NCBI RefSeq assembly: GCF_029945705.1
Contig: NZ_JAQSDC010000056.1
Span: 1 to 64,000, forward strand
Direction: 5' to 3'
From: Methylotenera sp.
GTDB taxonomy: Bacteria; Pseudomonadota; Gammaproteobacteria; Burkholderiales; Methylophilaceae
Length of the DNA stretch: 64,000 nucleotides
Part shown: piece after piece, positions 1-64,000 of the stretch
How positions within the stretch are numbered: the stretch's first letter is position 1
Layout of the letters: every line of letters starts with the position of its first letter
Notes under the pieces: generated by a model
The model's input: the letters and a program-made list of their open reading frames with translations, nothing else
Told to the model about the DNA's origin: nothing
Databases searched by the model: none
Position numbers and translations under genes: made by a program

Positions 1-1
1 A

Positions 2-157
2 GCCACACATAGTCTCAGTTTGCAAAATTATGGTGGATTTTTAGAGATGCCCTTAGGTTTAAGCCTAATATTATCATGTGAAATAACTCAAAAACTTCAT
101 ATTTATTATACGCATACTTGCATTTTGCCCAATACTCAAATAGGTGAGGCTCTTTAA
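2..157 (+). CDS. Possible 3' end of an unidentified gene (partial)
   Basis: An open frame of 51 codons runs in from the left edge and ends at TAA 155-157. I do not recognise the peptide. It is followed by a short hairpin and then the leader of the rhamnose genes. It could be the C-terminus of a real protein that starts outside the window or a chance frame. Only its position and the lack of internal stops support it. Confidence 0.25.
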   Translation, partial: ATHSLSLQNYGGFLEMPLGLSLILSCEITQKLHIYYTHTCILPNTQIGEAL

Positions 158-163
158 GTATGC

Positions 164-182
164 CTATTGCTTTAAGCAATAG
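164..182. other. Short perfect hairpin upstream of rmlD
   Basis: CTATTGCT (164-171) and AGCAATAG (175-182) form an 8-bp perfect inverted repeat with a 3-nt loop, seven bases after the stop of the possible partial gene. No T-run follows, so it is at best a weak terminator or RNA-processing structure. Confidence 0.3.
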
Positions 183-291
183 TGGGTTGATTCAACGTTT
201 ATATAGGATAATTGACGGGTTATCTTCCTGTTATTGCTTGATTTCTATTTGAAAAATTTAATTAGAATAATAGTTTTCGTGTAGGTGAAAT

Positions 292-1203
292 ATGAGTTCA
301 ATAAAAATTCTTTTGTTTGGTAAAAATGGTCAAGTGGGTTGGGAGCTACAGCGCAGCTTAGCTCCTTTGGGTGAAGTGATTGCTTTGGATGCACGCAGCT
401 TGGATTATTGCGGTGATTTTACAAATCTTGATGGGCTTGCAGAAGCTATTCGAGCTATTGCACCAGATGTGATTGTGAATGCGGCCGCACATACTGCAGT
501 AGATAAAGCAGAAAGCGAGCATGAACTGGCGCGCACTATTAATGCGCTTGCACCAACCGTTTTGGCGAATGAAGCTAAGCGTATTGGGGCATGGCTGGTT
601 CACTATTCAACTGATTATGTGTTTGATGGCAGTGGTGAAGCGCCAAGACTTGAAACGGACACTACTGCGCCATTAAGTGTATATGGTCACACCAAACTAG
701 AGGGCGAAAATGCGATTGTTGTATCAGGCTGTAAGCATTTAATATTTCGCACGAGCTGGGTGTATGCTGCGCGCGGCGGAAACTTTGCTAAAACCATGCT
801 GAAGCTTGCGCAAGAGCGAGATGCGTTAAAAGTGATTAACGATCAAATTGGTGCGCCAACAGGAGCTGATTTACTTGCAGACGTCACTGCACACGCTATT
901 CGCAAAGCTTTAGTAAGCCCAGAAGTGAGCGGTTTATATCATCTTGTTGCAAGTGGTGAGACTTCTTGGCACGGTTACGCCAGCTTTGTCATTGAGCAAG
1001 CGCGTCAAGCAGGCGTTGAGATTAAAGTGGCTGTTGATGCAATTCAGGCTGTGCCGACCTCAGCTTTTCCTACGTCAGCCAAAAGACCATTGAATTCACG
1101 TTTAAGTACTAAAAAATTACAAAATAGTTTTGACTTAGTTTTGCCAAGTTGGCAAAGTGGCGTCACTCGATTGCTGGCTGAAATTCTAAATAAACATCAT
1201 TAA
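292..1203 (+). CDS. rfbD: dTDP-4-dehydrorhamnose reductase
   Basis: This enzyme makes the last step of dTDP-L-rhamnose synthesis, NAD(P)H reduction of dTDP-4-dehydro-L-rhamnose, in the cytoplasm. The 303-residue protein is the usual RmlD length. It has an N-terminal Rossmann signature GKNGQVG (10-16), the segment STDYVFDG (106-113) and the catalytic YxxxK at Y131/K135, as in extended short-chain dehydrogenases. GTGAAAT just before the ATG at 292 is a poor ribosome-binding site. It is followed 44 bp later by rfbA and then rfbC on the same strand, which supports an operon. rfbB (the 4,6-dehydratase) is not in the window. Confidence 0.93.
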   Translation: MSSIKILLFGKNGQVGWELQRSLAPLGEVIALDARSLDYCGDFTNLDGLAEAIRAIAPDVIVNAAAHTAVDKAESEHELARTINALAPTVLANEAKRIGAWLVHYSTDYVFDGSGEAPRLETDTTAPLSVYGHTKLEGENAIVVSGCKHLIFRTSWVYAARGGNFAKTMLKLAQERDALKVINDQIGAPTGADLLADVTAHAIRKALVSPEVSGLYHLVASGETSWHGYASFVIEQARQAGVEIKVAVDAIQAVPTSAFPTSAKRPLNSRLSTKKLQNSFDLVLPSWQSGVTRLLAEILNKHH

Positions 1204-1247
1204 TAGCTATTGTGAAGTATAAATAAAAGAAAAAGTTGAGGTGAGTT

Positions 1248-2135
1248 ATGGCAACACGTAAAGGTATTATCCTCGCAGGTGGTTCTGGCACTAGGCTTTA
1301 TCCTGTAACCAAAGTTGTTTCAAAGCAGTTGTTACCCATTCATGATAAGCCGATGATTTATTATCCGCTTAGTACTTTAATGTTAGCGGGAATACGCGAT
1401 ATTTTAATCATATCGACACCAAAAGATACGCCGCGTTTTCAGGAGTTATTGGGTGACGGCAGCGACTGGGGTTTGAATTTAGAATATGCAGTACAACCAA
1501 GTCCAGATGGGTTGGCACAGGCATTCATTATTGGTAAAGACTTCGTTGGCAATGACCCTAGTGCATTGGTGCTTGGCGATAATATTTTTTATGGACATGA
1601 CTTGCATATGCAGCTTGAGCAAGCCACTGCGCGCGAGCATGGCGCAACGGTGTTCGCTTACCACGTGCAAGATCCAGAGCGTTATGGTGTGGTGGCTTTT
1701 GACGGCGATGGTCGTGCAACTAGTTTGGAAGAAAAACCACTAAAACCTCAAAGTAATTATGCGGTGACCGGTTTGTATTTCTACGACAATCAGGCCATAG
1801 ATATTGCAGCCGACCTAAAACCCTCTGCAAGGGGCGAATTAGAAATTACAGATTTGAATCGTGTTTACCTTGAACGCAATCAATTAAGTGTTGAAATTAT
1901 GGGGCGCGGCTATGCATGGCTAGACACAGGCACTCATGAAAGCATGATTGATGCGAGTAACTTTATTCAAACGATAGAGCAACGACAAGGGCTTAAAGTC
2001 GCTTGTCCAGAAGAAATCGCTTATCGCAAAGGCTTTATTAATGCAGCGCAAGTAGAAAAGCTGGCACAGCCATTAGCTAAAAATGGCTACGGTCAGTATC
2101 TGCTTCGCATGTTGAAAGATGGAGTACAACCTTGA
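1248..2135 (+). CDS. rfbA: Glucose-1-phosphate thymidylyltransferase
   Basis: It couples dTTP and glucose-1-phosphate to dTDP-glucose, the first step of the dTDP-rhamnose pathway. The 295-residue protein has the nucleotidyltransferase signature [10 protein letters not shown] near the N-terminus (residues 10-19) and the metal-binding GDN (110-112). Length and motifs match RmlA. TTGAGGTGAG precedes the ATG at a sensible distance. The stop codon overlaps the TTG start of rfbC, which indicates translational coupling. The product probably feeds O-antigen or exopolysaccharide rhamnose. Confidence 0.95.
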
Positions 2136-2674
2136 TAGTCACGCCAACAGCCCTTGCAGATGTACTAGTGATTGAACCCAACGTTTTTGGTGACGATAGG
2201 GGCTTCTTTTTTGAAAGCTTTAATCATGCGAAATTTGAAGCTGCAATAGGTAAGTCAGTTAAGTTCGTACAAGATAACCACTCTAAATCGGCAGAAAACG
2301 TATTGCGTGGGATGCATTACCAAATTCAACAGCCACAAGGTAAATTGGTGAGGGTAGTGCAGGGCGTGGTATTTGATGTTGCTGTAGATATTCGCAAGAA
2401 TTCGCCTACTTTTGGTCAATGGATAGGTGAGATTTTGTCCGCGGAAAATAAAAAACAACTTTGGGTGCCAGAAGGATTCGCGCACGGCTTTGTTGTGCTT
2501 TCTAAAACCGCAGAGTTTTTATATAAAACGACTGATTATTATGCGCCTGAGTTCGAGCGTTGTATCGCATGGAATGACCCTAAAGTCGATATCAAATGGC
2601 CTATTAATGGTGCAGCGTTATTGTCTGCAAAAGATCAACAAGGTAAATCTTTTGCTGAAGCGGAGTGTTTTTAG
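2132..2674 (+). CDS. rfbC: dTDP-4-dehydrorhamnose 3,5-epimerase
   Basis: RmlC epimerises the dTDP-4-keto-6-deoxy sugar at C3 and C5. The 180-residue cupin-type protein carries the typical start [15 protein letters not shown], the [13 protein letters not shown] segment, and the LRGMHYQ motif (58-64) with the presumed catalytic His62. The start is TTG at 2132, overlapping the rfbA stop (TTGA), with GGAG seven bases upstream. No ATG fits the family N-terminus. It is last in the rfbDAC unit and is followed by a 20-bp perfect palindrome. Confidence 0.94.
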
Positions 2675-2685
2675 TCAATTTATTC

Positions 2686-2705
2686 TGAGTTCTAGCTAGA
2701 ACTCA
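2686..2705. terminator. 20-bp perfect palindrome after rfbC
   Basis: TGAGTTCTAG followed by CTAGAACTCA is a perfect 20-bp palindrome starting 12 bp after the rfbC stop. As RNA it could fold into an 8-bp hairpin with a 4-nt loop. The following bases TTGTATT are only partly T-rich, so a terminator role is plausible but unproven. It could instead be a protein-binding palindrome. Confidence 0.4.
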
Positions 2706-2779
2706 TTGTATTAAGTCGTTTATTCTCTTCAAACCTGTTCGTGCACGCTTTAATCTCTATGCACCATATTGGCTGGGTG

Positions 2780-2808
2780 TTGGTTAGGCGTGTCTTTTCT
2801 GCGATAAT
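2780..2808 (+). promoter_or_regulatory. Predicted sigma-70 promoter of ppnP
   Basis: TTGGTT (2780-2785), a 17-bp spacer and GATAAT (2803-2808) form a good -35/-10 pair about 30 bp upstream of the ppnP start. Confidence 0.5.
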
Positions 2809-2837
2809 GTTATTTTGATTATTAATGAAAGCAGCAA

Positions 2838-3149
2838 ATGGCACAATTTGACAATGTCAGCGTAAAAAAGAAAGCTAATATTTACTTCGATGGTAAATGT
2901 GTTAGTCACACAGTCATGCTTCCAAATGGCACGCGCAGCACTATTGGCGTTATTTTCCCAAGTACACTTACATTCAATACAGCAGCACCAGAATTAATGG
3001 AAATTAATTCTGGCTCATGCAAAGTTCGCTTAAGCGGTGAAGAAGCATGGAAAACTTATGCTGAGGGTGAGAAATTTACTGTCCCTGGTAACTCAAGTTT
3101 TGATATTGAAGTAATCGAAACCCTAGACTACGTTTGCCACTTCGAGTAA
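2838..3149 (+). CDS. ppnP: Pyrimidine/purine nucleoside phosphorylase (DUF1255, PpnP)
   Basis: PpnP-family proteins are small cupins that cleave nucleosides with phosphate. The 103-residue protein matches the family length, with the pattern [16 protein letters not shown] near the middle and a C-terminal cupin strand set ([20 protein letters not shown]). AAAGCAGCAA before the ATG is a weak ribosome-binding site. It has its own predicted promoter. The name rests on resemblance to the DUF1255 family. Confidence 0.85.
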
Positions 3150-3240
3150 AGACGGCTCGACTCTGCGGCGTTATTTCGCGCTCGTCGTACTAAACGTACT
3201 GCCTTCGCAATCATGCCTTGCATAGTCTTCGCTTATAGGT
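3150..3240. repeat. Candidate dispersed intergenic repeat unit
   Basis: Between ppnP and yajQ lies a GC-richer stretch of compositionally odd DNA. It includes GCGCTCGTCGTACTAAACGT and a GTAC-N5-GTAC interrupted palindrome. I recall similar 'gcgctcgtcgtac' intergenic motifs in betaproteobacterial genomes. No second copy was found in this window, so the repeat status is a guess. Confidence 0.25.
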
Positions 3241-3257
3241 TTATTAGGAGTTAAATT

Positions 3258-3752
3258 ATGCCAAGTTTTGATATTTCATCTGAAGTTGATATGGTCGCGT
3301 TAAAAAATGCGATTGATACTGCGGGTAAGCAAATCACCAATCGTTATGATTTTAAAGGCACTTCAGCCAAGGTTGAGTTGAATGAGAAAGACAGTGTTAT
3401 CACCTTGTTTGGTGATAATGACTTTCAGCTGGATCAGATTAAAGATATTTTGCTGCCTGGGATGGAGAAGAAAGAGCCTGATTCAACGAAACGTCTTGAG
3501 CATAAGGATGTCCAAAAAGTCGGCGGCAATAAAGTTAAGCAAGAGCTTAAAATCAAAGATGGTATTGATGGCGATTTAGCAAAACGCATCAGTAAATTGA
3601 TTAAGGATTCTGGCTTAAAAGTACAGGCAAGTATTCAAGGCGACACTGTTCGTGTGAATGGTGCAAAGCGCGATTTATTGCAAGATGCAATTGCTTTTGT
3701 GAAAAAGTCTGTGACGGATTTTCCATTGCAGTTTGGTAATTTTAGAGATTAG
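3258..3752 (+). CDS. yajQ: YajQ/DUF520 family nucleotide-binding protein
   Basis: YajQ proteins are small two-domain, RNP-like folds; some members bind cyclic di-GMP or tRNA/nucleotides. The 164-residue length and sequence fit: N-terminal PSFDISSEVDMVALKNA, YDFKG, the central LPGMEKK region and the C-terminal FPLQFGNFRD. TAGGAG lies upstream of the ATG. It stands alone between ppnP and leuC. The biological role in this organism cannot be stated from sequence. Confidence 0.9.
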   Translation: MPSFDISSEVDMVALKNAIDTAGKQITNRYDFKGTSAKVELNEKDSVITLFGDNDFQLDQIKDILLPGMEKKEPDSTKRLEHKDVQKVGGNKVKQELKIKDGIDGDLAKRISKLIKDSGLKVQASIQGDTVRVNGAKRDLLQDAIAFVKKSVTDFPLQFGNFRD

Positions 3753-3781
3753 TTGTTAGGTTGAAACCTTAGGTTAAAAAA

Positions 3782-5197
3782 ATGGCAAAAACGCTATACG
3801 ATAAGTTGTTTGATTCCCACGTTGTACATGAAGAAAACGGTACGGCGCTGATTTACATTGACCGTCATTTGGTGCATGAAGTCACAAGCCCTCAAGCATT
3901 TGAAGGCTTACGTCTGGCTGGTCGTAAGCCATGGCGTATTTCATCAATTGTAGCCACTGCTGATCACAACACACCTACCAATGGCTGGGATAAAGGCTTG
4001 GCGGGGATTGCTGACCCTGTAGCACGTTTGCAGATTGAAACGTTGACAAGCAATATTAATGAGTTTGGTGCAAAAGCTTATTTTCCGTTCATGAATAAAA
4101 ACCAAGGGATTGTGCATGTGGTTGGTCCTGAGCAGGGTGCGACTTTGCCAGGTATGACCGTGGTGTGCGGTGATTCTCATACCAGCACACATGGCGCATT
4201 CGGCGCATTGGCGCATGGTATCGGTACGTCAGAAGTCGAGCACGTCATGGCGACACAATGCTTGGTGCAAAAGAAGTCTAAAACCATGCAGGTCTTAGTC
4301 AATGGCGTATTAGGTAAAGGTGTCACGGCTAAAGATGTAGCATTAGCCATTATCGGCAAAACAGGTACTGCTGGTGGTAACGGATATGCGATTGAGTTTG
4401 CTGGCTCTGCGATTCGCGGCTTGAGCATGGAGGGCCGCATGACCTTGTGTAACATGGCGATTGAAGCAGGTGCGCGCGCAGGTTTGGTTGCAGTGGATGA
4501 TAAGACGATTGAGTATGTGAAAGGTCGTCCATTTTCACCTAAAGCAGACCAATGGGACGCAGCCGTTGCCTATTGGAAAACATTGCATACTGATTCAGGT
4601 GCTGAGTTTGATACCGTTGTGGCTTTAAATGCTGAAGATATTCAGCCGCAAGTCACTTGGGGAACTTCACCCGAAATGGTGGTGAGTATCGACGGACGCG
4701 TGCCGAGCTTGGATTTAGCTAAAAATGAGGTGCAACGCGCAGATTGGGAGCGTGCTTACGCTTACATGGGATTAACACCAAATACGCCTATCAACGAAAT
4801 CAATATTGATAAAGTTTTCATTGGTTCTTGTACAAACTCACGCATTGAAGATTTGCGTGCTGCCGCTGCTGTGGCTAAAGGCAAGCATGTCGCACCTAAT
4901 GTTAAGTTGGCGTTAGTGGTGCCAGGCTCTGGTTTGGTAAAAGCACAAGCGGAACAAGAAGGCTTGGACAAGATTTTCATAGCAGCTGGATTTGAGTGGC
5001 GCGAACCAGGTTGCTCGATGTGTTTGGCAATGAATGCTGACCGACTTGAACCGGGTGAGCGTTGTGCTTCAACCTCGAATCGTAATTTTGAAGGTCGTCA
5101 AGGTCAAGGCGGCCGTACGCATTTAGTGAGTCCTGAAATGGCTGCTGCTGCTGCGGTAGCCGGACATTTTGTAGATGTACGACAATCATTAACTTAA
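3782..5197 (+). CDS. leuC: 3-isopropylmalate dehydratase large subunit
   Basis: LeuC with LeuD isomerises 2- to 3-isopropylmalate through a [4Fe-4S] cluster. The 471-residue protein is typical. Cluster ligands are C350 in GSCTNSR, and C411 and C414 in [10 protein letters not shown]. The motif [11 protein letters not shown], which shapes the aconitase-type active site, is also present. It opens the leuC - small lipoprotein - leuD - leuB run. Confidence 0.97.
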
Positions 5198-5215
5198 GTT
5201 TATAAGGGGTTTTGA

Positions 5216-5335
5216 ATGAAAAAAATGTTAACTTTACTCGCTTTGAGTTTTGCGCTAACTGCTTGTAACACTATCCATGGCATGGGCCAAGATATTGAAA
5301 AAGGTGGTGAAGCCATCAAAAAATCCGCGAGTTAA
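5216..5335 (+). CDS. Entericidin A/B family micro-lipoprotein
   Basis: A 39-residue protein begins at ATG 5216 with AAGGGG upstream. It has a Lys start, a hydrophobic stretch and a lipobox LTAC with the lipidated Cys at residue 17. It ends with a short polar tail containing the GQDIEKGGEAIKK pattern of entericidins. It sits 18 bp after leuC and 57 bp before leuD. Entericidin-like genes at this position are, as far as I recall, common in betaproteobacteria. It should be an inner- or outer-membrane lipoprotein. Whether it forms a toxin/antidote system as in E. coli is unknown, and only one copy is present. Confidence 0.85.
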   Translation: MKKMLTLLALSFALTACNTIHGMGQDIEKGGEAIKKSAS

Positions 5336-5392
5336 TTTCGCTACTTAAGTCATTTAAAGACTTATATTTTAAAGAGTGTGTTAAAGAAAAAT

Positions 5393-6031
5393 ATGGAAGC
5401 TTTTACAAAATTAGATGGCTTGGTCGCTCCCTTAGATCGCGCCAATGTCGATACGGATGCGATTATTCCTAAGCAGTTCTTGAAGTCGATTAAGCGCTCA
5501 GGTTTTGGACCGAACGCATTTGATGAATGGCGCTATTTAGACCACGGTGAGCCTGGTATGGATAACTCCAAGCGTAAAATCAACCCTGATTTTGTGTTAA
5601 ATAAAGCACGTTATCAAGGCGCTAGCGTTTTGCTTACTCGTGAAAATTTTGGTTGTGGTTCATCAAGAGAACACGCGCCATGGGCACTTGAAGATTTTGG
5701 TTTTAAAGTCATTATTGCTTCAAGTTATGCGGATATTTTCTTTAATAACTGTTTCAAAAACGGTATGTTGCCAATTGTGTTGTCAGCTGAAATTGTAGAT
5801 AACTTGTTTAACCAAGTGTTTGCAACAGAGGGCTACAAACTCGATGTGGATTTAAGTGCTCAAACAGTGACCACTCCAAGTGGTGAAGTGCACAAGTTTG
5901 AGGTCGATGCTTTCCGTAAACATTGCCTGTTGAATGGTTTGGATGACATTGGTTTAACCATGCAACATCAAGACAAAATCAAAGCGTTTGAAGCAAAGCA
6001 TCAACAAGCGCAACCATGGCTGTTTAATTAA
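5393..6031 (+). CDS. leuD: 3-isopropylmalate dehydratase small subunit
   Basis: LeuD is the swivelling-domain partner of LeuC. From ATG 5393 the protein has 212 residues, the usual length, and starts [20 protein letters not shown] as family members do. An in-frame GTG at 5378 would add five residues not seen in the family, so I prefer the ATG. Motifs [14 protein letters not shown] and [15 protein letters not shown] are intact. It is 82 bp upstream of leuB. Confidence 0.96.
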
Positions 6032-6113
6032 CTGGTTTTTAATTAAAAAGCTGCGCGGCTATTAAATCAAATAAGTTCAAATTTAGTAAGTTTTAAGTTA
6101 AGAAAGTAATTTC

Positions 6114-7169
6114 ATGAAAATCGCAGTATTGCCAGGTGATGGCATCGGTCCAGAAATCGTAGCTCAAGCAGTTAAAGTGCTAAAAGCACTCAATTTAAAT
6201 CTCACTATGACAGAAGCACCGATTGGCGGTGCTGGTTATGAGGCTGCGGGTGATCCGCTGCCAGATGCGACTTTGCAATTAGCTAAAGATTCTGATGCGG
6301 TTTTATTGGGTGCAGTAGGTGACTGGAAATATGATAAGTTAGAGCGTCATTTACGCCCAGAGCGTGGTTTATTACGCATTCGTAAAGAGCTTAATTTGTT
6401 TGCAAACTTACGCCCAGCTTTGCTTTATCCTGAGTTGGCGGGCGCGTCCACACTCAAGCCAGAAGTGGTTTCTGGTTTAGATTTAATGATTATTCGTGAG
6501 CTTACAGGTGATATTTACTTTGGTCAGCCGCGCGGCATTAGTACGTTAGAAAATGGTGAGCGCGAAGGCATCAATACGATGCGCTATAACGAGTCTGAAA
6601 TTAAACGTATTGGCCGTGTGGCGTTTGATATTGCAATGAAACGTAACAAGAAAGTCTGCTCTGTAGATAAAGCAAATGTGTTGGAAACGACTGAGTTGTG
6701 GCGCCAAGTGATGATTGAGTTGTCAGCAGAGTATCCAGAAGTTGAGTTAAGCCATATGTACGTTGATAACGCTGCAATGCAATTGATTCGCGCGCCTAAA
6801 CAATTTGATGTGATGGTCACTGGTAATATTTTTGGTGACATTCTGTCTGATGAAGCTTCAATGCTCACAGGCTCAATTGGCATGTTGCCATCTGCTTCAC
6901 TGGATGCAAATAACAAAGGTATGTACGAGCCTAGTCATGGCTCTGCACCTGATATTGCAGGTAAAGATATTGCGAATCCATTAGCAACTATTCTGTCAGT
7001 CGCTATGATGTTGCGTTATACATTCAATGATGAAGCTAATGCAGTTAAGATTGAAAACGCATGTAAAAAAGCTTTAGCTCAAGGCTATAGAACCGCTGAT
7101 ATTGCAACAGAAGGTTGTAACTTGGTGGGCTGTAATGCGATGGGCGAAGCTGTTGTTGCGGCACTATAA
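6114..7169 (+). CDS. leuB: 3-isopropylmalate dehydrogenase
   Basis: LeuB oxidatively decarboxylates 3-isopropylmalate to 2-oxoisocaproate with NAD+. The 351-residue protein has GDGIGPEI at the N-terminus, the substrate Arg cluster around [14 protein letters not shown], and the metal and cofactor segments [13 protein letters not shown] and [13 protein letters not shown]. It completes the leucine run before asd. Confidence 0.97.
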
Positions 7170-7216
7170 ATTTAAACGTTAAATAGTTGCTGCATTAAAT
7201 TAATAAGGTTATGAAA

Positions 7217-8329
7217 ATGCTTAAAGTTGGATTTGTTGGTTGGCGCGGTATGGTTGGTTCAGTCCTCATGCAGCGCATGATGGAAGAGAGTGATTTTGCC
7301 TTAATCGAACCGCAGTTTTTCACGACGTCACAAGTCGGTGGAAAAGCACCGAACATTGGTAAAGATTCTGCATCATTAAAAGATGCAATGAGTATTGCAG
7401 ATTTAAAGGCAATGGATGCAATTGTGTCATGCCAAGGCGGCGATTACACCAGCGAGATATTCCCTAAACTTCGTGCAGAAGGTTGGACTGGGCATTGGAT
7501 TGACGCGGCATCAACATTGCGCATGGAAAAAGATGCCGTGATTATTCTTGATCCAGTGAATATGCACGTGATTCAAGATGCTTATGCACACGGTAATAAA
7601 AACTGGGTGGGCGGCAATTGCACAGTGTCATTGATGTTGATGGCATTAAATGGTTTGTTTAAAGCCAATTTAGTGCAATGGGCAACTTCAATGACTTACC
7701 AAGCAGCTTCTGGCGCAGGTGCGCAAAATATGCGTGAATTACTCAAACAAATGGGTGAAGCGCATTTTGCAGCTAGCGAGTTATTGGCAGATCCTGCCTC
7801 TGCCATTCTAGACATAGATCGCACCGTTGCAGGTACTTTGCGTGATGATAAATTCCCAACTTCAAATTTTGGCGTGCCACTGGCAGGTAGCTTGATTCCT
7901 TGGATCGATAAAGATTTAGGTAATGGTCAAAGTAAAGAAGAGTGGAAAGGCGGCGTTGAAACGAATAAGATTTTAGGCCGCGAAGCTAATCCTATTGTGA
8001 TTGATGGTCTTTGTGTGCGCATCGGCGCGATGCGTTGTCACAGTCAAGCGCTGACAATTAAACTAACAAAAAACGTGCCATTAGATGAAATCAACCAAAT
8101 GCTGGCAGAGGCTAATCAGTGGGCAAAAGTGATTCCAAATGAGCGTGATGCTAGTATGCGCGAGCTTACACCTGCTGCTGTGACTGGTACTTTAAATACA
8201 CCAGTAGGTCGTTTACGTAAGTTAAGTATGGGTGATGACTATTTATCAGCGTTTACCGTTGGCGACCAATTGCTATGGGGTGCTGCTGAGCCGTTGCGCC
8301 GTATGTTGCGGATTTTAATAGAGAAATAA
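7217..8329 (+). CDS. asd: Aspartate-semialdehyde dehydrogenase
   Basis: Asd reduces aspartyl phosphate to the semialdehyde, feeding Lys/diaminopimelate, Met and Thr synthesis. It has an N-terminal [14 protein letters not shown], the catalytic Cys135 in [10 protein letters not shown] and HSQALTIKL near the C-terminal third. I place the start at ATG 7217 because AAGG (7205-7208) lies 8 bases upstream. The in-frame ATG at 7211 would leave only 2 bases. The protein is then 370 residues, of the gamma/beta-proteobacterial class. It is 41 bp or more after leuB and probably co-transcribed. Confidence 0.95.
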
Positions 8330-8340
8330 CTTGAATGACC

Positions 8341-8370
8341 TGAGTGCTGTTGTGAAAATAATAGCACTCA
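8341..8370. terminator. Hairpin after asd
   Basis: TGAGTGCT (8341-8348) pairs perfectly with AGCACTCA (8363-8370) across a 14-nt loop, 11 bp after the asd stop. No clear T-run follows, so termination is plausible only. Confidence 0.35.
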
Positions 8371-8415
8371 AACGCAACGCATATATAGCCTTTGAATATA
8401 ATGTGCATTATCAGC

Positions 8416-8444
8416 TTGCATAGCTAACTATTTGATGTTATTTT
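8416..8444 (+). promoter_or_regulatory. Predicted sigma-70 promoter of fimV
   Basis: TTGCAT (8416-8421), a 17-bp spacer and TATTTT (8439-8444) lie about 35 bp upstream of the fimV start. The -10 element is imperfect. Confidence 0.35.
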
Positions 8445-8479
8445 AATATTTAGGTATAAAGTTTGATCAAGGGCTAAAT

Positions 8480-11455
8480 GTGCGTAAATCTAAAATAAAG
8501 CAAATTTCTCTGGCTGTGTGCTTAGCACTATTGCCGTTATCTAGCTACGCTGCAGGACTGGGTAAGCTGAACGTGAATTCAGGGATAGGTGAACCACTCA
8601 AAGCTGAAATCGAGCTTTTATCAGTAACACCAGAAGAGCTTTCTACTCTTGCTGCTTCAATTGCTTCAGAAGATGCATACGCACAACAAGGCATACCACG
8701 CTTAGGTATCCACAATAATATTAAAGTGGAAATTGCAAAAAATGCCGATGGTTCACCCGTTCTAAAAATACGTTCAAGTCAGCCAGTCAGTGATCCATAT
8801 CTCGATATGCTGATACAAGTAGACTGGGCTACAGGACGTTTACAGCGTGAATATACAGTATTGTTAGACCCACCTGGTTACAAACCTGAAAGTACAGCTT
8901 CAGTTCCAGTGAATTTGCCTTCGAGTGGGGGTGCAAGTAATACCCAATCTACTGCTAAAGCTCCAACTTCTAGTATGGGAGATACTGCTCAGCCAGTCAC
9001 ACAAAAATCAAAAAAGCAAAAAAGACCAGCGCCACCAGTCGTTCAGCAAGAGCCAGTTTCAGAACCTGTAGCTAAGAATGAGCAAGAGCTAACGACCAAA
9101 CGCGGTGACACACTTAGCGCAGTTGCAAAAGAAGTACAGGTTGAAGGTGTTAGCTTAGACCAGATGCTGGTTGGTTTGTATGAGAACAATAAAGAGGCTT
9201 TTGCTAAAGGCAATATGAATCGCCTTAAAGTTGGTCAAATTATTAAAGTGCCGTCTAAAGAAGAGTTGACTAACATTGATGATCAGCAAGCTAAAAAAAC
9301 AATCAAAATACATTCAGCTAATTGGAACGCTTATCGTAACGCTTTAGCAGGTAATGTTGAGGCTGCTCCAGCAATGGCTGAAGCTGAACAAAAACAATCT
9401 ACATCAGGAAAAATTGCTACGGCGGAGGATAAGGCAGCGCCTGTAGCCATGGGTCCTAAAGATGTTGTTAAGCTCTCAGCGGGGGATAAAGCCGGTACAA
9501 AAAATGCAAAAGATGCTGCTAAATCTGTAGAGGCGAAAATTATTGCGCTACAAGAGGAAACCACTGCGCGTGAGAATTCTTTAAAAGAAGCTAATGATAA
9601 AACTGCTGCGTTAGAAAAACAAATCGCGGACATGCAGAAACTGATTGCGATGAAAAGTCAGTCGATGGCAGACATGCAAAAGAATGCAGAAGCCACGGCT
9701 AAAAAACCTGAAGCAGTTGATGCGCCAACAGATGTTGCTAAAACCGAAGTTGCCCCTGTAGTTGATGCAAAACCAACTGAAGTGGTGACCCCTCCAGTAG
9801 AAATGCCAATTGCACAGCCAGAAGTTAAAAAGCCTACTGCAGCTGCACCTGTGATTGTGCCTATCCCTGTGGCAGAGGAGCCTAGCTTCCTTGCTGGTCT
9901 GATGAATTCAGTTGATTTAGCGGTGTTGGGTGGGGCTGGAGGTGTAGCGTTGCTGGGTGCTGGCTGGATGTTTCTGCGCAACAAGCGTAGAAAAGACTTA
10001 GATAGTTTTGAGCGTGGCATTCTAACTTCTGGTGGATTGCGCGCTAACACAGTATTTGGCAACACGACTGGTAATGCCAGTATGTCTGATACCTCATTCT
10101 TAACAGATTTTGCACAAAGCGCTGATGGCAGCATGATCGATACTAATGATGTCGATCCAATTGCTGAGGCAGAAGTTTACATGGCTTATGGTCGTGATGC
10201 GCAAGCTGAAGAAATACTGAAGGATGCCATTTCAAAAGAGCCGAAACGCTACGAATTACATCTTAAATTACTGGAAATGTATGCGGCGCGTAAGGACACT
10301 TCAGCGTTTGAGACAATAGCAGGCGAGCTTTACACTACATTAGGCGCTGATGATCCAACGTGGGCTAAAGTGGCTGCTATTGGAGTTGAAATGGAGCCAA
10401 GTAATCCGCTTTATAATGTGAGTAAAGCTGTTGCTGTGAGTCCCCCAGTCACACAAAAACTTGCTGCAGCTGATTTTTCTGATGTGGCGGTTGCTGAGGG
10501 TGCGGGCTTAGATTTCTCATTCAATGATGATATGTTAGCTAATAATAAGTCTAGCGAAGACGATGCCAATTCAGCCGTGATGCAAAGTTTTGCCGAAGCA
10601 CAAAACATCGATTCAGATATTTCTTTTGACCTTGGTACTATAGATGACGCAGCAGAAGGCAATAAACCTACGGCTATGGCTCTAGAATCGGCAAGTACGG
10701 TGGACTTCCTTGCAGATGAAAAACTCTCCGAAGTTCCCCCTAAAGACGATACATCGAATTTGATGGATTTTGATTTAGGTGAATTTACAAGTAAATCAGT
10801 GCCAGAAGAGATTGTTAGTGAAATTGCAGCGCCCGAGATGACGGCTAATACATTGGAGTTTAATGCACCTGATATTCCTAACTTTAGCGGCGGTGTTGAT
10901 TTAGCTGACAGCTCTGGTTTGACTGATAGCACTGAGATTTCATCAGCAGATTTTGACATGAACTTCAATTTGCCAACAGATGCAGATGAGTTGACTGAGA
11001 TAAATTTAGCGACACCAAGTTCTATAGAAGATATTTCATTTGATCTTGATTTTGCGGCAGACACAGATGTTAAGCCTGCGGCAGAGCAATTGCAAATGGA
11101 TGCCTCAGAAATAACTTTCGACTTCCCTAGTATCGAAGAGCCAGTTGCCTCCAAGGAAGAGGTGAGGGCTAAATCTGAGGAATTTGAAGCCAACACGTTC
11201 GATTTATCTGCTATTGATTTGAATTTAGCTGATGATGAATCTGAATTGTCACATGAAAAACCTACGCCTAAAAAAGCTGCTGCTGGTGAAGTAATGGCTG
11301 AGTCGCCAGATGTTAATATTAAGTTAGATCTTGTTGCAGCTTATATTGATATGGATGATAAAGAGGGTGCGCGTGAACTTTTGGAGGAAATTCTAAAAGA
11401 GGGTGGACCAGTGCAGCAATTACGTGCAAAAGAATTATTAGATAGTTTGGTATAA
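8480..11455 (+). CDS. fimV: FimV/HubP-type polar hub protein
   Basis: FimV proteins are inner-membrane, peptidoglycan-binding polar organisers needed for type IV pilus/twitching in several proteobacteria. This 991-residue protein starts at GTG 8480. It has a signal peptide (cleavage near SSYA-AG) and the FimV N-terminal segment LGKLNVNSGIGEPLKAEIEL. A LysM-like domain lies at about 205-260 (RGDTLSAVA ... LKVGQIIKVPS), then a coiled-coil/Lys-Ala region and a transmembrane helix at about 475-498. The long acidic cytoplasmic part contains a TPR-like segment and ends in the FimV C-terminal domain (about 940-991, VNIKLDLVAAYIDMDDKEGA). A strong terminator follows. Confidence 0.92.
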   Translation: MRKSKIKQISLAVCLALLPLSSYAAGLGKLNVNSGIGEPLKAEIELLSVTPEELSTLAASIASEDAYAQQGIPRLGIHNNIKVEIAKNADGSPVLKIRSSQPVSDPYLDMLIQVDWATGRLQREYTVLLDPPGYKPESTASVPVNLPSSGGASNTQSTAKAPTSSMGDTAQPVTQKSKKQKRPAPPVVQQEPVSEPVAKNEQELTTKRGDTLSAVAKEVQVEGVSLDQMLVGLYENNKEAFAKGNMNRLKVGQIIKVPSKEELTNIDDQQAKKTIKIHSANWNAYRNALAGNVEAAPAMAEAEQKQSTSGKIATAEDKAAPVAMGPKDVVKLSAGDKAGTKNAKDAAKSVEAKIIALQEETTARENSLKEANDKTAALEKQIADMQKLIAMKSQSMADMQKNAEATAKKPEAVDAPTDVAKTEVAPVVDAKPTEVVTPPVEMPIAQPEVKKPTAAAPVIVPIPVAEEPSFLAGLMNSVDLAVLGGAGGVALLGAGWMFLRNKRRKDLDSFERGILTSGGLRANTVFGNTTGNASMSDTSFLTDFAQSADGSMIDTNDVDPIAEAEVYMAYGRDAQAEEILKDAISKEPKRYELHLKLLEMYAARKDTSAFETIAGELYTTLGADDPTWAKVAAIGVEMEPSNPLYNVSKAVAVSPPVTQKLAAADFSDVAVAEGAGLDFSFNDDMLANNKSSEDDANSAVMQSFAEAQNIDSDISFDLGTIDDAAEGNKPTAMALESASTVDFLADEKLSEVPPKDDTSNLMDFDLGEFTSKSVPEEIVSEIAAPEMTANTLEFNAPDIPNFSGGVDLADSSGLTDSTEISSADFDMNFNLPTDADELTEINLATPSSIEDISFDLDFAADTDVKPAAEQLQMDASEITFDFPSIEEPVASKEEVRAKSEEFEANTFDLSAIDLNLADDESELSHEKPTPKKAAAGEVMAESPDVNIKLDLVAAYIDMDDKEGARELLEEILKEGGPVQQLRAKELLDSLV

Positions 11456-11467
11456 GCTAAATTAAAT

Positions 11468-11498
11468 AAAAAAGCCGAGCAAATAGCTCGGCTTTTTT
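11468..11498 (+). terminator. Rho-independent terminator of fimV
   Basis: GCCGAGC and GCTCGGC form a 7-bp GC-rich stem around loop AAATA, flanked by six A and six T. It lies 13 bp after the fimV stop and should work in both directions. Confidence 0.9.
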
Positions 11499-11519
11499 AT
11501 TTAAGCGCTTAGTACTTTA

Positions 11520-12176
11520 ATGAAAACAATGCATCCCATCGTTAAAATTTTACTATTCATTTTTACCTTATTGCTCATGAGTTACCTGAGTAATCCACAC
11601 GTTTTAGTCTTGTGCATAGCCCTGTTTATTTATGCATTATGGTTAGAGCAAGGTGGTTTCTTACGTGTGGTTAAGCGTATGAAATGGCTATTTATTTCAA
11701 TATTTATTATTTATGCTTTTGGCACACCGGGCGAGTATGTTCAGCACATACCAAACGTTGTCGCACCTACAATTGAGGGGTGTGTCTTGGGGTTTGTGCA
11801 AATAGCCAAACTTTTAATTGCGCTTGCTGTTCTTAGTATCTTGTTTGCAACAAGCTCAAAAGAACAGTTGATGATCGGGCTGCATTTATTACTTTCGCCA
11901 CTCAATCTATTAGGCATTAATACCAATAAATTTACCGCTAGGTTATTGCTCACATTGGATTATGTTGAGGAATTGGCGGCAAAAGAGAAGTTCAAGTTTA
12001 AGTTTGATCAATTGGATAAAATGCTTTCAACAACTGAGCTAGTACATAAAGATAGGGTAATTGTGTTGCAAAGTTTCCCACTTAAATGGACTGATATACT
12101 GGTAGTCATGGTATTGATTATTAGTACAATTGCACTATTTTATTTTAGAGAGTTTAATGTTGAGGGATTGTTTTGA
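11520..12176 (+). CDS. EcfT/CbiQ-like transmembrane protein
   Basis: A 218-residue, strongly hydrophobic protein with about five predicted membrane segments (roughly residues 7-45, 52-72, 85-112, 120-140 and 190-212). A charged cytoplasmic stretch at about 145-185 is like the coupling region of ECF-transporter T components. No S component or ATPase is nearby. The gene lies between fimV and truA, a position I recall for CbiQ-family genes in betaproteobacteria. The family call is moderate; the substrate is unknown. Confidence 0.6.
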   Translation: MKTMHPIVKILLFIFTLLLMSYLSNPHVLVLCIALFIYALWLEQGGFLRVVKRMKWLFISIFIIYAFGTPGEYVQHIPNVVAPTIEGCVLGFVQIAKLLIALAVLSILFATSSKEQLMIGLHLLLSPLNLLGINTNKFTARLLLTLDYVEELAAKEKFKFKFDQLDKMLSTTELVHKDRVIVLQSFPLKWTDILVVMVLIISTIALFYFREFNVEGLF

Positions 12177-12201
12177 TTCTTGTTGTAATTAAGGTGTCGC
12201 T

Positions 12202-13020
12202 TTGAGAGTTGCCCTTGGTTTAGCTTATGATGGTGCCAATTTCTGTGGTTGGCAAAGTCAGCCCAACGGAGGCGGGGTTCAAGATGCACTTGAGTTGGCT
12301 ATATCAAGCATCGCCCAACATCAAGTGAGAGTGCATGCAGCAGGTCGCACAGATACTGGTGTGCATGCGCATTGTCAGGTGGTTCATTTCGATACAACGA
12401 GTACTCGCCCCGTTACAGCTTGGGTGCGTGGTGTCAATGCGTATTTGCCTGAGACAGTTCGAGTAGAGTGGGCGCATGAAGTAGATGACGATTTTCATGC
12501 GCGCTTTTCAGCTTTTTCGCGCAGTTATCAGTATTTACTTTACAACGCGCCAGTTGCACCAGCCTTAATGGCAACTAAAGCTGGCTGGTTTCACTTACCG
12601 CTTAATGGCGAGGCGATGTCTGAAGCTGCAAGCTATTTAATTGGAGAGCATGATTTTAGTGGGTTTAGAGCTTCGGAGTGTCAAGCTAAAACGGCGACTA
12701 GACATATGATTAAGTCTGACGTGAAAATGACTGGCAAGTACTTTATCTTTGAGTTTACTGCCAATGCATTTTTACAACACCAAGTACGCAACATGATAGG
12801 TGCGTTGGTTTATATAGGCAAGGGTGCTTATCCACCAGTGTATATGAAAGAGCTGCTGCATAAGCGTGATAGAACGCTATCGCCACCCACTTTCTCTCCT
12901 AATGGATTATATCTAACTGGAGTAGGCTACGACCCAAAGTGGGGGCTTCCAATTAATCAAGCTGACAGTCAACAAGACATACAAAGCGATAGCCAAAGTC
13001 ACATCCATGTCCTCATTTAA
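12202..13020 (+). CDS. truA: tRNA pseudouridine(38-40) synthase
   Basis: TruA isomerises uridines 38-40 in tRNA anticodon arms. The 272-residue protein starts at TTG 12202, with AAGGTG upstream and the N-terminus RVALGLAYDGANFCGWQSQ as in the family. The catalytic Asp lies in the motif AAGRTDTGVHA. FLQHQVRNMIGALV is the conserved C-terminal RNA-binding stretch. It begins a long same-strand run through trpFBA. Confidence 0.96.
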   Translation: MRVALGLAYDGANFCGWQSQPNGGGVQDALELAISSIAQHQVRVHAAGRTDTGVHAHCQVVHFDTTSTRPVTAWVRGVNAYLPETVRVEWAHEVDDDFHARFSAFSRSYQYLLYNAPVAPALMATKAGWFHLPLNGEAMSEAASYLIGEHDFSGFRASECQAKTATRHMIKSDVKMTGKYFIFEFTANAFLQHQVRNMIGALVYIGKGAYPPVYMKELLHKRDRTLSPPTFSPNGLYLTGVGYDPKWGLPINQADSQQDIQSDSQSHIHVLI

Positions 13021-13082
13021 GCGTTACAATAACGCTTTAGGCATTTTGTATTTAAATTTAAAAGTCACTGTGAAAGTTTTTC

Positions 13083-13700
13083 TTGAGAGTTAGAGTCAAA
13101 ATTTGTGGTATTACGCGAGTTGAAGATGCATTAAGTGCTGTTGAACAGGGGGCTGATGCGATTGGCTTGGTTTTTTATGATAAAAGTCCGCGAAATGTCG
13201 GCATCAATCAAGCGATAGAAATTGCTCATCATATTCCAGCATTTGTCAGTGTGGTTGGTTTATTCGTAAATGCTGAACCTAGCTTTATTAATGAAGTCAT
13301 AGCAGAAGCTAATATTGATCTTTTGCAGTTTCATGGAGACGAAAGTCCTGAGGAATGTGCTAGCTACTCTTTACCTTTTATCAAAGCAATTCGCGTTAAG
13401 TCGGATACAAATTTGGTACAATATGCAAAAGAGTATTCAGCCGCTAAAGCCTTATTATTAGATGCCTATACAGAGGGCGCGTTTGGTGGAACAGGTCATG
13501 TATTCGATTGGAATTTAATTCCTAAGCAGCTGGCAAAGCCAATCATACTCGCAGGCGGTTTAAAACCTGATAATGTGGCTCAAGCGATACGCCAAGTCAT
13601 GCCTTATGCCGTTGATGTCAGCGGTGGCGTAGAAGCATCAAAAGGCGTAAAAGATGCAGCAAAAATTACAGCATTTATGCGCCAAGTGTATAGCAATTAA
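13083..13700 (+). CDS. trpF: Phosphoribosylanthranilate isomerase
   Basis: TrpF converts phosphoribosylanthranilate to its 1-deoxyribulose isomer. The 205-residue TIM-barrel starts at TTG 13083 with [11 protein letters not shown], where the Cys is the catalytic base and KICG is the family signature. [19 protein letters not shown] carries the catalytic Asp and phosphate loop. [10 protein letters not shown] and DVSGGVE complete the pattern. trpB follows 68 bp later. Confidence 0.96.
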
Positions 13701-13768
13701 AAACATGTATTGGCAATTTCAATTCCCTTAGAAATATTGCTCAAAAATTTGAATGTGGAGAACTAGAA

Positions 13769-14971
13769 ATGCAGCTTTATGATATGCCAGATGCAAGTGG
13801 GCATTTTGGACAATTTGGTGGTACCTTTGTTGCTGAAACTTTAGTTGAAGCGCTAGAAGAGTTACGTGTGATGTATGAAAAGTACAGGCACGATCCAGTG
13901 TTTTTAGCTGAGTATGCTTATGACTTGAAACACTTTGTTGGTCGCCCAAGCCCAATTTATCATGCAAAACGTTTGTCTGATAAAGTCGGTGGTGCGCAGA
14001 TTTATCTTAAACGTGAAGATCTTAACCATACTGGCGCTCACAAAATTAACAACACTATCGGTCAAGCTTTATTGGCTAAACGCATGGGTAAACCCCGCGT
14101 CATTGCAGAAACAGGCGCGGGTCAGCATGGTGTAGCTACAGCCACCATTGCAGCACGGTTAGGGCTTGAGTGCGTTGTTTATATGGGCTCTGAAGACGTT
14201 AAACGTCAAGCGCCAAACGTATTTAGAATGAAGTTGTTAGGTGCAACCGTTGTACCTGTTGAAAGCGGCTCCAAAACGCTTAAAGATGCCTTGAATGAAG
14301 CAATGCGCGATTGGGTGACCAATGTTCATAACACTTTTTATATTATCGGCACAGTAGCAGGTCCACATCCATATCCTATGATGGTGAGGGACTTTCAAGC
14401 AGTGATTGGCATTGAAGCTAAAGAGCAAATGATGGAAATGGCTGGTCGTCAACCTGACGTAGTGATGGCCTGTGTGGGAGGTGGTTCCAATGCTATGGGT
14501 ATTTTTTACCCTTATATTGATGTGCCTAATGTGCGTTTAATCGGTGTTGAAGCTGCGGGCTTGGGCATGGATACAGGCAAGCATGCTGCACCATTAACTG
14601 CAAATAGCCCTATCGGTGTTCTTCATGGCAATCGCACGTATTTAATGCAAGACGCTGATGGTAATATTATTGAAACACACTCAGTATCTGCTGGTTTGGA
14701 TTATCCAGGTGTAGGACCGGAGCACGCTTGGTTGAAAGACATTAAACGTGCGGAATATGTTGCGATTACTGATGATGAAGCAATGGCAGCATTTCATAAT
14801 CTATGCCGCACTGAAGGTATTATTCCTGCGCTAGAAACCAGCCATGCGTTGGCCTATGCAGAAAAGCTAGCTAAAACCATGAGCAAAGACCAAATTATAT
14901 TAGTCAATTTATCAGGTCGTGGTGATAAAGATATTAATACCGTGGCCAAGCTAGCTAACATTACTCTTTAA
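13769..14971 (+). CDS. trpB: Tryptophan synthase beta chain
   Basis: TrpB condenses indole with L-serine using pyridoxal phosphate. The 400-residue protein carries [15 protein letters not shown], the PLP lysine in [16 protein letters not shown], the glutamate-containing [12 protein letters not shown], and the phosphate-binding [20 protein letters not shown] precedes the ATG. It is paired with trpA 20 bp downstream, as expected for the alpha2-beta2 complex. Confidence 0.97.
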
Positions 14972-14991
14972 ACTTATAAAAAATATAACTC

Positions 14992-15795
14992 ATGTCACGT
15001 ATTCAAACAATTTTTACAGCACTTAAACATCAAGGCAAAACGGCTTTAATTCCATATATCACAGCGGGCGACCCACACCCTAAGCACACCGTGAGTCTGA
15101 TGCACACTTTGGTTAAACATGGTGCAGATATGATAGAGCTAGGCGTACCATTTTCTGACCCAATGGCAGATGGCCCTGTGATTCAACGCGCCAGTGAGCG
15201 TGCTTTAATGCATAAGGTTGGTTTAACTGCTGTGCTCGATATGGTCAAAACATTTCGTGAAACCAATCAAACAACGCCAATTATACTCATGGGTTACGCA
15301 AACCCTATTGAAGCAATTGGCGCTACAGCATTTGCAGATCGTGCAAAAGCAGCGGATGTAGATGGTGTGATAACTGTGGATTATCCGCCAGAAGAGTGTG
15401 GTGACTTTGTTCAGCAATTGCGCTCTAGGGATATTGATCCTGTGTTTTTGTTGTCACCAACCACTGACCAAAAGCGTGTGGATTTAATTGTGAATCAAGC
15501 CAGTGGTTTTGTTTACTACGTGTCACTAAAAGGCGTTACTGGCGCTGCGAATTTGGATATTACTGAAGTTTCACAACGAGTGGCTTCAATCCGCACGCAA
15601 ACCAATTTGCCGGTAGGTGTGGGTTTTGGTATTCGTGATGCAGCAACTGCAAAAGCTACTGCTGCTATCGCTGATGCGGTTGTAGTTGGTAGCCGCATGG
15701 TGCAAACCATTGAAGCTTCAAATGATGAGAACTTGTTAATCAATGTAGCTACGTTGATGGATGAGCTTAAAGCCGCAGTGGACGCTGCAAAATAA
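14992..15795 (+). CDS. trpA: Tryptophan synthase alpha chain
   Basis: TrpA cleaves indole-3-glycerol phosphate to indole, channelled to TrpB. The 267-residue TIM barrel has the catalytic Glu in [19 protein letters not shown], and the conserved [11 protein letters not shown] and GVGFGIRDA phosphate loop. It follows trpB directly and precedes accD by 73 bp. Confidence 0.97.
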
Positions 15796-15868
15796 CTAGT
15801 TTTTAATAATCGGCAACAAAATAATTAAACGATAAAATCGTAAAAACTGTTACCAAGGGGATAGTGTT

Positions 15869-16732
15869 ATGGGTTGGTTAAATCAATTACCACAAAAGAT
15901 CAAACGTGTTGTTGGCGGCGATAAGAAAACTGTACCAGAGGGTTTATGGAGTAAATGTCCAGCCTGCCAAACAGTTTTGTATATGAAAGATCTAGCTGAT
16001 AACGCTGAAGTTTGCCCAAAATGTTCTTATCACAATCGTATTGGCGCGCGAGCCAGATTAGCCCAATTACTTGATGCAGAAGGTCAATTCGAAATCGGTG
16101 CAAATGTTGTGGCTGTTGATACACTAAAGTTTAAAGACAGCAAAAGCTATGCTGAGCGTATTAGAGAGTCACAAAAATCTGTTGGGGAAAAAGATGCTTT
16201 GATTGTGATGCAAGGCAGCATTAAAACCGTGCCAGTGGTTGTTGCTGCATTTGAATTCAAGTTCATGGGCGGCTCTATGGGCTCAGTCGTTGGTGAGCGT
16301 TTTGTCCGAGGTGTGCAGACGGCCATTGATAACAAAATGGCGTTCATTTGTATTTCCGCCAGTGGTGGCGCGCGTATGCAAGAGGGTTTGCTCTCATTGA
16401 TGCAGATGGCTAAAACCAGCGCGGCGCTTACCCAGTTGAGTAAAGCTGGATTACCCTTTATCTCTGTATTAACTGATCCAACCATGGGTGGTGTATCAGC
16501 AAGTTTCGCCATGTTGGGCGATATTATTGTGGCAGAACCACAAGCGTTAATTGGCTTTGCGGGTCCACGCGTGATTGAGCAAACTGTGCGTGAAACCTTG
16601 CCACATGGCTTTCAGCGTGCAGAATTCTTGTTAGAGCATGGCGCTATTGATTTAATTATTGATAGACGTGAAATGCGTAATCGATTAGCAGGTCTTTTGG
16701 CTAACTTGATGCGCTTACCTGTTGCGGCTTAA
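15869..16732 (+). CDS. accD: Acetyl-CoA carboxylase carboxyltransferase beta subunit
   Basis: AccD with AccA transfers carboxyl from biotin to acetyl-CoA for fatty-acid synthesis. The 287-residue protein has the N-terminal zinc ribbon C30-x2-C33-x15-C49-x2-C52 and the crotonase-fold core with oxyanion-type glycine runs ([39 protein letters not shown]). A strong AAGGGG ribosome-binding site lies 8-9 bases before the ATG. The trpA-accD-folC order is common in proteobacteria. Confidence 0.97.
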
Positions 16733-16788
16733 TTATTTGCGCATAGCTTCTTCTCAATTGTTTCAATGCCTAAGGCTAATTTTGGCTG

Positions 16789-18114
16789 ATGGCTCATCAC
16801 ATGCATCATTCTAAATCGACGAAAAACCTAGCCAAATGGCTAAGTTATATTGAAAGTTTGCACCCCAAATCTATTGCAATGGGTTTGGATAGGGTTAAGC
16901 AAATGATTGACCGTCTGAAATTGCATCCTAAATTTACCATTATCACTGTGGCGGGAACCAATGGTAAGGGTTCTACATGTGCAATGTTAGAGCAAATTTA
17001 TACTGATGCTGGCTATCAAGTAGGCTGCTATACCTCACCGCATTTGCTACGTTATAACGAACGTGTGCGTATTAATAAACAAGAAGTGAGTGACGACGCG
17101 CTTTGTGCAGCATTTGCTGCGGTAGATGCTGCTAGGGGGGAAGCTGCCAGTACAGATGCCAGTGTAGATGCAAATAGCGAAATCATTGCACTCACCTATT
17201 TTGAAGTAGGCACGCTAGCAGCCATGTGGCATTTTATACAGACGGGCGTGGATGTTGCAATTTTAGAAATAGGCTTAGGAGGCAGGCTAGATGCTGTGAA
17301 TGCCTTTGAGCCTGACTGCTCTATTGTGACAAGTGTTGATTTAGACCACCAAGAGTTTTTAGGCAATACGCGTGAAAGCATAGGTTTTGAAAAAGCGGGC
17401 GTTTACCGTCCATACGTACCAGCGATATGTGGCGACCCTAACCCACCATTGAGCTTAGTTTCCTTTGCGCATGAAGTTAAAGCCAATTTTAAACGTGTGC
17501 ACCATGATTTTGATTTTACTTTAGACGGAGTCGATAGTTGGAGATACTCCGCTGGAGAGGTCGCTTATCTATTACCTACTCCAGCTTTAAAAGGCGCTTA
17601 TCAGCTCAATAATGCAGCATGCGCTGTTTGTGCTGTTGAGTCACTTCAATCTCAGCTGCCTGTAACCGCTGCCAATATAGCAAGCGCTATGCATCAAGTA
17701 AGTTTAGCTGGGCGTTTCCAGACAGTTTCCACTTCACCACATGTTATTTTAGATGTTGCTCATAATCCACATGCTGCGCGCGCCTTAGCTGCAAACCTCA
17801 ATGCGAGCAGAACGCCTCAAGGCCAAACAATCGCAGTGTTTGCAATGCTGGCAGATAAAGACATGCAAGGCGTGGTGCAGGCCGTTAAAGATGAAATTGA
17901 TCTATGGTATATCGCGGGAATTGATAATGTTAGAGGTGCAGCAGCTGAGGAGCTGGCTGCAATTGTTTCTGAAATCGATCCGCATGCGAAGTTTAAAACC
18001 TTCTCAAATGCCAATATTGCTTACCAACAAGCCTGTATTGATGTCGGTGAAAATGATAAAATACTCGTATTCGGTTCTTTTTATACAGTTGCAAGCGTGA
18101 TGCAAACGTTTTAG
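16789..18114 (+). CDS. folC: Bifunctional dihydrofolate/folylpolyglutamate synthase
   Basis: FolC adds glutate units to folates and joins dihydropteroate to glutamate. The 441-residue Mur-ligase-type protein has the P-loop GTNGKGST (56-63), YTSPHLLRYNERVRIN, LEIGLGGRLDAVNAF and LDVAHNPHAA in the C-terminal domain. The start may be ATG 16789 or the ATG at 16801, as neither has a strong ribosome-binding site. It also supports one-carbon metabolism with the folate enzyme Fhs encoded later in the window. Confidence 0.95.
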   Translation: MAHHMHHSKSTKNLAKWLSYIESLHPKSIAMGLDRVKQMIDRLKLHPKFTIITVAGTNGKGSTCAMLEQIYTDAGYQVGCYTSPHLLRYNERVRINKQEVSDDALCAAFAAVDAARGEAASTDASVDANSEIIALTYFEVGTLAAMWHFIQTGVDVAILEIGLGGRLDAVNAFEPDCSIVTSVDLDHQEFLGNTRESIGFEKAGVYRPYVPAICGDPNPPLSLVSFAHEVKANFKRVHHDFDFTLDGVDSWRYSAGEVAYLLPTPALKGAYQLNNAACAVCAVESLQSQLPVTAANIASAMHQVSLAGRFQTVSTSPHVILDVAHNPHAARALAANLNASRTPQGQTIAVFAMLADKDMQGVVQAVKDEIDLWYIAGIDNVRGAAAEELAAIVSEIDPHAKFKTFSNANIAYQQACIDVGENDKILVFGSFYTVASVMQTF

Positions 18115-18192
18115 TCCGAACTATAAAGCTAAGTTGTAAAATTAATCTCTCGGAAAACTAATCTTTTAGAATGAATCCCTAAGGAAGCAGCA

Positions 18193-18960
18193 ATGGCAAC
18201 TGAGTCACCTAATGATCTAGAACTAGCCTTAAAGAAACGCGCACGTCGCCGTTTAGTAGGTGCTATCGCTCTTGTGCTTTTGATGGTGATTGTATTACCA
18301 ATGGTGTTGCAAGATCGTGCTGCTTTAGCACCACAAGAAGCTATCAAAATTACGATGCCTGATGATGTTGGTCAGCAATTGCCAAAAGCCGAGGCGAATC
18401 TAACGTCAATTGAACCACAAGCAGAAGTTGCTTCAGCAAGCGAATCTGTGAAGCCTGAATCAGTAAAATCAGAATCACCTGCTGTTACTGAGATAGATAA
18501 ACAAGTTCCGTCTGAAAGTGCTAAAGAAGTTAGTGATATAAAAAAAGAGTTAGCTGATGAGAAAAAAGCCGAAGACAAAAAGCTTCTTAAAAAAGCAGAG
18601 GTTATTACTACAGATACTAAAAAGTCTGAAGTTAAATCAACTGAACCAAAAACACCTGAAATTAAAAAAACTGATGTTAAAGAACCATCGTTAAAAGAAC
18701 CAGAAGTGAAAGCTGCTTCAACAAATGGCGAAACCTTTACTATACAAGTTGGCGTTTTCTCAGATGCCGCTAACGTAAAACAGTTGCAAGCAAGATTAAA
18801 GCAAGTTGGGCTTGATTCTCACACCGAAAATATTACAACACCAAAAGGTGAAAAAATTCGCTTAAGAGCAGGGCGCTTTAATTCACGCCAAGAAGCTGCC
18901 TACGCACTCATTAAATTGCAATCGGCAGATTTAACTGGAATGGTCATTAGTAATAATTAA
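18193..18960 (+). CDS. SPOR-domain cell-division/envelope protein
   Basis: SPOR proteins bind denuded septal peptidoglycan. This 255-residue DedD-like protein has a short cytoplasmic start with Arg/Lys (KKRARRR) and one membrane helix at about 21-39. A low-complexity Lys/Glu/Ser linker follows (about 70-175), then a C-terminal SPOR domain (about 178-253) beginning TFTIQVGVFSD and ending with GRFNSRQEA. AAGGAAG lies before the ATG. It lies in the folC-SPOR-cvpA-purF block, like dedD in E. coli. Confidence 0.88.
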   Translation: MATESPNDLELALKKRARRRLVGAIALVLLMVIVLPMVLQDRAALAPQEAIKITMPDDVGQQLPKAEANLTSIEPQAEVASASESVKPESVKSESPAVTEIDKQVPSESAKEVSDIKKELADEKKAEDKKLLKKAEVITTDTKKSEVKSTEPKTPEIKKTDVKEPSLKEPEVKAASTNGETFTIQVGVFSDAANVKQLQARLKQVGLDSHTENITTPKGEKIRLRAGRFNSRQEAAYALIKLQSADLTGMVISNN

Positions 18961-19017
18961 TGAGACATATTTTTATATGTTCGATTATTTAGTGTGATTA
19001 ATTGATTTGAAAAATAC

Positions 19018-19509
19018 ATGACAAGTTTTGATTATGTAGCACTCGCTATCATTGGTTTTTCCATCATATTAAGCGTGATGCGTGGTTTTTTTAGAGAAGC
19101 ATTGGCAATTCTAGGTTGGGTAGCCGCTTTTGTAACGGCTAAAACTTATGCAAGTCAGATTCTGCCAATGATGCCAGAGGATATACCAACCGAGTCGCTA
19201 CGTATATTGGCTGCATTTTTAGTTTTGTTTTTTGCCACTTTGCTAGTTGCCAGTTTGTTAGCTATTGCACTTTCATCTGTTTTTAAAAAAATGGGGCTGG
19301 GCTGGCTTAATAGACTGTTAGGTGCTTTTTTTGGTTTGGCGCGTGGATTATTAATTGTATGTATTGTTGTATTTTTAGCGGGACTTACCGAATTGCCCAA
19401 TGATGCACGCTGGCGAAATGCCATGTTTAGCGCACCACTTGAAGCATTGGTTGTCAGTATGTTGCCGTGGGTGCCGATAAGCATTGCTAAGCATGTTAAA
19501 TACGATTAA
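19018..19509 (+). CDS. cvpA: CvpA family membrane protein
   Basis: CvpA is an inner-membrane protein linked in E. coli to colicin V export and bile/envelope phenotypes. Its biochemical role is unclear. The 163-residue protein has four hydrophobic segments (about 4-24, 28-45, 62-85, 105-125) and the family patterns DYVALAIIGFSIILSVMRGF and GLARGLL. It sits directly before purF, its usual neighbour. Confidence 0.9.
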   Translation: MTSFDYVALAIIGFSIILSVMRGFFREALAILGWVAAFVTAKTYASQILPMMPEDIPTESLRILAAFLVLFFATLLVASLLAIALSSVFKKMGLGWLNRLLGAFFGLARGLLIVCIVVFLAGLTELPNDARWRNAMFSAPLEALVVSMLPWVPISIAKHVKYD

Positions 19510-19615
19510 ATTAGCTAAAGTTAATTTACATCTTAAGACTTGAATAGCTGCATCAAGGCCTACATCTTAGAACTATAGAATTTTTAATTAGAATTAATCA
19601 CTTAAGGCTTTCTTC

Positions 19616-21172
19616 ATGTGCGGAATCATAGGCATTGTAGGTAAAAATCCAGTTAACCAATTATTGTATGACGGTTTGTTAGTGTTGCAACACCGCGGTC
19701 AGGATGCTGCAGGCATTGTAACTACCGATGGCAATACGTTCTTCATGCATAAAAACAATGGCTTAGTGAAAGATGTGTTTCAAACGCGTCATATGCGCAG
19801 CTTGATTGGAAATGTGGGTATCGCTCATGTTCGTTACCCAACTGCAGGCTCTTCTAGCGCAGCTGAAGCTCAACCTTTCTATGTGAACTCTCCGTTTGGC
19901 ATCGTGCTTGGACACAATGGTAACTTGACCAACTCACAGCAACTAAAATCAGAAATGTTTCGTCAAGATTTACGCCATATCAATACCAATTCAGACTCTG
20001 AAGTTTTGCTGAATGTCTTGGCGCACGAAATTGAGAAAACCTCGCGCAATGCCGTATTAAACACAGATATGGCTTTCGATGCAGTGTCTGCATTGCACAA
20101 GCGCTGTAAAGGTGCCTATGCCGTAGTGGCGATGATTGCTAATTTTGGTTTGTTAGCGTTCCGTGATCCAAATGGTATTCGTCCATTAGTGATTGGTAAG
20201 CTTGAAACTGCACTAGGTACGGAATATATCGTGGCTTCAGAAAGCGTTGCGCTGGATGTACTGGGTTTCCAAATGGTGCGCGATGTAGCGCCAGGCGAAG
20301 CAGTTTTTATTGATATGGAAGGTAATTTTTTTTCACGTCAATGTTCAGATGAAGCGAAACTCAACCCTTGTATTTTTGAGTATGTTTATCTAGCTCGCCC
20401 TGATTCAGTGATTGATGGCGTTTCGGTTTACCAAACACGTTTAGATATGGGCAAAAGTCTTGCTGAGAAAATCAAACGTGAATGGTCTGATAAAAAAATT
20501 GATGTGGTGATTCCAATTCCAGATACCAGTCGCCCAAGTGCCTTGCAATTAGGGATTGCTTTAGGTTTGGACTATCGTGAAGGCTTCATTAAAAATCGTT
20601 ACATTGGCCGTACGTTTATTATGCCAGGCCAAGCACTACGTAAGAAATCAGTACGCCAAAAACTAAATCCAATTGGTATAGAGTTTAAAGGTAAAAACGT
20701 CTTGTTAGTTGATGACTCTATCGTTCGTGGTACAACGTCACAACAAATTGTACAGATGGCGCGTGATGCAGGTGCGAATAAGGTCTATTTTGCTTCTGCG
20801 GCACCTCCAGTCAGGTTTCCAAATGTGTATGGTATTGATATGCCTAGCCGCGATGAATTACTGGCTACAGATCGAACTGACGAACAAATCTGCCAAGAAA
20901 TTGGTGCGGATGCCTTGATTTATCAAGACTTAGATGCGCTGATAGAAGATGTTAAATTAAGTAATCCGCATATTAAAAACTTTGATTGCTCATGTTTTGA
21001 CGGTAAATATGTGACGGGCGACATTAATGAAGCTTACTTAAATAATATTGAGACTGCGCGCGGCGACATGAATAAAAAGCAAAAGCCAGCAAACTCAAGC
21101 ACGCAGATGGATCTAAATCTGATTGATAGTTTCGATAATGAGCCTGCTGAAGAGGCGACGGAAGTTAGCTAG
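19616..21172 (+). CDS. purF: Amidophosphoribosyltransferase
   Basis: PurF makes 5-phosphoribosylamine from PRPP and glutamine, the first purine step. The 518-residue protein has the N-terminal nucleophile Cys2 in MCGIIGIVG, the Ntn amidase motifs [11 protein letters not shown] and HNGNLTN, and the C-terminal PRPP loop [13 protein letters not shown]. The last 40 residues are a polar acidic tail. A terminator follows about 130 bp downstream. Confidence 0.97.
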
Positions 21173-21304
21173 ATTTAAATGCAAATGCATCTTGACCATA
21201 CTGCTTCACAGGTCTAATATCAAATTGCGCTGATTTGAGTGACTTAGCTTAATCAAGGTCTTACTCAGCTTGCGGGCGCATAATAAATACAGCTAAAGCG
21301 AGTT

Positions 21305-21346
21305 TAAAAAAGAACCCGTTTTGGCTAAAGCTTAAACGGGTTTTTT
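21305..21346 (+). terminator. Rho-independent terminator between purF and metZ
   Basis: AACCCGTTT (21313-21321) pairs with AAACGGGTT (21334-21342), flanked by A-rich and T-rich runs. The 12-nt loop can pair further (GGCT/AGCTT region). It ends the folC-purF transcript. Confidence 0.85.
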
Positions 21347-21395
21347 AATGCCCAAAAGAAATGATATAAGTAGCGCTAATTGAAATGAGAGTGAA

Positions 21396-22580
21396 ATGAA
21401 TAAACAATACCACCCAGAAACCTTAAGCGTACGCGCGGGTAACGAGATGACCGAGTTCGGTGAAAACTCTGAAGCCTTGTTTTTGAATTCTAGTTTTAGA
21501 TTTAACAGTGCGGCTCAAGCAGCGGCGCGTTTCGGCGGTACTGAGCCTGGTAATATTTACTCGAGATTTACCAATCCAACTGTCACCATGTTTCAAAATA
21601 AACTAGCTGCCTTAGAAGGCGCAGAGCAGTGCGTGGCTACCTCAAGCGGTATGTCGGCGATTTTAGCTTGCGTCATGGGTTTATGTAATGCTGGCGACCA
21701 TCTTGTCGCTTCACGTAGTATCTTTGGTACTAGCGTTCAGTTATTTAGCAATATCATGGCACGCTGGGGTTTGCAGGTGACTTATGTTTCGTTAACGAAC
21801 CCTGCTGAATGGCAAGCGGCTGTCACGCCAAAAACTAAACTGTTTTTTGTGGAAACGCCATCAAACCCAATGACGGAGGTTGGTGATATTCGTGTCTTGG
21901 CTGATATTGCACATCAAGCTGGTGCCTATCTCGTGGTAGATAATTGTTTCTGTACACCTGCAGTTCAGCGGCCTCTTGAATTAGGTGCTGATATTATCAT
22001 CCACTCAGCCACTAAATATATCGATGGGCAGGGTAGATGTTTAGGTGGTGCTGTACTTGGCAGCAAGGCGCTGATGGAGCCTGTTTATGGCTTTTTGCGC
22101 ACCGCAGGTGTGACCATGAGCGCATTTAATGCTTGGGTGTTTTTAAAGGGTTTAGAAACTTTATTCATTCGTATGGAAGCGCATGCTAAGAATGCACTTG
22201 CATTGGCAACATGGTTAGAAGCACAACCACAGGTGGCGCGTGTCTTTTACCCAGGTTTGAAATCACATCCACAGCATGCACTCGCTATGCAGCAACAGAG
22301 CAATGGTGGCGGTATAGTGAGTTTTGAAGTTAAGCCAAAAACTGGTCAAACAGCTCAAGAAGCCGCATGGGCGCTGATTGATGCCACCAAGTTGATTTCG
22401 ATAACAGCAAATTTAGGTGATGCCAAAAGCACCATCACGCATCCAGCGACTACTACGCATAGTCGCGTAACAGCTGATGCGCGTGCAGCCGCTGGAATTC
22501 AAGATGGTTTGGTGAGAATTGCTGTTGGATTAGAGCATGTTGAAGACTTAAAAGCTGACTTGTTTTTACTTACAAAATAG
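21396..22580 (+). CDS. metZ: O-succinylhomoserine sulfhydrylase
   Basis: MetZ makes homocysteine directly from O-succinylhomoserine and sulfide. This ties the sulfide output of the cys genes at 36-42 kb to methionine. The 394-residue PLP enzyme has YSRFTNPT, ATSSGMSAI, the cofactor Asp in VVDNCFCTP, and the PLP lysine in HSATKYIDGQGR. The family branch (OSHS versus cystathionine synthase) is judged from resemblance to proteobacterial MetZ and its place after purF. It has its own upstream region of about 50 bp after the terminator. Confidence 0.88.
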   Translation: MNKQYHPETLSVRAGNEMTEFGENSEALFLNSSFRFNSAAQAAARFGGTEPGNIYSRFTNPTVTMFQNKLAALEGAEQCVATSSGMSAILACVMGLCNAGDHLVASRSIFGTSVQLFSNIMARWGLQVTYVSLTNPAEWQAAVTPKTKLFFVETPSNPMTEVGDIRVLADIAHQAGAYLVVDNCFCTPAVQRPLELGADIIIHSATKYIDGQGRCLGGAVLGSKALMEPVYGFLRTAGVTMSAFNAWVFLKGLETLFIRMEAHAKNALALATWLEAQPQVARVFYPGLKSHPQHALAMQQQSNGGGIVSFEVKPKTGQTAQEAAWALIDATKLISITANLGDAKSTITHPATTTHSRVTADARAAAGIQDGLVRIAVGLEHVEDLKADLFLLTK

Positions 22581-22582
22581 CA

Positions 22583-22621
22583 CTTACAATACTTGCTCAA
22601 CGCTAGAGTAGGTATTGTAAG
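22583..22621. terminator. Long hairpin after metZ
   Basis: CTTACAATAC (22583-22592) and GTATTGTAAG (22612-22621) are perfect 10-bp complements, starting 2 bp after the metZ stop. The 19-nt loop can add a CTC/GAG pair. No T-run follows, so it may be a transcript-end stabiliser rather than an intrinsic terminator. Confidence 0.45.
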
Positions 22622-22714
22622 CAGCTAATCGTTAATCACTGTTAGCGCTACTAATTTGCACTCTTTTTGTGCTAAAATAATGGCACATAAAAACCATTAA
22701 AAGTTAGTTCGCAC

Positions 22715-25378
22715 ATGGATCAATTCGCTAAAGAAACCCTACCTATAAGCTTAGAAGATGAGATGCGTAGATCGTATCTCGATTACGCAATGAGTGTTAT
22801 CGTAGGGCGCGCTTTACCGGATGTTCGTGATGGTTTAAAGCCAGTTCATCGTCGCGTTTTATTTGCGATGCATGAGCTTTCAAACGACTACAATAAACCC
22901 TACAAAAAATCTGCGCGTATCGTGGGTGATGTCATCGGTAAGTACCATCCACATGGCGACACGGCTGTTTACGATACTATCGTTCGTATGGCGCAGGACT
23001 TCTCGTTGCGCTACATGCTTGTCGATGGTCAAGGTAACTTCGGTTCTGTCGATGGTGATAACGCTGCGGCGATGCGATATACAGAAATCCGTATGTCGAA
23101 AATCGCGCATGAATTGTTAGCTGATATTGACAAAGAAACCGTTGATTTTGGCCCTAACTACGATGGCAGCGAACATGAGCCGCTCATCATGCCTGCACGC
23201 ATTCCCAATCTGCTGATTAACGGTAGTTCTGGTATTGCTGTGGGTATGGCCACTAATATTCCCCCGCATAATATCAATGAAGTATTGGACGCCTGCTTTG
23301 CGCTGCTTAAAGACCCCGAAATGGGTATTGAAGAACTCATTGAATTAGTGCCAGCGCCAGACTTCCCGACCGCGGGTATTATTTACGGCACAGTGGGTGT
23401 TAAAGAAGGTTATCGCACGGGTCGTGGACGTGTGGTGATGCGTGGTCGCACACACGTTGAAGATTTAGAGCGTGGTGGTCGCCAAGCTTTGATTGTTGAT
23501 GAACTTCCGTATCAAGTGAATAAAAAGACCTTTGTTGAAAAAATCGCTGAATTGGTCAACGAGAAGAAAATCGAAGGCATTTCTGATTTGCGCGATGAGT
23601 CAGACAAGTCGGGTATGCGTGTTGTGATTGAGCTTAAACGTGGCGAGATTGCAGAAGTTGTATTGAATAACCTATACAAACAAACGCAATTGCAGGACAC
23701 GTTTGGTATGAATATGGTGGCCTTGTTAGATGGTCAACCACGTTTGCTCAACCTAAAACAAATGTTAGAGGCGTTCTTGCGCCACAGGCGTGAAGTTATT
23801 ACACGCCGTACTGTGTTTGAATTGAAAAAAGCACGTGCACGCGGTCACATCTTAGAAGGTTTAGCCGTTGCACTTGCAAACGTGGACGAGATGATTGCTA
23901 TCATCAAAGCCGCACCAACACCGCCAGAAGCAAAAGTGGCTTTGATGGCAAAAGCTTGGAAATCACCAGTGGTTGAAGAAATGCTTAAACGTGCGGCGAT
24001 GGAAGCTTCACGCCCAGAAGGTTTAAGTGTCGAGTTTGGTTTGATGCCAAATGGCTATCATTTAAGTGATGTACAAGCGCAAGAAATCTTGCAAATGCGC
24101 TTGCAACGCTTAACTGGTCTTGAGCAAGATAAAGTTGTCAGTGAGTATAAAGAAGTCATGGATATTATTGCTGACTTACTAGATATTTTGGCAACGCCAG
24201 CGCGTGTGACGGCCATTATTAACGATGAGTTAACTGAAATTCGTAAGCAATTTGGCGACAAACGCCGTAGTGAAATTGTAGTAAATGCACAAGATTTATC
24301 TTTAGAAGACTTTATCACCCCGCAAGATGTGGTTGTAACTCTTTCTCATACAGGCTATGTGAAATCGCAACCACTTGATGAGTATCGTGCACAGCGCCGT
24401 GGTGGTCGTGGTAAACAAGCGGCACAAACTAAAGAAGATGACTTTATTGACAAGATGTTTGTTGCAAATACGCATGATTTCATCTTGTGTTTTAGTAGTC
24501 TCGGTCAAGTCTATTGGTTGAAAGTTTACGAAGTGCCGCAAGGTAGCCGCACTGGCCGTGGTAAACCGATTGTGAACTTATTCCCGCTTGAAGAGGGCGA
24601 GAAAATTAATGCGATTCTTTCAGTAAAAGAGTTTGACGAAAATCACTTTATTTTCATGGCAACATCACAAGGTACCGTTAAGAAAACGCCGTTGTCTGAT
24701 TTTGCAAACCCACGTAAATCAGGCATTATCGCCATCAACTTAGATGAAGATGACTTCTTGATTGGTGCTGAAATCACCAACGGCGCTAATGATGTTATTT
24801 TGGTTTCAAACGGCGGTAAAGCGGTTTGGTTTAGTGAAGATGATGTGCGCTCGATGGGTCGAGCTACTCGCGGTGTTCGCGGTATGAAATTGGCTGACAA
24901 TCAACAAGTACTGTCATTATTGATTGCTGATAATGATCAACAGTCTGTCTTAGTGGCTACTGAAAATGGCTATGGAAAACGTACTGTGCTTGCGGATTTC
25001 CGTCATTCTGGCCGAGGCACGCAGGGTGTTAAAGCGATTGCTATCAGTGAGCGTAATGGCTTGGTCGTGGCGGCTAAATTGGTCAACGAAGACGATGAAA
25101 TTATGCTGATTACCACTGGTGGCGTATTGATTCGCACCCGTGTGAAAGAGATTCGTGAATTAGGCCGCGCAACACAAGGTGTCACGTTGATTAATCTAGG
25201 TGAAGGTGAGAAACTTTCTGGACTTGAGAAAATTGTTGAATCTGACGATCCTGAATTACCTGAATCAGAAGTTGATGCAGATATGGATGCAACAGTAGAG
25301 TTAGATGAGGTGGTTGAATCTAATTCAGAGCTTGAATCTGATGCAAATGAAGATACAGAAGCAGACGATAACGCTTAA
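22715..25378 (+). CDS. gyrA: DNA gyrase subunit A
   Basis: GyrA is the DNA-breaking subunit of gyrase. The 887-residue protein has the catalytic Tyr122 in [11 protein letters not shown] and the quinolone-region sequence [16 protein letters not shown], with Thr83 and Asp87 in E. coli numbering. The GyrA box QRRGGRGK opens the C-terminal beta-pinwheel. The last 45 or so residues are a strongly acidic tail rich in Glu/Asp. Thr83 is the wild-type residue in some proteobacteria, so it is not by itself a resistance mutation. Confidence 0.98.
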
Positions 25379-25428
25379 TTTTATAAAAAGCTTCATGATA
25401 AAAAACTTCAAATAAAGAATTATTCATA

Positions 25429-26511
25429 ATGACTCAGATTTTTAATTTTTCTGCAGGTCCTGCAGTTTTACCCAAACCTGTATTAGCGCGTGCTCAAGCA
25501 GAAATGCTGGATTGGCATGGCTCTGGCATGAGTGTGATGGAAATGTCGCATCGCGGTAAAGAGTTTATGAGTATTCTGGCTAAAACTGAGGCTGATTTAC
25601 GTACGCTGTTGAATATTCCAAACAATTACAAAGTATTGTTTTTGCAAGGCGGTGCGATTGCTGAAAATGCGATGATCCCACTGAATTTACTTAACGGCAA
25701 AGCCGCAGATTATGCTGTGACGGGCGGTTGGAGTAAACGCAGTGTTGAGGACGCCAGTGCGTATGGAAAAATTAATGTAGTTGCCAGTACAGAGGCTGAT
25801 AAATATACTTACGTGCCTGAATTCTCTAGCTGGAAACTTAACAAAGATGCAGCTTATTTGCATATTTGTACCAATGAAACCATGAGTGGCGTTGAGTTTC
25901 TTGATTTACCCAACACCAATGGCGTGCCTATTGTCGCGGATATGTCTTCACACATTCTTTCGCGTGAAATTGATGTAAGCCAATACGGTGTGATTTACGG
26001 TGGCGCGCAAAAAAATATCGGCCCAGCAGGTTTGTGTATAGTGATTGTGCGGGAAGATTTGCTTGATAGCGCTTCATCACTAACGCCAGCTGTATTCAAT
26101 TGGAAAACACAGGCTGAAAATCAGTCTATGATTAATACGCCGCCTACTTATAGTATTTATATCGCGGGTTTGGTATTTGAGTGGTTGATTGAACAGGGTG
26201 GAGTGGCTGCTATTGAGGAGGTCAATATAGCTAAAGCTAAGTTACTTTACGACTATATTGATTCAACAGATTTTTATGTGAATCATGTTGCATTAAAAAA
26301 TCGTTCACGCATGAATATTCCTTTCTATTTGAAAGACGAATCATTAAATGATGCCTTTTTGCAAGGTGCGCAGGAAAATAGTTTATTGCAACTTAAAGGT
26401 CATCGTGCCGTGGGAGGCATGCGAGCCAGTATTTACAATGCAATGCCGATTGAAGGTTTGCAGGCACTAGTTGCTTATATGAAAGTTTTTGAAAGCAAAC
26501 ATTCGGCATGA
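25429..26511 (+). CDS. serC: Phosphoserine aminotransferase
   Basis: SerC transaminates 3-phosphohydroxypyruvate for serine (and pyridoxine) synthesis. The 360-residue class V aminotransferase has FNFSAGPAVLP, the phosphate-site segment FLQGGA, and the PLP lysine in YGGAQKNIGPAG. Its last codons overlap the pheA start by 4 bp (ATGA), showing translational coupling. The gyrA-serC-pheA-hisC order is common in betaproteobacteria. Confidence 0.97.
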   Translation: MTQIFNFSAGPAVLPKPVLARAQAEMLDWHGSGMSVMEMSHRGKEFMSILAKTEADLRTLLNIPNNYKVLFLQGGAIAENAMIPLNLLNGKAADYAVTGGWSKRSVEDASAYGKINVVASTEADKYTYVPEFSSWKLNKDAAYLHICTNETMSGVEFLDLPNTNGVPIVADMSSHILSREIDVSQYGVIYGGAQKNIGPAGLCIVIVREDLLDSASSLTPAVFNWKTQAENQSMINTPPTYSIYIAGLVFEWLIEQGGVAAIEEVNIAKAKLLYDYIDSTDFYVNHVALKNRSRMNIPFYLKDESLNDAFLQGAQENSLLQLKGHRAVGGMRASIYNAMPIEGLQALVAYMKVFESKHSA

Positions 26512-27590
26512 GCGAACAACTTAAACAACATCGCGATCAAATCGATGCCATAGACGAGCAAGTGCTTAAGCTAGTCAACGAGCGGGCAAAACTTGCACGT
26601 GCGATTGGTAGCTTGAAAGATGATGGTGTGATTTATCGGCCAGAACGTGAAGCGCAAGTATTGCGTCGCTTGCAAGCGAACAATCAAGGGCCGCTAGCTA
26701 ACGAGGCTGTAAGTAATATTTTTCGTGCAGTGATGTCAAACTGTCGTGCGCTTGAAAAAGAGCTGTCTATCGCGTTCTTAGGGCCGTTAGGTACTTATAG
26801 TGAAGAAGCCGCACTCAAGCAATTTGGCTTGGGTAGAAGTGCAATAGTTTGCGGTTCAATCGATGAAGTGTTTCGAACAGTTGAGGCTGGTCAAGCAGAT
26901 TACGGTGTCGTGCCAGTTGAAAACTCTACCGAAGGCGCAGTTGGGCTCACGCTAGATTTGCTGTTATCAAGCCCGCTCAAGATTTGTGGTGAAATCACGC
27001 TGCCAATTCATCATTGTTTGCTATCTAAACAAACTGATATTGCTAATATTAGCCACGTGTTTTCACATACGCAATCACTGGCGCAGTGCCATGAGTGGCT
27101 TAATCGCCTCATGCCAAAAGTAACACGTGAAGCGGTGACTAGCAACGCACGCGCAGCACAAATGATTCATGACTTGGTTTCTACTGACGGTACTTTTGCG
27201 GCAGCGATTGCAAGCAAGCGGGCGGCAGAACTCTTTGACTTGAATATACTTGCCGAGAATATTGAAGATGATGCTAAAAACACAACGCGATTTTTAGTGT
27301 TAGGTTCGCACGAAGTAGCACCATCTGGTCAAGATAGAACTTCGCTAGTAATGACATCCAAGAATATCCCAGGCGCTATGGTTCATCTGTTAGAACCATT
27401 ATCAAGGCATGGTGTCAGTATGACTAAGTTCGAATCCCGCCCATCTAAGCAAGGCTTGTGGGATTACGTGTTCTTTGTCGATATTGAAGGTCATCAATAT
27501 GATGCGAAAGTGAAGGCGGCATTAGCTGAATGCTCTGAACGCGCATCTTTCCTCAAGGTGCTGGGTTCCTATCCAGTTGCAGTAATTTAA
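26508..27590 (+). CDS. pheA: Chorismate mutase / prephenate dehydratase (P-protein)
   Basis: The bifunctional protein turns chorismate into prephenate and then phenylpyruvate. It has 360 residues: an AroQ-type mutase at about 1-90 (DQIDAIDEQVLKLVNERAKLA), a dehydratase at about 92-280 (FLGPLGTYSEEAA, VPVENSTEGAVG, NTTRFLVLG) and a C-terminal ACT domain. ESRPS in that ACT domain is the phenylalanine-binding motif, so feedback inhibition by Phe is expected. Confidence 0.96.
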   Translation: MSEQLKQHRDQIDAIDEQVLKLVNERAKLARAIGSLKDDGVIYRPEREAQVLRRLQANNQGPLANEAVSNIFRAVMSNCRALEKELSIAFLGPLGTYSEEAALKQFGLGRSAIVCGSIDEVFRTVEAGQADYGVVPVENSTEGAVGLTLDLLLSSPLKICGEITLPIHHCLLSKQTDIANISHVFSHTQSLAQCHEWLNRLMPKVTREAVTSNARAAQMIHDLVSTDGTFAAAIASKRAAELFDLNILAENIEDDAKNTTRFLVLGSHEVAPSGQDRTSLVMTSKNIPGAMVHLLEPLSRHGVSMTKFESRPSKQGLWDYVFFVDIEGHQYDAKVKAALAECSERASFLKVLGSYPVAVI

Positions 27591-27618
27591 GCAAAATTAA
27601 GTTTTTAAGGTTTCTTGT

Positions 27619-28767
27619 ATGAGTATGTCTAGCAGTAATCAAGCCCACAGTGCTGTGGCAAAGTTAGCCCCTGCGTATATTAAAGCGATTGCGCCATATC
27701 AAGGCGGCAAGCCAATTTCTGAACTTGCACGCGAAATGGGCTTGCAAGTAGAAGATATTGTGAAGCTTGCATCGAATGAGAATCCTTTGGGTATTAGTCC
27801 TAAAGCGGACTATGCTATTCAAGAAGCTTTGCTTGATGTTGCACGCTACCCTGACGGCAATGGTTTTGCTTTGCGTGATGCTGTCAGTCAAAAGTTTAGT
27901 GTTGCGCCGAATCAACTGGTATTTGGTAATGGCTCCAACGATATATTAGAGCTTGCTGCACGTGCTTTTTTAACAGCTGGTTGTGAGGTTATTTACTCTC
28001 AACACGCTTTTGCGGTTTATTCATTAGTCACGCAAGCAACGGGAGCAACAGGCGTGGTTGTGCCAGCTAAAAATTACGGACATGATTTGCCTGCAATGCT
28101 TTCAGAGATTACTACAAAAACACGCATTATATTTATTGCTAACCCGAATAATCCTACAGGGACATTGCTAGGCAAAGCTGAATTACTGGCGTTTTTAAAG
28201 CAAGTGCCAAAAACAGTATTAGTTGTGCTGGATGAAGCTTATGATGAATATTTATCAGCAGCTAATAAATCAGAAGCGATTTCTTGGTTGAATGAGTTTG
28301 ATAATTTAATCATTTCACGCACTTTTTCCAAGGCTTATGGCTTAGCTGGTTTGCGTGTTGGTTTTGGTTTATGTCATGCTGACATTGCTGACTTGATGAA
28401 TCGTGTGCGCCAGCCTTTTAATGTGAATAGTATTGCTCAAGCTGCAGCGGTTGCTTCACTTGCTGACGATGATTTTGTTGAACGCTCTTATGCCTTGAAT
28501 CAAGCTGGTATGGCGCAGTTGACACAAGGCTTTAATAAACTAGGACTGGAATATATTCCATCGTTTGCAAACTTTGTGAGTTTTACCGTGAAGAATAAGT
28601 CGCAAAATGCAGCGCAGGTGAATCAAAAACTATTGCAGAATGGTGTGATTGTGCGTCCAATTGCCAACTATGAAATGCCCGATTATTTACGCGTAAGTAT
28701 TGGGTTATTCAGTGAAAATGCCCGTTTTCTAGAAGTTTTAGAACAAATTTTAAAAAGTAATGATTAA
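27619..28767 (+). CDS. hisC: Histidinol-phosphate / aromatic aminotransferase
   Basis: A class I/II PLP aminotransferase of 382 residues with ASNENPLG, NPNNPTGT, and the PLP-lysine motif SRTFSKAYGLAGLRVGFG. Its sequence type is HisC. Its position between pheA and aroG suggests it serves as an aromatic aminotransferase (phenylpyruvate/hydroxyphenylpyruvate) rather than, or besides, histidine synthesis. Another hisC in the histidine operon would support this. The stop codon abuts the aroG ATG. Confidence 0.9.
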   Translation: MSMSSSNQAHSAVAKLAPAYIKAIAPYQGGKPISELAREMGLQVEDIVKLASNENPLGISPKADYAIQEALLDVARYPDGNGFALRDAVSQKFSVAPNQLVFGNGSNDILELAARAFLTAGCEVIYSQHAFAVYSLVTQATGATGVVVPAKNYGHDLPAMLSEITTKTRIIFIANPNNPTGTLLGKAELLAFLKQVPKTVLVVLDEAYDEYLSAANKSEAISWLNEFDNLIISRTFSKAYGLAGLRVGFGLCHADIADLMNRVRQPFNVNSIAQAAAVASLADDDFVERSYALNQAGMAQLTQGFNKLGLEYIPSFANFVSFTVKNKSQNAAQVNQKLLQNGVIVRPIANYEMPDYLRVSIGLFSENARFLEVLEQILKSND

Positions 28768-29838
28768 ATGAGCGAATATAAAAAGCTAGCCACAGACGAT
28801 GTACGCATACGTGAGATAAAGAAGCTAATTACGCCATTAGAGTTATTGGATCGCCTGAAAGAAAGTGCCGATTCAACACAAAACATTTTAGCCACGCGTA
28901 AAGAAATTCACCATATATTACATCAATCTGATGACCGTCTTTTAGTGGTTGTCGGACCATGTTCAATACATGATACCAAAGCGGGTTTGGAATACGCGAA
29001 CCGCTTGATGGAAGTTCGCAAAAATTTGTCACAAGACTTGTTGATTGTGATGCGCGTTTATTTTGAGAAGCCGCGCACGACGGTAGGTTGGAAAGGCTTG
29101 ATTAACGACCCGCATCTTGATGGCAGCTATAAAATTAACGAAGGTTTAGAAATCGCGCGTAAATTTCTACTAGATGTGAATGAGCTTGGCATGCCGGCTG
29201 GCGCGGAGTTTCTAGATATGATTACGCCGCAATATGTGGCTGACTTAGTGAGTTGGGGTGCAATCGGAGCGCGAACAACTGAGTCACAGGTGCATCGCGA
29301 GCTAACCTCTGGTTTGTCTTGCCCAGTCGGTTTCAAAAACGGTACAGATAGCGGAGTCCGTGTAGCTATAGACGCAATTAAAACAGCATCTAGCCCACAT
29401 CACTTTTTGTCTGTGACTAAAGAGGGTCACTCTGCCATATTCTCAACCTCAGGCAATGAAGATTGCCACGTGATTTTGCGTGGTGGTAAAACGCCCAATT
29501 ACGACGCTAAAAGTGTGAAAGAGGCTTGTGAGAACTTGTCTGATGCAGGTCTTGAGCAAATATTAATGATTGATTGCAGTCACGGTAATAGCAGCAAAAA
29601 TTACTTGCGTCAAAAAGACGTGGCGCAAGATATTGCTGCACAATTATCAAACGGTAATCAACATATCATTGGCGTCATGCTGGAGTCGCATTTAAACGAA
29701 GGTCGTCAAGACCATACGCCAGGGTGTGAGTTAGAGTATGGGAAATCAATCACTGACGCTTGTTTAGGTTGGGATGATACAGTTGATATGCTTAATACGC
29801 TTGCTTACGCGGTACGTGTTCGACGCCAGAAAAAGTAA
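28768..29838 (+). CDS. aroG: 3-deoxy-7-phosphoheptulonate synthase
   Basis: Class I DAHP synthase joins phosphoenolpyruvate and erythrose-4-phosphate at the entry to the shikimate pathway. The 356-residue length matches E. coli AroG/F/H. Motifs include LLVVVGPCSIHD, MRVYFEKPRTTVGWKGLIND, GARTTESQ and a metal-site DCSHGNSSKN. Which aromatic amino acid inhibits it cannot be read with certainty. It directly follows hisC with no gap, so both are on one transcript. This puts supply of the PQQ precursor tyrosine next to the PQQ genes. Confidence 0.95.
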   Translation: MSEYKKLATDDVRIREIKKLITPLELLDRLKESADSTQNILATRKEIHHILHQSDDRLLVVVGPCSIHDTKAGLEYANRLMEVRKNLSQDLLIVMRVYFEKPRTTVGWKGLINDPHLDGSYKINEGLEIARKFLLDVNELGMPAGAEFLDMITPQYVADLVSWGAIGARTTESQVHRELTSGLSCPVGFKNGTDSGVRVAIDAIKTASSPHHFLSVTKEGHSAIFSTSGNEDCHVILRGGKTPNYDAKSVKEACENLSDAGLEQILMIDCSHGNSSKNYLRQKDVAQDIAAQLSNGNQHIIGVMLESHLNEGRQDHTPGCELEYGKSITDACLGWDDTVDMLNTLAYAVRVRRQKK

Positions 29839-29850
29839 TTAGCCTGCTCG

Positions 29851-29866
29851 TGATGCTGAGGCATCA
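29851..29866 (+). other. Small hairpin between aroG and the pqqA leader
   Basis: TGATGC, loop TGAG, GCATCA, extendable by a G-T wobble and a C-G pair, starts 13 bp after the aroG stop. No T-run follows. It may mark the 3' end of the aroG transcript or be the first stem of the pqqA leader. Confidence 0.4.
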
Positions 29867-29875
29867 TGAAATTAC

Positions 29876-29987
29876 TTAGTCGTTAATCAGTAACATTGCA
29901 GTATTGCTATGACCGAATAGAGCGCATTATTCATCTCACGTTGTAGCGATAAATAAATGTGCAGCAACGAATTTAATTAACGACTAA
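29876..29987 (+). promoter_or_regulatory. Candidate structured leader of pqqA (long-range 12-bp stem)
   Basis: TTAGTCGTTAAT (29876-29887) is the exact reverse complement of ATTAACGACTAA (29976-29987), 88 bases apart. The enclosed region can form GAATA/TATTC (29915-29919 with 29928-29932) and CGTTG/CAACG (29939-29943 with 29965-29969). The 3' arm ends 3-4 bases before the AGGA of the pqqA ribosome-binding site. As RNA this is a closed multi-stem leader that could control PqqA translation. If transcription starts inside it, the repeat would be DNA-level operators instead. I know of no named element matching it. Confidence 0.5.
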
Positions 29988-30002
29988 AAAAGGAAATTTA
30001 TC

Positions 30003-30074
30003 ATGTGGACAACACCAGCAGCTACAGAAATGCGTTTTGGCTTTGAAGTTACAATGTACGTAATGAACAAGTAA
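30003..30074 (+). CDS. pqqA: PQQ precursor peptide PqqA
   Basis: PqqA is the 23-residue ribosomal peptide whose Glu and Tyr are cross-linked by PqqE/PqqD to start pyrroloquinoline quinone synthesis. The peptide starts MWTTPA and has the conserved E-x3-Y pair as Glu15 and Tyr19 in the segment FEVTMY. AAAAAAGGAAA gives a strong ribosome-binding site. A terminator-like hairpin separates it from pqqB, the usual device for making much more PqqA than enzymes. Confidence 0.96.
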   Translation: MWTTPAATEMRFGFEVTMYVMNK

Positions 30075-30085
30075 TTTGTTCAAAT

Positions 30086-30116
30086 AAAAGGCTGTCATTT
30101 TTGACAGCCTTTTTTT
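30086..30116 (+). terminator. Attenuator/terminator between pqqA and pqqB
   Basis: GGCTGTCA (30090-30097) pairs with TGACAGCC (30102-30109) around a T4 loop, with A-run before and seven T after. It lies 12 bp past the pqqA stop and 59 bp before pqqB. Partial read-through would give excess PqqA. Confidence 0.88.
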
Positions 30117-30174
30117 ATTCTGATGCTTTTAAAACAGCGTAAAATTTAGTTTTAATTTAAATAAAAAGAGTCTC

Positions 30175-31089
30175 ATGTATATACACGTATTAGGGTCAGG
30201 GGCTGGTGGTGGGTTTCCTCAGTGGAATTGTAATTGTGAAAACTGTAAAGGCGTTCGTGCTGGCACAATTAAAGCTTCAGCGCGTACACAGTCTTCAATA
30301 GCGGTGAGTGCTGACGGCGTTAACTGGATACTATTTAACGCATCACCTGACATTAAAAAGCAATTAGATGATTTCCCTGCGTTTCAACCTGCACGCCTAG
30401 TTCGCGACACTGCAATTTCGGCGATTGTCATTACCGATGCACAAATTGACCATGTCACTGGTTTGCTTACACTGCGCGAGCATAACAAACCTTGGGAAAT
30501 TTATTGTACCGATGCGGTAAAGGATGATTTAACTACTGGCTTTCCAGTATTTAATATTTTAGGCTATTTCCGTGGTATTAATCACCATGAAATCGTTACT
30601 GACCAATCCATATTCACCATTCCTAGCGCAGCAGGCATAGAGTTTACCGCGGTACCATTATTAAGTAATGCACCGCCTTACTCTCCGCGCAGAGACAAAC
30701 CTGTGCCTGGCGACAATATTGGCATGCACATTAAAGACACGCGCACAGGAAAAAGTTTATTCTACGCACCAGGTTTGGGTGTGGCCGAGCCACATGTACT
30801 GGAATATATGCGTAACGCAGATTGTATTTTGGTGGATGGTACTGTTTGGACTGATGATGAAATGTCTAAAGAAGGCATTAGCGATAAACGTGCAAGTGAA
30901 ATGGGCCATTTAGATCAATCAAGTGATGGCGGCATTATGAGTATTTTGAATGCGATGGAGAAACCACGCAAAATATTGATTCATATCAACAACACTAATC
31001 CAATTCTGAATGAAGATTCATCCCAACGTGCCACATTGAATAAAGCAGGCATTGAGGTTGCCTATGATGGTATGGACATCATTCTTTAG
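30175..31089 (+). CDS. pqqB: PQQ biosynthesis protein PqqB
   Basis: PqqB is a metallo-beta-lactamase-fold protein, reported to act as a hydroxylase on the tyrosine of the PQQ intermediate. The 304-residue length is typical. It has [15 protein letters not shown], the CxxC-type NCNCENCKG and the atypical metal motif [13 protein letters not shown]. It is followed by pqqC after 9 bp. Confidence 0.95.
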
Positions 31090-31098
31090 GAGAAAAAA

Positions 31099-31875
31099 AT
31101 GAACGCAATTGCAAAAGATAATCTATCTCAAAATATGCCGTGGTCACGTGAAGAATTTGAAGAAAAACTTCGTGAAAAAGGCAAGGGCTATCATATTTAT
31201 CATCCGTTTCACGTGATGATGTATGAAGGTAAATTGACCAAAGAGCAATTGCAATGCTGGGTGGCAAATCGCTTCTATTACCAAATTGCGATTCCGATGA
31301 AAGATGGGGCAATTCTCTCTAATTGTCCAGATGTTGAAGTGCGTAAGCAATGGATAGTGCGAATTACTGACCATGACGGCGTGGGTGATACTGTCGGTGG
31401 CATTGAAGCGTGGATTCAACTTGGCGCCGCAGTTGGCCTAAGCCGTGAAGATATTGTGAGCTTAAAAATGGTGAGTCCTGGTGTGCGTTTTGCTGTGGAT
31501 GCCTATATCAATTTTGCTAAACAGCGTCCATGGCAAGAGTCTGTATGTTCAAGTTTAACCGAACTATTTGCACCGCACATACACCAACAACGTATTAGTT
31601 CATGGCCTACTATGTACCCTTGGATTAAAGAAGAAGGTTTAACTTACTTTAAAAAGCGTTTAACAGAAGCGCGCCGTGATGTAGAGCAGGGCTTGGGTGT
31701 TACCTTAGATTATTTTAGTACCTCACGTGAAATGCAAATGCGCGCACTAGAAATTTTACAGTTCAAATTAAACGTTTTATGGGTAATTGCAGACTCCATC
31801 ATGCTGGCTTCAACGCTTGATATTAAGATTGATGGTAAAGATTACTTCCATCAGCCAGTTATTCATTTTGACTAA
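31099..31875 (+). CDS. pqqC: Pyrroloquinoline-quinone synthase PqqC
   Basis: PqqC is a cofactorless oxidase that closes the ring and oxidises the precursor to PQQ. The 258-residue all-helical protein has the family segments [36 protein letters not shown] and RITDHDG. An AGGAGAAAAAA ribosome-binding site precedes the ATG. Confidence 0.96.
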
Positions 31876-31914
31876 AACTTACGATTCAACTCTTGTGATT
31901 TTATTGGAAATATA

Positions 31915-32223
31915 ATGGAAAATTTAGCAATAGATCCTACACTATCAGGCATTCAGCTCACAGATGTGTTTTCGATTGCCATGCACCATCGCTTTCAATG
32001 GGAAGAGGCCCAGCAAAGCTACGTGATTCTTTTTCCAGAAGGTATGGTTAAACTGCACGGTGGAGCAGGTGAGGTAATCAAGCGGGTTGATGGTAAAGCT
32101 ACTGTGGGAGCGATTGTGGATGAGCTGAAAGTAGCATTTCCAGATGCTACAACCATTGAAGGTGATGTCATTGGCATGTTTGATATGGCATTTGGAAAAG
32201 CTTGGATTCGGAAAGTTAATTAG
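31915..32223 (+). CDS. pqqD: PQQ peptide chaperone PqqD
   Basis: PqqD presents PqqA to the radical-SAM enzyme PqqE. The 102-residue RiPP-recognition-element protein has HHRFQWEEAQQSYVILFPEG, GGAGEVIKRVDGK and TVGAIVDEL, matching the family. It lies 24 bp before pqqE. Methylobacterium has a pqqC-D fusion, but here the genes are separate. Confidence 0.94.
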   Translation: MENLAIDPTLSGIQLTDVFSIAMHHRFQWEEAQQSYVILFPEGMVKLHGGAGEVIKRVDGKATVGAIVDELKVAFPDATTIEGDVIGMFDMAFGKAWIRKVN

Positions 32224-32247
32224 TTTTTATACAGAATGAGATAGCAC

Positions 32248-33477
32248 ATGACACAAACATCGCTTGGTGAGTCAGTAGTTCAAAAAGAAATACATGCGCA
32301 AGCCAAAAATAATGGTGTTGCTGCTAATATTACCCAAACACAGCCGCTTTGGTTATTGGCTGAAGTCACTTATAGGTGCCCATTACATTGCGCTTTTTGT
32401 TACAACCCAACTGATTATGATAAGCATACACAAAACGAATTATCCACAGAGCAGTGGATTCAAGCCTTGCGTGATGCCCGCAAAATGGGTGCAATTCAGT
32501 TAGGCATCTCTGGTGGCGAACCTTTGCTACGTGACGATATTGAAGATATTGTGATTGAAGCTAGAAAGTTGGGTTATTACAGCAACCTGATTACCTCCGG
32601 TGTGGGTTTAACTGAAAAGCGTATTCAAGCTTTTAAAGAAGGTGGCTTAGATCATATTCAACTTTCAATGCATGATATTACTGAAGAAATTAATAACTTC
32701 ATTACTGACACCAAGACCTTTGAATTAAAGAAAAAAGTGGCCGCTATGATTAAAAATCATGGTTATCCAATGGTATTGAATGTGGTGATACACCGCTACA
32801 ACATTGGCCATATGAAAGAAATTTTAGAAATGGCTGAGGCGCTGGGTGCGGATTATATTGAACTTGCCAATACTCAATATTATGGCTGGAGTCTTGTTAA
32901 CCGTAGTCAACTGATGCCATTGAAAGAGCAAATTGATGAAGCTGAGCGCATCACCAATGAGTTCCGCCAAAAAGTGGGCAATAAGATGAAAATCTTTTTT
33001 GTGGTGCCTGATTATTTTGGCGACCGCCCTAAGAAATGCATGAACGGTTGGGGTGAAGTGTTTATGATTGTGACTGCTAACGGCGACGTCTTGCCTTGTC
33101 ACTCTGCACGCGTTTTGCCAAATATGGCATTCCCAAATGTGCGTGAAAATGGTCTGGAATACGCTTGGAAAGAATCGCCAGCATTCAATAAATACCGTGG
33201 AACGGCTTGGATGAAAGGACCTTGTGTCACTTGTCCTGAAAAAATGAATGATTTAGGCGGTTGCCGTTGCCAAGCGTTTTTATTGACAGGCGATGCTGAA
33301 AGTGCCGACCCAGTGTGTTCGCTTTCACCCAATCATCATTTAATTGAAAAAGCCATTGAAGACAGCAAAAACCCTGTAATCGCTAATCAGCCGATTATTT
33401 TTAGAACGGATAAGAACTCTAAAAAATACGCGGCTGGTGATAAAGAGCGAGTAGAAGAGTTTCATGCCTTACCTTAA
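32248..33477 (+). CDS. pqqE: PqqA peptide cyclase PqqE (radical SAM)
   Basis: PqqE forms the C-C bond between Glu and Tyr of PqqA. The 409-residue protein has the radical-SAM CxxxCxxC as C44, C48 and C51 (CPLHCAFC). The C-terminal SPASM region holds extra Cys ligands: CMNGWGEVF, PCHSARV, GPCVTCPEKMNDLGGCRCQ and VCSL. The N-terminus is a little longer than some homologues (about 33 residues before the core). It ends the pqqBCDE run and is followed by a terminator. Confidence 0.96.
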   Translation: MTQTSLGESVVQKEIHAQAKNNGVAANITQTQPLWLLAEVTYRCPLHCAFCYNPTDYDKHTQNELSTEQWIQALRDARKMGAIQLGISGGEPLLRDDIEDIVIEARKLGYYSNLITSGVGLTEKRIQAFKEGGLDHIQLSMHDITEEINNFITDTKTFELKKKVAAMIKNHGYPMVLNVVIHRYNIGHMKEILEMAEALGADYIELANTQYYGWSLVNRSQLMPLKEQIDEAERITNEFRQKVGNKMKIFFVVPDYFGDRPKKCMNGWGEVFMIVTANGDVLPCHSARVLPNMAFPNVRENGLEYAWKESPAFNKYRGTAWMKGPCVTCPEKMNDLGGCRCQAFLLTGDAESADPVCSLSPNHHLIEKAIEDSKNPVIANQPIIFRTDKNSKKYAAGDKERVEEFHALP

Positions 33478-33496
33478 GCTTTAGCAGATATAATAC

Positions 33497-33531
33497 AAAG
33501 CGCGCAGCATTTTAAGCTAGCGCGCTTTTTT
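33497..33531 (+). terminator. Rho-independent terminator of the pqq operon
   Basis: AAAGCGCGC (33497-33505) pairs with GCGCGCTTT (33520-33528), loop 14 nt, ending in six T. It begins 20 bp after the pqqE stop. Confidence 0.85.
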
Positions 33532-33545
33532 CATTATTCAAGTCT

Positions 33546-34745
33546 ATGAACATTAAATCTATCCAATCATCCCATTCTAATTTCTTAGTTTATGTGTTGG
33601 CAAGTCTTGCGGCACTTGCTCCCTTTGCTATTGATACCTATTTGCCAGCATTTCATGTGATGGGTGTGCAACTCGGTGCAAGCGATGTACAAATACAGCA
33701 AAGCCTAACATTTTATCTTTTGCCTTACGCACTCATGACCTTATTTCATGGTGCTATTTCTGATTCAATAGGTCGTATTACCACGATTAAATGGGGTCTA
33801 GGTGTATTTGTGTTGGCATCTATAGGTTGCGCTTTAGCAACGAATATCGAAACATTGTGGTTCTTTCGTGCATTACAAGGTATGTCTGGTGGTGCTGGTA
33901 ATGTGGTGGCTCGTGCAATGGTACGTGACTTGTTTGAAGGTGCACAAGCCCAGCGGGTGATGGCAACGGTGCAAATGCTGTTTGGTATTGCCCCTGCTAT
34001 TGCCCCTATTATTGGTGGATTATTGTTAGGAATTCATTGGCAAGCCATTTTTATTTTCTTAGCAATTTATGCGGCGCTAAGTTTATGGGCGGCGATGCGT
34101 TATTTACCTGAAACCATGACAGTGGAAAAACGTATGCCACTTTCTGTTAAGCAAGTCATCAAAGACTACAAAGTCATCTTTGGTGATAAAGAATTTAATT
34201 ATGTCGTCTTGGCACTGAGTGCGAATTTTGCAGGCTTTTTCTTATACGTGTTAGCTAGCCCAGTGTTTTTAGTGAAGCAGTTAGGTTTTACAGAACATCA
34301 GTTTGGCTACATGTTTATCCCTACTGTCTGCGGCATGATTTTGGGTTCGTATTTGGCAAAACGTGCCGCAGGGCGCTATGCAAAACAAAAAGTAGTTAAA
34401 GTGGCTTATCTGTGGATGGCTTCAATGGTCATCTTGAATGTGGCGATTTGTTATATATTACCCACAAATCCTGTTTTTAACATTTTGCCCATTGCTTTAT
34501 TTAACATCGGTATGGCATTAGCAATGCCCATACTTTCACTTATCGCCCTTGATCGTCATCCTAAAATCAGAGGCACTGCGGCTTCAGGTCAAGCATTTAT
34601 ACAAATGTTGCTGTCGACAGTGTCTGCTGGTTTGATTGTACCTTTAGTCTGGTATGCGCCGTCTGGCTTGGCGTTAGCGATGGCAGGATATTTATTGTTT
34701 GGCTGGGTAATGATTCGTCAAAGCAAATTTTTCAATCAGCCATAA
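33546..34745 (+). CDS. MFS transporter, Bcr/CflA drug-efflux type
   Basis: A 399-residue protein with about 12 predicted membrane helices. The first helix ends in AIDTYLPAFHVM (an antiporter-type Asp-Tyr-Leu-Pro motif of Bcr/CflA). The loop motif GAISDSIGRITTIKWG matches MFS motif A, and GMSGGAGNVVARAMVRDLF is the motif-B/C region. The substrate is unknown. It comes right after the pqq terminator with its own start, so it is probably independent of PQQ. A PQQ-export role is only a thought prompted by position. Confidence 0.85.
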   Translation: MNIKSIQSSHSNFLVYVLASLAALAPFAIDTYLPAFHVMGVQLGASDVQIQQSLTFYLLPYALMTLFHGAISDSIGRITTIKWGLGVFVLASIGCALATNIETLWFFRALQGMSGGAGNVVARAMVRDLFEGAQAQRVMATVQMLFGIAPAIAPIIGGLLLGIHWQAIFIFLAIYAALSLWAAMRYLPETMTVEKRMPLSVKQVIKDYKVIFGDKEFNYVVLALSANFAGFFLYVLASPVFLVKQLGFTEHQFGYMFIPTVCGMILGSYLAKRAAGRYAKQKVVKVAYLWMASMVILNVAICYILPTNPVFNILPIALFNIGMALAMPILSLIALDRHPKIRGTAASGQAFIQMLLSTVSAGLIVPLVWYAPSGLALAMAGYLLFGWVMIRQSKFFNQP

Positions 34746-34798
34746 CTTAGCGCTTAGATTAGCTAATTGCAGAGGCGATTAAATTTACCTTACTTGGG

Positions 34799-35305
34799 CT
34801 ATTTGTTTAAACTCTCTGTTTTCCAAAGTAAATACACCCGACAATCAAATTCTAATTGATGGTAATTAGGTTCCATATGCTGGCAAAGTTGATAGAAAGC
34901 TTTGTCATGATCTCGTTCTTTTAGGTGCGCAAGTTCGTGCACAACAATCATTTTTAAAAAATCCGCAGGTGTTTCTTTAAAGAACGAAGAAATTCGTATT
35001 TCTTTTTTAGCTTTAAGCTTGCCGCCCTGTATGCGTGAGATTGCAGTATTCAATCCTAGTGCATGATGATCGACAGTTAAGCGGTTGTCATAATGCACTT
35101 TGTCTAGCAATGGCGCATTGCGCAAAAAAGTTTGCTTCAACTCGTTGCTATAGATGTACAAAGCTTTGTCAGTTTGAATCTGGTGCGATTCTGGATAACG
35201 TTGCGCGATGTATTCGCCTAGCATGTCTTGAGATTGTAACTGCCGAATCTTCTCCTGCAGAGAAGCCGCGTAATGTTGCAAGTATTTGAGTGGAGGTGGT
35301 GTCAT
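34799..35305 (-). CDS. YgjP-like zinc metallopeptidase (DUF45)
   Basis: A 168-residue protein with the metalloprotease motif HELAHLKERDH and a further conserved C-terminal block NYHQLEFDCRVYLLW. This is the pattern of YgjP/WLM-type minigluzincins. It is shorter than typical YgjP (about 230) and shows no signal peptide, so it is likely cytoplasmic. The substrate is unknown. It diverges from the unknown gene at 35552 across a 246-bp gap. Confidence 0.8.
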   Translation of the reverse strand: MTPPPLKYLQHYAASLQEKIRQLQSQDMLGEYIAQRYPESHQIQTDKALYIYSNELKQTFLRNAPLLDKVHYDNRLTVDHHALGLNTAISRIQGGKLKAKKEIRISSFFKETPADFLKMIVVHELAHLKERDHDKAFYQLCQHMEPNYHQLEFDCRVYLLWKTESLNK

Positions 35306-35551
35306 ACATTTTTAATTATTATACAAACTTTAATTCAGTCTTGAAGATTCTTGAGGTTTTTTATCTAGTGTTCCGAGTTCAATTCAAGTGATAAATTGCC
35401 ACTGATACCCATTTTTGTTCTTTAAATTGAAAAGCTTACCCTCCATTTAAAATGCATTATATCTTGTGTATTAGTAAGTTTGTATTTGGGTTTTATAGAG
35501 ACGCTGAACAGCAACAACAGTAAGTGACGTTATTAGAAAGTAGAGCAGATA

Positions 35552-36211
35552 ATGAATAAGAGCCGTGAACATGTCGCATTAAGTGCATATCTAAATCTTT
35601 TAGAGCGTAAAGGCTTTACCAAAGTTGAACTTCGGCAGCGTGAGGTTATTATACTTAAGCTTATTCCATGGATTGAAAATATTCATTGTGATGGCAACGC
35701 CTTTAGGGATGCGGTAGAGCAGTTGTTTAAAAACTTAGACAAATCAATGTGGTTTAGTTATTTGCCGGTGATTAGAGAGTTTTTTTCATTTTGGATAGAC
35801 GATATTAAAGCGGTTGTCGCGATGAATCAAGATAATGCCTTTGGTGCAAATTTAATGAAATGGAAACCAGGTGAGACTGAATTAAAAAATTTGTGGGAAT
35901 CATTAGATAAGCATACGTTAACAAAATCAGAGATGCAGCCATTAGAGGAGTATGAGAAAGTGTTGCGCGGTAACGGAGTAGAGGAGTTCGCAGTCAGCGC
36001 ATGTAAAAAATTAGCTAAACTTCTATTGATTCTATTACGGAGTGCTCCACATAAACAACCAGTCGCCTACCGGCATGCTGTCGATGCAAACTTGACTTTA
36101 TTCTCATCAAATGAGGCTTATAAAGTCATATTGAAAGTTGGACGAGAGTTTTATTACTTTTGGAAAGGTGATGTAAATGCAGCTGATTTGGATCAACACG
36201 TCCATGCTTAA
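35552..36211 (+). CDS. Unknown protein made of two related halves
   Basis: I do not recognise this 219-residue protein. It has no signal peptide or membrane helix. Residues 7-87 and 128-210 look like two copies of one helical unit. Y13, L17 and G21 of copy one match Y134, L138 and G142 of copy two; FRDAV (51-55) matches YRHAV (173-177); and EFFSFW (76-81) matches EFYYFW (199-204), with only 1-2 residue shifts. A polar linker of about 40 residues joins them. The pattern loosely recalls the SAM-like core-binding domain of tyrosine recombinases, but no catalytic domain is present. AAAGTAGAGCAGATA lies before the ATG. Confidence 0.8.
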   Translation: MNKSREHVALSAYLNLLERKGFTKVELRQREVIILKLIPWIENIHCDGNAFRDAVEQLFKNLDKSMWFSYLPVIREFFSFWIDDIKAVVAMNQDNAFGANLMKWKPGETELKNLWESLDKHTLTKSEMQPLEEYEKVLRGNGVEEFAVSACKKLAKLLLILLRSAPHKQPVAYRHAVDANLTLFSSNEAYKVILKVGREFYYFWKGDVNAADLDQHVHA

Positions 36212-36250
36212 TCGACTTAGTTGTTGAGTATCTTGCGTCATAATAAAAAT

Positions 36251-36279
36251 AAAAAAGGAGACGAAAGTCTCCTTTTTTT
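36251..36279. terminator. Bidirectional terminator between the unknown gene and ferredoxin
   Basis: A-run, GGAGAC, GAAA tetraloop, GTCTCC, T-run. It lies between convergent genes and can serve both strands. Confidence 0.9.
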
Positions 36280-36323
36280 AATACTACTTTTAACTAAATC
36301 TCTTTAATTAAAAAATGAAAACG

Positions 36324-36647
36324 TTATTCGATTAATAAATCACGCTTACCTGGTACACCGTTCATTGCTTCTGCATCTTCTAGCGCTGCTTTACGTGAGG
36401 TAATGACTGGCCATAACTCAGCCAATCGCGCATTTAAGGCGATAAATTCTTGTTGATCTGCTGGTACATCATCCTCTGCAAAAATTGCTTCAGCGGGGCA
36501 CTCTGCAACGCATAGTGTGCAATCAATACACTCATCTGGATTAATTGCTAAGAAGTTAGGGCCTTCTACAAAGCAATCTACAGGGCAAACATCAACGCAA
36601 TCAGTAAATTTGCATTGAATACAGTTTTCAGTAACGACATAGGTCAT
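36324..36647 (-). CDS. fdxA: 7Fe-type ferredoxin (FdxA)
   Basis: A 107-residue small electron carrier. Cysteines C9, C12, C17 and C21 ([13 protein letters not shown]), then C40, C43, C46 and C50 ([11 protein letters not shown]) plus C25 give the [3Fe-4S]/[4Fe-4S] set of FdxA. The tail contains the usual [20 protein letters not shown]. It lies 96 bp downstream of cysN on the same strand. It may supply electrons to the sulfite reductase, since no CysJ is present, but this is inference. Confidence 0.93.
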
Positions 36648-36743
36648 TTTTAGTTCCTTAACAGCTATAAAGCGTAAAACGCTATTTTATTTGAAATTTA
36701 ATTAATTTGCATGGCTTAATTGCTGCGCTATACCAAACAAGGC

Positions 36744-38027
36744 TTAAACAATCATCCCAGCGCCAACCGTATTGTTTGTACTTTCGTCGATGACAATAAA
36801 AGCACCAGTTGCGCGGTTAGCACTGTAACTATCAACCATAAGAGGTTGTGCTAACTTGAAGGTAATGCGCGCAATATCATTCATTTTTAAGTCAGAAGTC
36901 GCTTGTTCTTCAAGCGTATTCACATCTACTTTGTATGCAATAGCGCCGACTTTAGCCTTTGACTCGCGCGTAGTGTGACGAATCACATAAGTACGAGCAG
37001 GGGATAATGGCGTTTCTGACAACCAGCAAACAAAGGCTTCGATTTGTTTAACAGGTTCAATGGTGCTGCCTGTTTTTACAATCATGTCGCCGCGTGAAGT
37101 ATCAATTTCGTCTTCTAGCAATAGCGTGACGCTTTGCTCAGTTTGTGCGCTTTGTAATTGCTCATCACCAATTTGAATGGCTTTAACTTTAGATTGATAG
37201 CCGTTTGGTAATACAGTCACAGCATCGCCTACGGCAATGTAGCCGCTTTCGATTCTACCCATAAAGCCTCTAAAGTCATGTAAATCAGCATCTGCACTGG
37301 CGTGCGGGCGACATACAAATTGCACTGGAAAGCGGAACTCTTCATCATTTTCAGTATGTGCTGCAGGTGCTTTTTCTAGCATCTCAAGTAGCGTTTCGCC
37401 TGTGTACCAAGGCATGTTCTCTAAGCGGTCAACCAACATGTCGCCAGTTAAGGCAGACATTGGAATGAACTTAATATCTCTAGCTTGTGCAAAGCCAATT
37501 TCATTGGCAAACGTTAGATAATCTGCACAGATTTTGTCGTAAGTGGCTTGGTCGTAATTCACTAAGTCCATTTTGTTCACGGCAACTACAATATGCTGAA
37601 TACCAACCAAATGCGCTAAATAGCTGTGACGACGTGTTTGCGTTAAAACGCCACGTCGCGCATCAATTAAGATAATCGCTAAATTAGCGGTGGACGCAGC
37701 CGTTACCATATTGCGAGTGTATTGTTCGTGACCAGGCGCATCGGCAATAATGTATTTACGTGTACCTGTGCTGAAGTAACGATAAGCTACGTCAATGGTA
37801 ATGCCTTGCTCACGTTCAGCTTGCAAGCCATCGGTCAATAGAGACAAATCTACCGCTTCCATACCGCGCTTTTTCGAGGTGTTCGAAATTTGCGTTAATG
37901 TGTCTGCCAAAATGGTTTTGGTATCAAATAAGAGGCGGCCGATAAGCGTACTTTTTCCGTCATCGACAGAGCCGCAAGTCATAAAGCGCAAAAGACTATC
38001 GTTATGTTGTTTTGTTACATTGCTCAT
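36744..38027 (-). CDS. cysN: Sulfate adenylyltransferase subunit 1 (GTPase)
   Basis: CysN drives APS formation by CysD with GTP hydrolysis. The 427-residue protein has the GTPase motifs GSVDDGKSTLIG (about 19-30), DAPGHEQYTRNM and NKMDLV, then the two beta-barrel domains. There is no fused APS kinase (CysC), in line with direct APS reduction by the neighbouring CysH. The start abuts the cysD stop with no gap. Confidence 0.96.
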   Translation of the reverse strand: MSNVTKQHNDSLLRFMTCGSVDDGKSTLIGRLLFDTKTILADTLTQISNTSKKRGMEAVDLSLLTDGLQAEREQGITIDVAYRYFSTGTRKYIIADAPGHEQYTRNMVTAASTANLAIILIDARRGVLTQTRRHSYLAHLVGIQHIVVAVNKMDLVNYDQATYDKICADYLTFANEIGFAQARDIKFIPMSALTGDMLVDRLENMPWYTGETLLEMLEKAPAAHTENDEEFRFPVQFVCRPHASADADLHDFRGFMGRIESGYIAVGDAVTVLPNGYQSKVKAIQIGDEQLQSAQTEQSVTLLLEDEIDTSRGDMIVKTGSTIEPVKQIEAFVCWLSETPLSPARTYVIRHTTRESKAKVGAIAYKVDVNTLEEQATSDLKMNDIARITFKLAQPLMVDSYSANRATGAFIVIDESTNNTVGAGMIV

Positions 38028-38978
38028 TTAGAAATAGCCTTCTTTTTTACGTTGTTCCATTGATGCGTCAGAGGTTTGGTCATCTAAGCGCGTTGCGCCA
38101 CGCTCTGTAATGGTCGATGTTGCAGTTTCAAGTACAATTTTAGAAACGGTATCAGCATCTGAAATTACTGGTGCGGTACAGCTAATGTCGCCAACCGTTC
38201 TAAAGCGTACTTGCATGTTGATGATTTCTTCGCCAGCTTTCACAGGGTTGGTCACCTCGCCATTGACAAGCGGCACATTCACTGGCACGATTGAGCCGCC
38301 ACGCATGACCACGTCGCGTTGATGGGCGAAATAGATGCTTGGTAATTGTAGTTTTTCACGTTCGATATATTGCCAAACGTCCATTTCAGTCCAGTTTGAA
38401 ATAGGGAAAGCGCGAATGTTCTCGCCTTTGTGTGAACGAGCGTTGTACAAGCTCCACAATTCTGGGCGCTGATTTTTCGGATCCCATTGACCGAATTCAT
38501 CGCGGAAACTCATGATACGTTCTTTAGCGCGGGCCTTTTCTTCATCACGGCGTGCGCCGCCAATGCAGCAATCAAAACCAAATTCTTCAATCGCTTCAAG
38601 TAGCGTGACGGATTGGTGTTTGTTGCGCGATTCATCGGCTGATTTCAACACGACAGTACCGCGTTTCATTGAATCTTCAACTGAGCGCACAATTAAGCGT
38701 TCGCCCAATTCAGCAGCACGCTGATCGCGGAAATCAATCACTTCTTGGTAATTGTGACCAGTATCAATGTGCATTAATGGAAACGGAAAGCGACCTGGGC
38801 GAAAAGCTTTTTCAGCTAAACGTAAAATACATAGTGAATCTTTACCACCCGAGAACAGCAACACTGGATTTGAGCATTGACCTGCAACTTCGCGCAAAAT
38901 ATAAATAGCTTCGGACTCTAGCCAATCTAAATGCGACAGGGGTTGGTGATTTATTTTTTCTTTATTTAACATATTCAA
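38028..38978 (-). CDS. cysD: Sulfate adenylyltransferase subunit 2
   Basis: CysD makes adenosine 5'-phosphosulfate from ATP and sulfate. The 316-residue PP-loop enzyme carries SGGKDS (43-48), the segment GGARRDEEKARAKERI and FPISNWTEMDVWQYI. Its order with cysN and cysH on the minus strand is a standard assimilatory operon. Confidence 0.96.
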   Translation of the reverse strand: MNMLNKEKINHQPLSHLDWLESEAIYILREVAGQCSNPVLLFSGGKDSLCILRLAEKAFRPGRFPFPLMHIDTGHNYQEVIDFRDQRAAELGERLIVRSVEDSMKRGTVVLKSADESRNKHQSVTLLEAIEEFGFDCCIGGARRDEEKARAKERIMSFRDEFGQWDPKNQRPELWSLYNARSHKGENIRAFPISNWTEMDVWQYIEREKLQLPSIYFAHQRDVVMRGGSIVPVNVPLVNGEVTNPVKAGEEIINMQVRFRTVGDISCTAPVISDADTVSKIVLETATSTITERGATRLDDQTSDASMEQRKKEGYF

Positions 38979-38995
38979 TAGCTTACTTTATATAA

Positions 38996-39754
38996 TTAAT
39001 TCTTTACGTGAAGTCCACATTCTTTGTTTAGTGGGTCTTCCCACCACCATCTGCCAGCACGAATATCTTCGCCCATGGCAATGGCGCGTGTACATGGTGC
39101 GCAACCGATACTTGGGTAAAACTGATCGTGCAGTTGGTTATAAGGTACTTCGTGCATGCGGATATAGGCCCAAACTTCTTGCTCTGTCCAATCGCTTAAT
39201 GGATTAAACTTTTCTAGTTTGTTGCCTTCATCAAATTCGCGCACTGGTAAGCTAGTTCGTGTAGTGGCTTGTGCCGCGCGCATACCAGTCACCCATGCAG
39301 CTTTGCCTTTAAGTGCGCGTTGCAAAGGTTCTACTTTACGCATATGACAGCAGCTTTTACGCAAATCAATACTTTCGTAAAAAGCATTAATGCCATTAGA
39401 CTTAACGTAAAACTCGACCGTGGCGGCTTGTGGAAAATACACATTAAGCTTTGTGCTGTAATGCTTTTCAGTTTCTGCAATCAAGTCATACGTTTCAACA
39501 GGTAAGCGACCAGTATCGAGTGAGAAAATCTCAATCGCTAACTGATTTTTTAAGATGATGTCAGTTAACACCATGTCTTCTGCACCAAAGCTGTTGGCGA
39601 AGGTAATTGCTTTTAACTCAGCTCTAGCATCGCGCAATAACATAATGACGGCAGCCGCTTTTGCATTCACGCTGGCAACAAGAGTATCAGTCAATTCAGG
39701 CTTAGTAGCGGGATTGCTAGCCGCTGGTTTGAGTATAGAAACGATACTATTCAT
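38996..39754 (-). CDS. cysH: Assimilatory adenylyl-sulfate (APS) reductase
   Basis: This enzyme reduces APS to sulfite. The 252-residue protein carries both Cys pairs of the [4Fe-4S] APS-reductase subgroup: C135-C136 in SCCHMRK and C218/C221 in GCAPCTR. The thiol-nucleophile motif KECGLH with C246 is near the C-terminus. Such cluster-bearing forms use APS rather than PAPS, which fits the lack of cysC here. Its start overlaps the DUF934 stop by one base. Confidence 0.94.
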   Translation of the reverse strand: MNSIVSILKPAASNPATKPELTDTLVASVNAKAAAVIMLLRDARAELKAITFANSFGAEDMVLTDIILKNQLAIEIFSLDTGRLPVETYDLIAETEKHYSTKLNVYFPQAATVEFYVKSNGINAFYESIDLRKSCCHMRKVEPLQRALKGKAAWVTGMRAAQATTRTSLPVREFDEGNKLEKFNPLSDWTEQEVWAYIRMHEVPYNQLHDQFYPSIGCAPCTRAIAMGEDIRAGRWWWEDPLNKECGLHVKN

Positions 39755-40371
39755 TACGCAATCCGATTGTAGCGTTTAAACACAGGGCGAGGTTCATCCA
39801 CCGCACCTTGGTATGGGTTGGTAAAGTCACTCAAGCTTGCTAAAGCTTCTGTGGCTGAGCGATCAGCACGAACGAGATAGCTAGTAAAGCCACTGCGTTT
39901 AAAGAAGTATAATTGGTCACGCAATACATCTCCAATCGCACGCAATTCATTTTTAAAGCCATAGCGTGAGCGCAATAGGGTGCCTAGTGAAAATATGCGA
40001 CCATCAGCAAAACGTTCTACATGCACGGCGATAATCGGCAAGCTATTTAAATCGCTTACACTAGCCACTAAATCTTCTAAAATTTCATGGGTATCAACCC
40101 ACACGCCGATTTCATTGGTGGTCATACGGCCTTGTAGCTCGGCTTTGCGCGCGATAAATACGCTTAGTGGTACAATTATTTTGCCATTGCTTGGAATCTC
40201 AGTATTAGCAATTTGTTCGGCTGAAACAGTTTTTTCGCCAGTGAGCTTGAATAAAACTACTTTACCCGCCTGTTTACGTTCTTCCACTTGGCTAACTGGT
40301 AGTTTAACGACAGTCCATTCATTTTCAGTAATGGAAGCAATGCCATTATTTAGCGTGATTAGATTACTCAT
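39754..40371 (-). CDS. DUF934 protein, sulfite-reductase-associated
   Basis: DUF934 proteins are small and are nearly always encoded beside cysI/cysH in proteobacteria; their role is unproven. The 205-residue protein has the family core VERFADGRIFSLGTLLRSRY and GFKNELRAIGDVLRDQLYF. It overlaps cysI by 4 bp (ATGA), so it is translationally coupled. An accessory role in sulfite reduction is inferred from position. Confidence 0.88.
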   Translation of the reverse strand: MSNLITLNNGIASITENEWTVVKLPVSQVEERKQAGKVVLFKLTGEKTVSAEQIANTEIPSNGKIIVPLSVFIARKAELQGRMTTNEIGVWVDTHEILEDLVASVSDLNSLPIIAVHVERFADGRIFSLGTLLRSRYGFKNELRAIGDVLRDQLYFFKRSGFTSYLVRADRSATEALASLSDFTNPYQGAVDEPRPVFKRYNRIA

Positions 40372-42050
40372 GCGGTTACTCCTGGTTTTGCTGTGCTTTT
40401 GTCTGCATAAACATGTGCTTTGAATGGTGCAACACCGAGGCGACGTGCGGTATCAATAAAGCGCTCTTCAGGTGTGCGCTCTTGAATGTAAACATCAATC
40501 AATTTTTGTACTACGGAAGGCATTTCTTCTGCAGAGAATGATGGCCCAATCACTGAGCCCAAGCTTGCGTCATTACCTTGGCTACCACCAATGCTGACTT
40601 GGTACCACTCAGAACCATCTTTATCGACACCTAAGATACCGATGTGGCCAATGTGGTGATGACCACAGGCGTTCATACAACCAGAGATATTGAGTTCAAT
40701 ATCGCCAATATCATGCAAGTAATCTAGATTATCAAACTGCATTTGAATTGCAGTAGCAATCGGGATGCTTTTTGCGTTAGCCAATGAACAGAAATCGCCA
40801 CCTGGGCAGCAGATAATATCAGTCAACAAGCCGATGTTTGGCGTTGCTAAACCATTTGCACGGGCTTTTTCCCACACAGCAAACAAGTCGCTTAGTTTGA
40901 TATCGGCCAAAATTAAGTTTTGCTCGTGTGATACACGCAATTCGCCAAAGCTATATTGGTCGGCAAGGTCGGCAACAACATGCATTTGCTCCGCAGTTGC
41001 ATCCCCAGGCGCTGTACCATGTGGTTTTAAAGAGAGCGTAACGGCACGATAGCCAGCAGTTTTGTGCGCATGCACATTACGTTTTACCCATGCAGCAAAA
41101 GCTGGATTACTTGCAATAGCCCCATCAAAACTTGCATCATGTGCTGGTAATACTTCATAAGGCATAGCTTCGAAATGTTTGCTAACGCGCTCTAATTCAC
41201 CTTCAGGAATCGTGTTAGGTGCATCTTTCAAGTGCGACCACTCTTCTTCAACTTGGCGTTTGAACTCTTCAATACCAAGTGCTTTTACCAAAATCTTGAT
41301 ACGCGCTTTGTAAGAGTTATCGCGACGACCATGTAAGTTGTAAACGCGAATAATCGCTTCGCAATAGGTTAGCGCATGCTGCCATTCTAAATGCTCGCGA
41401 ATTACCGCGCCTAGAATCGGCGTACGACCTAAACCACCGCCTACCCATACTTTAATGGCGACTTTATCATTATTATCTTTATAAAACTCCATGCCGATGT
41501 CGTGCATTTGCACCACAGCACGGTCGTCCGTAGTACCAGAAACAGCAATTTTGAATTTTCGAGGTAATAGTGCAAATTCTGGGTGAAATGTACTCCATTG
41601 ACGCATGATTTCAGCCATGACGCGTGGGTCAATAATTTCATCAGGTGCAACGCCAGCGAATTGGTCGGTAGTAATATTGCGGATACAGTTACCCGAAGTT
41701 TGAATAGCGTGCATTTCAACCGTCGCTAATTCAGCTAAAATTTCTGGCACATCTTCTAATTTAGGCCAATTTAATTGTAAATTTTGGCGCGTGCTGAAAT
41801 GTCCGTAACCTTTGTCGTACTTGCCAGTAATGTCAGCCAATTTACGTAATTGCTTGCTTGACAGCATGCCGTAAGGCACGGCAATACGCAACATAGGCGC
41901 TTGGCGTTGTATATACAGGCCGTTTTGTAAACGTAGCGGACGGAACTCTTCTTCGCTTAATTCGCCTGCCAAATAACGACGTGTTTGATCACGATATTGC
42001 GCAACGCGCTCATCGACTAGTGTCTGGTCTATTTCATCATACTTATACAT
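40368..42050 (-). CDS. cysI: Sulfite reductase hemoprotein (siroheme/4Fe-4S)
   Basis: It reduces sulfite to sulfide by six electrons. The 560-residue protein shows the sulfite/nitrite reductase pattern: SGNCIRNI, the cluster/siroheme Cys motifs CCPGGDFC and CMNACGHHHIG, and Arg/Lys-rich sulfite-binding segments. No flavoprotein CysJ and no siroheme synthase gene lie nearby. The electron donor may therefore be a ferredoxin such as FdxA or another reductase. It is second in the minus-strand operon, 73 bp after the TSUP permease. Confidence 0.93.
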   Translation of the reverse strand: MYKYDEIDQTLVDERVAQYRDQTRRYLAGELSEEEFRPLRLQNGLYIQRQAPMLRIAVPYGMLSSKQLRKLADITGKYDKGYGHFSTRQNLQLNWPKLEDVPEILAELATVEMHAIQTSGNCIRNITTDQFAGVAPDEIIDPRVMAEIMRQWSTFHPEFALLPRKFKIAVSGTTDDRAVVQMHDIGMEFYKDNNDKVAIKVWVGGGLGRTPILGAVIREHLEWQHALTYCEAIIRVYNLHGRRDNSYKARIKILVKALGIEEFKRQVEEEWSHLKDAPNTIPEGELERVSKHFEAMPYEVLPAHDASFDGAIASNPAFAAWVKRNVHAHKTAGYRAVTLSLKPHGTAPGDATAEQMHVVADLADQYSFGELRVSHEQNLILADIKLSDLFAVWEKARANGLATPNIGLLTDIICCPGGDFCSLANAKSIPIATAIQMQFDNLDYLHDIGDIELNISGCMNACGHHHIGHIGILGVDKDGSEWYQVSIGGSQGNDASLGSVIGPSFSAEEMPSVVQKLIDVYIQERTPEERFIDTARRLGVAPFKAHVYADKSTAKPGVTA

Positions 42051-42123
42051 GTTGTGCTTTTCTTAATCTCAAAAACTTAACTAATAATTTCTACGGCAGT
42101 GCAGAGCTAGGTAACTCGTTATT

Positions 42124-42894
42124 TTAATGGAAAACGAGTTTTAAGCCCACAAAAATCAATATTAATGCAAGTGCAATACGTACCCCATGCTCAGGTATTT
42201 TTGAACTCAAGTGGCTACCAATCCAAATGCCTGGAATTGAGCCGATTAATAAAGTGCCAAGTAAGCTGTAATCTACGGTGCCAATACTTGCATGACCAAG
42301 CCCAGCAACCAATGTTAGTGGCACTGCATGCGCAATATCTGAACCAATAATAGTGAGAATAGATCTACGCGGATAGATGATTAAGAGGGCTGTTACCCCC
42401 AATGCGCCTGCGCCAACTGAGGTTAGCGTGACTAATGCGCCTAACACTATGCCTAATATGACGGTTAAATAGGGCGTCCATTTCTCATTCACCAAATGTT
42501 CTTTGTTTGAAAATTTAACCAACTGATTGCGAAATAGCACAGAAAGTGAAGTCACTAATAGCGCAATGCCAAGCCAAAATTTAATGGTATTCACTGCAGC
42601 ATCTGAAGCGATATCTTGATTACGCAAATACAGGGTCGTTAAAATAGACGCTGGAACGCTACCAAATGCTAACAGTCGTACTATTTTCCAATCGATATTG
42701 CCAAGTTTGCCGTGTGCGAAAATACCTACACTTTTTGTCACTGAAGCGTAGAGCAAATCCGTGCCTACAGCTAAAGCGGGTTTGATGTGGAAAAATAGCA
42801 CAAGAATCGGCGTCATTAAAGAGCCGCCGCCCACACCAGTCAAACCAACCAACATGCCGACAACAAAGCCAGCGACAATATAACCAAATTCCAT
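42124..42894 (-). CDS. TSUP-family sulfite/sulfate permease
   Basis: A 256-residue membrane protein with about 7-8 hydrophobic segments. The repeated TSUP signatures are VGMLVGLTGVGGGSLMTPIL at the N-terminus and LGALVTLTSVGAGALGVTAL in the second half. As the first gene of the cys operon it probably moves a sulfur oxyanion or related sulfur compound, but direction and substrate are not visible. It is divergent from the CysB-type gene across a 168-bp control region. Confidence 0.88.
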   Translation of the reverse strand: MEFGYIVAGFVVGMLVGLTGVGGGSLMTPILVLFFHIKPALAVGTDLLYASVTKSVGIFAHGKLGNIDWKIVRLLAFGSVPASILTTLYLRNQDIASDAAVNTIKFWLGIALLVTSLSVLFRNQLVKFSNKEHLVNEKWTPYLTVILGIVLGALVTLTSVGAGALGVTALLIIYPRRSILTIIGSDIAHAVPLTLVAGLGHASIGTVDYSLLGTLLIGSIPGIWIGSHLSSKIPEHGVRIALALILIFVGLKLVFH

Positions 42895-42976
42895 GTGGAG
42901 TATCCGTTAATTAAAGCAGTTTATTAAACATTTTTCCTAAAGACTGCGCACTATATCAGGTATAAAATATATTTTT

Positions 42977-42993
42977 TAGAATATGTCATTCTA
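42977..42993. promoter_or_regulatory. Perfect LysR-type operator between the cys operon and cysB
   Basis: TAGAAT-ATGTC-ATTCTA is a perfect inverted repeat containing the T-N11-A pattern of LysR-family sites. It lies between two divergent starts, 70 bp before cysB and about 83 bp before the permease, where CysB would act on both. More AT-rich half-site-like sequence follows. Confidence 0.55.
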
Positions 42994-43062
42994 TATGTAT
43001 AATTTTTAGTTATATTGAATTGCTTAACTTTGAAATAACAAAGACAACGAAATTAAAAGACT

Positions 43063-43992
43063 ATGAAACTACAACAACTACGTTATCTCAACGAGGTGGC
43101 TCGCCAAGACCTTAATATCACGAGTGCAGCTGATGCTTTATATACTTCACAACCAGGAGTGAGTAAGCAGATTCAGTTATTTGAAGAAGAGATCGGTTTG
43201 CAGGTATTTTTACGCAATGGAAAGCGGCTCACGGGCATTACTGAGCCAGGCCAGCAGATACTATCGTTAGCTGCAAAAGTCATGCATCAAATCGATAATA
43301 TCAAACGCGTAGGTGATGAGTTTAGTAATACCGAAACTGGCACCTTGACAATTGCGACTACGCATACTCAAGCTCGCTATAAATTGCCGGCGGTTGTAAA
43401 AGCATTTATGACAGCTTACCCGCATGTTAAGTTAAACATTCACCAAGGCAACCCTAGCCAAGTGGCTGAACAAGTTGCAAAAGGTGATGCAGACGTTGGC
43501 ATTGCGACTGAGTATATTAGTGATTTTGAAAACCTATTATGCCTGCCTTGTTATGAATGGAACCGTTGCGTGGTGGTGCCACACGGTCATCCGTTGCTGC
43601 TAGATGGCACATTGACACTGGAGAAATTAGCGGCTTATCCGTTGATTACCTACGATTTTGGCTACACAGGTGGTAGCTTGGTATCAAAAACGTTTAGCGA
43701 AGCAGGCGTTTCACCTAACGTTGTGCTGACCGCAATTGACGCTGACGTGATTAAAACCTATGTGACATTAGGGTTGGGCGTAGGGTTGCTAGCGAATATG
43801 GCATATGACACTGAGCGTGACTCAAATTTAGCAATGGTTGATGTCAGCCATCTATTTCCAAACAGCACGACCTATTTAGGTGTTCGTAAAGATGCTTTCT
43901 TACGTGCTTATATGTATGGTTTTATTGAACTCATGGCGCCAAAATTTAATCGTAAAGCAGTGAACGAAGCACTTAAAATAAGTGGCACTTAA
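43063..43992 (+). CDS. cysB: CysB-type LysR-family regulator
   Basis: A 309-residue LysR regulator with N-terminal winged helix-turn-helix (KLQQLRYLNEVARQDLNITS, SQPGVSKQIQLFEEEIG) and a periplasmic-binding-like effector domain (ATTHTQARYKLPAVVKAF). This is the CysB/Cbl subgroup, which senses N-acetylserine, thiosulfate or sulfide. Its position divergent to the cys operon supports the role of sulfur-assimilation activator. Confidence 0.93.
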   Translation: MKLQQLRYLNEVARQDLNITSAADALYTSQPGVSKQIQLFEEEIGLQVFLRNGKRLTGITEPGQQILSLAAKVMHQIDNIKRVGDEFSNTETGTLTIATTHTQARYKLPAVVKAFMTAYPHVKLNIHQGNPSQVAEQVAKGDADVGIATEYISDFENLLCLPCYEWNRCVVVPHGHPLLLDGTLTLEKLAAYPLITYDFGYTGGSLVSKTFSEAGVSPNVVLTAIDADVIKTYVTLGLGVGLLANMAYDTERDSNLAMVDVSHLFPNSTTYLGVRKDAFLRAYMYGFIELMAPKFNRKAVNEALKISGT

Positions 43993-44018
43993 TTCATTTT
44001 AAAGCTAGGAGTGTTGAG

Positions 44019-44588
44019 ATGCGTAAGTTTATTTCATTGTCAGTTTTAGTGTTAATAGTGAGTGCCTGTGCTGCAGTAAAGCCAGCTATCTCTGATAAAG
44101 TAACTCCTGAGAAAGTAGAGCTATCGGGCCAAGTGCGTGCGGGTATGCCCCCAATAGATAACACTACCGCAATTTATGAGTTGGCTGTGCATGATGGTGT
44201 GAGTTATCAAGATGTAGTGGATAGCCTCAAAAGCCTCTCTGAGGGAAGAAACTTTGTTAATCCCGCTAACTTTCCTATTGGTGAACACATCAAAAAGCGT
44301 GGTATAGACCCGCAAGGCATTAAAGAGGTACACAGCTTCTGTAATTTGAGCTTGGGTACCGATATTTTCTTAGATCACCCTGAGTTTTTGGTGTTCGCGC
44401 CTTGTCGCATTGCGCTCTATGAAAAGCCCGATGCAAACAAAAAACTAAAACTATTTATTGGTTTAGCGAGACCAACTTATGATTTGAGAAGTATAAAGAA
44501 TCCTACCCCTCGCGCCCAAAAAGCTGCTCAAGAATTAGAAAGTACCTTGCTGGAAATTATGGATAAAGCGAGTAAAGGGGATATTTAA
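44019..44588 (+). CDS. DUF302-domain lipoprotein
   Basis: A 189-residue protein with a signal peptide and lipobox VSAC (Cys17), so it is probably anchored to a membrane on the periplasmic side. The rest resembles DUF302: YQDVVDSLKSLSEGRNF, FCNLSLGTDIFLDHPEF, FAPCRIALYE and LFIGLARPTYDL. AGGAG precedes the ATG. Function is unknown. It follows cysB by 26 bp and may be co-transcribed with it. Confidence 0.78.
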   Translation: MRKFISLSVLVLIVSACAAVKPAISDKVTPEKVELSGQVRAGMPPIDNTTAIYELAVHDGVSYQDVVDSLKSLSEGRNFVNPANFPIGEHIKKRGIDPQGIKEVHSFCNLSLGTDIFLDHPEFLVFAPCRIALYEKPDANKKLKLFIGLARPTYDLRSIKNPTPRAQKAAQELESTLLEIMDKASKGDI

Positions 44589-44664
44589 TGGATATTTTTG
44601 TAGTACATACACTCATCACATTAGGTAAAGACCTTTACTTGCTGCCAAATTGAGAGAAAGTTAC

Positions 44665-44688
44665 CTAGGCAATAAAGCTATTGCCTAG
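44665..44688. terminator. Hairpin after the DUF302 gene
   Basis: CTAGGCAATA and TATTGCCTAG are perfect 10-bp complements around loop AAGC, 77 bp past the stop. No T-run, so the hairpin is real but termination unproven. Confidence 0.45.
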
Positions 44689-44826
44689 TGTGGCTAAGCT
44701 GAGATTTATTTAAAGCGGCTCTTCTCTAGCTTTCCCTTCCCTAAGTTAGCACTAAGTATTCATTGCTATAGTGATCTTTCATTACATTTAGAATGTTTTT
44801 GGTTTTAACTAATTTCCGGAGTAGAT

Positions 44827-45585
44827 ATGAACACAGAATTGAATCATGTGATTAGCAAAGTCCCAGAGGTCACTTTATTATTTTGGATAGTCAAAATTGT
44901 GGCGACTACCCTAGGTGAGACTGGTGGAGACGCGTTTTCTATGTCGCTTGGCTTAGGCTATCTTTTAAGCTCAGTCATTTTTGCAGTAATTTTTGCCGTT
45001 GCAGTAATTGCTCAGATTAAAGCCAAAAAATTTACTCCAGTACTTTACTGGACGACAATCATAGCCACTACCACACTAGGTACAACAGTTGCTGACTTTG
45101 CAGACCGCTCATTAGGTATTGGCTACGCTGGTGGGTCCACACTTCTATTCACATTGCTCATAGCTTCATTAGTTATTTGGTATCGTTCAATTGGTTCTAT
45201 TGCTGTAGAGAGTATTAACACGCCAAAAGCTGAGATGTTTTATTGGGTGACCATTATGTTTTCTCAAACGTTGGGTACCGCTTTGGGTGACTGGGTCGCA
45301 GATACACCAAGTTTAGGTTACCTAGGGGCAGCAATGATTTTTGGAGGATTATTGTTACTCATTATTGCAGCGCATTTTTGGATAAATGTATCTAAAACCA
45401 TCTTATTTTGGTCAGCGTTTGTGTTAACGCGTCCTTTAGGTGCTGTGCTTGGTGACTACCTCGATAAGCCAATTTCTGCGGGCGGTTTGGACTTAAGTCG
45501 ATTTGGAGCCAGTGCGGTTTTGTTGGGCTTTATCGTCTTGTGTATCTATTACTTTCCGCAACGTGCTGCGCAGAAGTCACATTAA
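44827..45585 (+). CDS. DUF347-repeat (COG4705) inner-membrane protein
   Basis: A 252-residue protein of about eight membrane helices, built from four tandem repeats. Each has an LG-rich motif then an acidic turn: TTLGETGGDAFSMSLGLGY (about 27-45), TTLGTTVADFADRSLGIGY, QTLGTALGDWVADTPSLGY and RPLGAVLGDYLDKPISAGG. This is the four-repeat DUF347 architecture. The conserved Asp in each repeat suggests ion or metal handling, but the function is unknown. AATTTCCGGAGTAGAT gives a clear ribosome-binding site. It heads the run with the putative OMP and two-component genes. Confidence 0.85.
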   Translation: MNTELNHVISKVPEVTLLFWIVKIVATTLGETGGDAFSMSLGLGYLLSSVIFAVIFAVAVIAQIKAKKFTPVLYWTTIIATTTLGTTVADFADRSLGIGYAGGSTLLFTLLIASLVIWYRSIGSIAVESINTPKAEMFYWVTIMFSQTLGTALGDWVADTPSLGYLGAAMIFGGLLLLIIAAHFWINVSKTILFWSAFVLTRPLGAVLGDYLDKPISAGGLDLSRFGASAVLLGFIVLCIYYFPQRAAQKSH

Positions 45586-45608
45586 GTGCATCTTCTGTCA
45601 AAATTAAA

Positions 45609-46367
45609 ATGAATACGCTAAATAAAATAATACGAACTACTTTTGTAGTCATCGGCTTGGTTTCAACTGAATTTGCATTTGCAGGTGCGCCATTTATTAC
45701 GGACGATCCAGAACCTGTTTCAGCAAAAGACTGGGAGGTGAATTACGCCATCAGTAAAACGTGGGTTGAGGGTTCTACCTCAACAGCATTGCCGAGCATT
45801 GATGTTAATTATGGGTATTCTGACCAGATTCAATTGCATGTTCAGTCTCGCTATACCTATCAAGTTGAAGGTGACGACACGCAATCGGACTTTGATAATA
45901 CTGAAATTGGCATTAAATATAGATTTTTGCACCTAAAGGGAAATGACGTTGAATTCATGTTGGGTATTTATCCGATGTTACAGCTGCCAACAGGAGATAG
46001 TAAATTAGGGGTGGCTAGCGGTAAGACTCAGGCATTTCTGCCCATCTGGGGACAACTTAACACTGGCAAATGGACACTATATGGTGGGGCCGGATACCGA
46101 ATTAATCGATATTCATTGGCTACTAACTCTTTGTTTCTTGGCGCAACAGCGCTATATGCACTAAGTGATCACTTTAAGATTGGTGGCGAATTATTTCGTG
46201 AATCAGCAACGACAAAGGCTGACCAGCTCAGTAGCGGTTTTAATCTAGGTGGTATTTACAATATATCAAAGGATTATGGCCTATTATTTTCGGCAGGGCG
46301 CGCATTGAATAGTGTCGCTGAAACCAATAAGCTGTCCGTATTTCTTGCTCTACAAGTGGTTTATTAA
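45609..46367 (+). CDS. Putative outer-membrane beta-barrel protein (transporter/MetA-like family)
   Basis: From ATG 45609 the protein has 252 residues with a signal peptide (cleavage near EFAFA-GAP). Alternating strand patterns follow, with many Tyr/Gly. The start TDDPEPVSAKDWEVNYAI resembles proteins annotated as 'transporter' or phenol-pathway MetA-like OMPs. A longer frame from 45540 would overlap the previous gene and spoil the signal peptide, so I choose 45609. It is 23 bp after the DUF347 gene and 16 bp before the response regulator. Confidence 0.7.
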   Translation: MNTLNKIIRTTFVVIGLVSTEFAFAGAPFITDDPEPVSAKDWEVNYAISKTWVEGSTSTALPSIDVNYGYSDQIQLHVQSRYTYQVEGDDTQSDFDNTEIGIKYRFLHLKGNDVEFMLGIYPMLQLPTGDSKLGVASGKTQAFLPIWGQLNTGKWTLYGGAGYRINRYSLATNSLFLGATALYALSDHFKIGGELFRESATTKADQLSSGFNLGGIYNISKDYGLLFSAGRALNSVAETNKLSVFLALQVVY

Positions 46368-46383
46368 AGCCACACACACACTT

Positions 46384-47049
46384 ATGCGAGTTTTATTGGT
46401 TGAAGATGACATGATGATTGGCGAGGCTCTTCAGGGCGGCTTACGCGATGCTTCTTATGCTGTCGATTGGCTCACAAATGGCAAGGCTGCCCTTGAGGCG
46501 CTTGCTGTTGAGTATTATGACCTTGTGCTTTTGGATTTAGGTTTACCTGGGTTGGATGGGCTGTCAGTGCTTAGCGCATTACGTGCAAAGAATCATCAAG
46601 TACCAGTATTGATTATTACTGCACGCGATGGCACCAATGACCGAATAAGAGGCTTAGACTGCGGAGCAGATGATTATATTAGTAAACCATTTGAGCTATC
46701 AGAATTGTTGGCTAGAATGCGAGCGGTGCTACGTAGAAATAATGGTGGGGCTAATACATTATTGAGTAACGGGTTGTTGACGCTTGATACGGTTACACAC
46801 GAAGTCAGCATGAGTGATCAAGCTGGTTTTCAGCTTTCAAATCGCGAGTATGCTCTTTTAGAAGCATTGATGTTAAGACCAGGGGCCATTCTCTCACGTA
46901 GTGATTTAGAAACTCGAATCTATGGCTGGGGTGAAGAGGTTGAGAGTAATGCTGTTGAGTTCTTAATTCACGCATTACGCAAAAAACTTGGGAGCCATGT
47001 GATAAAAAATCTTAGGGGTGTTGGATGGATGGTTTCAAAAGCAAATTAA
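46384..47049 (+). CDS. OmpR-family response regulator (QseB/PmrA-like)
   Basis: A 221-residue regulator: receiver domain with acidic pocket EDD (7-9), phosphoacceptor Asp51 in LLDLGLPGLDG, Lys of the SKPFE motif, and a C-terminal winged helix ending ESNAVEFLIHALRKKLGSH...RGVGWMV. Start at ATG 46384 because the receiver begins there; the upstream extension overlaps the preceding gene. It overlaps the histidine kinase by 25 bp, so the two form a cognate pair. Confidence 0.93.
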   Translation: MRVLLVEDDMMIGEALQGGLRDASYAVDWLTNGKAALEALAVEYYDLVLLDLGLPGLDGLSVLSALRAKNHQVPVLIITARDGTNDRIRGLDCGADDYISKPFELSELLARMRAVLRRNNGGANTLLSNGLLTLDTVTHEVSMSDQAGFQLSNREYALLEALMLRPGAILSRSDLETRIYGWGEEVESNAVEFLIHALRKKLGSHVIKNLRGVGWMVSKAN

Positions 47050-48380
47050 ACTATTCAATTCAATATCGACTTTCATTTTGGATTGCGATAATCATTATTT
47101 TAATGGCGGTAATATCTGTCATCATCTCGTACTCTAGTGCACTACATGAAGCTAGAGAAATTCAAGATGAAGGCCTTAAACAAATAGGCTTTCTTGTTCA
47201 GAAAAATCAACGCAACATAACGTTGAATAATGAGATGGCAGAACGCACTGAAATCATTATTCAATATATACCCAATAGCCAAACTTCAAATCAAGCACAC
47301 GAATTTGCTTCGCCATCTCAATTAAAGTTACCTAGTAATTTATCAGATGGACTCCAAACTTTATTAATAGATAATATTAAGTATCGAGTTTTAAAGTTAA
47401 CCTTAGTAAATCAACAGCAGGTTGTGATTGGACAGCAAACTATTTTGCGTGATGAGGCTGCGATCAGCGGGGCAGTATCAACGGCATTGCCTATGTTGTT
47501 ACTTCTACCTGTTCTAATTGCAGTTGCATATTTATTAATACGCAATGCTTTCAGGCCAGTGACAGCATTATCAGAAAGTATTGATAGACGCTCTGCCGAA
47601 GATTTGACGTCATTTTCTGAAGAAAATATGCCAAGCGAGGTATTACCATTTATACGTTCAATTAATTTTCTTTTTCACAAAGTCAATCAGTCCGCAGAGT
47701 CACAGCGGCGATTCATTGCCGATGCTGCCCATGAGTTAAGATCTCCATTAACAGCTTTATCATTGCAAGCTGAGCGGCTTGTAAGCGCTGAAATGACGGC
47801 AATTGCAGTGGAACGTTTAGCTACGTTACGGCAAGGCATCACTAGAGCTTCAGTGTTATTAGAGCAACTACTGTCTTTTGCAAAAGCCCAAAGACTCAAC
47901 AATGTAGAAGCAGAAAATTTGTCTGTACATCAAACTCTACTAAAAGTGCTAGCAGACTTAATTCCCCTCGCGGAAGCTAAAAGTTTAAATGTGGGTGTAA
48001 AGTCAGCAATAGACGCGATTGTAAAGATGAATGAAGCAGATTTGATATGCCTCATTAAAAACCTAATAGACAACGCAATACGCTACACCCCTGATGGTGG
48101 GCAAATTGACTTAAGTATAAGTAAAGAGCTGAATGATTTAGTTTTGGAGATTGAAGATAGCGGACATGGCATACCAGAAGCAGAAAGAGCGAGAGTTTTT
48201 GATGCGTTTTATAGAATATTAGGCAATGACTCGCAAGGCTCGGGGCTTGGTCTATCCATTGTAAAAAGCATTTTACTCAGGGCGGGTGGGAGAATTGCGC
48301 TTCTTGATTCTGATAGTTTTGTTTCTGGTTTAAAAGTTAAGATTTACTTACCTCTGCCAGTTGATGCATTGAGTGCTTAA
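47025..48380 (+). CDS. Sensor histidine kinase (QseC/PmrB-like)
   Basis: A 451-residue inner-membrane kinase. Membrane helices lie at about 16-38 and 154-174, flanking a periplasmic part of about 115 residues. HisKA has phosphoacceptor His236 in DAAHELRSPL. The ATPase has the N box IKNLIDNAIRYTPDGG, the G1 box EDSGHGIP and the G2 box GSGLGLSIVKSI. It overlaps the response regulator gene. Position suggests control of the DUF347/OMP genes. Its signal is unknown, although xoxF is the convergent neighbour. Confidence 0.93.
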   Translation: MDGFKSKLNYSIQYRLSFWIAIIIILMAVISVIISYSSALHEAREIQDEGLKQIGFLVQKNQRNITLNNEMAERTEIIIQYIPNSQTSNQAHEFASPSQLKLPSNLSDGLQTLLIDNIKYRVLKLTLVNQQQVVIGQQTILRDEAAISGAVSTALPMLLLLPVLIAVAYLLIRNAFRPVTALSESIDRRSAEDLTSFSEENMPSEVLPFIRSINFLFHKVNQSAESQRRFIADAAHELRSPLTALSLQAERLVSAEMTAIAVERLATLRQGITRASVLLEQLLSFAKAQRLNNVEAENLSVHQTLLKVLADLIPLAEAKSLNVGVKSAIDAIVKMNEADLICLIKNLIDNAIRYTPDGGQIDLSISKELNDLVLEIEDSGHGIPEAERARVFDAFYRILGNDSQGSGLGLSIVKSILLRAGGRIALLDSDSFVSGLKVKIYLPLPVDALSA

Positions 48381-48421
48381 GTGAGCCATTTTTATTGTTA
48401 TTGATTTGGAACTTGCAATGA

Positions 48422-48452
48422 ATAAGAGCCAATTTTTTAGATTGGCTCTTAT
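48422..48452. terminator. Convergent terminator between the kinase gene and xoxF
   Basis: ATAAGAGCCAAT and ATTGGCTCTTAT are 12-bp perfect complements with a 7-nt T-rich loop, 20 bp from the xoxF stop and 42 bp from the kinase stop. It is placed to stop transcripts from both sides, although no long T-run follows on the plus strand. Confidence 0.7.
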
Positions 48453-48471
48453 CACGATACAGCTTTACAAA

Positions 48472-50358
48472 TTACAAGCTAAACACATTCATTGCACCGC
48501 CACCCGGCGCTGCATTGTACTTAGTTAACTCTTTGTAACCACCGGCAGCACCTAGGCCGTCGGTTTCATTGGTTAAACCTAGGTTCATTGCAACACCAGC
48601 CCAGCCACCAATACCTGATAGCACGCCAACGTATTGTTTACCTTTGTGACCGTAGGTAATGGTGTTACCAACAACGCCAGAACCTACTTGAAATTTCCAA
48701 AGCTCTTTACCCGTTTTGGCATCAAGCGCTTTAACCCAACGATCTAACGTACCGTAAAACACTAAGTCTGAAGCAGTCACTAAAGCGCCGCCCCAAGCTG
48801 AGAATTTTTCTTTGTTATACCAAGCAGATTTGCCTGTTAAACCATTCCAAGCCATAAAGCCGCCCATTACGCCATCAGGGCCTGCGAACATGGTCAATGT
48901 TGAGCCTACCCATGGTTGACCCGCAACGTATTTAGATTCAACTGGCTCATAAGTCATACATACATGATTAAGCGGCACGTAGAACATTTTTGTCCGTGGC
49001 GAAAATGCTGAAGGTTGTTCATCTTTAACACCTAATGCAGATGGGCAAATGCCTTTAGCATTGTAGTCTTGGTGAGTTGAGTATTTTGGATCTTTAATCG
49101 GCACGCCAGATTTCATGTCGATAGATGTTGCCCAGTTAACGAAAGGGTTCATTTTTTGTGCGACTAACAAAGTACCATTTGTGCGGTCAAAGGTATAACC
49201 AAAGCCGTTACGGTCAAAATGAGAGGCTAATTTTTTGCCATTCGCATCCCACAATACCACCTCATTCATACCATCGTAATCCCACTCATCGTGAGGTGTC
49301 ATTTGGTAACCCCATTTTGCTACGCCTGTGTCTAAGTCACGTGCAAAAATTGTCATAGACCATTTGTTGTCACCAGGACGCACATCAGGGTTCCAAGTGC
49401 CAGGGTTGCCTGTACCGTAGTACATTAAATTAAGCGCTGGATCGTATGAGTACCAGCCCCATGTAGGGCCGCCGCCAGTTTGCCAGCCCTCTTTTCTAGC
49501 TTGTGGTTTTAACCAAGTTCTTACGCCTAGATTCGCTTCTGGATATTGAAGTTTTTCTTTAGGAATAGCTTTGAATGAACCGCCTAGCTTATTACCGCCA
49601 TTCACATCTTCATAAGCTGATAATGCGCTGTAGTGCGGATTTGCTTTATTGAAGTCTTTACCAATCAGCATTTCATCATCTGGACCTGTGCTATATGCAC
49701 GCCAAACCAATGCACCATCTTTAATGTTATATGCTGAGATGTAGCAACGTACCCCAAACTCACCACCTGAACAGCCAGTAATCACTTTGTCTTTGAACAC
49801 ATGTGGAGCATTGGTGTTAGATGAACCTGATTTAGGATCAGTGACTTTAGTATCCCAAATGGCTTTACCAGTTTTGGCATCTAATGCGACTAAAACACCG
49901 TCATTCTGTTGCAAGAAAATTTTGCCATCGCCATAACCTAAGCCTTTGTTGACGTTGTCGCAACACAATACAGCTTGAACGCTTGCATCTTGTTTCGGAA
50001 AGTATGACCAAACAATTTTTTGATTATCGTTTAAATCTAAAGCATATACGTTATTTGGAAATGCCGTGTGCACGTACATGATGTCACCAACAACAAGCGG
50101 CGCGCCTTCGTGACCACGGTTAACGCCAGTTGCGAATGACCATGCAAGTTTTAAATTTTTAACATTACTTTTATTGATTTGTGACAAACGGCTATAACCT
50201 GTATTGCTGTAATCTTTACGTGGTTGAGTCCACTGATTATCATCGTTCATTAGTTTTAATTGCTCGTCATCAGCAAAAGCAGGTGTGCTTATTAAGCCAA
50301 AAAGTCCTGCACTTAACGCTAGGCTGGCACCAAATTTACGTTTAAATTGATGGTTCAT
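48472..50358 (-). CDS. xoxF: Lanthanide-dependent PQQ methanol dehydrogenase XoxF
   Basis: A periplasmic quinoprotein that oxidises methanol; 628 residues with a signal peptide (cleavage near AFA-DDE, about 29). Metal/PQQ residues by alignment to MxaF in memory are E200 (GGEFGVRCY), N318 (GTGNPG), catalytic D360 and the XoxF-specific extra Asp D362 in EWDYDG, plus vicinal Cys132-Cys133 and Arg383 (FDRNGFG). The D-Y-D motif marks XoxF against Ca-type MxaF (D-Y-A). About 34 extra residues lie between E200 and N318 compared with MxaF. No xoxG or xoxJ is nearby. A sigma-54 promoter lies upstream. Confidence 0.95.
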   Translation of the reverse strand: MNHQFKRKFGASLALSAGLFGLISTPAFADDEQLKLMNDDNQWTQPRKDYSNTGYSRLSQINKSNVKNLKLAWSFATGVNRGHEGAPLVVGDIMYVHTAFPNNVYALDLNDNQKIVWSYFPKQDASVQAVLCCDNVNKGLGYGDGKIFLQQNDGVLVALDAKTGKAIWDTKVTDPKSGSSNTNAPHVFKDKVITGCSGGEFGVRCYISAYNIKDGALVWRAYSTGPDDEMLIGKDFNKANPHYSALSAYEDVNGGNKLGGSFKAIPKEKLQYPEANLGVRTWLKPQARKEGWQTGGGPTWGWYSYDPALNLMYYGTGNPGTWNPDVRPGDNKWSMTIFARDLDTGVAKWGYQMTPHDEWDYDGMNEVVLWDANGKKLASHFDRNGFGYTFDRTNGTLLVAQKMNPFVNWATSIDMKSGVPIKDPKYSTHQDYNAKGICPSALGVKDEQPSAFSPRTKMFYVPLNHVCMTYEPVESKYVAGQPWVGSTLTMFAGPDGVMGGFMAWNGLTGKSAWYNKEKFSAWGGALVTASDLVFYGTLDRWVKALDAKTGKELWKFQVGSGVVGNTITYGHKGKQYVGVLSGIGGWAGVAMNLGLTNETDGLGAAGGYKELTKYNAAPGGGAMNVFSL

Positions 50359-50448
50359 ATTTTCCTCAAATATAATATTTTTTAAGTTATGTGTTGCTCA
50401 TGTCGCGCATCTAAAAGTATTTGTAACGACTGTTGCTATGTAGATATT

Positions 50449-50463
50449 GCAATTGATGTGCCA
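50449..50463 (-). promoter_or_regulatory. Sigma-54 (-24/-12) promoter of xoxF
   Basis: Read on the minus strand, TGGCAC-ATCAA-TTGC matches the consensus TGGCAC-N5-TTGC exactly. It faces xoxF, with about 75-80 nt from the expected start to the ATG at 50358. It lies across the intergenic region from the sigma-54 activator gene, which makes functional pairing likely. Confidence 0.75.
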
Positions 50464-50590
50464 ACATCAAAAATGAGCCACATAAAGTGGTTAAGGTTAA
50501 ATAAAATGGTTTAAAATCAATCAACTATTTTTATTGAATGATTATTTGCTTAGATATGATATTCATTAACTTTTTAACACTGTGTCAATA

Positions 50591-50621
50591 TTGAACAATG
50601 TGTTGCGTGACACATGTTCAA
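50591..50621. promoter_or_regulatory. Candidate activator-binding inverted repeat
   Basis: TTGAAC-A-ATGTGT (50591-50603) and ACACAT-GTTCAA (50610-50621) form an imperfect inverted repeat with one bulge and a 6-nt spacer. A second pair TGTGTCA (50581-50587) / TGACACA (50608-50614) overlaps it. It is 130-170 bp upstream of the xoxF promoter, the usual distance for an enhancer-binding protein site. It overlaps the first codon of the activator gene, so autoregulation is also possible. Confidence 0.5.
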
Positions 50622-52584
50622 TAAATTGTTCACCCAAATTGAAAGCTTTACCCAATCAATGAATCATTTTTCGATAGATCGCCCGCAGAGCGTTTCTCAA
50701 GCCAGAAACGATTTCTTAAGTAATGGGAATGTAGAGCAAGGTAGTATTGCTGAGGCCATAGAGCGTTCTTGGCGACGTTGCCTTGCTAACGGCGTCAATG
50801 TTAATTCTCCATCTAATTTAGAAGTGATCACCGCCCAAGAGCTCGCGCTTAAGCGTGAGCAAAATCGCCAGTTGCTTTCACTTGCTTTGCCTGAAATGGA
50901 AACACTGAACGAGCAAATCGCACATATGCGTAACATTGTGATTTTGACTGATGACCAAGGCGTGATTTTAAATAGTTTAGGCAGTCATCATTTACTGAGA
51001 GAAGAGCAGCGTATTGCTTTATCGCCTGGCGCATCATGGCGCGAAGATCATCGTGGCACTAATGCTATCGGCACTGTATTAATTGAGCAATCTGCAATGA
51101 CAGTGCAGGGCGCAGAGCATTTTATGGCTTACCATCATTCGCTTAGTTGTTCAGCCGTGCCTATCTTTGGTGCCAAGAATCAGCTCATTGCAACACTTGA
51201 TGTTTCGAACGACTCAAACACTTCGCAGCAACACACGCTAGCTTTAGTTAAAATGTCTGCTCAAATGATTGAGAACAGGCTTTTTTTAGCCAGCCATCAG
51301 AGCGACGTTATTTTACATTTTCATGCGCGGCCCGAGTTTATTGGCACCTTGTGGGAAGGCGTTGCCATGTTTACAGAAGCTGGAAAACTGGTGGCGACTA
51401 ATCGTAGCGGGCAATTTCAACTCAGTCTAAATTCGCAAAATAACCAGACCGTTGATTTTGAGAATATTTTTGATATTCCTCTTGCAAGCTTACTCAGACA
51501 AATGAATGGTGTAGATAAGTTAATCGTGCCATTAAGACTAAATAACGGCGCGCGTCTCTATGTGAAAGTAGAAGCTTTGCAAAAGCATCAGCCACCTGCG
51601 ATTACGTCACGTGACGCAAAAAGGGCTAGTGCGGCTAATTTAGATTTGTTGAATAGCGGTGACGCTAAGGTTGAGCATGCCATTCAACAAATTAAAAAAG
51701 TGCTGAATCGTGATATTCCAATTTTGATCCAAGGTGAAACTGGTGTTGGTAAAGAACTGTTCGCCCGCGCGATACACGAGGCCAGCCCGCAACACAAAGG
51801 TCCTTGGATAGCGGTCAATTGTGCAGCTTTGCCTGAGGGCTTAATTGAAGCAGAGCTATTTGGTTATGAAGAGGGCGCATTCACAGGTGCAAAGCGCAAA
51901 GGTAGTGCGGGTAAAATAGAACAAGCCGATGGCGGCACTTTATTTTTGGATGAAATCGGTGATATGCCGCTGGCCTTGCAAGCGCGCTTATTGCGCGTAC
52001 TTCAAGAGCGTAAAGTCACGCCTTTAGGCAGTACAAGGTCTATTCCAGTGAGTTTTGCATTGGTGAGCGCCACTAACCAAAAGTTGAAAGAAAAAGTCGA
52101 ATCTGGCGAGTTTAGAAGTGATTTGTATTATCGCTTAAACGGCTTGAGTGTGGCTTTGCCAGCATTGCGTGACCGCACTGATTTACAGGCACTCATTGAT
52201 GTCATTCTTCAAGTTGAACAAACTAGTGGAGTTAATATTTCTCCAGAAGTCATGGATGTTTTTAAAACCCACCCTTGGCCAGGTAATATTCGTCAATTAC
52301 ACAATGTGTTAAGGACGGCTTTAGCACTTGCTGATGGCGTAGAAGTTTCTGAAATGCATCTTACACAAGATTTTATTGATGAATTACAAGGCTTAAATCT
52401 AGGCAATGTGCAAAGACCTAAAATAGCCGCGCCGCAAGTGTTGGCTTTAGAGGGTTTAGCTGAAAATGCTATACGTTCAGCCATGCAGCAACATGTTGGC
52501 AATGTGTCTGCAGTGGCGCGCCAGCTTGGTATTAGCCGTAATACACTATACCGAAAATTGAAACTAATCAGATTGATTCCTTAA
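50614..52584 (+). CDS. Sigma-54-dependent activator, GAF-AAA+-Fis type (AcoR-like)
   Basis: A 656-residue enhancer-binding protein. Its N-terminal GAF-type sensor region (about 60-230) includes LTDDQGVILNSLGS and WREDHRGTNAIGT. The AAA+ domain has Walker A GETGVGKE (374-381), an intact GAFTGA loop (421-426) and Walker B-type GGTLFLDEIGD. The C-terminal Fis-type helix-turn-helix is NVSAVARQLGISRNTLYRKL. AcoR-type relatives respond to small organic molecules. Divergent from xoxF and opposite a sigma-54 promoter, it is the likely xoxF activator. The start could be ATG 50614 or ATG 50659; the first overlaps an inverted repeat. Confidence 0.88.
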   Translation: MFNKLFTQIESFTQSMNHFSIDRPQSVSQARNDFLSNGNVEQGSIAEAIERSWRRCLANGVNVNSPSNLEVITAQELALKREQNRQLLSLALPEMETLNEQIAHMRNIVILTDDQGVILNSLGSHHLLREEQRIALSPGASWREDHRGTNAIGTVLIEQSAMTVQGAEHFMAYHHSLSCSAVPIFGAKNQLIATLDVSNDSNTSQQHTLALVKMSAQMIENRLFLASHQSDVILHFHARPEFIGTLWEGVAMFTEAGKLVATNRSGQFQLSLNSQNNQTVDFENIFDIPLASLLRQMNGVDKLIVPLRLNNGARLYVKVEALQKHQPPAITSRDAKRASAANLDLLNSGDAKVEHAIQQIKKVLNRDIPILIQGETGVGKELFARAIHEASPQHKGPWIAVNCAALPEGLIEAELFGYEEGAFTGAKRKGSAGKIEQADGGTLFLDEIGDMPLALQARLLRVLQERKVTPLGSTRSIPVSFALVSATNQKLKEKVESGEFRSDLYYRLNGLSVALPALRDRTDLQALIDVILQVEQTSGVNISPEVMDVFKTHPWPGNIRQLHNVLRTALALADGVEVSEMHLTQDFIDELQGLNLGNVQRPKIAAPQVLALEGLAENAIRSAMQQHVGNVSAVARQLGISRNTLYRKLKLIRLIP

Positions 52585-52670
52585 CTTTATTCATCAGTGC
52601 TTTTATAGACTAATGGTGAGTGTCTAAATAAATTCACATGACTTAATATTTAGTTTGCTATAATAAATTC

Positions 52671-53015
52671 ATGATTCGTCGTTCATTTCTGACCTTTTTT
52701 TTTGCTGTGCTGCTCGTGTTCGGGCAGCAACAGGCAATGGTGCATGCTTATGTGCATACGGCAGACTTTCAACAACAGTCTTCAAATCAGCAATCCTCTA
52801 CTCAAAAATCTTCAAGTGAAGATAAGTCTACGAATCATTCTGAGGTCTGTGGAAAGTGTTTATCACTTGCAGGCCTTTCCGCTGCCATTGGTTCGCAAGC
52901 GCATATCCTCAATATTGCTTCTGGACAATTTGAGTTATCGACGGTTCTACACCAGTCGGTTATTTCTACACGTTTCTTTTCTTACCACTCTCGCGCCCCA
53001 CCTATCCTCGCTTAG
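52671..53015 (+). CDS. Small CxxC protein, DUF2946-like
   Basis: A 114-residue protein with a signal peptide/short hydrophobic start, a Ser/Gln-rich middle and the pair CGKC (about 60-63), ending in SRAPP as in DUF2946-like proteins. Such genes often precede metal-transport genes, and here it comes before a porin and znuA/znuB. A role in metal handling is inferred from position and the Cys pair only. Confidence 0.65.
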   Translation: MIRRSFLTFFFAVLLVFGQQQAMVHAYVHTADFQQQSSNQQSSTQKSSSEDKSTNHSEVCGKCLSLAGLSAAIGSQAHILNIASGQFELSTVLHQSVISTRFFSYHSRAPPILA

Positions 53016-53081
53016 ACCTTAAATCTTAATCCACACCTTTTAAGGCGTGGTTTTATTCATTTTTGCAACGACGAGGTTCAC

Positions 53082-54440
53082 ATGTTCAACCAGAAAATAT
53101 TGGTGCGCGCCATTGCGCTTACCTTCTTGCTGCCCGCTGCAGCAAAAGCAAACGATAGCAACGAATTAGAAGCACTACGCGCTGAAATTCAACAAATGAA
53201 ACAGAGTTATGAAACACGTATTCAAACCTTAGAGACCCGTTTACAAACGACTGAAACGGTCGCAGGTAATGCGGATAAAAAGGCCGAGGAAGCCTCCGTA
53301 CAAGCCAGTGCTAGACCAACTGCCAGCAATGCGCTTAATCCAGATATTTCTTTAATTTTATCTGGTACTTATGCCAACCGTTCTCAAGATTCCAATTACC
53401 ACATCACAGGCTTTCAAGCGGGTGGTGAAATCGGGCCTGGTACCAAGGGCTTTAATTTAGGCGAGTCTGAGTTAGGGGTTTATGCCAGCGTAGACCCTAA
53501 CTTTTATGGCGGCCTCAATTTAGCATTAGCGCCAGACAACACCATAGGCGTGGAAGAGGCTTTTGTGCAAACAACCACCTTGCCATATGGTGTGACGCTT
53601 AAGGCCGGCCGGTTTTTTTCTAGCATTGGCTATCTCAATGACCAGCATGCCCATACTTGGGATTTTGTAGACAATCCCTTGGCTTATCAGGCTTTCCTTG
53701 GCAATCAGTTTGGTGATGATGGGATACAACTGAAATGGCTGGCACCAACTGATTTATTTCTGGAGTTTGGTGCTGAATATGGCCGCGGACGTATTGCTGA
53801 TACAGAGGGACGAGATGAAAATGGCGGCGGTGCAGGCTCAATATTCGCGCATGTTGGTGGCGACTTAGGCATTAGCAGTAGTTGGCGCGCAGGCTTGTCT
53901 TATCTAGACGTTTCACCTAAAGATAGGAAGTCTAACGATATTGATGCCTTGGGTAGTGATGTAACCAATAGCTTCACTGGTAACAGTAAAGTTTGGTTAG
54001 CCGATTTTGTATGGAAATGGGCGCCAAATGGTAATGCTACTAATACTAGCTTCAAGTTGCAGGGTGAATACTTGCATAGCACTCAGAAAGGTGACCTCAC
54101 ATATGATGTTGATCAAGCGGCTAACACTGGTCGCTACACGGCATCGCAAGATGGCTGGTACTTACAAGGCGTTTATAAATTCTTGCCTTATTGGCGTGCT
54201 GGCTTGCGTTACGACCAATTGAACAGCGGTAGCGTTAACTATGGCGATAATGCCGCAAATCTAGCGAATAGTAGTTATGACCCTAAACGCATCAGCGCCA
54301 TGCTGGACTTTAGTCCAAGCGAATTCTCTCGTATCCGCTTACAGGTATCTAGCGATAAATCTCGCCAAGAAGCGACTGACAATCAAGTGTTCATCCAGTA
54401 CCAAATGAGCTTAGGCGCTCACGGTGCCCACAAATATTAA
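53082..54440 (+). CDS. Outer-membrane porin of a zinc-uptake unit (predicted)
   Basis: A 452-residue protein with a signal peptide (cleavage near AKA-NDS), an N-terminal coiled coil (about 24-75; LEALRAEIQQMKQSYETR) and a long beta-barrel-like remainder. It ends with aromatic/hydrophobic strands and a tail HGAHKY. It precedes znuA by 10 bp. Such porins next to zinc uptake genes are probably zinc-regulated, but the transported solute is not shown. ACGAGG lies upstream of the ATG. Confidence 0.75.
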   Translation: MFNQKILVRAIALTFLLPAAAKANDSNELEALRAEIQQMKQSYETRIQTLETRLQTTETVAGNADKKAEEASVQASARPTASNALNPDISLILSGTYANRSQDSNYHITGFQAGGEIGPGTKGFNLGESELGVYASVDPNFYGGLNLALAPDNTIGVEEAFVQTTTLPYGVTLKAGRFFSSIGYLNDQHAHTWDFVDNPLAYQAFLGNQFGDDGIQLKWLAPTDLFLEFGAEYGRGRIADTEGRDENGGGAGSIFAHVGGDLGISSSWRAGLSYLDVSPKDRKSNDIDALGSDVTNSFTGNSKVWLADFVWKWAPNGNATNTSFKLQGEYLHSTQKGDLTYDVDQAANTGRYTASQDGWYLQGVYKFLPYWRAGLRYDQLNSGSVNYGDNAANLANSSYDPKRISAMLDFSPSEFSRIRLQVSSDKSRQEATDNQVFIQYQMSLGAHGAHKY

Positions 54441-54450
54441 GGAGATTTAG

Positions 54451-55356
54451 ATGAAACATATATTTAAAGCATTATCACTATCTGTATTACTCGTTACAAC
54501 GCAATCCGCTCAAGCCGCACTGAATGTATTTGCCTGTGAGCCAGAGTGGGGCGCGCTTGCGCAAGAGCTAGGTGGCGATAAAGTCACTGTATTTACTGCA
54601 ACCAACGCCTTGCAAGACGTTCATCATATTGAAGCAAAACCCAGCTTAGTTGCGCAGCTGCGTAAAGCTGATTTGTTGGTATGTACAGGCTCCGAGCTGG
54701 AAATTGGTTGGTTGCCAGTGTTGCTGCGCCAAGCTGGTAATACCAATGTGTTAGCGGGTAAAGCTGGTAACTTTGAGGCGGCGCATTATGTGCGTATGTT
54801 AGAAATTCCAAGCCGTTTAGATCGTGCAGATGGTGACGTGCATCCAGGCGGCAACCCGCATATTCAAACCGATCCACGTAATATAGCTAAAGTGGGTGAT
54901 GCGTTATCACAGCGACTTGCAGAAGTCGATGCACCTAACGCTACGTTTTATCAAGCTAAACATAAAGATTTTGCGCAACGCTGGCAAGAGGCAAGCAAGC
55001 GCTGGGAGACTCAAGCAGCGCCACTTAAAGGCATGGCTATTGTCGTACAACACAAAGGTTTCCCCTATTTAGAAGACTGGCTGGGTTTGCGTGAAGTGGC
55101 GACATTAGAGCCAAAACCAGGCGTTGAGCCAACTAGCAGTCATCTTAGTGAGGTGCTTACGCAATTGCAGCGCCAACCTGCAAAAATGGTGATTCGAGCT
55201 GCATACAACAGTGAGCGTCCATCGCAATGGTTATCTGAAAGAGCTAAGATTCCAGCAGTAGCATTGCCATTTACAGTAGGCGGGTCAGATCGTGCAAAAG
55301 ACTTGTTTTCTTTATTTGATGACACTGTGCAACGTCTTTTAGATGCGGCTAAGTAA
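54451..55356 (+). CDS. znuA: Zinc ABC transporter substrate-binding protein (ZnuA-like)
   Basis: A 301-residue periplasmic cluster A-I binding protein with a signal peptide (cleavage near AQA-ALN). Likely metal ligands are His in DVHHIEAKPS, His in GNPHIQTDP and His in VVQHKGFPYLEDW, as in ZnuA/AdcA types. It has no His/Asp-rich loop, so it is a short form. It lies 10 bp after the porin and 75 bp before the permease gene. Zinc is the best guess; another divalent or lanthanide ion cannot be excluded. Confidence 0.82.
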   Translation: MKHIFKALSLSVLLVTTQSAQAALNVFACEPEWGALAQELGGDKVTVFTATNALQDVHHIEAKPSLVAQLRKADLLVCTGSELEIGWLPVLLRQAGNTNVLAGKAGNFEAAHYVRMLEIPSRLDRADGDVHPGGNPHIQTDPRNIAKVGDALSQRLAEVDAPNATFYQAKHKDFAQRWQEASKRWETQAAPLKGMAIVVQHKGFPYLEDWLGLREVATLEPKPGVEPTSSHLSEVLTQLQRQPAKMVIRAAYNSERPSQWLSERAKIPAVALPFTVGGSDRAKDLFSLFDDTVQRLLDAAK

Positions 55357-55431
55357 TGTGCATAGTGATGTGGTTAAGTAAAGCTAAATGACTATTTTGA
55401 TTACCAATAGATATTGATACGGAGTGCACTA

Positions 55432-56208
55432 ATGAATCTTGATACCTTAAATCTTACCATCCTTGGCCCAGCTTTTTTAGCTGGCTTATTAGTATTGGCC
55501 ACACATGTGCCGCTAGGTCAGCAAGTGCTTAAGCGAGGTATCGTGTTTATCGACCTTGCCGTGGCACAAATTGCTGCTCTAGGGGTTATTGCAGCCGATG
55601 CTATGGGCTGGGAGCCGCAAGGTATCAAGGTGCAAATCGTTGCAGTAAGTGCCGCGTTATTGGGCGCATTACTGCTTACTTGGACAGAAAAAAAGTGGCC
55701 AGAAGTACAAGAGGCATTAATCGGTGTATTTTTTGTGTTGGCAGCGAGTGCGGGAATACTGTTATTGGCTAACAACCCACATGGGGGCGAGCACTTAAAA
55801 GACTTACTGGCAGGTCAAATTCTTTGGGTCAGTATGACCCAGTTATTACCAGTTTCAGTCCTTACCTTGCTAATTTTAGCTGTCTGGTTTGGCTTGAAAG
55901 ACAAAATGGGTCGTGCAGGTTTTTATGGCTTATTTGCCCTAGCAGTCACTGCTTCAGTGCAACTGGTTGGCGTCTATTTAGTATTTTCTAGTTTGATTAT
56001 TCCTGCGCTTGCCGTTAGAAATTGGTCAGAACCAAGAAAAATGTTAGGTGCATATTTAATCGGCGCAACTGCTTACGTAATGGGCTTAGCGCTTTCAGCC
56101 ATATTTGATCTGCCTTCTGGGGCGGTCATTGTTTGGTGTTTGGCAGCGGTGGGCGTGTTTGCTAGTATACTTATGGCACAATCTAAAGTCAGTAGTAAGA
56201 CAATATAG
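55432..56208 (+). CDS. znuB: Metal ABC transporter permease (ZnuB-like)
   Basis: A 258-residue membrane protein with about seven to eight helices of the ABC-3 family. It has the cytoplasmic coupling-type segment KRGIVFIDLAVAQIAALGV and the later LVFSSLIIPALAVRNW. Start at ATG 55432, seven bases after GGAG; an upstream TTG at 55414 has no site. No znuC ATPase gene is present between or beside the pair in this window, so an ATPase must come from elsewhere or the pair is atypical. Confidence 0.85.
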   Translation: MNLDTLNLTILGPAFLAGLLVLATHVPLGQQVLKRGIVFIDLAVAQIAALGVIAADAMGWEPQGIKVQIVAVSAALLGALLLTWTEKKWPEVQEALIGVFFVLAASAGILLLANNPHGGEHLKDLLAGQILWVSMTQLLPVSVLTLLILAVWFGLKDKMGRAGFYGLFALAVTASVQLVGVYLVFSSLIIPALAVRNWSEPRKMLGAYLIGATAYVMGLALSAIFDLPSGAVIVWCLAAVGVFASILMAQSKVSSKTI

Positions 56209-56610
56209 AGCATCTGATTTAAGTGTTTGATTCAAGTGCTTAGTAAATTCTATATAAGCACTTGAACACTATCCCCACGCGTTTTATTTAGCAAATCAGG
56301 CAATGGTCTGATTTGCAACCATATCTCCCTTATATTCCCAAGATTAAATACGACTGTCACGTAGTTAAATAACTATGCACTAATTTTAGCGAGTGTTTTT
56401 AGTCTACATAAAAATCTCGTGATAATTAATAGCGTGAGTTTTGAAAATACCATATTGGCAGAAAAGCCAGTTCGAATTACGTGCCGTCTTTTAAGTTTTA
56501 ACTCAGACAATGACGAGATGCTTAAATTGCTAATCTGGTATTGCAGTTGTTTAAAAAACTAAACTTAGCTTATGATTGCGCAATAAAGTGTAAATGAATT
56601 GTAAATTTAT
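56209..56610. other. 402-bp intergenic region with two strong hairpins
   Basis: No gene is visible here. TTCAAGTGCTTA (56231-56242) and TAAGCACTTGAA (56255-56266) are a perfect 12-bp inverted repeat, and GCAAATCAG (56291-56299) and CTGATTTGC (56308-56316) a perfect 9-bp one. Neither is followed by a T-run. The remaining bases to 56610 are AT-rich and could hold the promoter of the GGDEF/EAL gene. Confidence 0.5.
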
Positions 56611-59412
56611 ATGATTAGTAAAATATCCACAATTTGGCGCTTCATTCTACCTGTGCTCATGCTTTTAGCAGCTGTGCCATTTGTGTTAATTCAACAACAG
56701 ACCTCGCAACAGCTAGATAGCATTCAAATCGAAGCAGATGAACAAGCAAAAACCTTAGTTCGTTTACTAAATGTAACGGATGAGCTTGTCACGGATAAAG
56801 CTGATTTATCCATGCGTCTTTTAAAAGAGCAAAGTCAAATCCTTGGTGAGCCGTTCATTGATGGTCAGATTAACTCTCAAGGCAGGGTCGTTCCTAACTT
56901 AATCTTCGGCAGCACACCCGTCACCAATTTATTTAAACTGGTCGATGATTTGACTAGCTTAGCCGGTGGTACTGCGACTATTTTTATAAAAGATGGTCAC
57001 GATTTTGTGCGAGTTTCCACTAATGTTTTAAAAGCCAATATGTCTAGAGCAACTGGCACTATACTCAATCCTAACGGCAGCGCTTTCACGGCGCTTAGTC
57101 AAGGAAAAGCATTTCATGGTGTTGTGGACATTCTAGATGAGCCCTATATCACGCGTTACGACCCTATGTATGATGCTCAGGGTAATGTGATAGGCGCTTA
57201 TTATGTGGGTTACAAAGTCGATATGAAAGTGATTCGTGATGCCGTACGTAATAAGCGACAGCTGAAAAGTGGTTTTACTATGGTACTTGATAGCAATAAT
57301 AAAATTCGATTCCATTCAGCGCACATCAAATTAGCTAAGGCAGAACACTTATTTCTTGAGCAGCCTAAAGACTGGAAATTTGTCTCAGAAAAAATTCCCA
57401 ATTGGGGATTTAAGGTAGTTGTTGCTTATCCATTGAGTGAGGCTCGCGCAGTTGGTTTATCACACTCGTGGATCGTTATTACTACATGCATGCTAATAGG
57501 TGCGGCACTTCTTGTGATTATTCTATGGCAATTGCGACGTTTGATCGTTAATCCGATTGGTGGCGATCCCGCTCTGGCTATTGATGTCGTAAAACGTATT
57601 GCAGATGGGAATTTTGAGAATGATGGTTTGGAAGCTAAACCGAATACTCTCATGTCTAACGTACTCAATATGCGTCATAAATTACGCGAGAGTATCACTG
57701 CCTTGCGAGAAAGCTCCGAGAGCATATTGCTCTCAGCCAGAGTGTTTGAGCATGCGCATGATGGCATACTTATTACTGATGTCGACATGAATATTGTAAG
57801 AATTAACCCTGCTTTTACTAGAATTACTGGTTATAGCCTTGAAGCAGTGCTTGGCGCAAAGCCTAAAAATATCGGATTTGTACATAATGATCCTCAGTTT
57901 TTTGAGAAAATACAGCAGGAGTTTGAGTATGCTGGGGAGTGGCGGGGAGAAGCAAAGAACTTGAATGATCATGGTGAAAGCTATGACGTTTGGATAGATA
58001 TTTTTGCTGTACGAGATGAGGCGCAAACAATAACTAATTTTGTTTGTTTATTTTCAGATATCACTGAGCGCAAGCAGGCTGCAGATGAAATTGAACATTT
58101 AGCTTTTTATGATTCGCTAACGCATTTAGCCAATCGACGCATGCTGATTGACAAATTAAAGCGTGCGTTTTTTGCTAGTAAGCGCACTGGCAGAGATGGC
58201 GCTTTACTATTTATTGATCTCGACCATTTTAAAACACTGAATGACACACTAGGCCATGCGTTTGGTGACTTACTATTGCAGCAGGTAGCCTCGCGATTAA
58301 CAGAGTGTCTGCGTGATGGTGATACGGTGGCAAGGGTGGCACGCTTAGGCGGAGATGAATTTGTTGTCATGCTTGAAGATCTGAGCAGCCATTCAATAGA
58401 AGCTGCTGCGCAGGCTGAGGCTGTAGGTAAAAAAATTCTGGCAACGCTAAATCAGCCTTACCAACTAGCGATTCATGAATACCATAGCACGGTGAGTATT
58501 GGCGTGGCCTTATTCGGTGATCATGTGGATGCACAAGATGACTTAGTTAAACATGCTGATATTGCCATGTATCAAGCAAAAAGAGCTGGTCGAAACACGA
58601 TGCGGTTTTTCGACCCATTGATGCAAGAAGCCATCGACAAGCGGGCAGATTTAGAGCGAGAGATGCGCAAAGCCATAGATAAACAACAGTTTCAGCTTTA
58701 TTACCAAATTCAAGTCGATCAATCTAATACGCCATTAGGGGCAGAAGCCTTAATACGCTGGATTCACCCAGAGCGGGGCATGATTCCACCTGGTAATTTT
58801 ATTTGTCTGGCGGAAGAAACAGGATTAATTTTACCAATAGGTGAATGGGTACTTGATACTGCGTGCGCTCAAATTAAATCGTGGCAGATTGGCGAGTTAA
58901 CCCGAGAACTGACTGTTTCAATTAATGTTAGCGCGAAACAGTTTTACCAAAATAACTTTGTGAATCAGGTTCAAGTTGCGGTAGATCGCCATGGTATTAA
59001 CCCAAGCTTACTTAAGCTTGAGCTGACTGAGAGTATGTTACTGGAAAATATTGAAGATACGATTGTCACCATGACCGCCTTAAAAGAAATAGGCATTAGA
59101 TTCTCATTGGATGATTTTGGTACAGGTTATTCGTCTTTGCAGTACCTCAAACGGTTACCCCTCACACAACTAAAAATAGACCAGTCATTCGTGCGAGATA
59201 TTGCCAGTGATATCAGCGATAAAGCCATTGTGCGGACGATTATTGCAATGGCGAAAAGCATGGAGCTTGAAGTCATTGCCGAAGGTGTGGAGACGAAAGA
59301 CTAAAAAGAACACCTTTTAAAAATTCATTGCAAGCAATTTCAAGGGTATTTGTTTGGTAGGCCAATCACAATAGAAGAGTTTGATGCATCGTTAAAAACA
59401 AGCTTGCATTAA
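56611..59412 (+). pseudogene. Membrane GGDEF-EAL protein with premature stop
   Basis: Order: membrane helix (about 12-30), Cache-type periplasmic sensor (about 35-275), helix (about 286-306), HAMP-like linker, PAS (about 375-490), GGDEF (GGDEF 580-584 intact) and EAL (EAL at 712-714, NVSAKQF, ELTES, DDFGTGYSSL). The first frame stops at TAA 59302-59304 just after EGVETKD. In the same frame, 35 more codons read KEHLLKIHCKQFQGYLFGRP and onwards, the normal EAL end, until TAA 59410. The stop replaces the usual Gln, so CAA to TAA is likely. Cyclic di-GMP synthase activity may remain; the EAL loses its last strands. Confidence 0.85.
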
Positions 59413-59440
59413 ATTTAATACCTAAAGTTAGCACTTTGAA

Positions 59441-59480
59441 TGAAAAGGCTGAAGATACTCAAATGTTTTCAGCTTTTTTT
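59441..59480 (+). terminator. Rho-independent terminator after the GGDEF/EAL gene
   Basis: A-run, GCTGAA (59448-59453), 14-nt loop, TTCAGC (59468-59473) and seven T. It lies about 30 bp after the restored reading-frame end. Confidence 0.7.
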
Positions 59481-59585
59481 GTATTTTTAAGCTTGATTAC
59501 TTTCATGTTACCTCAGCTTAGTTTTGTTACAATGATGCATCTGCTGGCGTATCTACTCGTGCTCAAGTTATAGGACAATAAAAAC

Positions 59586-61058
59586 ATGTCAGAACCCTTA
59601 TTAATTGCAAAAAATAGTGAAACCTCTAGTTTTGTATTGCCTAAAATGGCTAATCGACATGGCTTAATTGCGGGCGCAACAGGCACAGGTAAAACGGTTA
59701 CATTACAAAGCTTAGCTGAGCAATTTTCAAACATAGGCGTGCCTGTGTTCATGGCAGATGTGAAAGGTGATTTAGCTGGCATGAGCCAAATGGGTGGCGG
59801 TAACCCTAAGGTAGAAGCGCGCGTTCAGCAGTTGGCGTTAAATGAATTTAGTTATAAAAAATGCCCAGTGACATTTTGGGATGTATTTGGCGTAAAAGGC
59901 CATCCAGTTCGCACGACCATGGCCGAGATGGGGCCATTGTTATTGGCGCGTTTGCTTAATTTAAACGATGTGCAAAGTGGTGTTTTGAACTCAGTATTCA
60001 AAATCGCTGATGACAAAGGTTGGCTATTACTGGATTTAAAAGATTTACGCGCGATGATGCAACACGCGGCAGAAAATGCTGCTGAATATCAAACTAATTA
60101 TGGCAATATCTCCGCGGCCAGTGTAGGCGCCGTACAACGTGCTTTGCTGGAGCTTGAAACACAAGGCGCAGATCAGTTCTTTGGTGAACCAGCACTTAAT
60201 TTAGATGATTTGATGCAGACTGATGCGCAAGGTCGCGGTATCGTCAATATTTTAGCCAGTGATAAGTTGTTTAATTCACCGCGCATCTATGCAACCTTAT
60301 TGTTGTGGCTATTATCCGAGTTGTTTGAAAAGATGCCAGAGGCAGGTGACTTAGATAAACCGAAGTTGGTATTTTTCTTTGATGAAGCGCATTTACTGTT
60401 TAACGATGCCCCAGATGCTTTACTGCAAAAAATTGAACAAGTGGTGCGTTTAATTCGCTCTAAAGGGGTTGGTGTTTATTTCGTCAGTCAAAATCCATTA
60501 GATATTCCAGATATGGTGCTTGGTCAGCTGGGTAACCGTGTACAGCATGCTTTACGTGCCTTTACGCCGCGTGATCAGAAGGCCGTTAAGTCGGCTGCAG
60601 ACACTTTCAGAAGTAATCCAAAAGTAGATGTGGCTGTCGCTATTACTGAGTTAGGTGTAGGTGAAGCGTTAGTTTCATTTTTAGATGAAAAAGGTATTCC
60701 TACGCCAGTAGAGCGCACCTTTATTTGCCCACCTGGCAGCCGCATAGGGCCTATTTCAGATGGCGAACGTGCTAACACTGTGAATAATTCAAATGTAGCA
60801 GGGGTTTATGAAAAGTCAGTAGACCGTGAGTCTGCTTATGAAATACTTAAGACCAGAACAGAGCAAGCAGCGACTGAAGCTAAAATTGACGAGGGATTTG
60901 ATTGGGGCGGGTTGTTCGGCGGTAGCAAAAAGTCTGGAAGCCGCTCAGATGGCGTGCTGGAAGCCGCAGCCAAAAGCGCAGCCCGTGCAATAGGTTCGCA
61001 GCTTGGGCGTCAAATAGTTCGCGGTGTGTTGGGTAGTATTCTTGGTGGACGCAAATAA
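59586..61058 (+). CDS. DUF853/HerA-like P-loop ATPase
   Basis: A 490-residue cytoplasmic ATPase with Walker A GATGTGKT (30-37) near the N-terminus, [11 protein letters not shown], and Walker B-type [13 protein letters not shown] conserved [17 protein letters not shown] segment follows and the end is glycine/serine-rich. This is the YjgR/DUF853 family related to HerA/FtsK translocases. The role is unknown (perhaps DNA handling). It is 31 bp before the fhs frame and may be co-transcribed. Confidence 0.85.
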
Positions 61059-61091
61059 TAAACCCAATCTATAGCCTAAAGGACAGTCTTG

Positions 61092-62777
61092 ATGAAGTCT
61101 GATATTGAAATCGCACAAGCTGCAATACTCAAGCCGATTTTACAAGTTTCATCAGAACTCAATCTTGCTAGTGAAGATTTAATTCCTTATGGTCAACATA
61201 TTGCCAAGCTTAGCGCGGCATGTATTCAAAAACTACAAACTCAGGCTGATGGTCAATTAATTCTCGTCACAGCTATTAGTCCCACACCTGCAGGTGAAGG
61301 AAAAACGACTACGACCATCGGGTTGGCAGATGCACTGAATCAAGTGTTAGCCAATAAGAATCAACATGCCATGGTGTGTATGCGCGAGCCTTCGCTTGGC
61401 CCAGTATTTGGCCTAAAGGGCGGCGCGACAGGCGGCGGTTATTCGCAAGTCGTGCCGATGGAAGATATTAATTTGCACTTCACAGGCGATTTTCATGCCA
61501 TTAGCAGTGCAAACAATTTACTTGCAGCGTTGATTGACAATCATATTTACCAAGGCAATGCGTTGGATATTGCTCCCGCGAGCATTAGTTGGCGTCGCTG
61601 TATGGATATGAATGACCGCGCCTTGCGCGACATTACATTAAACGGTCTTAATAAAGACGGACAATCGTTTGAACGGCAAACAAGTTTTGATATCACCGTT
61701 GCCAGTGAAGTGATGGCGATATTCTGCTTAGCCACTACGTTAGAGGATTTGCAAGCACGTTTAGGTAATATTCAAATTGGTTTAACTAGCGCAAATAAGC
61801 CAGTATTAGCCAGTGATTTAAATGCTGAAGGTGCAATGACAGCATTGTTAAAAAATGCTTTGCAACCGAATTTAGTGCAAACCCTAGAGCATTCTCCAGC
61901 ATTAGTCCACGGTGGGCCTTTCGCTAACATTGCGCATGGCTGTAACTCAGTGGTGGCAACAAAGGCAGCGTTGAAGTTAGCAGATTTTGTGGTGACGGAA
62001 GCGGGTTTTGGCGCAGATTTAGGTGCTGAGAAATTTATTGATATTAAATGCAGAAAAACTGGCTTGCAACCAGCTGCGGTTGTGTTGGTGGCAACAGTGC
62101 GCGCACTTAAATATCATGGTGGCGTTGATGTTGGATTGTTGAATCAAGAGGATCTGACGGCTTTAAAAAGCGGCATAGCCAATTTAAAAAAGCACATAGA
62201 TAACCTTCAGCAACATTTTGGTTTAAAGATAGTAGTGGCTATCAATCACTTTTTAAGTGATAGCGATGCTGAAATTGCATTGCTAGAAACAGAAGCTGCC
62301 AGTTTTGGTGTTAAAGCCATTGTTTGTAAGCATTGGGCGAGGGGCGGTGCAGGCGCTCTTGATTTGGCGCAAGAAGTCATTAGCATGACTAAACAGCCAA
62401 CTAATCATTTTAAACTGCTCTACCCTGATGAGATGCCATTGCTGGATAAAATTCAGACAATTGCGCAGAAAATATATGGGGCGAGCCATGTGGAGTTGTC
62501 TGTAGAAGCGCAGACTGCGCTTATTGAGTTAGAGAGAAGTTATAGTCATTACCCTGTTTGTATTGCAAAAACGCAGTATTCATTTTCATCAGATCCTAAG
62601 CTAAGAGGCGCACCAACTGGACATGTGTTAAAAGTCCGTCAATTAAGACTCTCTCGTGGTGCTGAGTTTATTGTAGCTATCTGTGGTGAAATAATGACCA
62701 TGCCAGGTTTACCAAAACAGCCCGCAAGTGAGCGTATTAGTGTGAATCAAGCAGGTAATATCGTTGGCTTAAATTAG
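61092..62777 (+). CDS. fhs: Formate-tetrahydrofolate ligase
   Basis: Fhs makes 10-formyl-tetrahydrofolate from formate and ATP, feeding purines, fMet and one-carbon units. The protein from ATG 61092 has 561 residues. AAAGGA lies 8 bases upstream, so the TTG at 61089 is not needed. Motifs are [48 protein letters not shown] and [23 protein letters not shown]. In methylotrophs this enzyme links formate to assimilation. Confidence 0.97.
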
Positions 62778-62789
62778 TTAGAAGGTACA

Positions 62790-63362
62790 TTGTTAGTTAT
62801 TACACAAGCAGGTTTCGCTGATCAAACCATTAATAAATCTCGTTTTATCGCAATGGCGCTAGCCTGTGCAGATGAACGTGAAATCGGACAGGCATTACGT
62901 GCATTTGCATCAAAACATCCGACTGCACATCATTTAGCCTATGGTTTCAGGCTCAAAACAGAGCAGGGTATAGTTCCACGCTTTTCAGATGCAGGTGAAC
63001 CTTCGGGTACGGCTGGTATGCCTGTGTTGAAGTTGATAGAAGGTCGAAATTTAATTAATGTATGCGTTGCAGTAATTCGTTATTATGGCGGCATTAATCT
63101 AGGCACAGGCGGGCTGGCACGTGCTTATGGCGGTACCGCTAAGTTAGCTTTAGATGCCGCTAAAACTAGTCACTTTGTTGAAATGAAATCCTATCCATTG
63201 ACTATTACTTACAAGCAAATGGATATGATGATAAATGCATTGCTCAAGTGTAACGGTAGCATCGTGAGTAAAGCTTTCAACGACCAAATCGAACTGGTGG
63301 TTTTGTTACCTGTGGATGAATCGTTTAATTTTTTGAATCGTTTTAAGCCATATGGCGGTTAA
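62790..63362 (+). CDS. YigZ/IMPACT family protein
   Basis: A 190-residue UPF0029-family protein with the signature segments SKHPTAHHLAYGFRL, FSDAGEPSGTAGMPVLKLIE and VIRYYGGINLGTGGLARAYG. The TTG start at 62790, with GAAGGT upstream, gives the expected N-terminus (VITQAGFADQTINKSRFIA). It lies 12 bp after fhs. The family function is uncertain; a role in translation or RNA handling has been suggested. Confidence 0.9.
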   Translation: MLVITQAGFADQTINKSRFIAMALACADEREIGQALRAFASKHPTAHHLAYGFRLKTEQGIVPRFSDAGEPSGTAGMPVLKLIEGRNLINVCVAVIRYYGGINLGTGGLARAYGGTAKLALDAAKTSHFVEMKSYPLTITYKQMDMMINALLKCNGSIVSKAFNDQIELVVLLPVDESFNFLNRFKPYGG

Positions 63363-63450
63363 AAAAACACACTTTTGCAGATTTAGCACCAATGTATGTG
63401 TGCTATTGTTAAGCTAATCTTTTAAGGGAGCCTATAAGGTACATGGCTGC

Positions 63451-64000
63451 ATGACTAAAACTTCACAACTATTGCCAGCATCAGTATGCGATAAAGCGGC
63501 TTGGCTAATCGCCGCATGCGCTTTAATTTTTGTACTTAAATTTAGTTTACTACCCGCCTTGCTTTCAGGATTGTTGGTGTATGAGTTGGTGCATATCATC
63601 ACACCACTTATTGCACGTAAATTTCCAACTAAAAAACCTAGCAATCGCTCCAAGCTATGGGCGGTAGGCATTTTAGTTGTGATTGTTGTAAGTTTACTCG
63701 CCCTTGCTGGTGCTGGTTTAGTCGCTTTTTTTAGATCGGATGCAGGTAGTCTGACAGTCTTACTCGCTAAAATGGCGCAGATTATTGAAGACTCACGCAA
63801 AATACTTCCTAGTTGGATTGTCGAACATTTGCCAGCGGACGCGATAGCGTTTAAAGAGCAAGCCGCAGCGTGGTTGCGCAGCCATGCTGATGAGTTGCAA
63901 GGTGTTGGAAAAGAAGCTGGGCGTATCACAGCACATGTACTTATTGGTATGATTATTGGCGGCATTTTAGCTGTACGCGAGGCGGTGGCAATGGATAATT
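63451..64000 (+). CDS. AI-2E/PerM-family permease (partial)
   Basis: ATG 63451 opens a frame that runs off the right edge; 183 codons are seen. The start has two to three hydrophobic helices (about 17-50 and 70-95), with the segment LLSGLLVYELVHIITPLI typical of the AI-2E transporter/PerM family. A soluble loop follows, then a further helix (VLIGMIIGGILA). The ATG at 63443 stops after three codons. Function is not known; members include sodium/proton antiporters and autoinducer exporters. Confidence 0.75.
   Translation, partial: MTKTSQLLPASVCDKAAWLIAACALIFVLKFSLLPALLSGLLVYELVHIITPLIARKFPTKKPSNRSKLWAVGILVVIVVSLLALAGAGLVAFFRSDAGSLTVLLAKMAQIIEDSRKILPSWIVEHLPADAIAFKEQAAAWLRSHADELQGVGKEAGRITAHVLIGMIIGGILAVREAVAMDN

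Follow-up and report, generated by a model that had tools for sequence, protein, structure and literature searches.

A candidate sigma-54 circuit for the XoxF4-2 methanol dehydrogenase gene of Methylophilaceae

The xoxF locus and its divergent gene

The window, that is the whole 64 kb stretch of DNA analyzed here, comes from a genome of 2.93 Mb (G000) and contains a xoxF gene transcribed divergently from a gene for a GAF-AAA+-Fis enhancer-binding protein (Table 1). The region between them harbors a predicted sigma-54 promoter facing xoxF, an A+T-rich block and a putative upstream activating sequence (UAS). On the other side, a response regulator and histidine kinase pair (46312-48380, plus strand) is convergent to the 3′ end of xoxF. 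Downstream of the activator (52671-56208, plus strand) lie genes for a DUF2946 protein, a protein of 452 aa that matches no Pfam family, a ZnuA-type metal-binding protein and an ABC-3 permease; this metal uptake cluster neighbors the gene of a lanthanide enzyme.

Table 1. Features of the xoxF-activator locus, with positions in the window.
Feature	Positions	Strand	Basis
xoxF, PQQ-dependent methanol dehydrogenase, XoxF4-2 type	48472..50358	-	TIGR03075 above cut-off; DYD; clade
Predicted sigma-54 (-24/-12) promoter of xoxF, TGGCACATCAATTGC	50449..50463	-	Pattern match and comparison of upstream regions
A+T-rich block between UAS and promoter, containing TTGATTTTAA	50510..50529	-	Read from alignment
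Putative UAS, three near-palindromic ACA-N2/3-TGT sites	50573..50620	-	Alignment and shuffles
UAS site 3, ACACAGTGT	50577..50585	-	Shuffle-tested pattern
UAS site 2, ACACATTGT	50595..50603	-	Shuffle-tested pattern
UAS site 1, ACATGTGT	50610..50617	-	Shuffle-tested pattern
Inverted repeat of the first-pass annotation, covering UAS sites 1 and 2	50591..50621		Repeat search
GAF-AAA+-Fis enhancer-binding protein (listed ORF from 50614, conserved start ATG 50659)	50659..52584	+	ORF list, Pfam, alignment
GAF sensor domain, residues 101-223 of the 656-aa ORF	50914..51282	+	Pfam GAF; DhaR-like N-terminal region
AAA+ sigma-54 interaction domain with GAFTGA loop, residues 350-513	51661..52152	+	Pfam Sigma54_activat
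Fis-type helix-turn-helix, residues 619-650	52468..52563	+	Pfam HTH_8

The divergent gene had been annotated at first pass as encoding a GAF-AAA+-Fis protein with an intact GAFTGA loop, and both the Pfam domain order and a motif check (GAFTGA, Walker A and FLDEI are present) agree. The listed start of its ORF falls inside the inverted repeat. This start was dropped in favor of the downstream ATG because the 5′ end is not conserved and the relatives L092-L096 carry an in-frame stop within the first stretch of the listed ORF; together with the alignment, this makes the ATG the likely start and the repeat intergenic. The N-terminal region resembles DhaR by sequence (4lrx, phmmer E 5.4e-08). The N-terminal 344 residues, modeled with AlphaFold2 (mean pLDDT 86), have DhaR as their best Foldseek match (E 5.8e-17, rmsd 14.8) with a TM-score of 0.50, a value that supports the fold class only and not a ligand. 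Against the DhaR equivalog NF008485 the protein scores 309 bits, below the curated cut-off of 551, and its sequence places it as a relative of DhaR and not DhaR itself.

The metal site of the window's XoxF reads WDYDG, with DYD at residue 360; the extra aspartate of DYD marks lanthanide use. The same genome contains further xoxF-like genes, three at 73-76% identity and one each at 63% and 35%, and none has the promoter. One quinoprotein (L122, G000:C59:58083-59924), 63% identical over its first part, has WDYDA instead of WDYDG and shares a long branch with two relatives. A tree of 85 XoxF/MxaF-like rows, built without L124 and L099, groups the linked genes, meaning those adjacent to and divergent from such an activator, with two changes needed; the second change comes from four long-branch rows of ~49-51% identity, and one change suffices in only 16% of 200 bootstrap trees. 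On this sequence evidence the linked genes appear to form nearly one clade, matching XoxF4-2. XoxF relatives also occur on nine IMG/VR contigs (L254-L262; identity 72-75% for eight and 56% for the ninth), which could be phage-borne xoxF or cellular contamination and gave no lead on regulation.

The naming of the subtype relies on genomes of familiar strains: G078 is presumably Methylotenera mobilis JLW8, with which its gene order and the small cytochrome beside its linked xoxF fit, and we take G090 to be M. versatilis 301 and G062 to be Methylobacillus flagellatus KT. Two xoxF genes of G078 score above the cut-off, the first in chromosome order being linked and adjoined by a small cytochrome c gene, the second unlinked. 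In the published nomenclature, Mmol_1770 is XoxF4-2, with the small cytochrome Mmol_1769 as neighbor, and Mmol_2048 is XoxF4-1 (PMC6028718, PMC3728764). In gene order and adjoining cytochrome the linked gene of G078 fits Mmol_1770, and it is with this gene, not the one that fits Mmol_2048, that the window's xoxF groups. The linked xoxF of G090 is 98% identical to that of the window, and no small cytochrome was found beside it; m301_1208, reported to be without such a neighbor (PMC3728764), is taken to be this gene.

Promoter and upstream sites across the family

The pattern TGGCAC-N5-TTGC has a single exact match in the window, on the xoxF strand exactly where the first-pass annotation had placed it, and the promoter ends 91 nt from the xoxF start. 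Both the GG at -24 and the GC at -12 are present. At least one exact match also arose in 29 of 100 shuffles of the window, so the lone match is weak evidence, and the question therefore became whether the element tracks the gene pair across the family. Genome-wide there are 33 matches vs. 5 for a reversed control, which suggests a sigma-54 regulon of considerable size; rpoN is present in the source genome (G000:C13:27401-27874) and in 141 of 150 family genomes.

A search of these 150 genomes (E <= 1e-100) found the activator at 55 places in 48 genomes. At 42 places, in 39 genomes and 7 genera, a xoxF gene is adjacent and divergent; at 10 the divergent gene encodes an aldehyde dehydrogenase, at one (L167) an aldehyde dehydrogenase is close by without being adjacent, and the remaining two, identical copies in G062, have neither. 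For the promoter comparison, 11 upstream regions were removed as duplicates, being identical over their last 120 nt, and L124 was left out, being the same gene as L122 and without upstream DNA. TGGCA[C/T]-N5-TTGC is found in all 41 distinct linked upstream regions, vs. a shuffle expectation of 0.125 of 41, although these regions share descent, so that the count overstates their independence and does not represent 41 independent events. None of 45 testable unlinked xoxF/mxaF-like upstream regions has the element. Of these controls, 5 come from the same genome and 15 from 8 genomes with the activator elsewhere; the other 25 belong to 13 genomes of the same genus in which no activator was matched. 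The conservation of the promoter next to xoxF, which the first-pass annotation had proposed to look for in an alignment of the family, is thus borne out for linked genes. The 41 promoters contain 26 different 5-nt spacers, and such freedom of the spacer next to conserved hexamers is typical of a promoter in use. G053, G010 and G071 each have two xoxF genes, each beside its own activator and each with its own promoter.

The activators themselves vary to some extent. Exact GAFTGA is absent from 13 linked activators, all of genus g19, with GAYTGA in the six of them listed. The activator at L099 has a stop in the helix-turn-helix and the promoter is still there; at L174 (G071:C28) the linked activator is in two pieces and the promoter TGGCACAGGCCTTGC beside xoxF is intact, and in G071 a second, whole activator adjoins another xoxF. 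Outside the family, no divergent adjacent xoxF was found among the full-length related activators, several of whose contigs end close by. An order-wide search gave activator matches in 22 of 300 genomes; the loci of 20 matches were viewed, 4 of them from the family itself, and the 16 others (1.5 kb flanks, 7 viewed larger) likewise had no divergent adjacent xoxF. In some out-of-family relatives, a gene for an aldehyde dehydrogenase or for a PQQ dehydrogenase of 27-43% identity is located in the neighborhood, and at the Nevskia locus L054 a 55% xoxF-like gene lies ~4.4 kb from the activator.

The inverted repeat noted earlier upstream of the promoter is real (arms 50589-50597/50615-50623, 9 nt, 100%; arms 50592-50605/50619-50632, 86%), but it is better described as two of three near-palindromic UAS sites. 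Three ACA-N2/3-TGT sites within 45 nt appeared in 4 of 3000 intergenic shuffles. As the presumed activator site, the repeat had been placed 130-170 bp upstream of the promoter; the UAS sites lie ~115-155 bp upstream in the window, and a core ~100-160 bp upstream is conserved across genera in the part of the alignment listed. In the strict form of the pattern, 10 of the 41 linked regions have no site (three of the five type-B and seven type-A regions), 10 have one, 15 have two and six have three within 45 nt; among the 45 unlinked regions, 15 have a single site and the other 30 lack it. Where strict sites are missing, either the UAS has diverged or the strict pattern is too restrictive. A search of its own genome gives one exact match of the UAS core, and the activator therefore looks dedicated to the xoxF promoter. 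With two mismatches allowed there are 8 genome matches vs. 11 for the reversed control; no regulon beyond xoxF is claimed from this core, since the seven two-mismatch matches do no better than the 11 of the control. Similar A+T-rich blocks recur in genera g1 and g19, in many of their linked regions, and an exact IHF-like consensus is found in 10 of the 41 linked regions and is absent from that of the window. The block is possibly a DNA-bending (IHF-like) site, for which this sequence pattern is suggestive only.

Ancestry of the activator

The activator tree comprises 57 rows including 25 xoxF-linked ones, 15 near-duplicates and L161 having been removed by hand. Matches below 480 residues (including the broken L174), L039, L052, L058, L071 and L031-L060 except L054 were left out, and L111 and L169 represent the same place twice. 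The xoxF-linked activators and the G062 copy form one group (100/99), whose sister is L162, an activator beside an aldehyde dehydrogenase (100/99). L162 has the promoter TGGCACACCGCTTGC, with TTGC at -12, and its upstream DNA holds GTAACACCTGTT, like the xoxF-linked upstream sites of genus g17. Aldehyde dehydrogenase genes divergent to these activators have related elements in most cases, as read with looser patterns and without a shuffle control. For the ten family activators divergent to such genes these are GGCA[C/T]-N5-CTGC in eight, with ATGC at L165 and TTGC at L162; for six out-of-family activators in the same arrangement, the exact element is present at L016, L017 and L030, CTGC at L019 and a poorer match at L011, and L025 has no element. 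Activators that are more distantly related adjoin aldehyde dehydrogenases, lie near low-identity PQQ alcohol dehydrogenases, or have neither close by.

Because the sister activator stands beside an aldehyde dehydrogenase, the circuit seems to have been re-aimed at xoxF. The simplest history from these sequences is that an activator of aldehyde oxidation probably came to drive xoxF in Methylophilaceae. AcoR/DhaR-type GAF activators beside aldehyde dehydrogenases share the domain order and the GAF signature W-x-E-...-GTNAIGT of the present protein and, in most cases, a divergent target with a -24/-12-like element. They differ in the target, which here is a lanthanide methanol dehydrogenase with no adjacent aldehyde dehydrogenase. 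The two copies of the xoxF-group activator in G062 (L169 and L275, G062:C1 near 943030 and 1086062) are 143 kb apart in identical DNA (100% over 9969 bases) and adjoin a phosphoesterase-looking gene, with no xoxF beside them.

A proposed circuit and its alternatives

The reading that best accounts for these data, to which we assign a probability of about 0.87, combines the sigma-54 promoter, a divergent activator acting at the UAS, a module of the XoxF4-2 type and an alcohol or aldehyde signal. In this circuit, xoxF would be transcribed by sigma-54 RNA polymerase from the predicted promoter. The activator would bind the three near-palindromic sites as an oligomer and, with its GAF domain occupied by the signal, would contact the polymerase through DNA looping and open the promoter with ATP. 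The promoter-activator pair would be a module specific to XoxF4-2 and inherited with the subtype, derived from circuits in which such an activator drives an aldehyde dehydrogenase, and the signal would most likely come from methanol metabolism, as a small alcohol or aldehyde, and would not be the lanthanide. What is observed is the set of elements, how they are conserved and co-occur with the activator, and how the families are related; binding, activation, looping and signal are what we infer from them. The earlier proposal that a divergent activator places xoxF under sigma-54 control is thereby strongly supported, by the linked vs. unlinked comparison and the unique UAS core, but for one subtype only, XoxF4-2.

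The signal was approached by comparing GAF domains of 41 xoxF-linked, 11 aldehyde-dehydrogenase-linked and 7 other activators, without L270-L274. The near-invariant residues W142, E144, GTNAIGT, H169, C179, P183 and H207 are common to all sets, and the acidic residues conserved in the xoxF set (D113, E144, E158, E168 and E220) are also the commonest residues in the others. The alignment contains no xoxF-specific acidic cluster inside the GAF domain; E94, just before the domain, is conserved in the xoxF-linked set only. A lanthanide-binding site in the GAF domain was considered and is unlikely, no acidic residue being peculiar to the xoxF set. The first-pass suggestion that the GAF domain could respond to lanthanide status is disfavored for a similar reason, as its near-invariant residues are shared with activators beside aldehyde dehydrogenases. 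Without an xoxF-specific acidic cluster, an alcohol or aldehyde is favored over a lanthanide, and because the module derives from aldehyde dehydrogenase circuits, a small alcohol or aldehyde is the most likely signal. Given a real circuit, the odds of this preference are about even.

Direct reading of lanthanide status by the activator, or reading via a partner, would make the circuit the rare-earth switch of the family. XoxF4 enzymes are strictly lanthanide-dependent (PMC6028718), E94 sets the xoxF-linked proteins apart, and DhaR, the closest solved N-terminal relative, was crystallized with DhaK and DhaL, so that indirect sensing is conceivable. This explanation is nevertheless unlikely: besides the shared GAF residues, the unlinked XoxF4-1 gene, whose product also depends on lanthanides, is without the promoter. 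About equally improbable is that most xoxF transcripts start from a sigma-70 promoter, with the sigma-54 element contributing only a minor, condition-specific boost. The A+T-rich intergenic region could hold sigma-70 sites, but m301_1208, taken as the linked xoxF of G090, is very low in every condition tested (PMC3728764).

The working enhancer-binding protein could also be another one, for instance a nitrogen regulator, with the divergent gene unrelated or autoregulatory. The genome encodes seven further proteins with matching AAA+ domains, and in synthetic methane-fed communities including Methylophilus the expression of xoxF followed the nitrogen source (PMC5723320). The promoter and a divergent activator nevertheless occur together in 41 of 41 cases, the promoter is absent in 45 of 45 without an adjoining activator, and the exact UAS core is found nowhere else in the genome, which leaves this explanation very improbable. 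A chance match of the promoter, which the window shuffles taken alone would allow, is refuted by the contrast between linked and unlinked regions and deserves almost no credence.

Published expression of linked genes fits the tight inducible promoter of the proposed circuit. In situ, transcript levels exceeded those in laboratory culture 4-6 fold for mmol_1770 and 100 fold for msip34_0016, and m301_1208 stayed very low throughout (PMC3728764); low in-culture expression is also described for XoxF4-2 (PMC6028718), and the xoxF copies of one genome do not all share an expression pattern (PMC5723320). Several xoxF copies with unlike expression are found in Methylophilaceae (PMC5723320, PMC3728764). 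For one subtype, the promoter with its dedicated activator is a concrete candidate cause, and it was not found at the other xoxF copies examined. In a bolder and still doubtful formulation, to which we give slightly less than an even chance, an on/off switch of the sigma-54 type, taken over from an aldehyde dehydrogenase circuit, would define XoxF4-2 as a whole, with a cytoplasmic GAF domain reading a metabolite of the methanol pathway. If true, one XoxF would be under substrate-gated, lanthanide-independent control and XoxF4-1 would be controlled otherwise.

Taken at the level of sequence, the conserved sigma-54 circuit of one lanthanide methanol dehydrogenase subtype appears real, a known kind of pair with an unusual target; sigma-54 control is not usually associated with these enzymes. 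PQQ alcohol dehydrogenases including XoxF are controlled by two-component rare-earth switches (MxbDM, MxcQE, MxaYB and PedS2/PedR2, PMC11845868), which consist of a kinase and a response regulator, in contrast to the one-protein sensor-activator with a sigma-54 promoter found here. The locus had been put forward at first as one for which no sigma-54 circuit was known to be described in this family. This holds in part: a GAF-modulated sigma 54-specific regulator is already named among methanol dehydrogenase cluster genes, with M. mobilis among the species, in the legend of Figure 1 of PMC11845868, but among the open-licence papers listed none was found that describes the promoter, UAS or circuit. 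The MmoR gene lies close to the sigma-54 promoter of soluble methane monooxygenase, for whose control a requirement for the GroEL-like MmoG is cited (PMC5874634). That system is alike in having a sigma-54 promoter of a C1-oxidation gene, a regulator nearby and a GAF domain in some MmoR proteins; it differs from the xoxF pair in its enzyme and organisms. BmoR is an alcohol-responsive sigma-54 activator of the butane monooxygenase promoter in Thauera butanivorans (PMC8899819). It has another target and a known ligand, and resembles the present system in an inverted-repeat UAS far upstream, at 193 bp vs. ~115-155 bp here, for which looping has been proposed. In laboratory strains, the xoxF promoter-activator pair could itself become a C1 biosensor.
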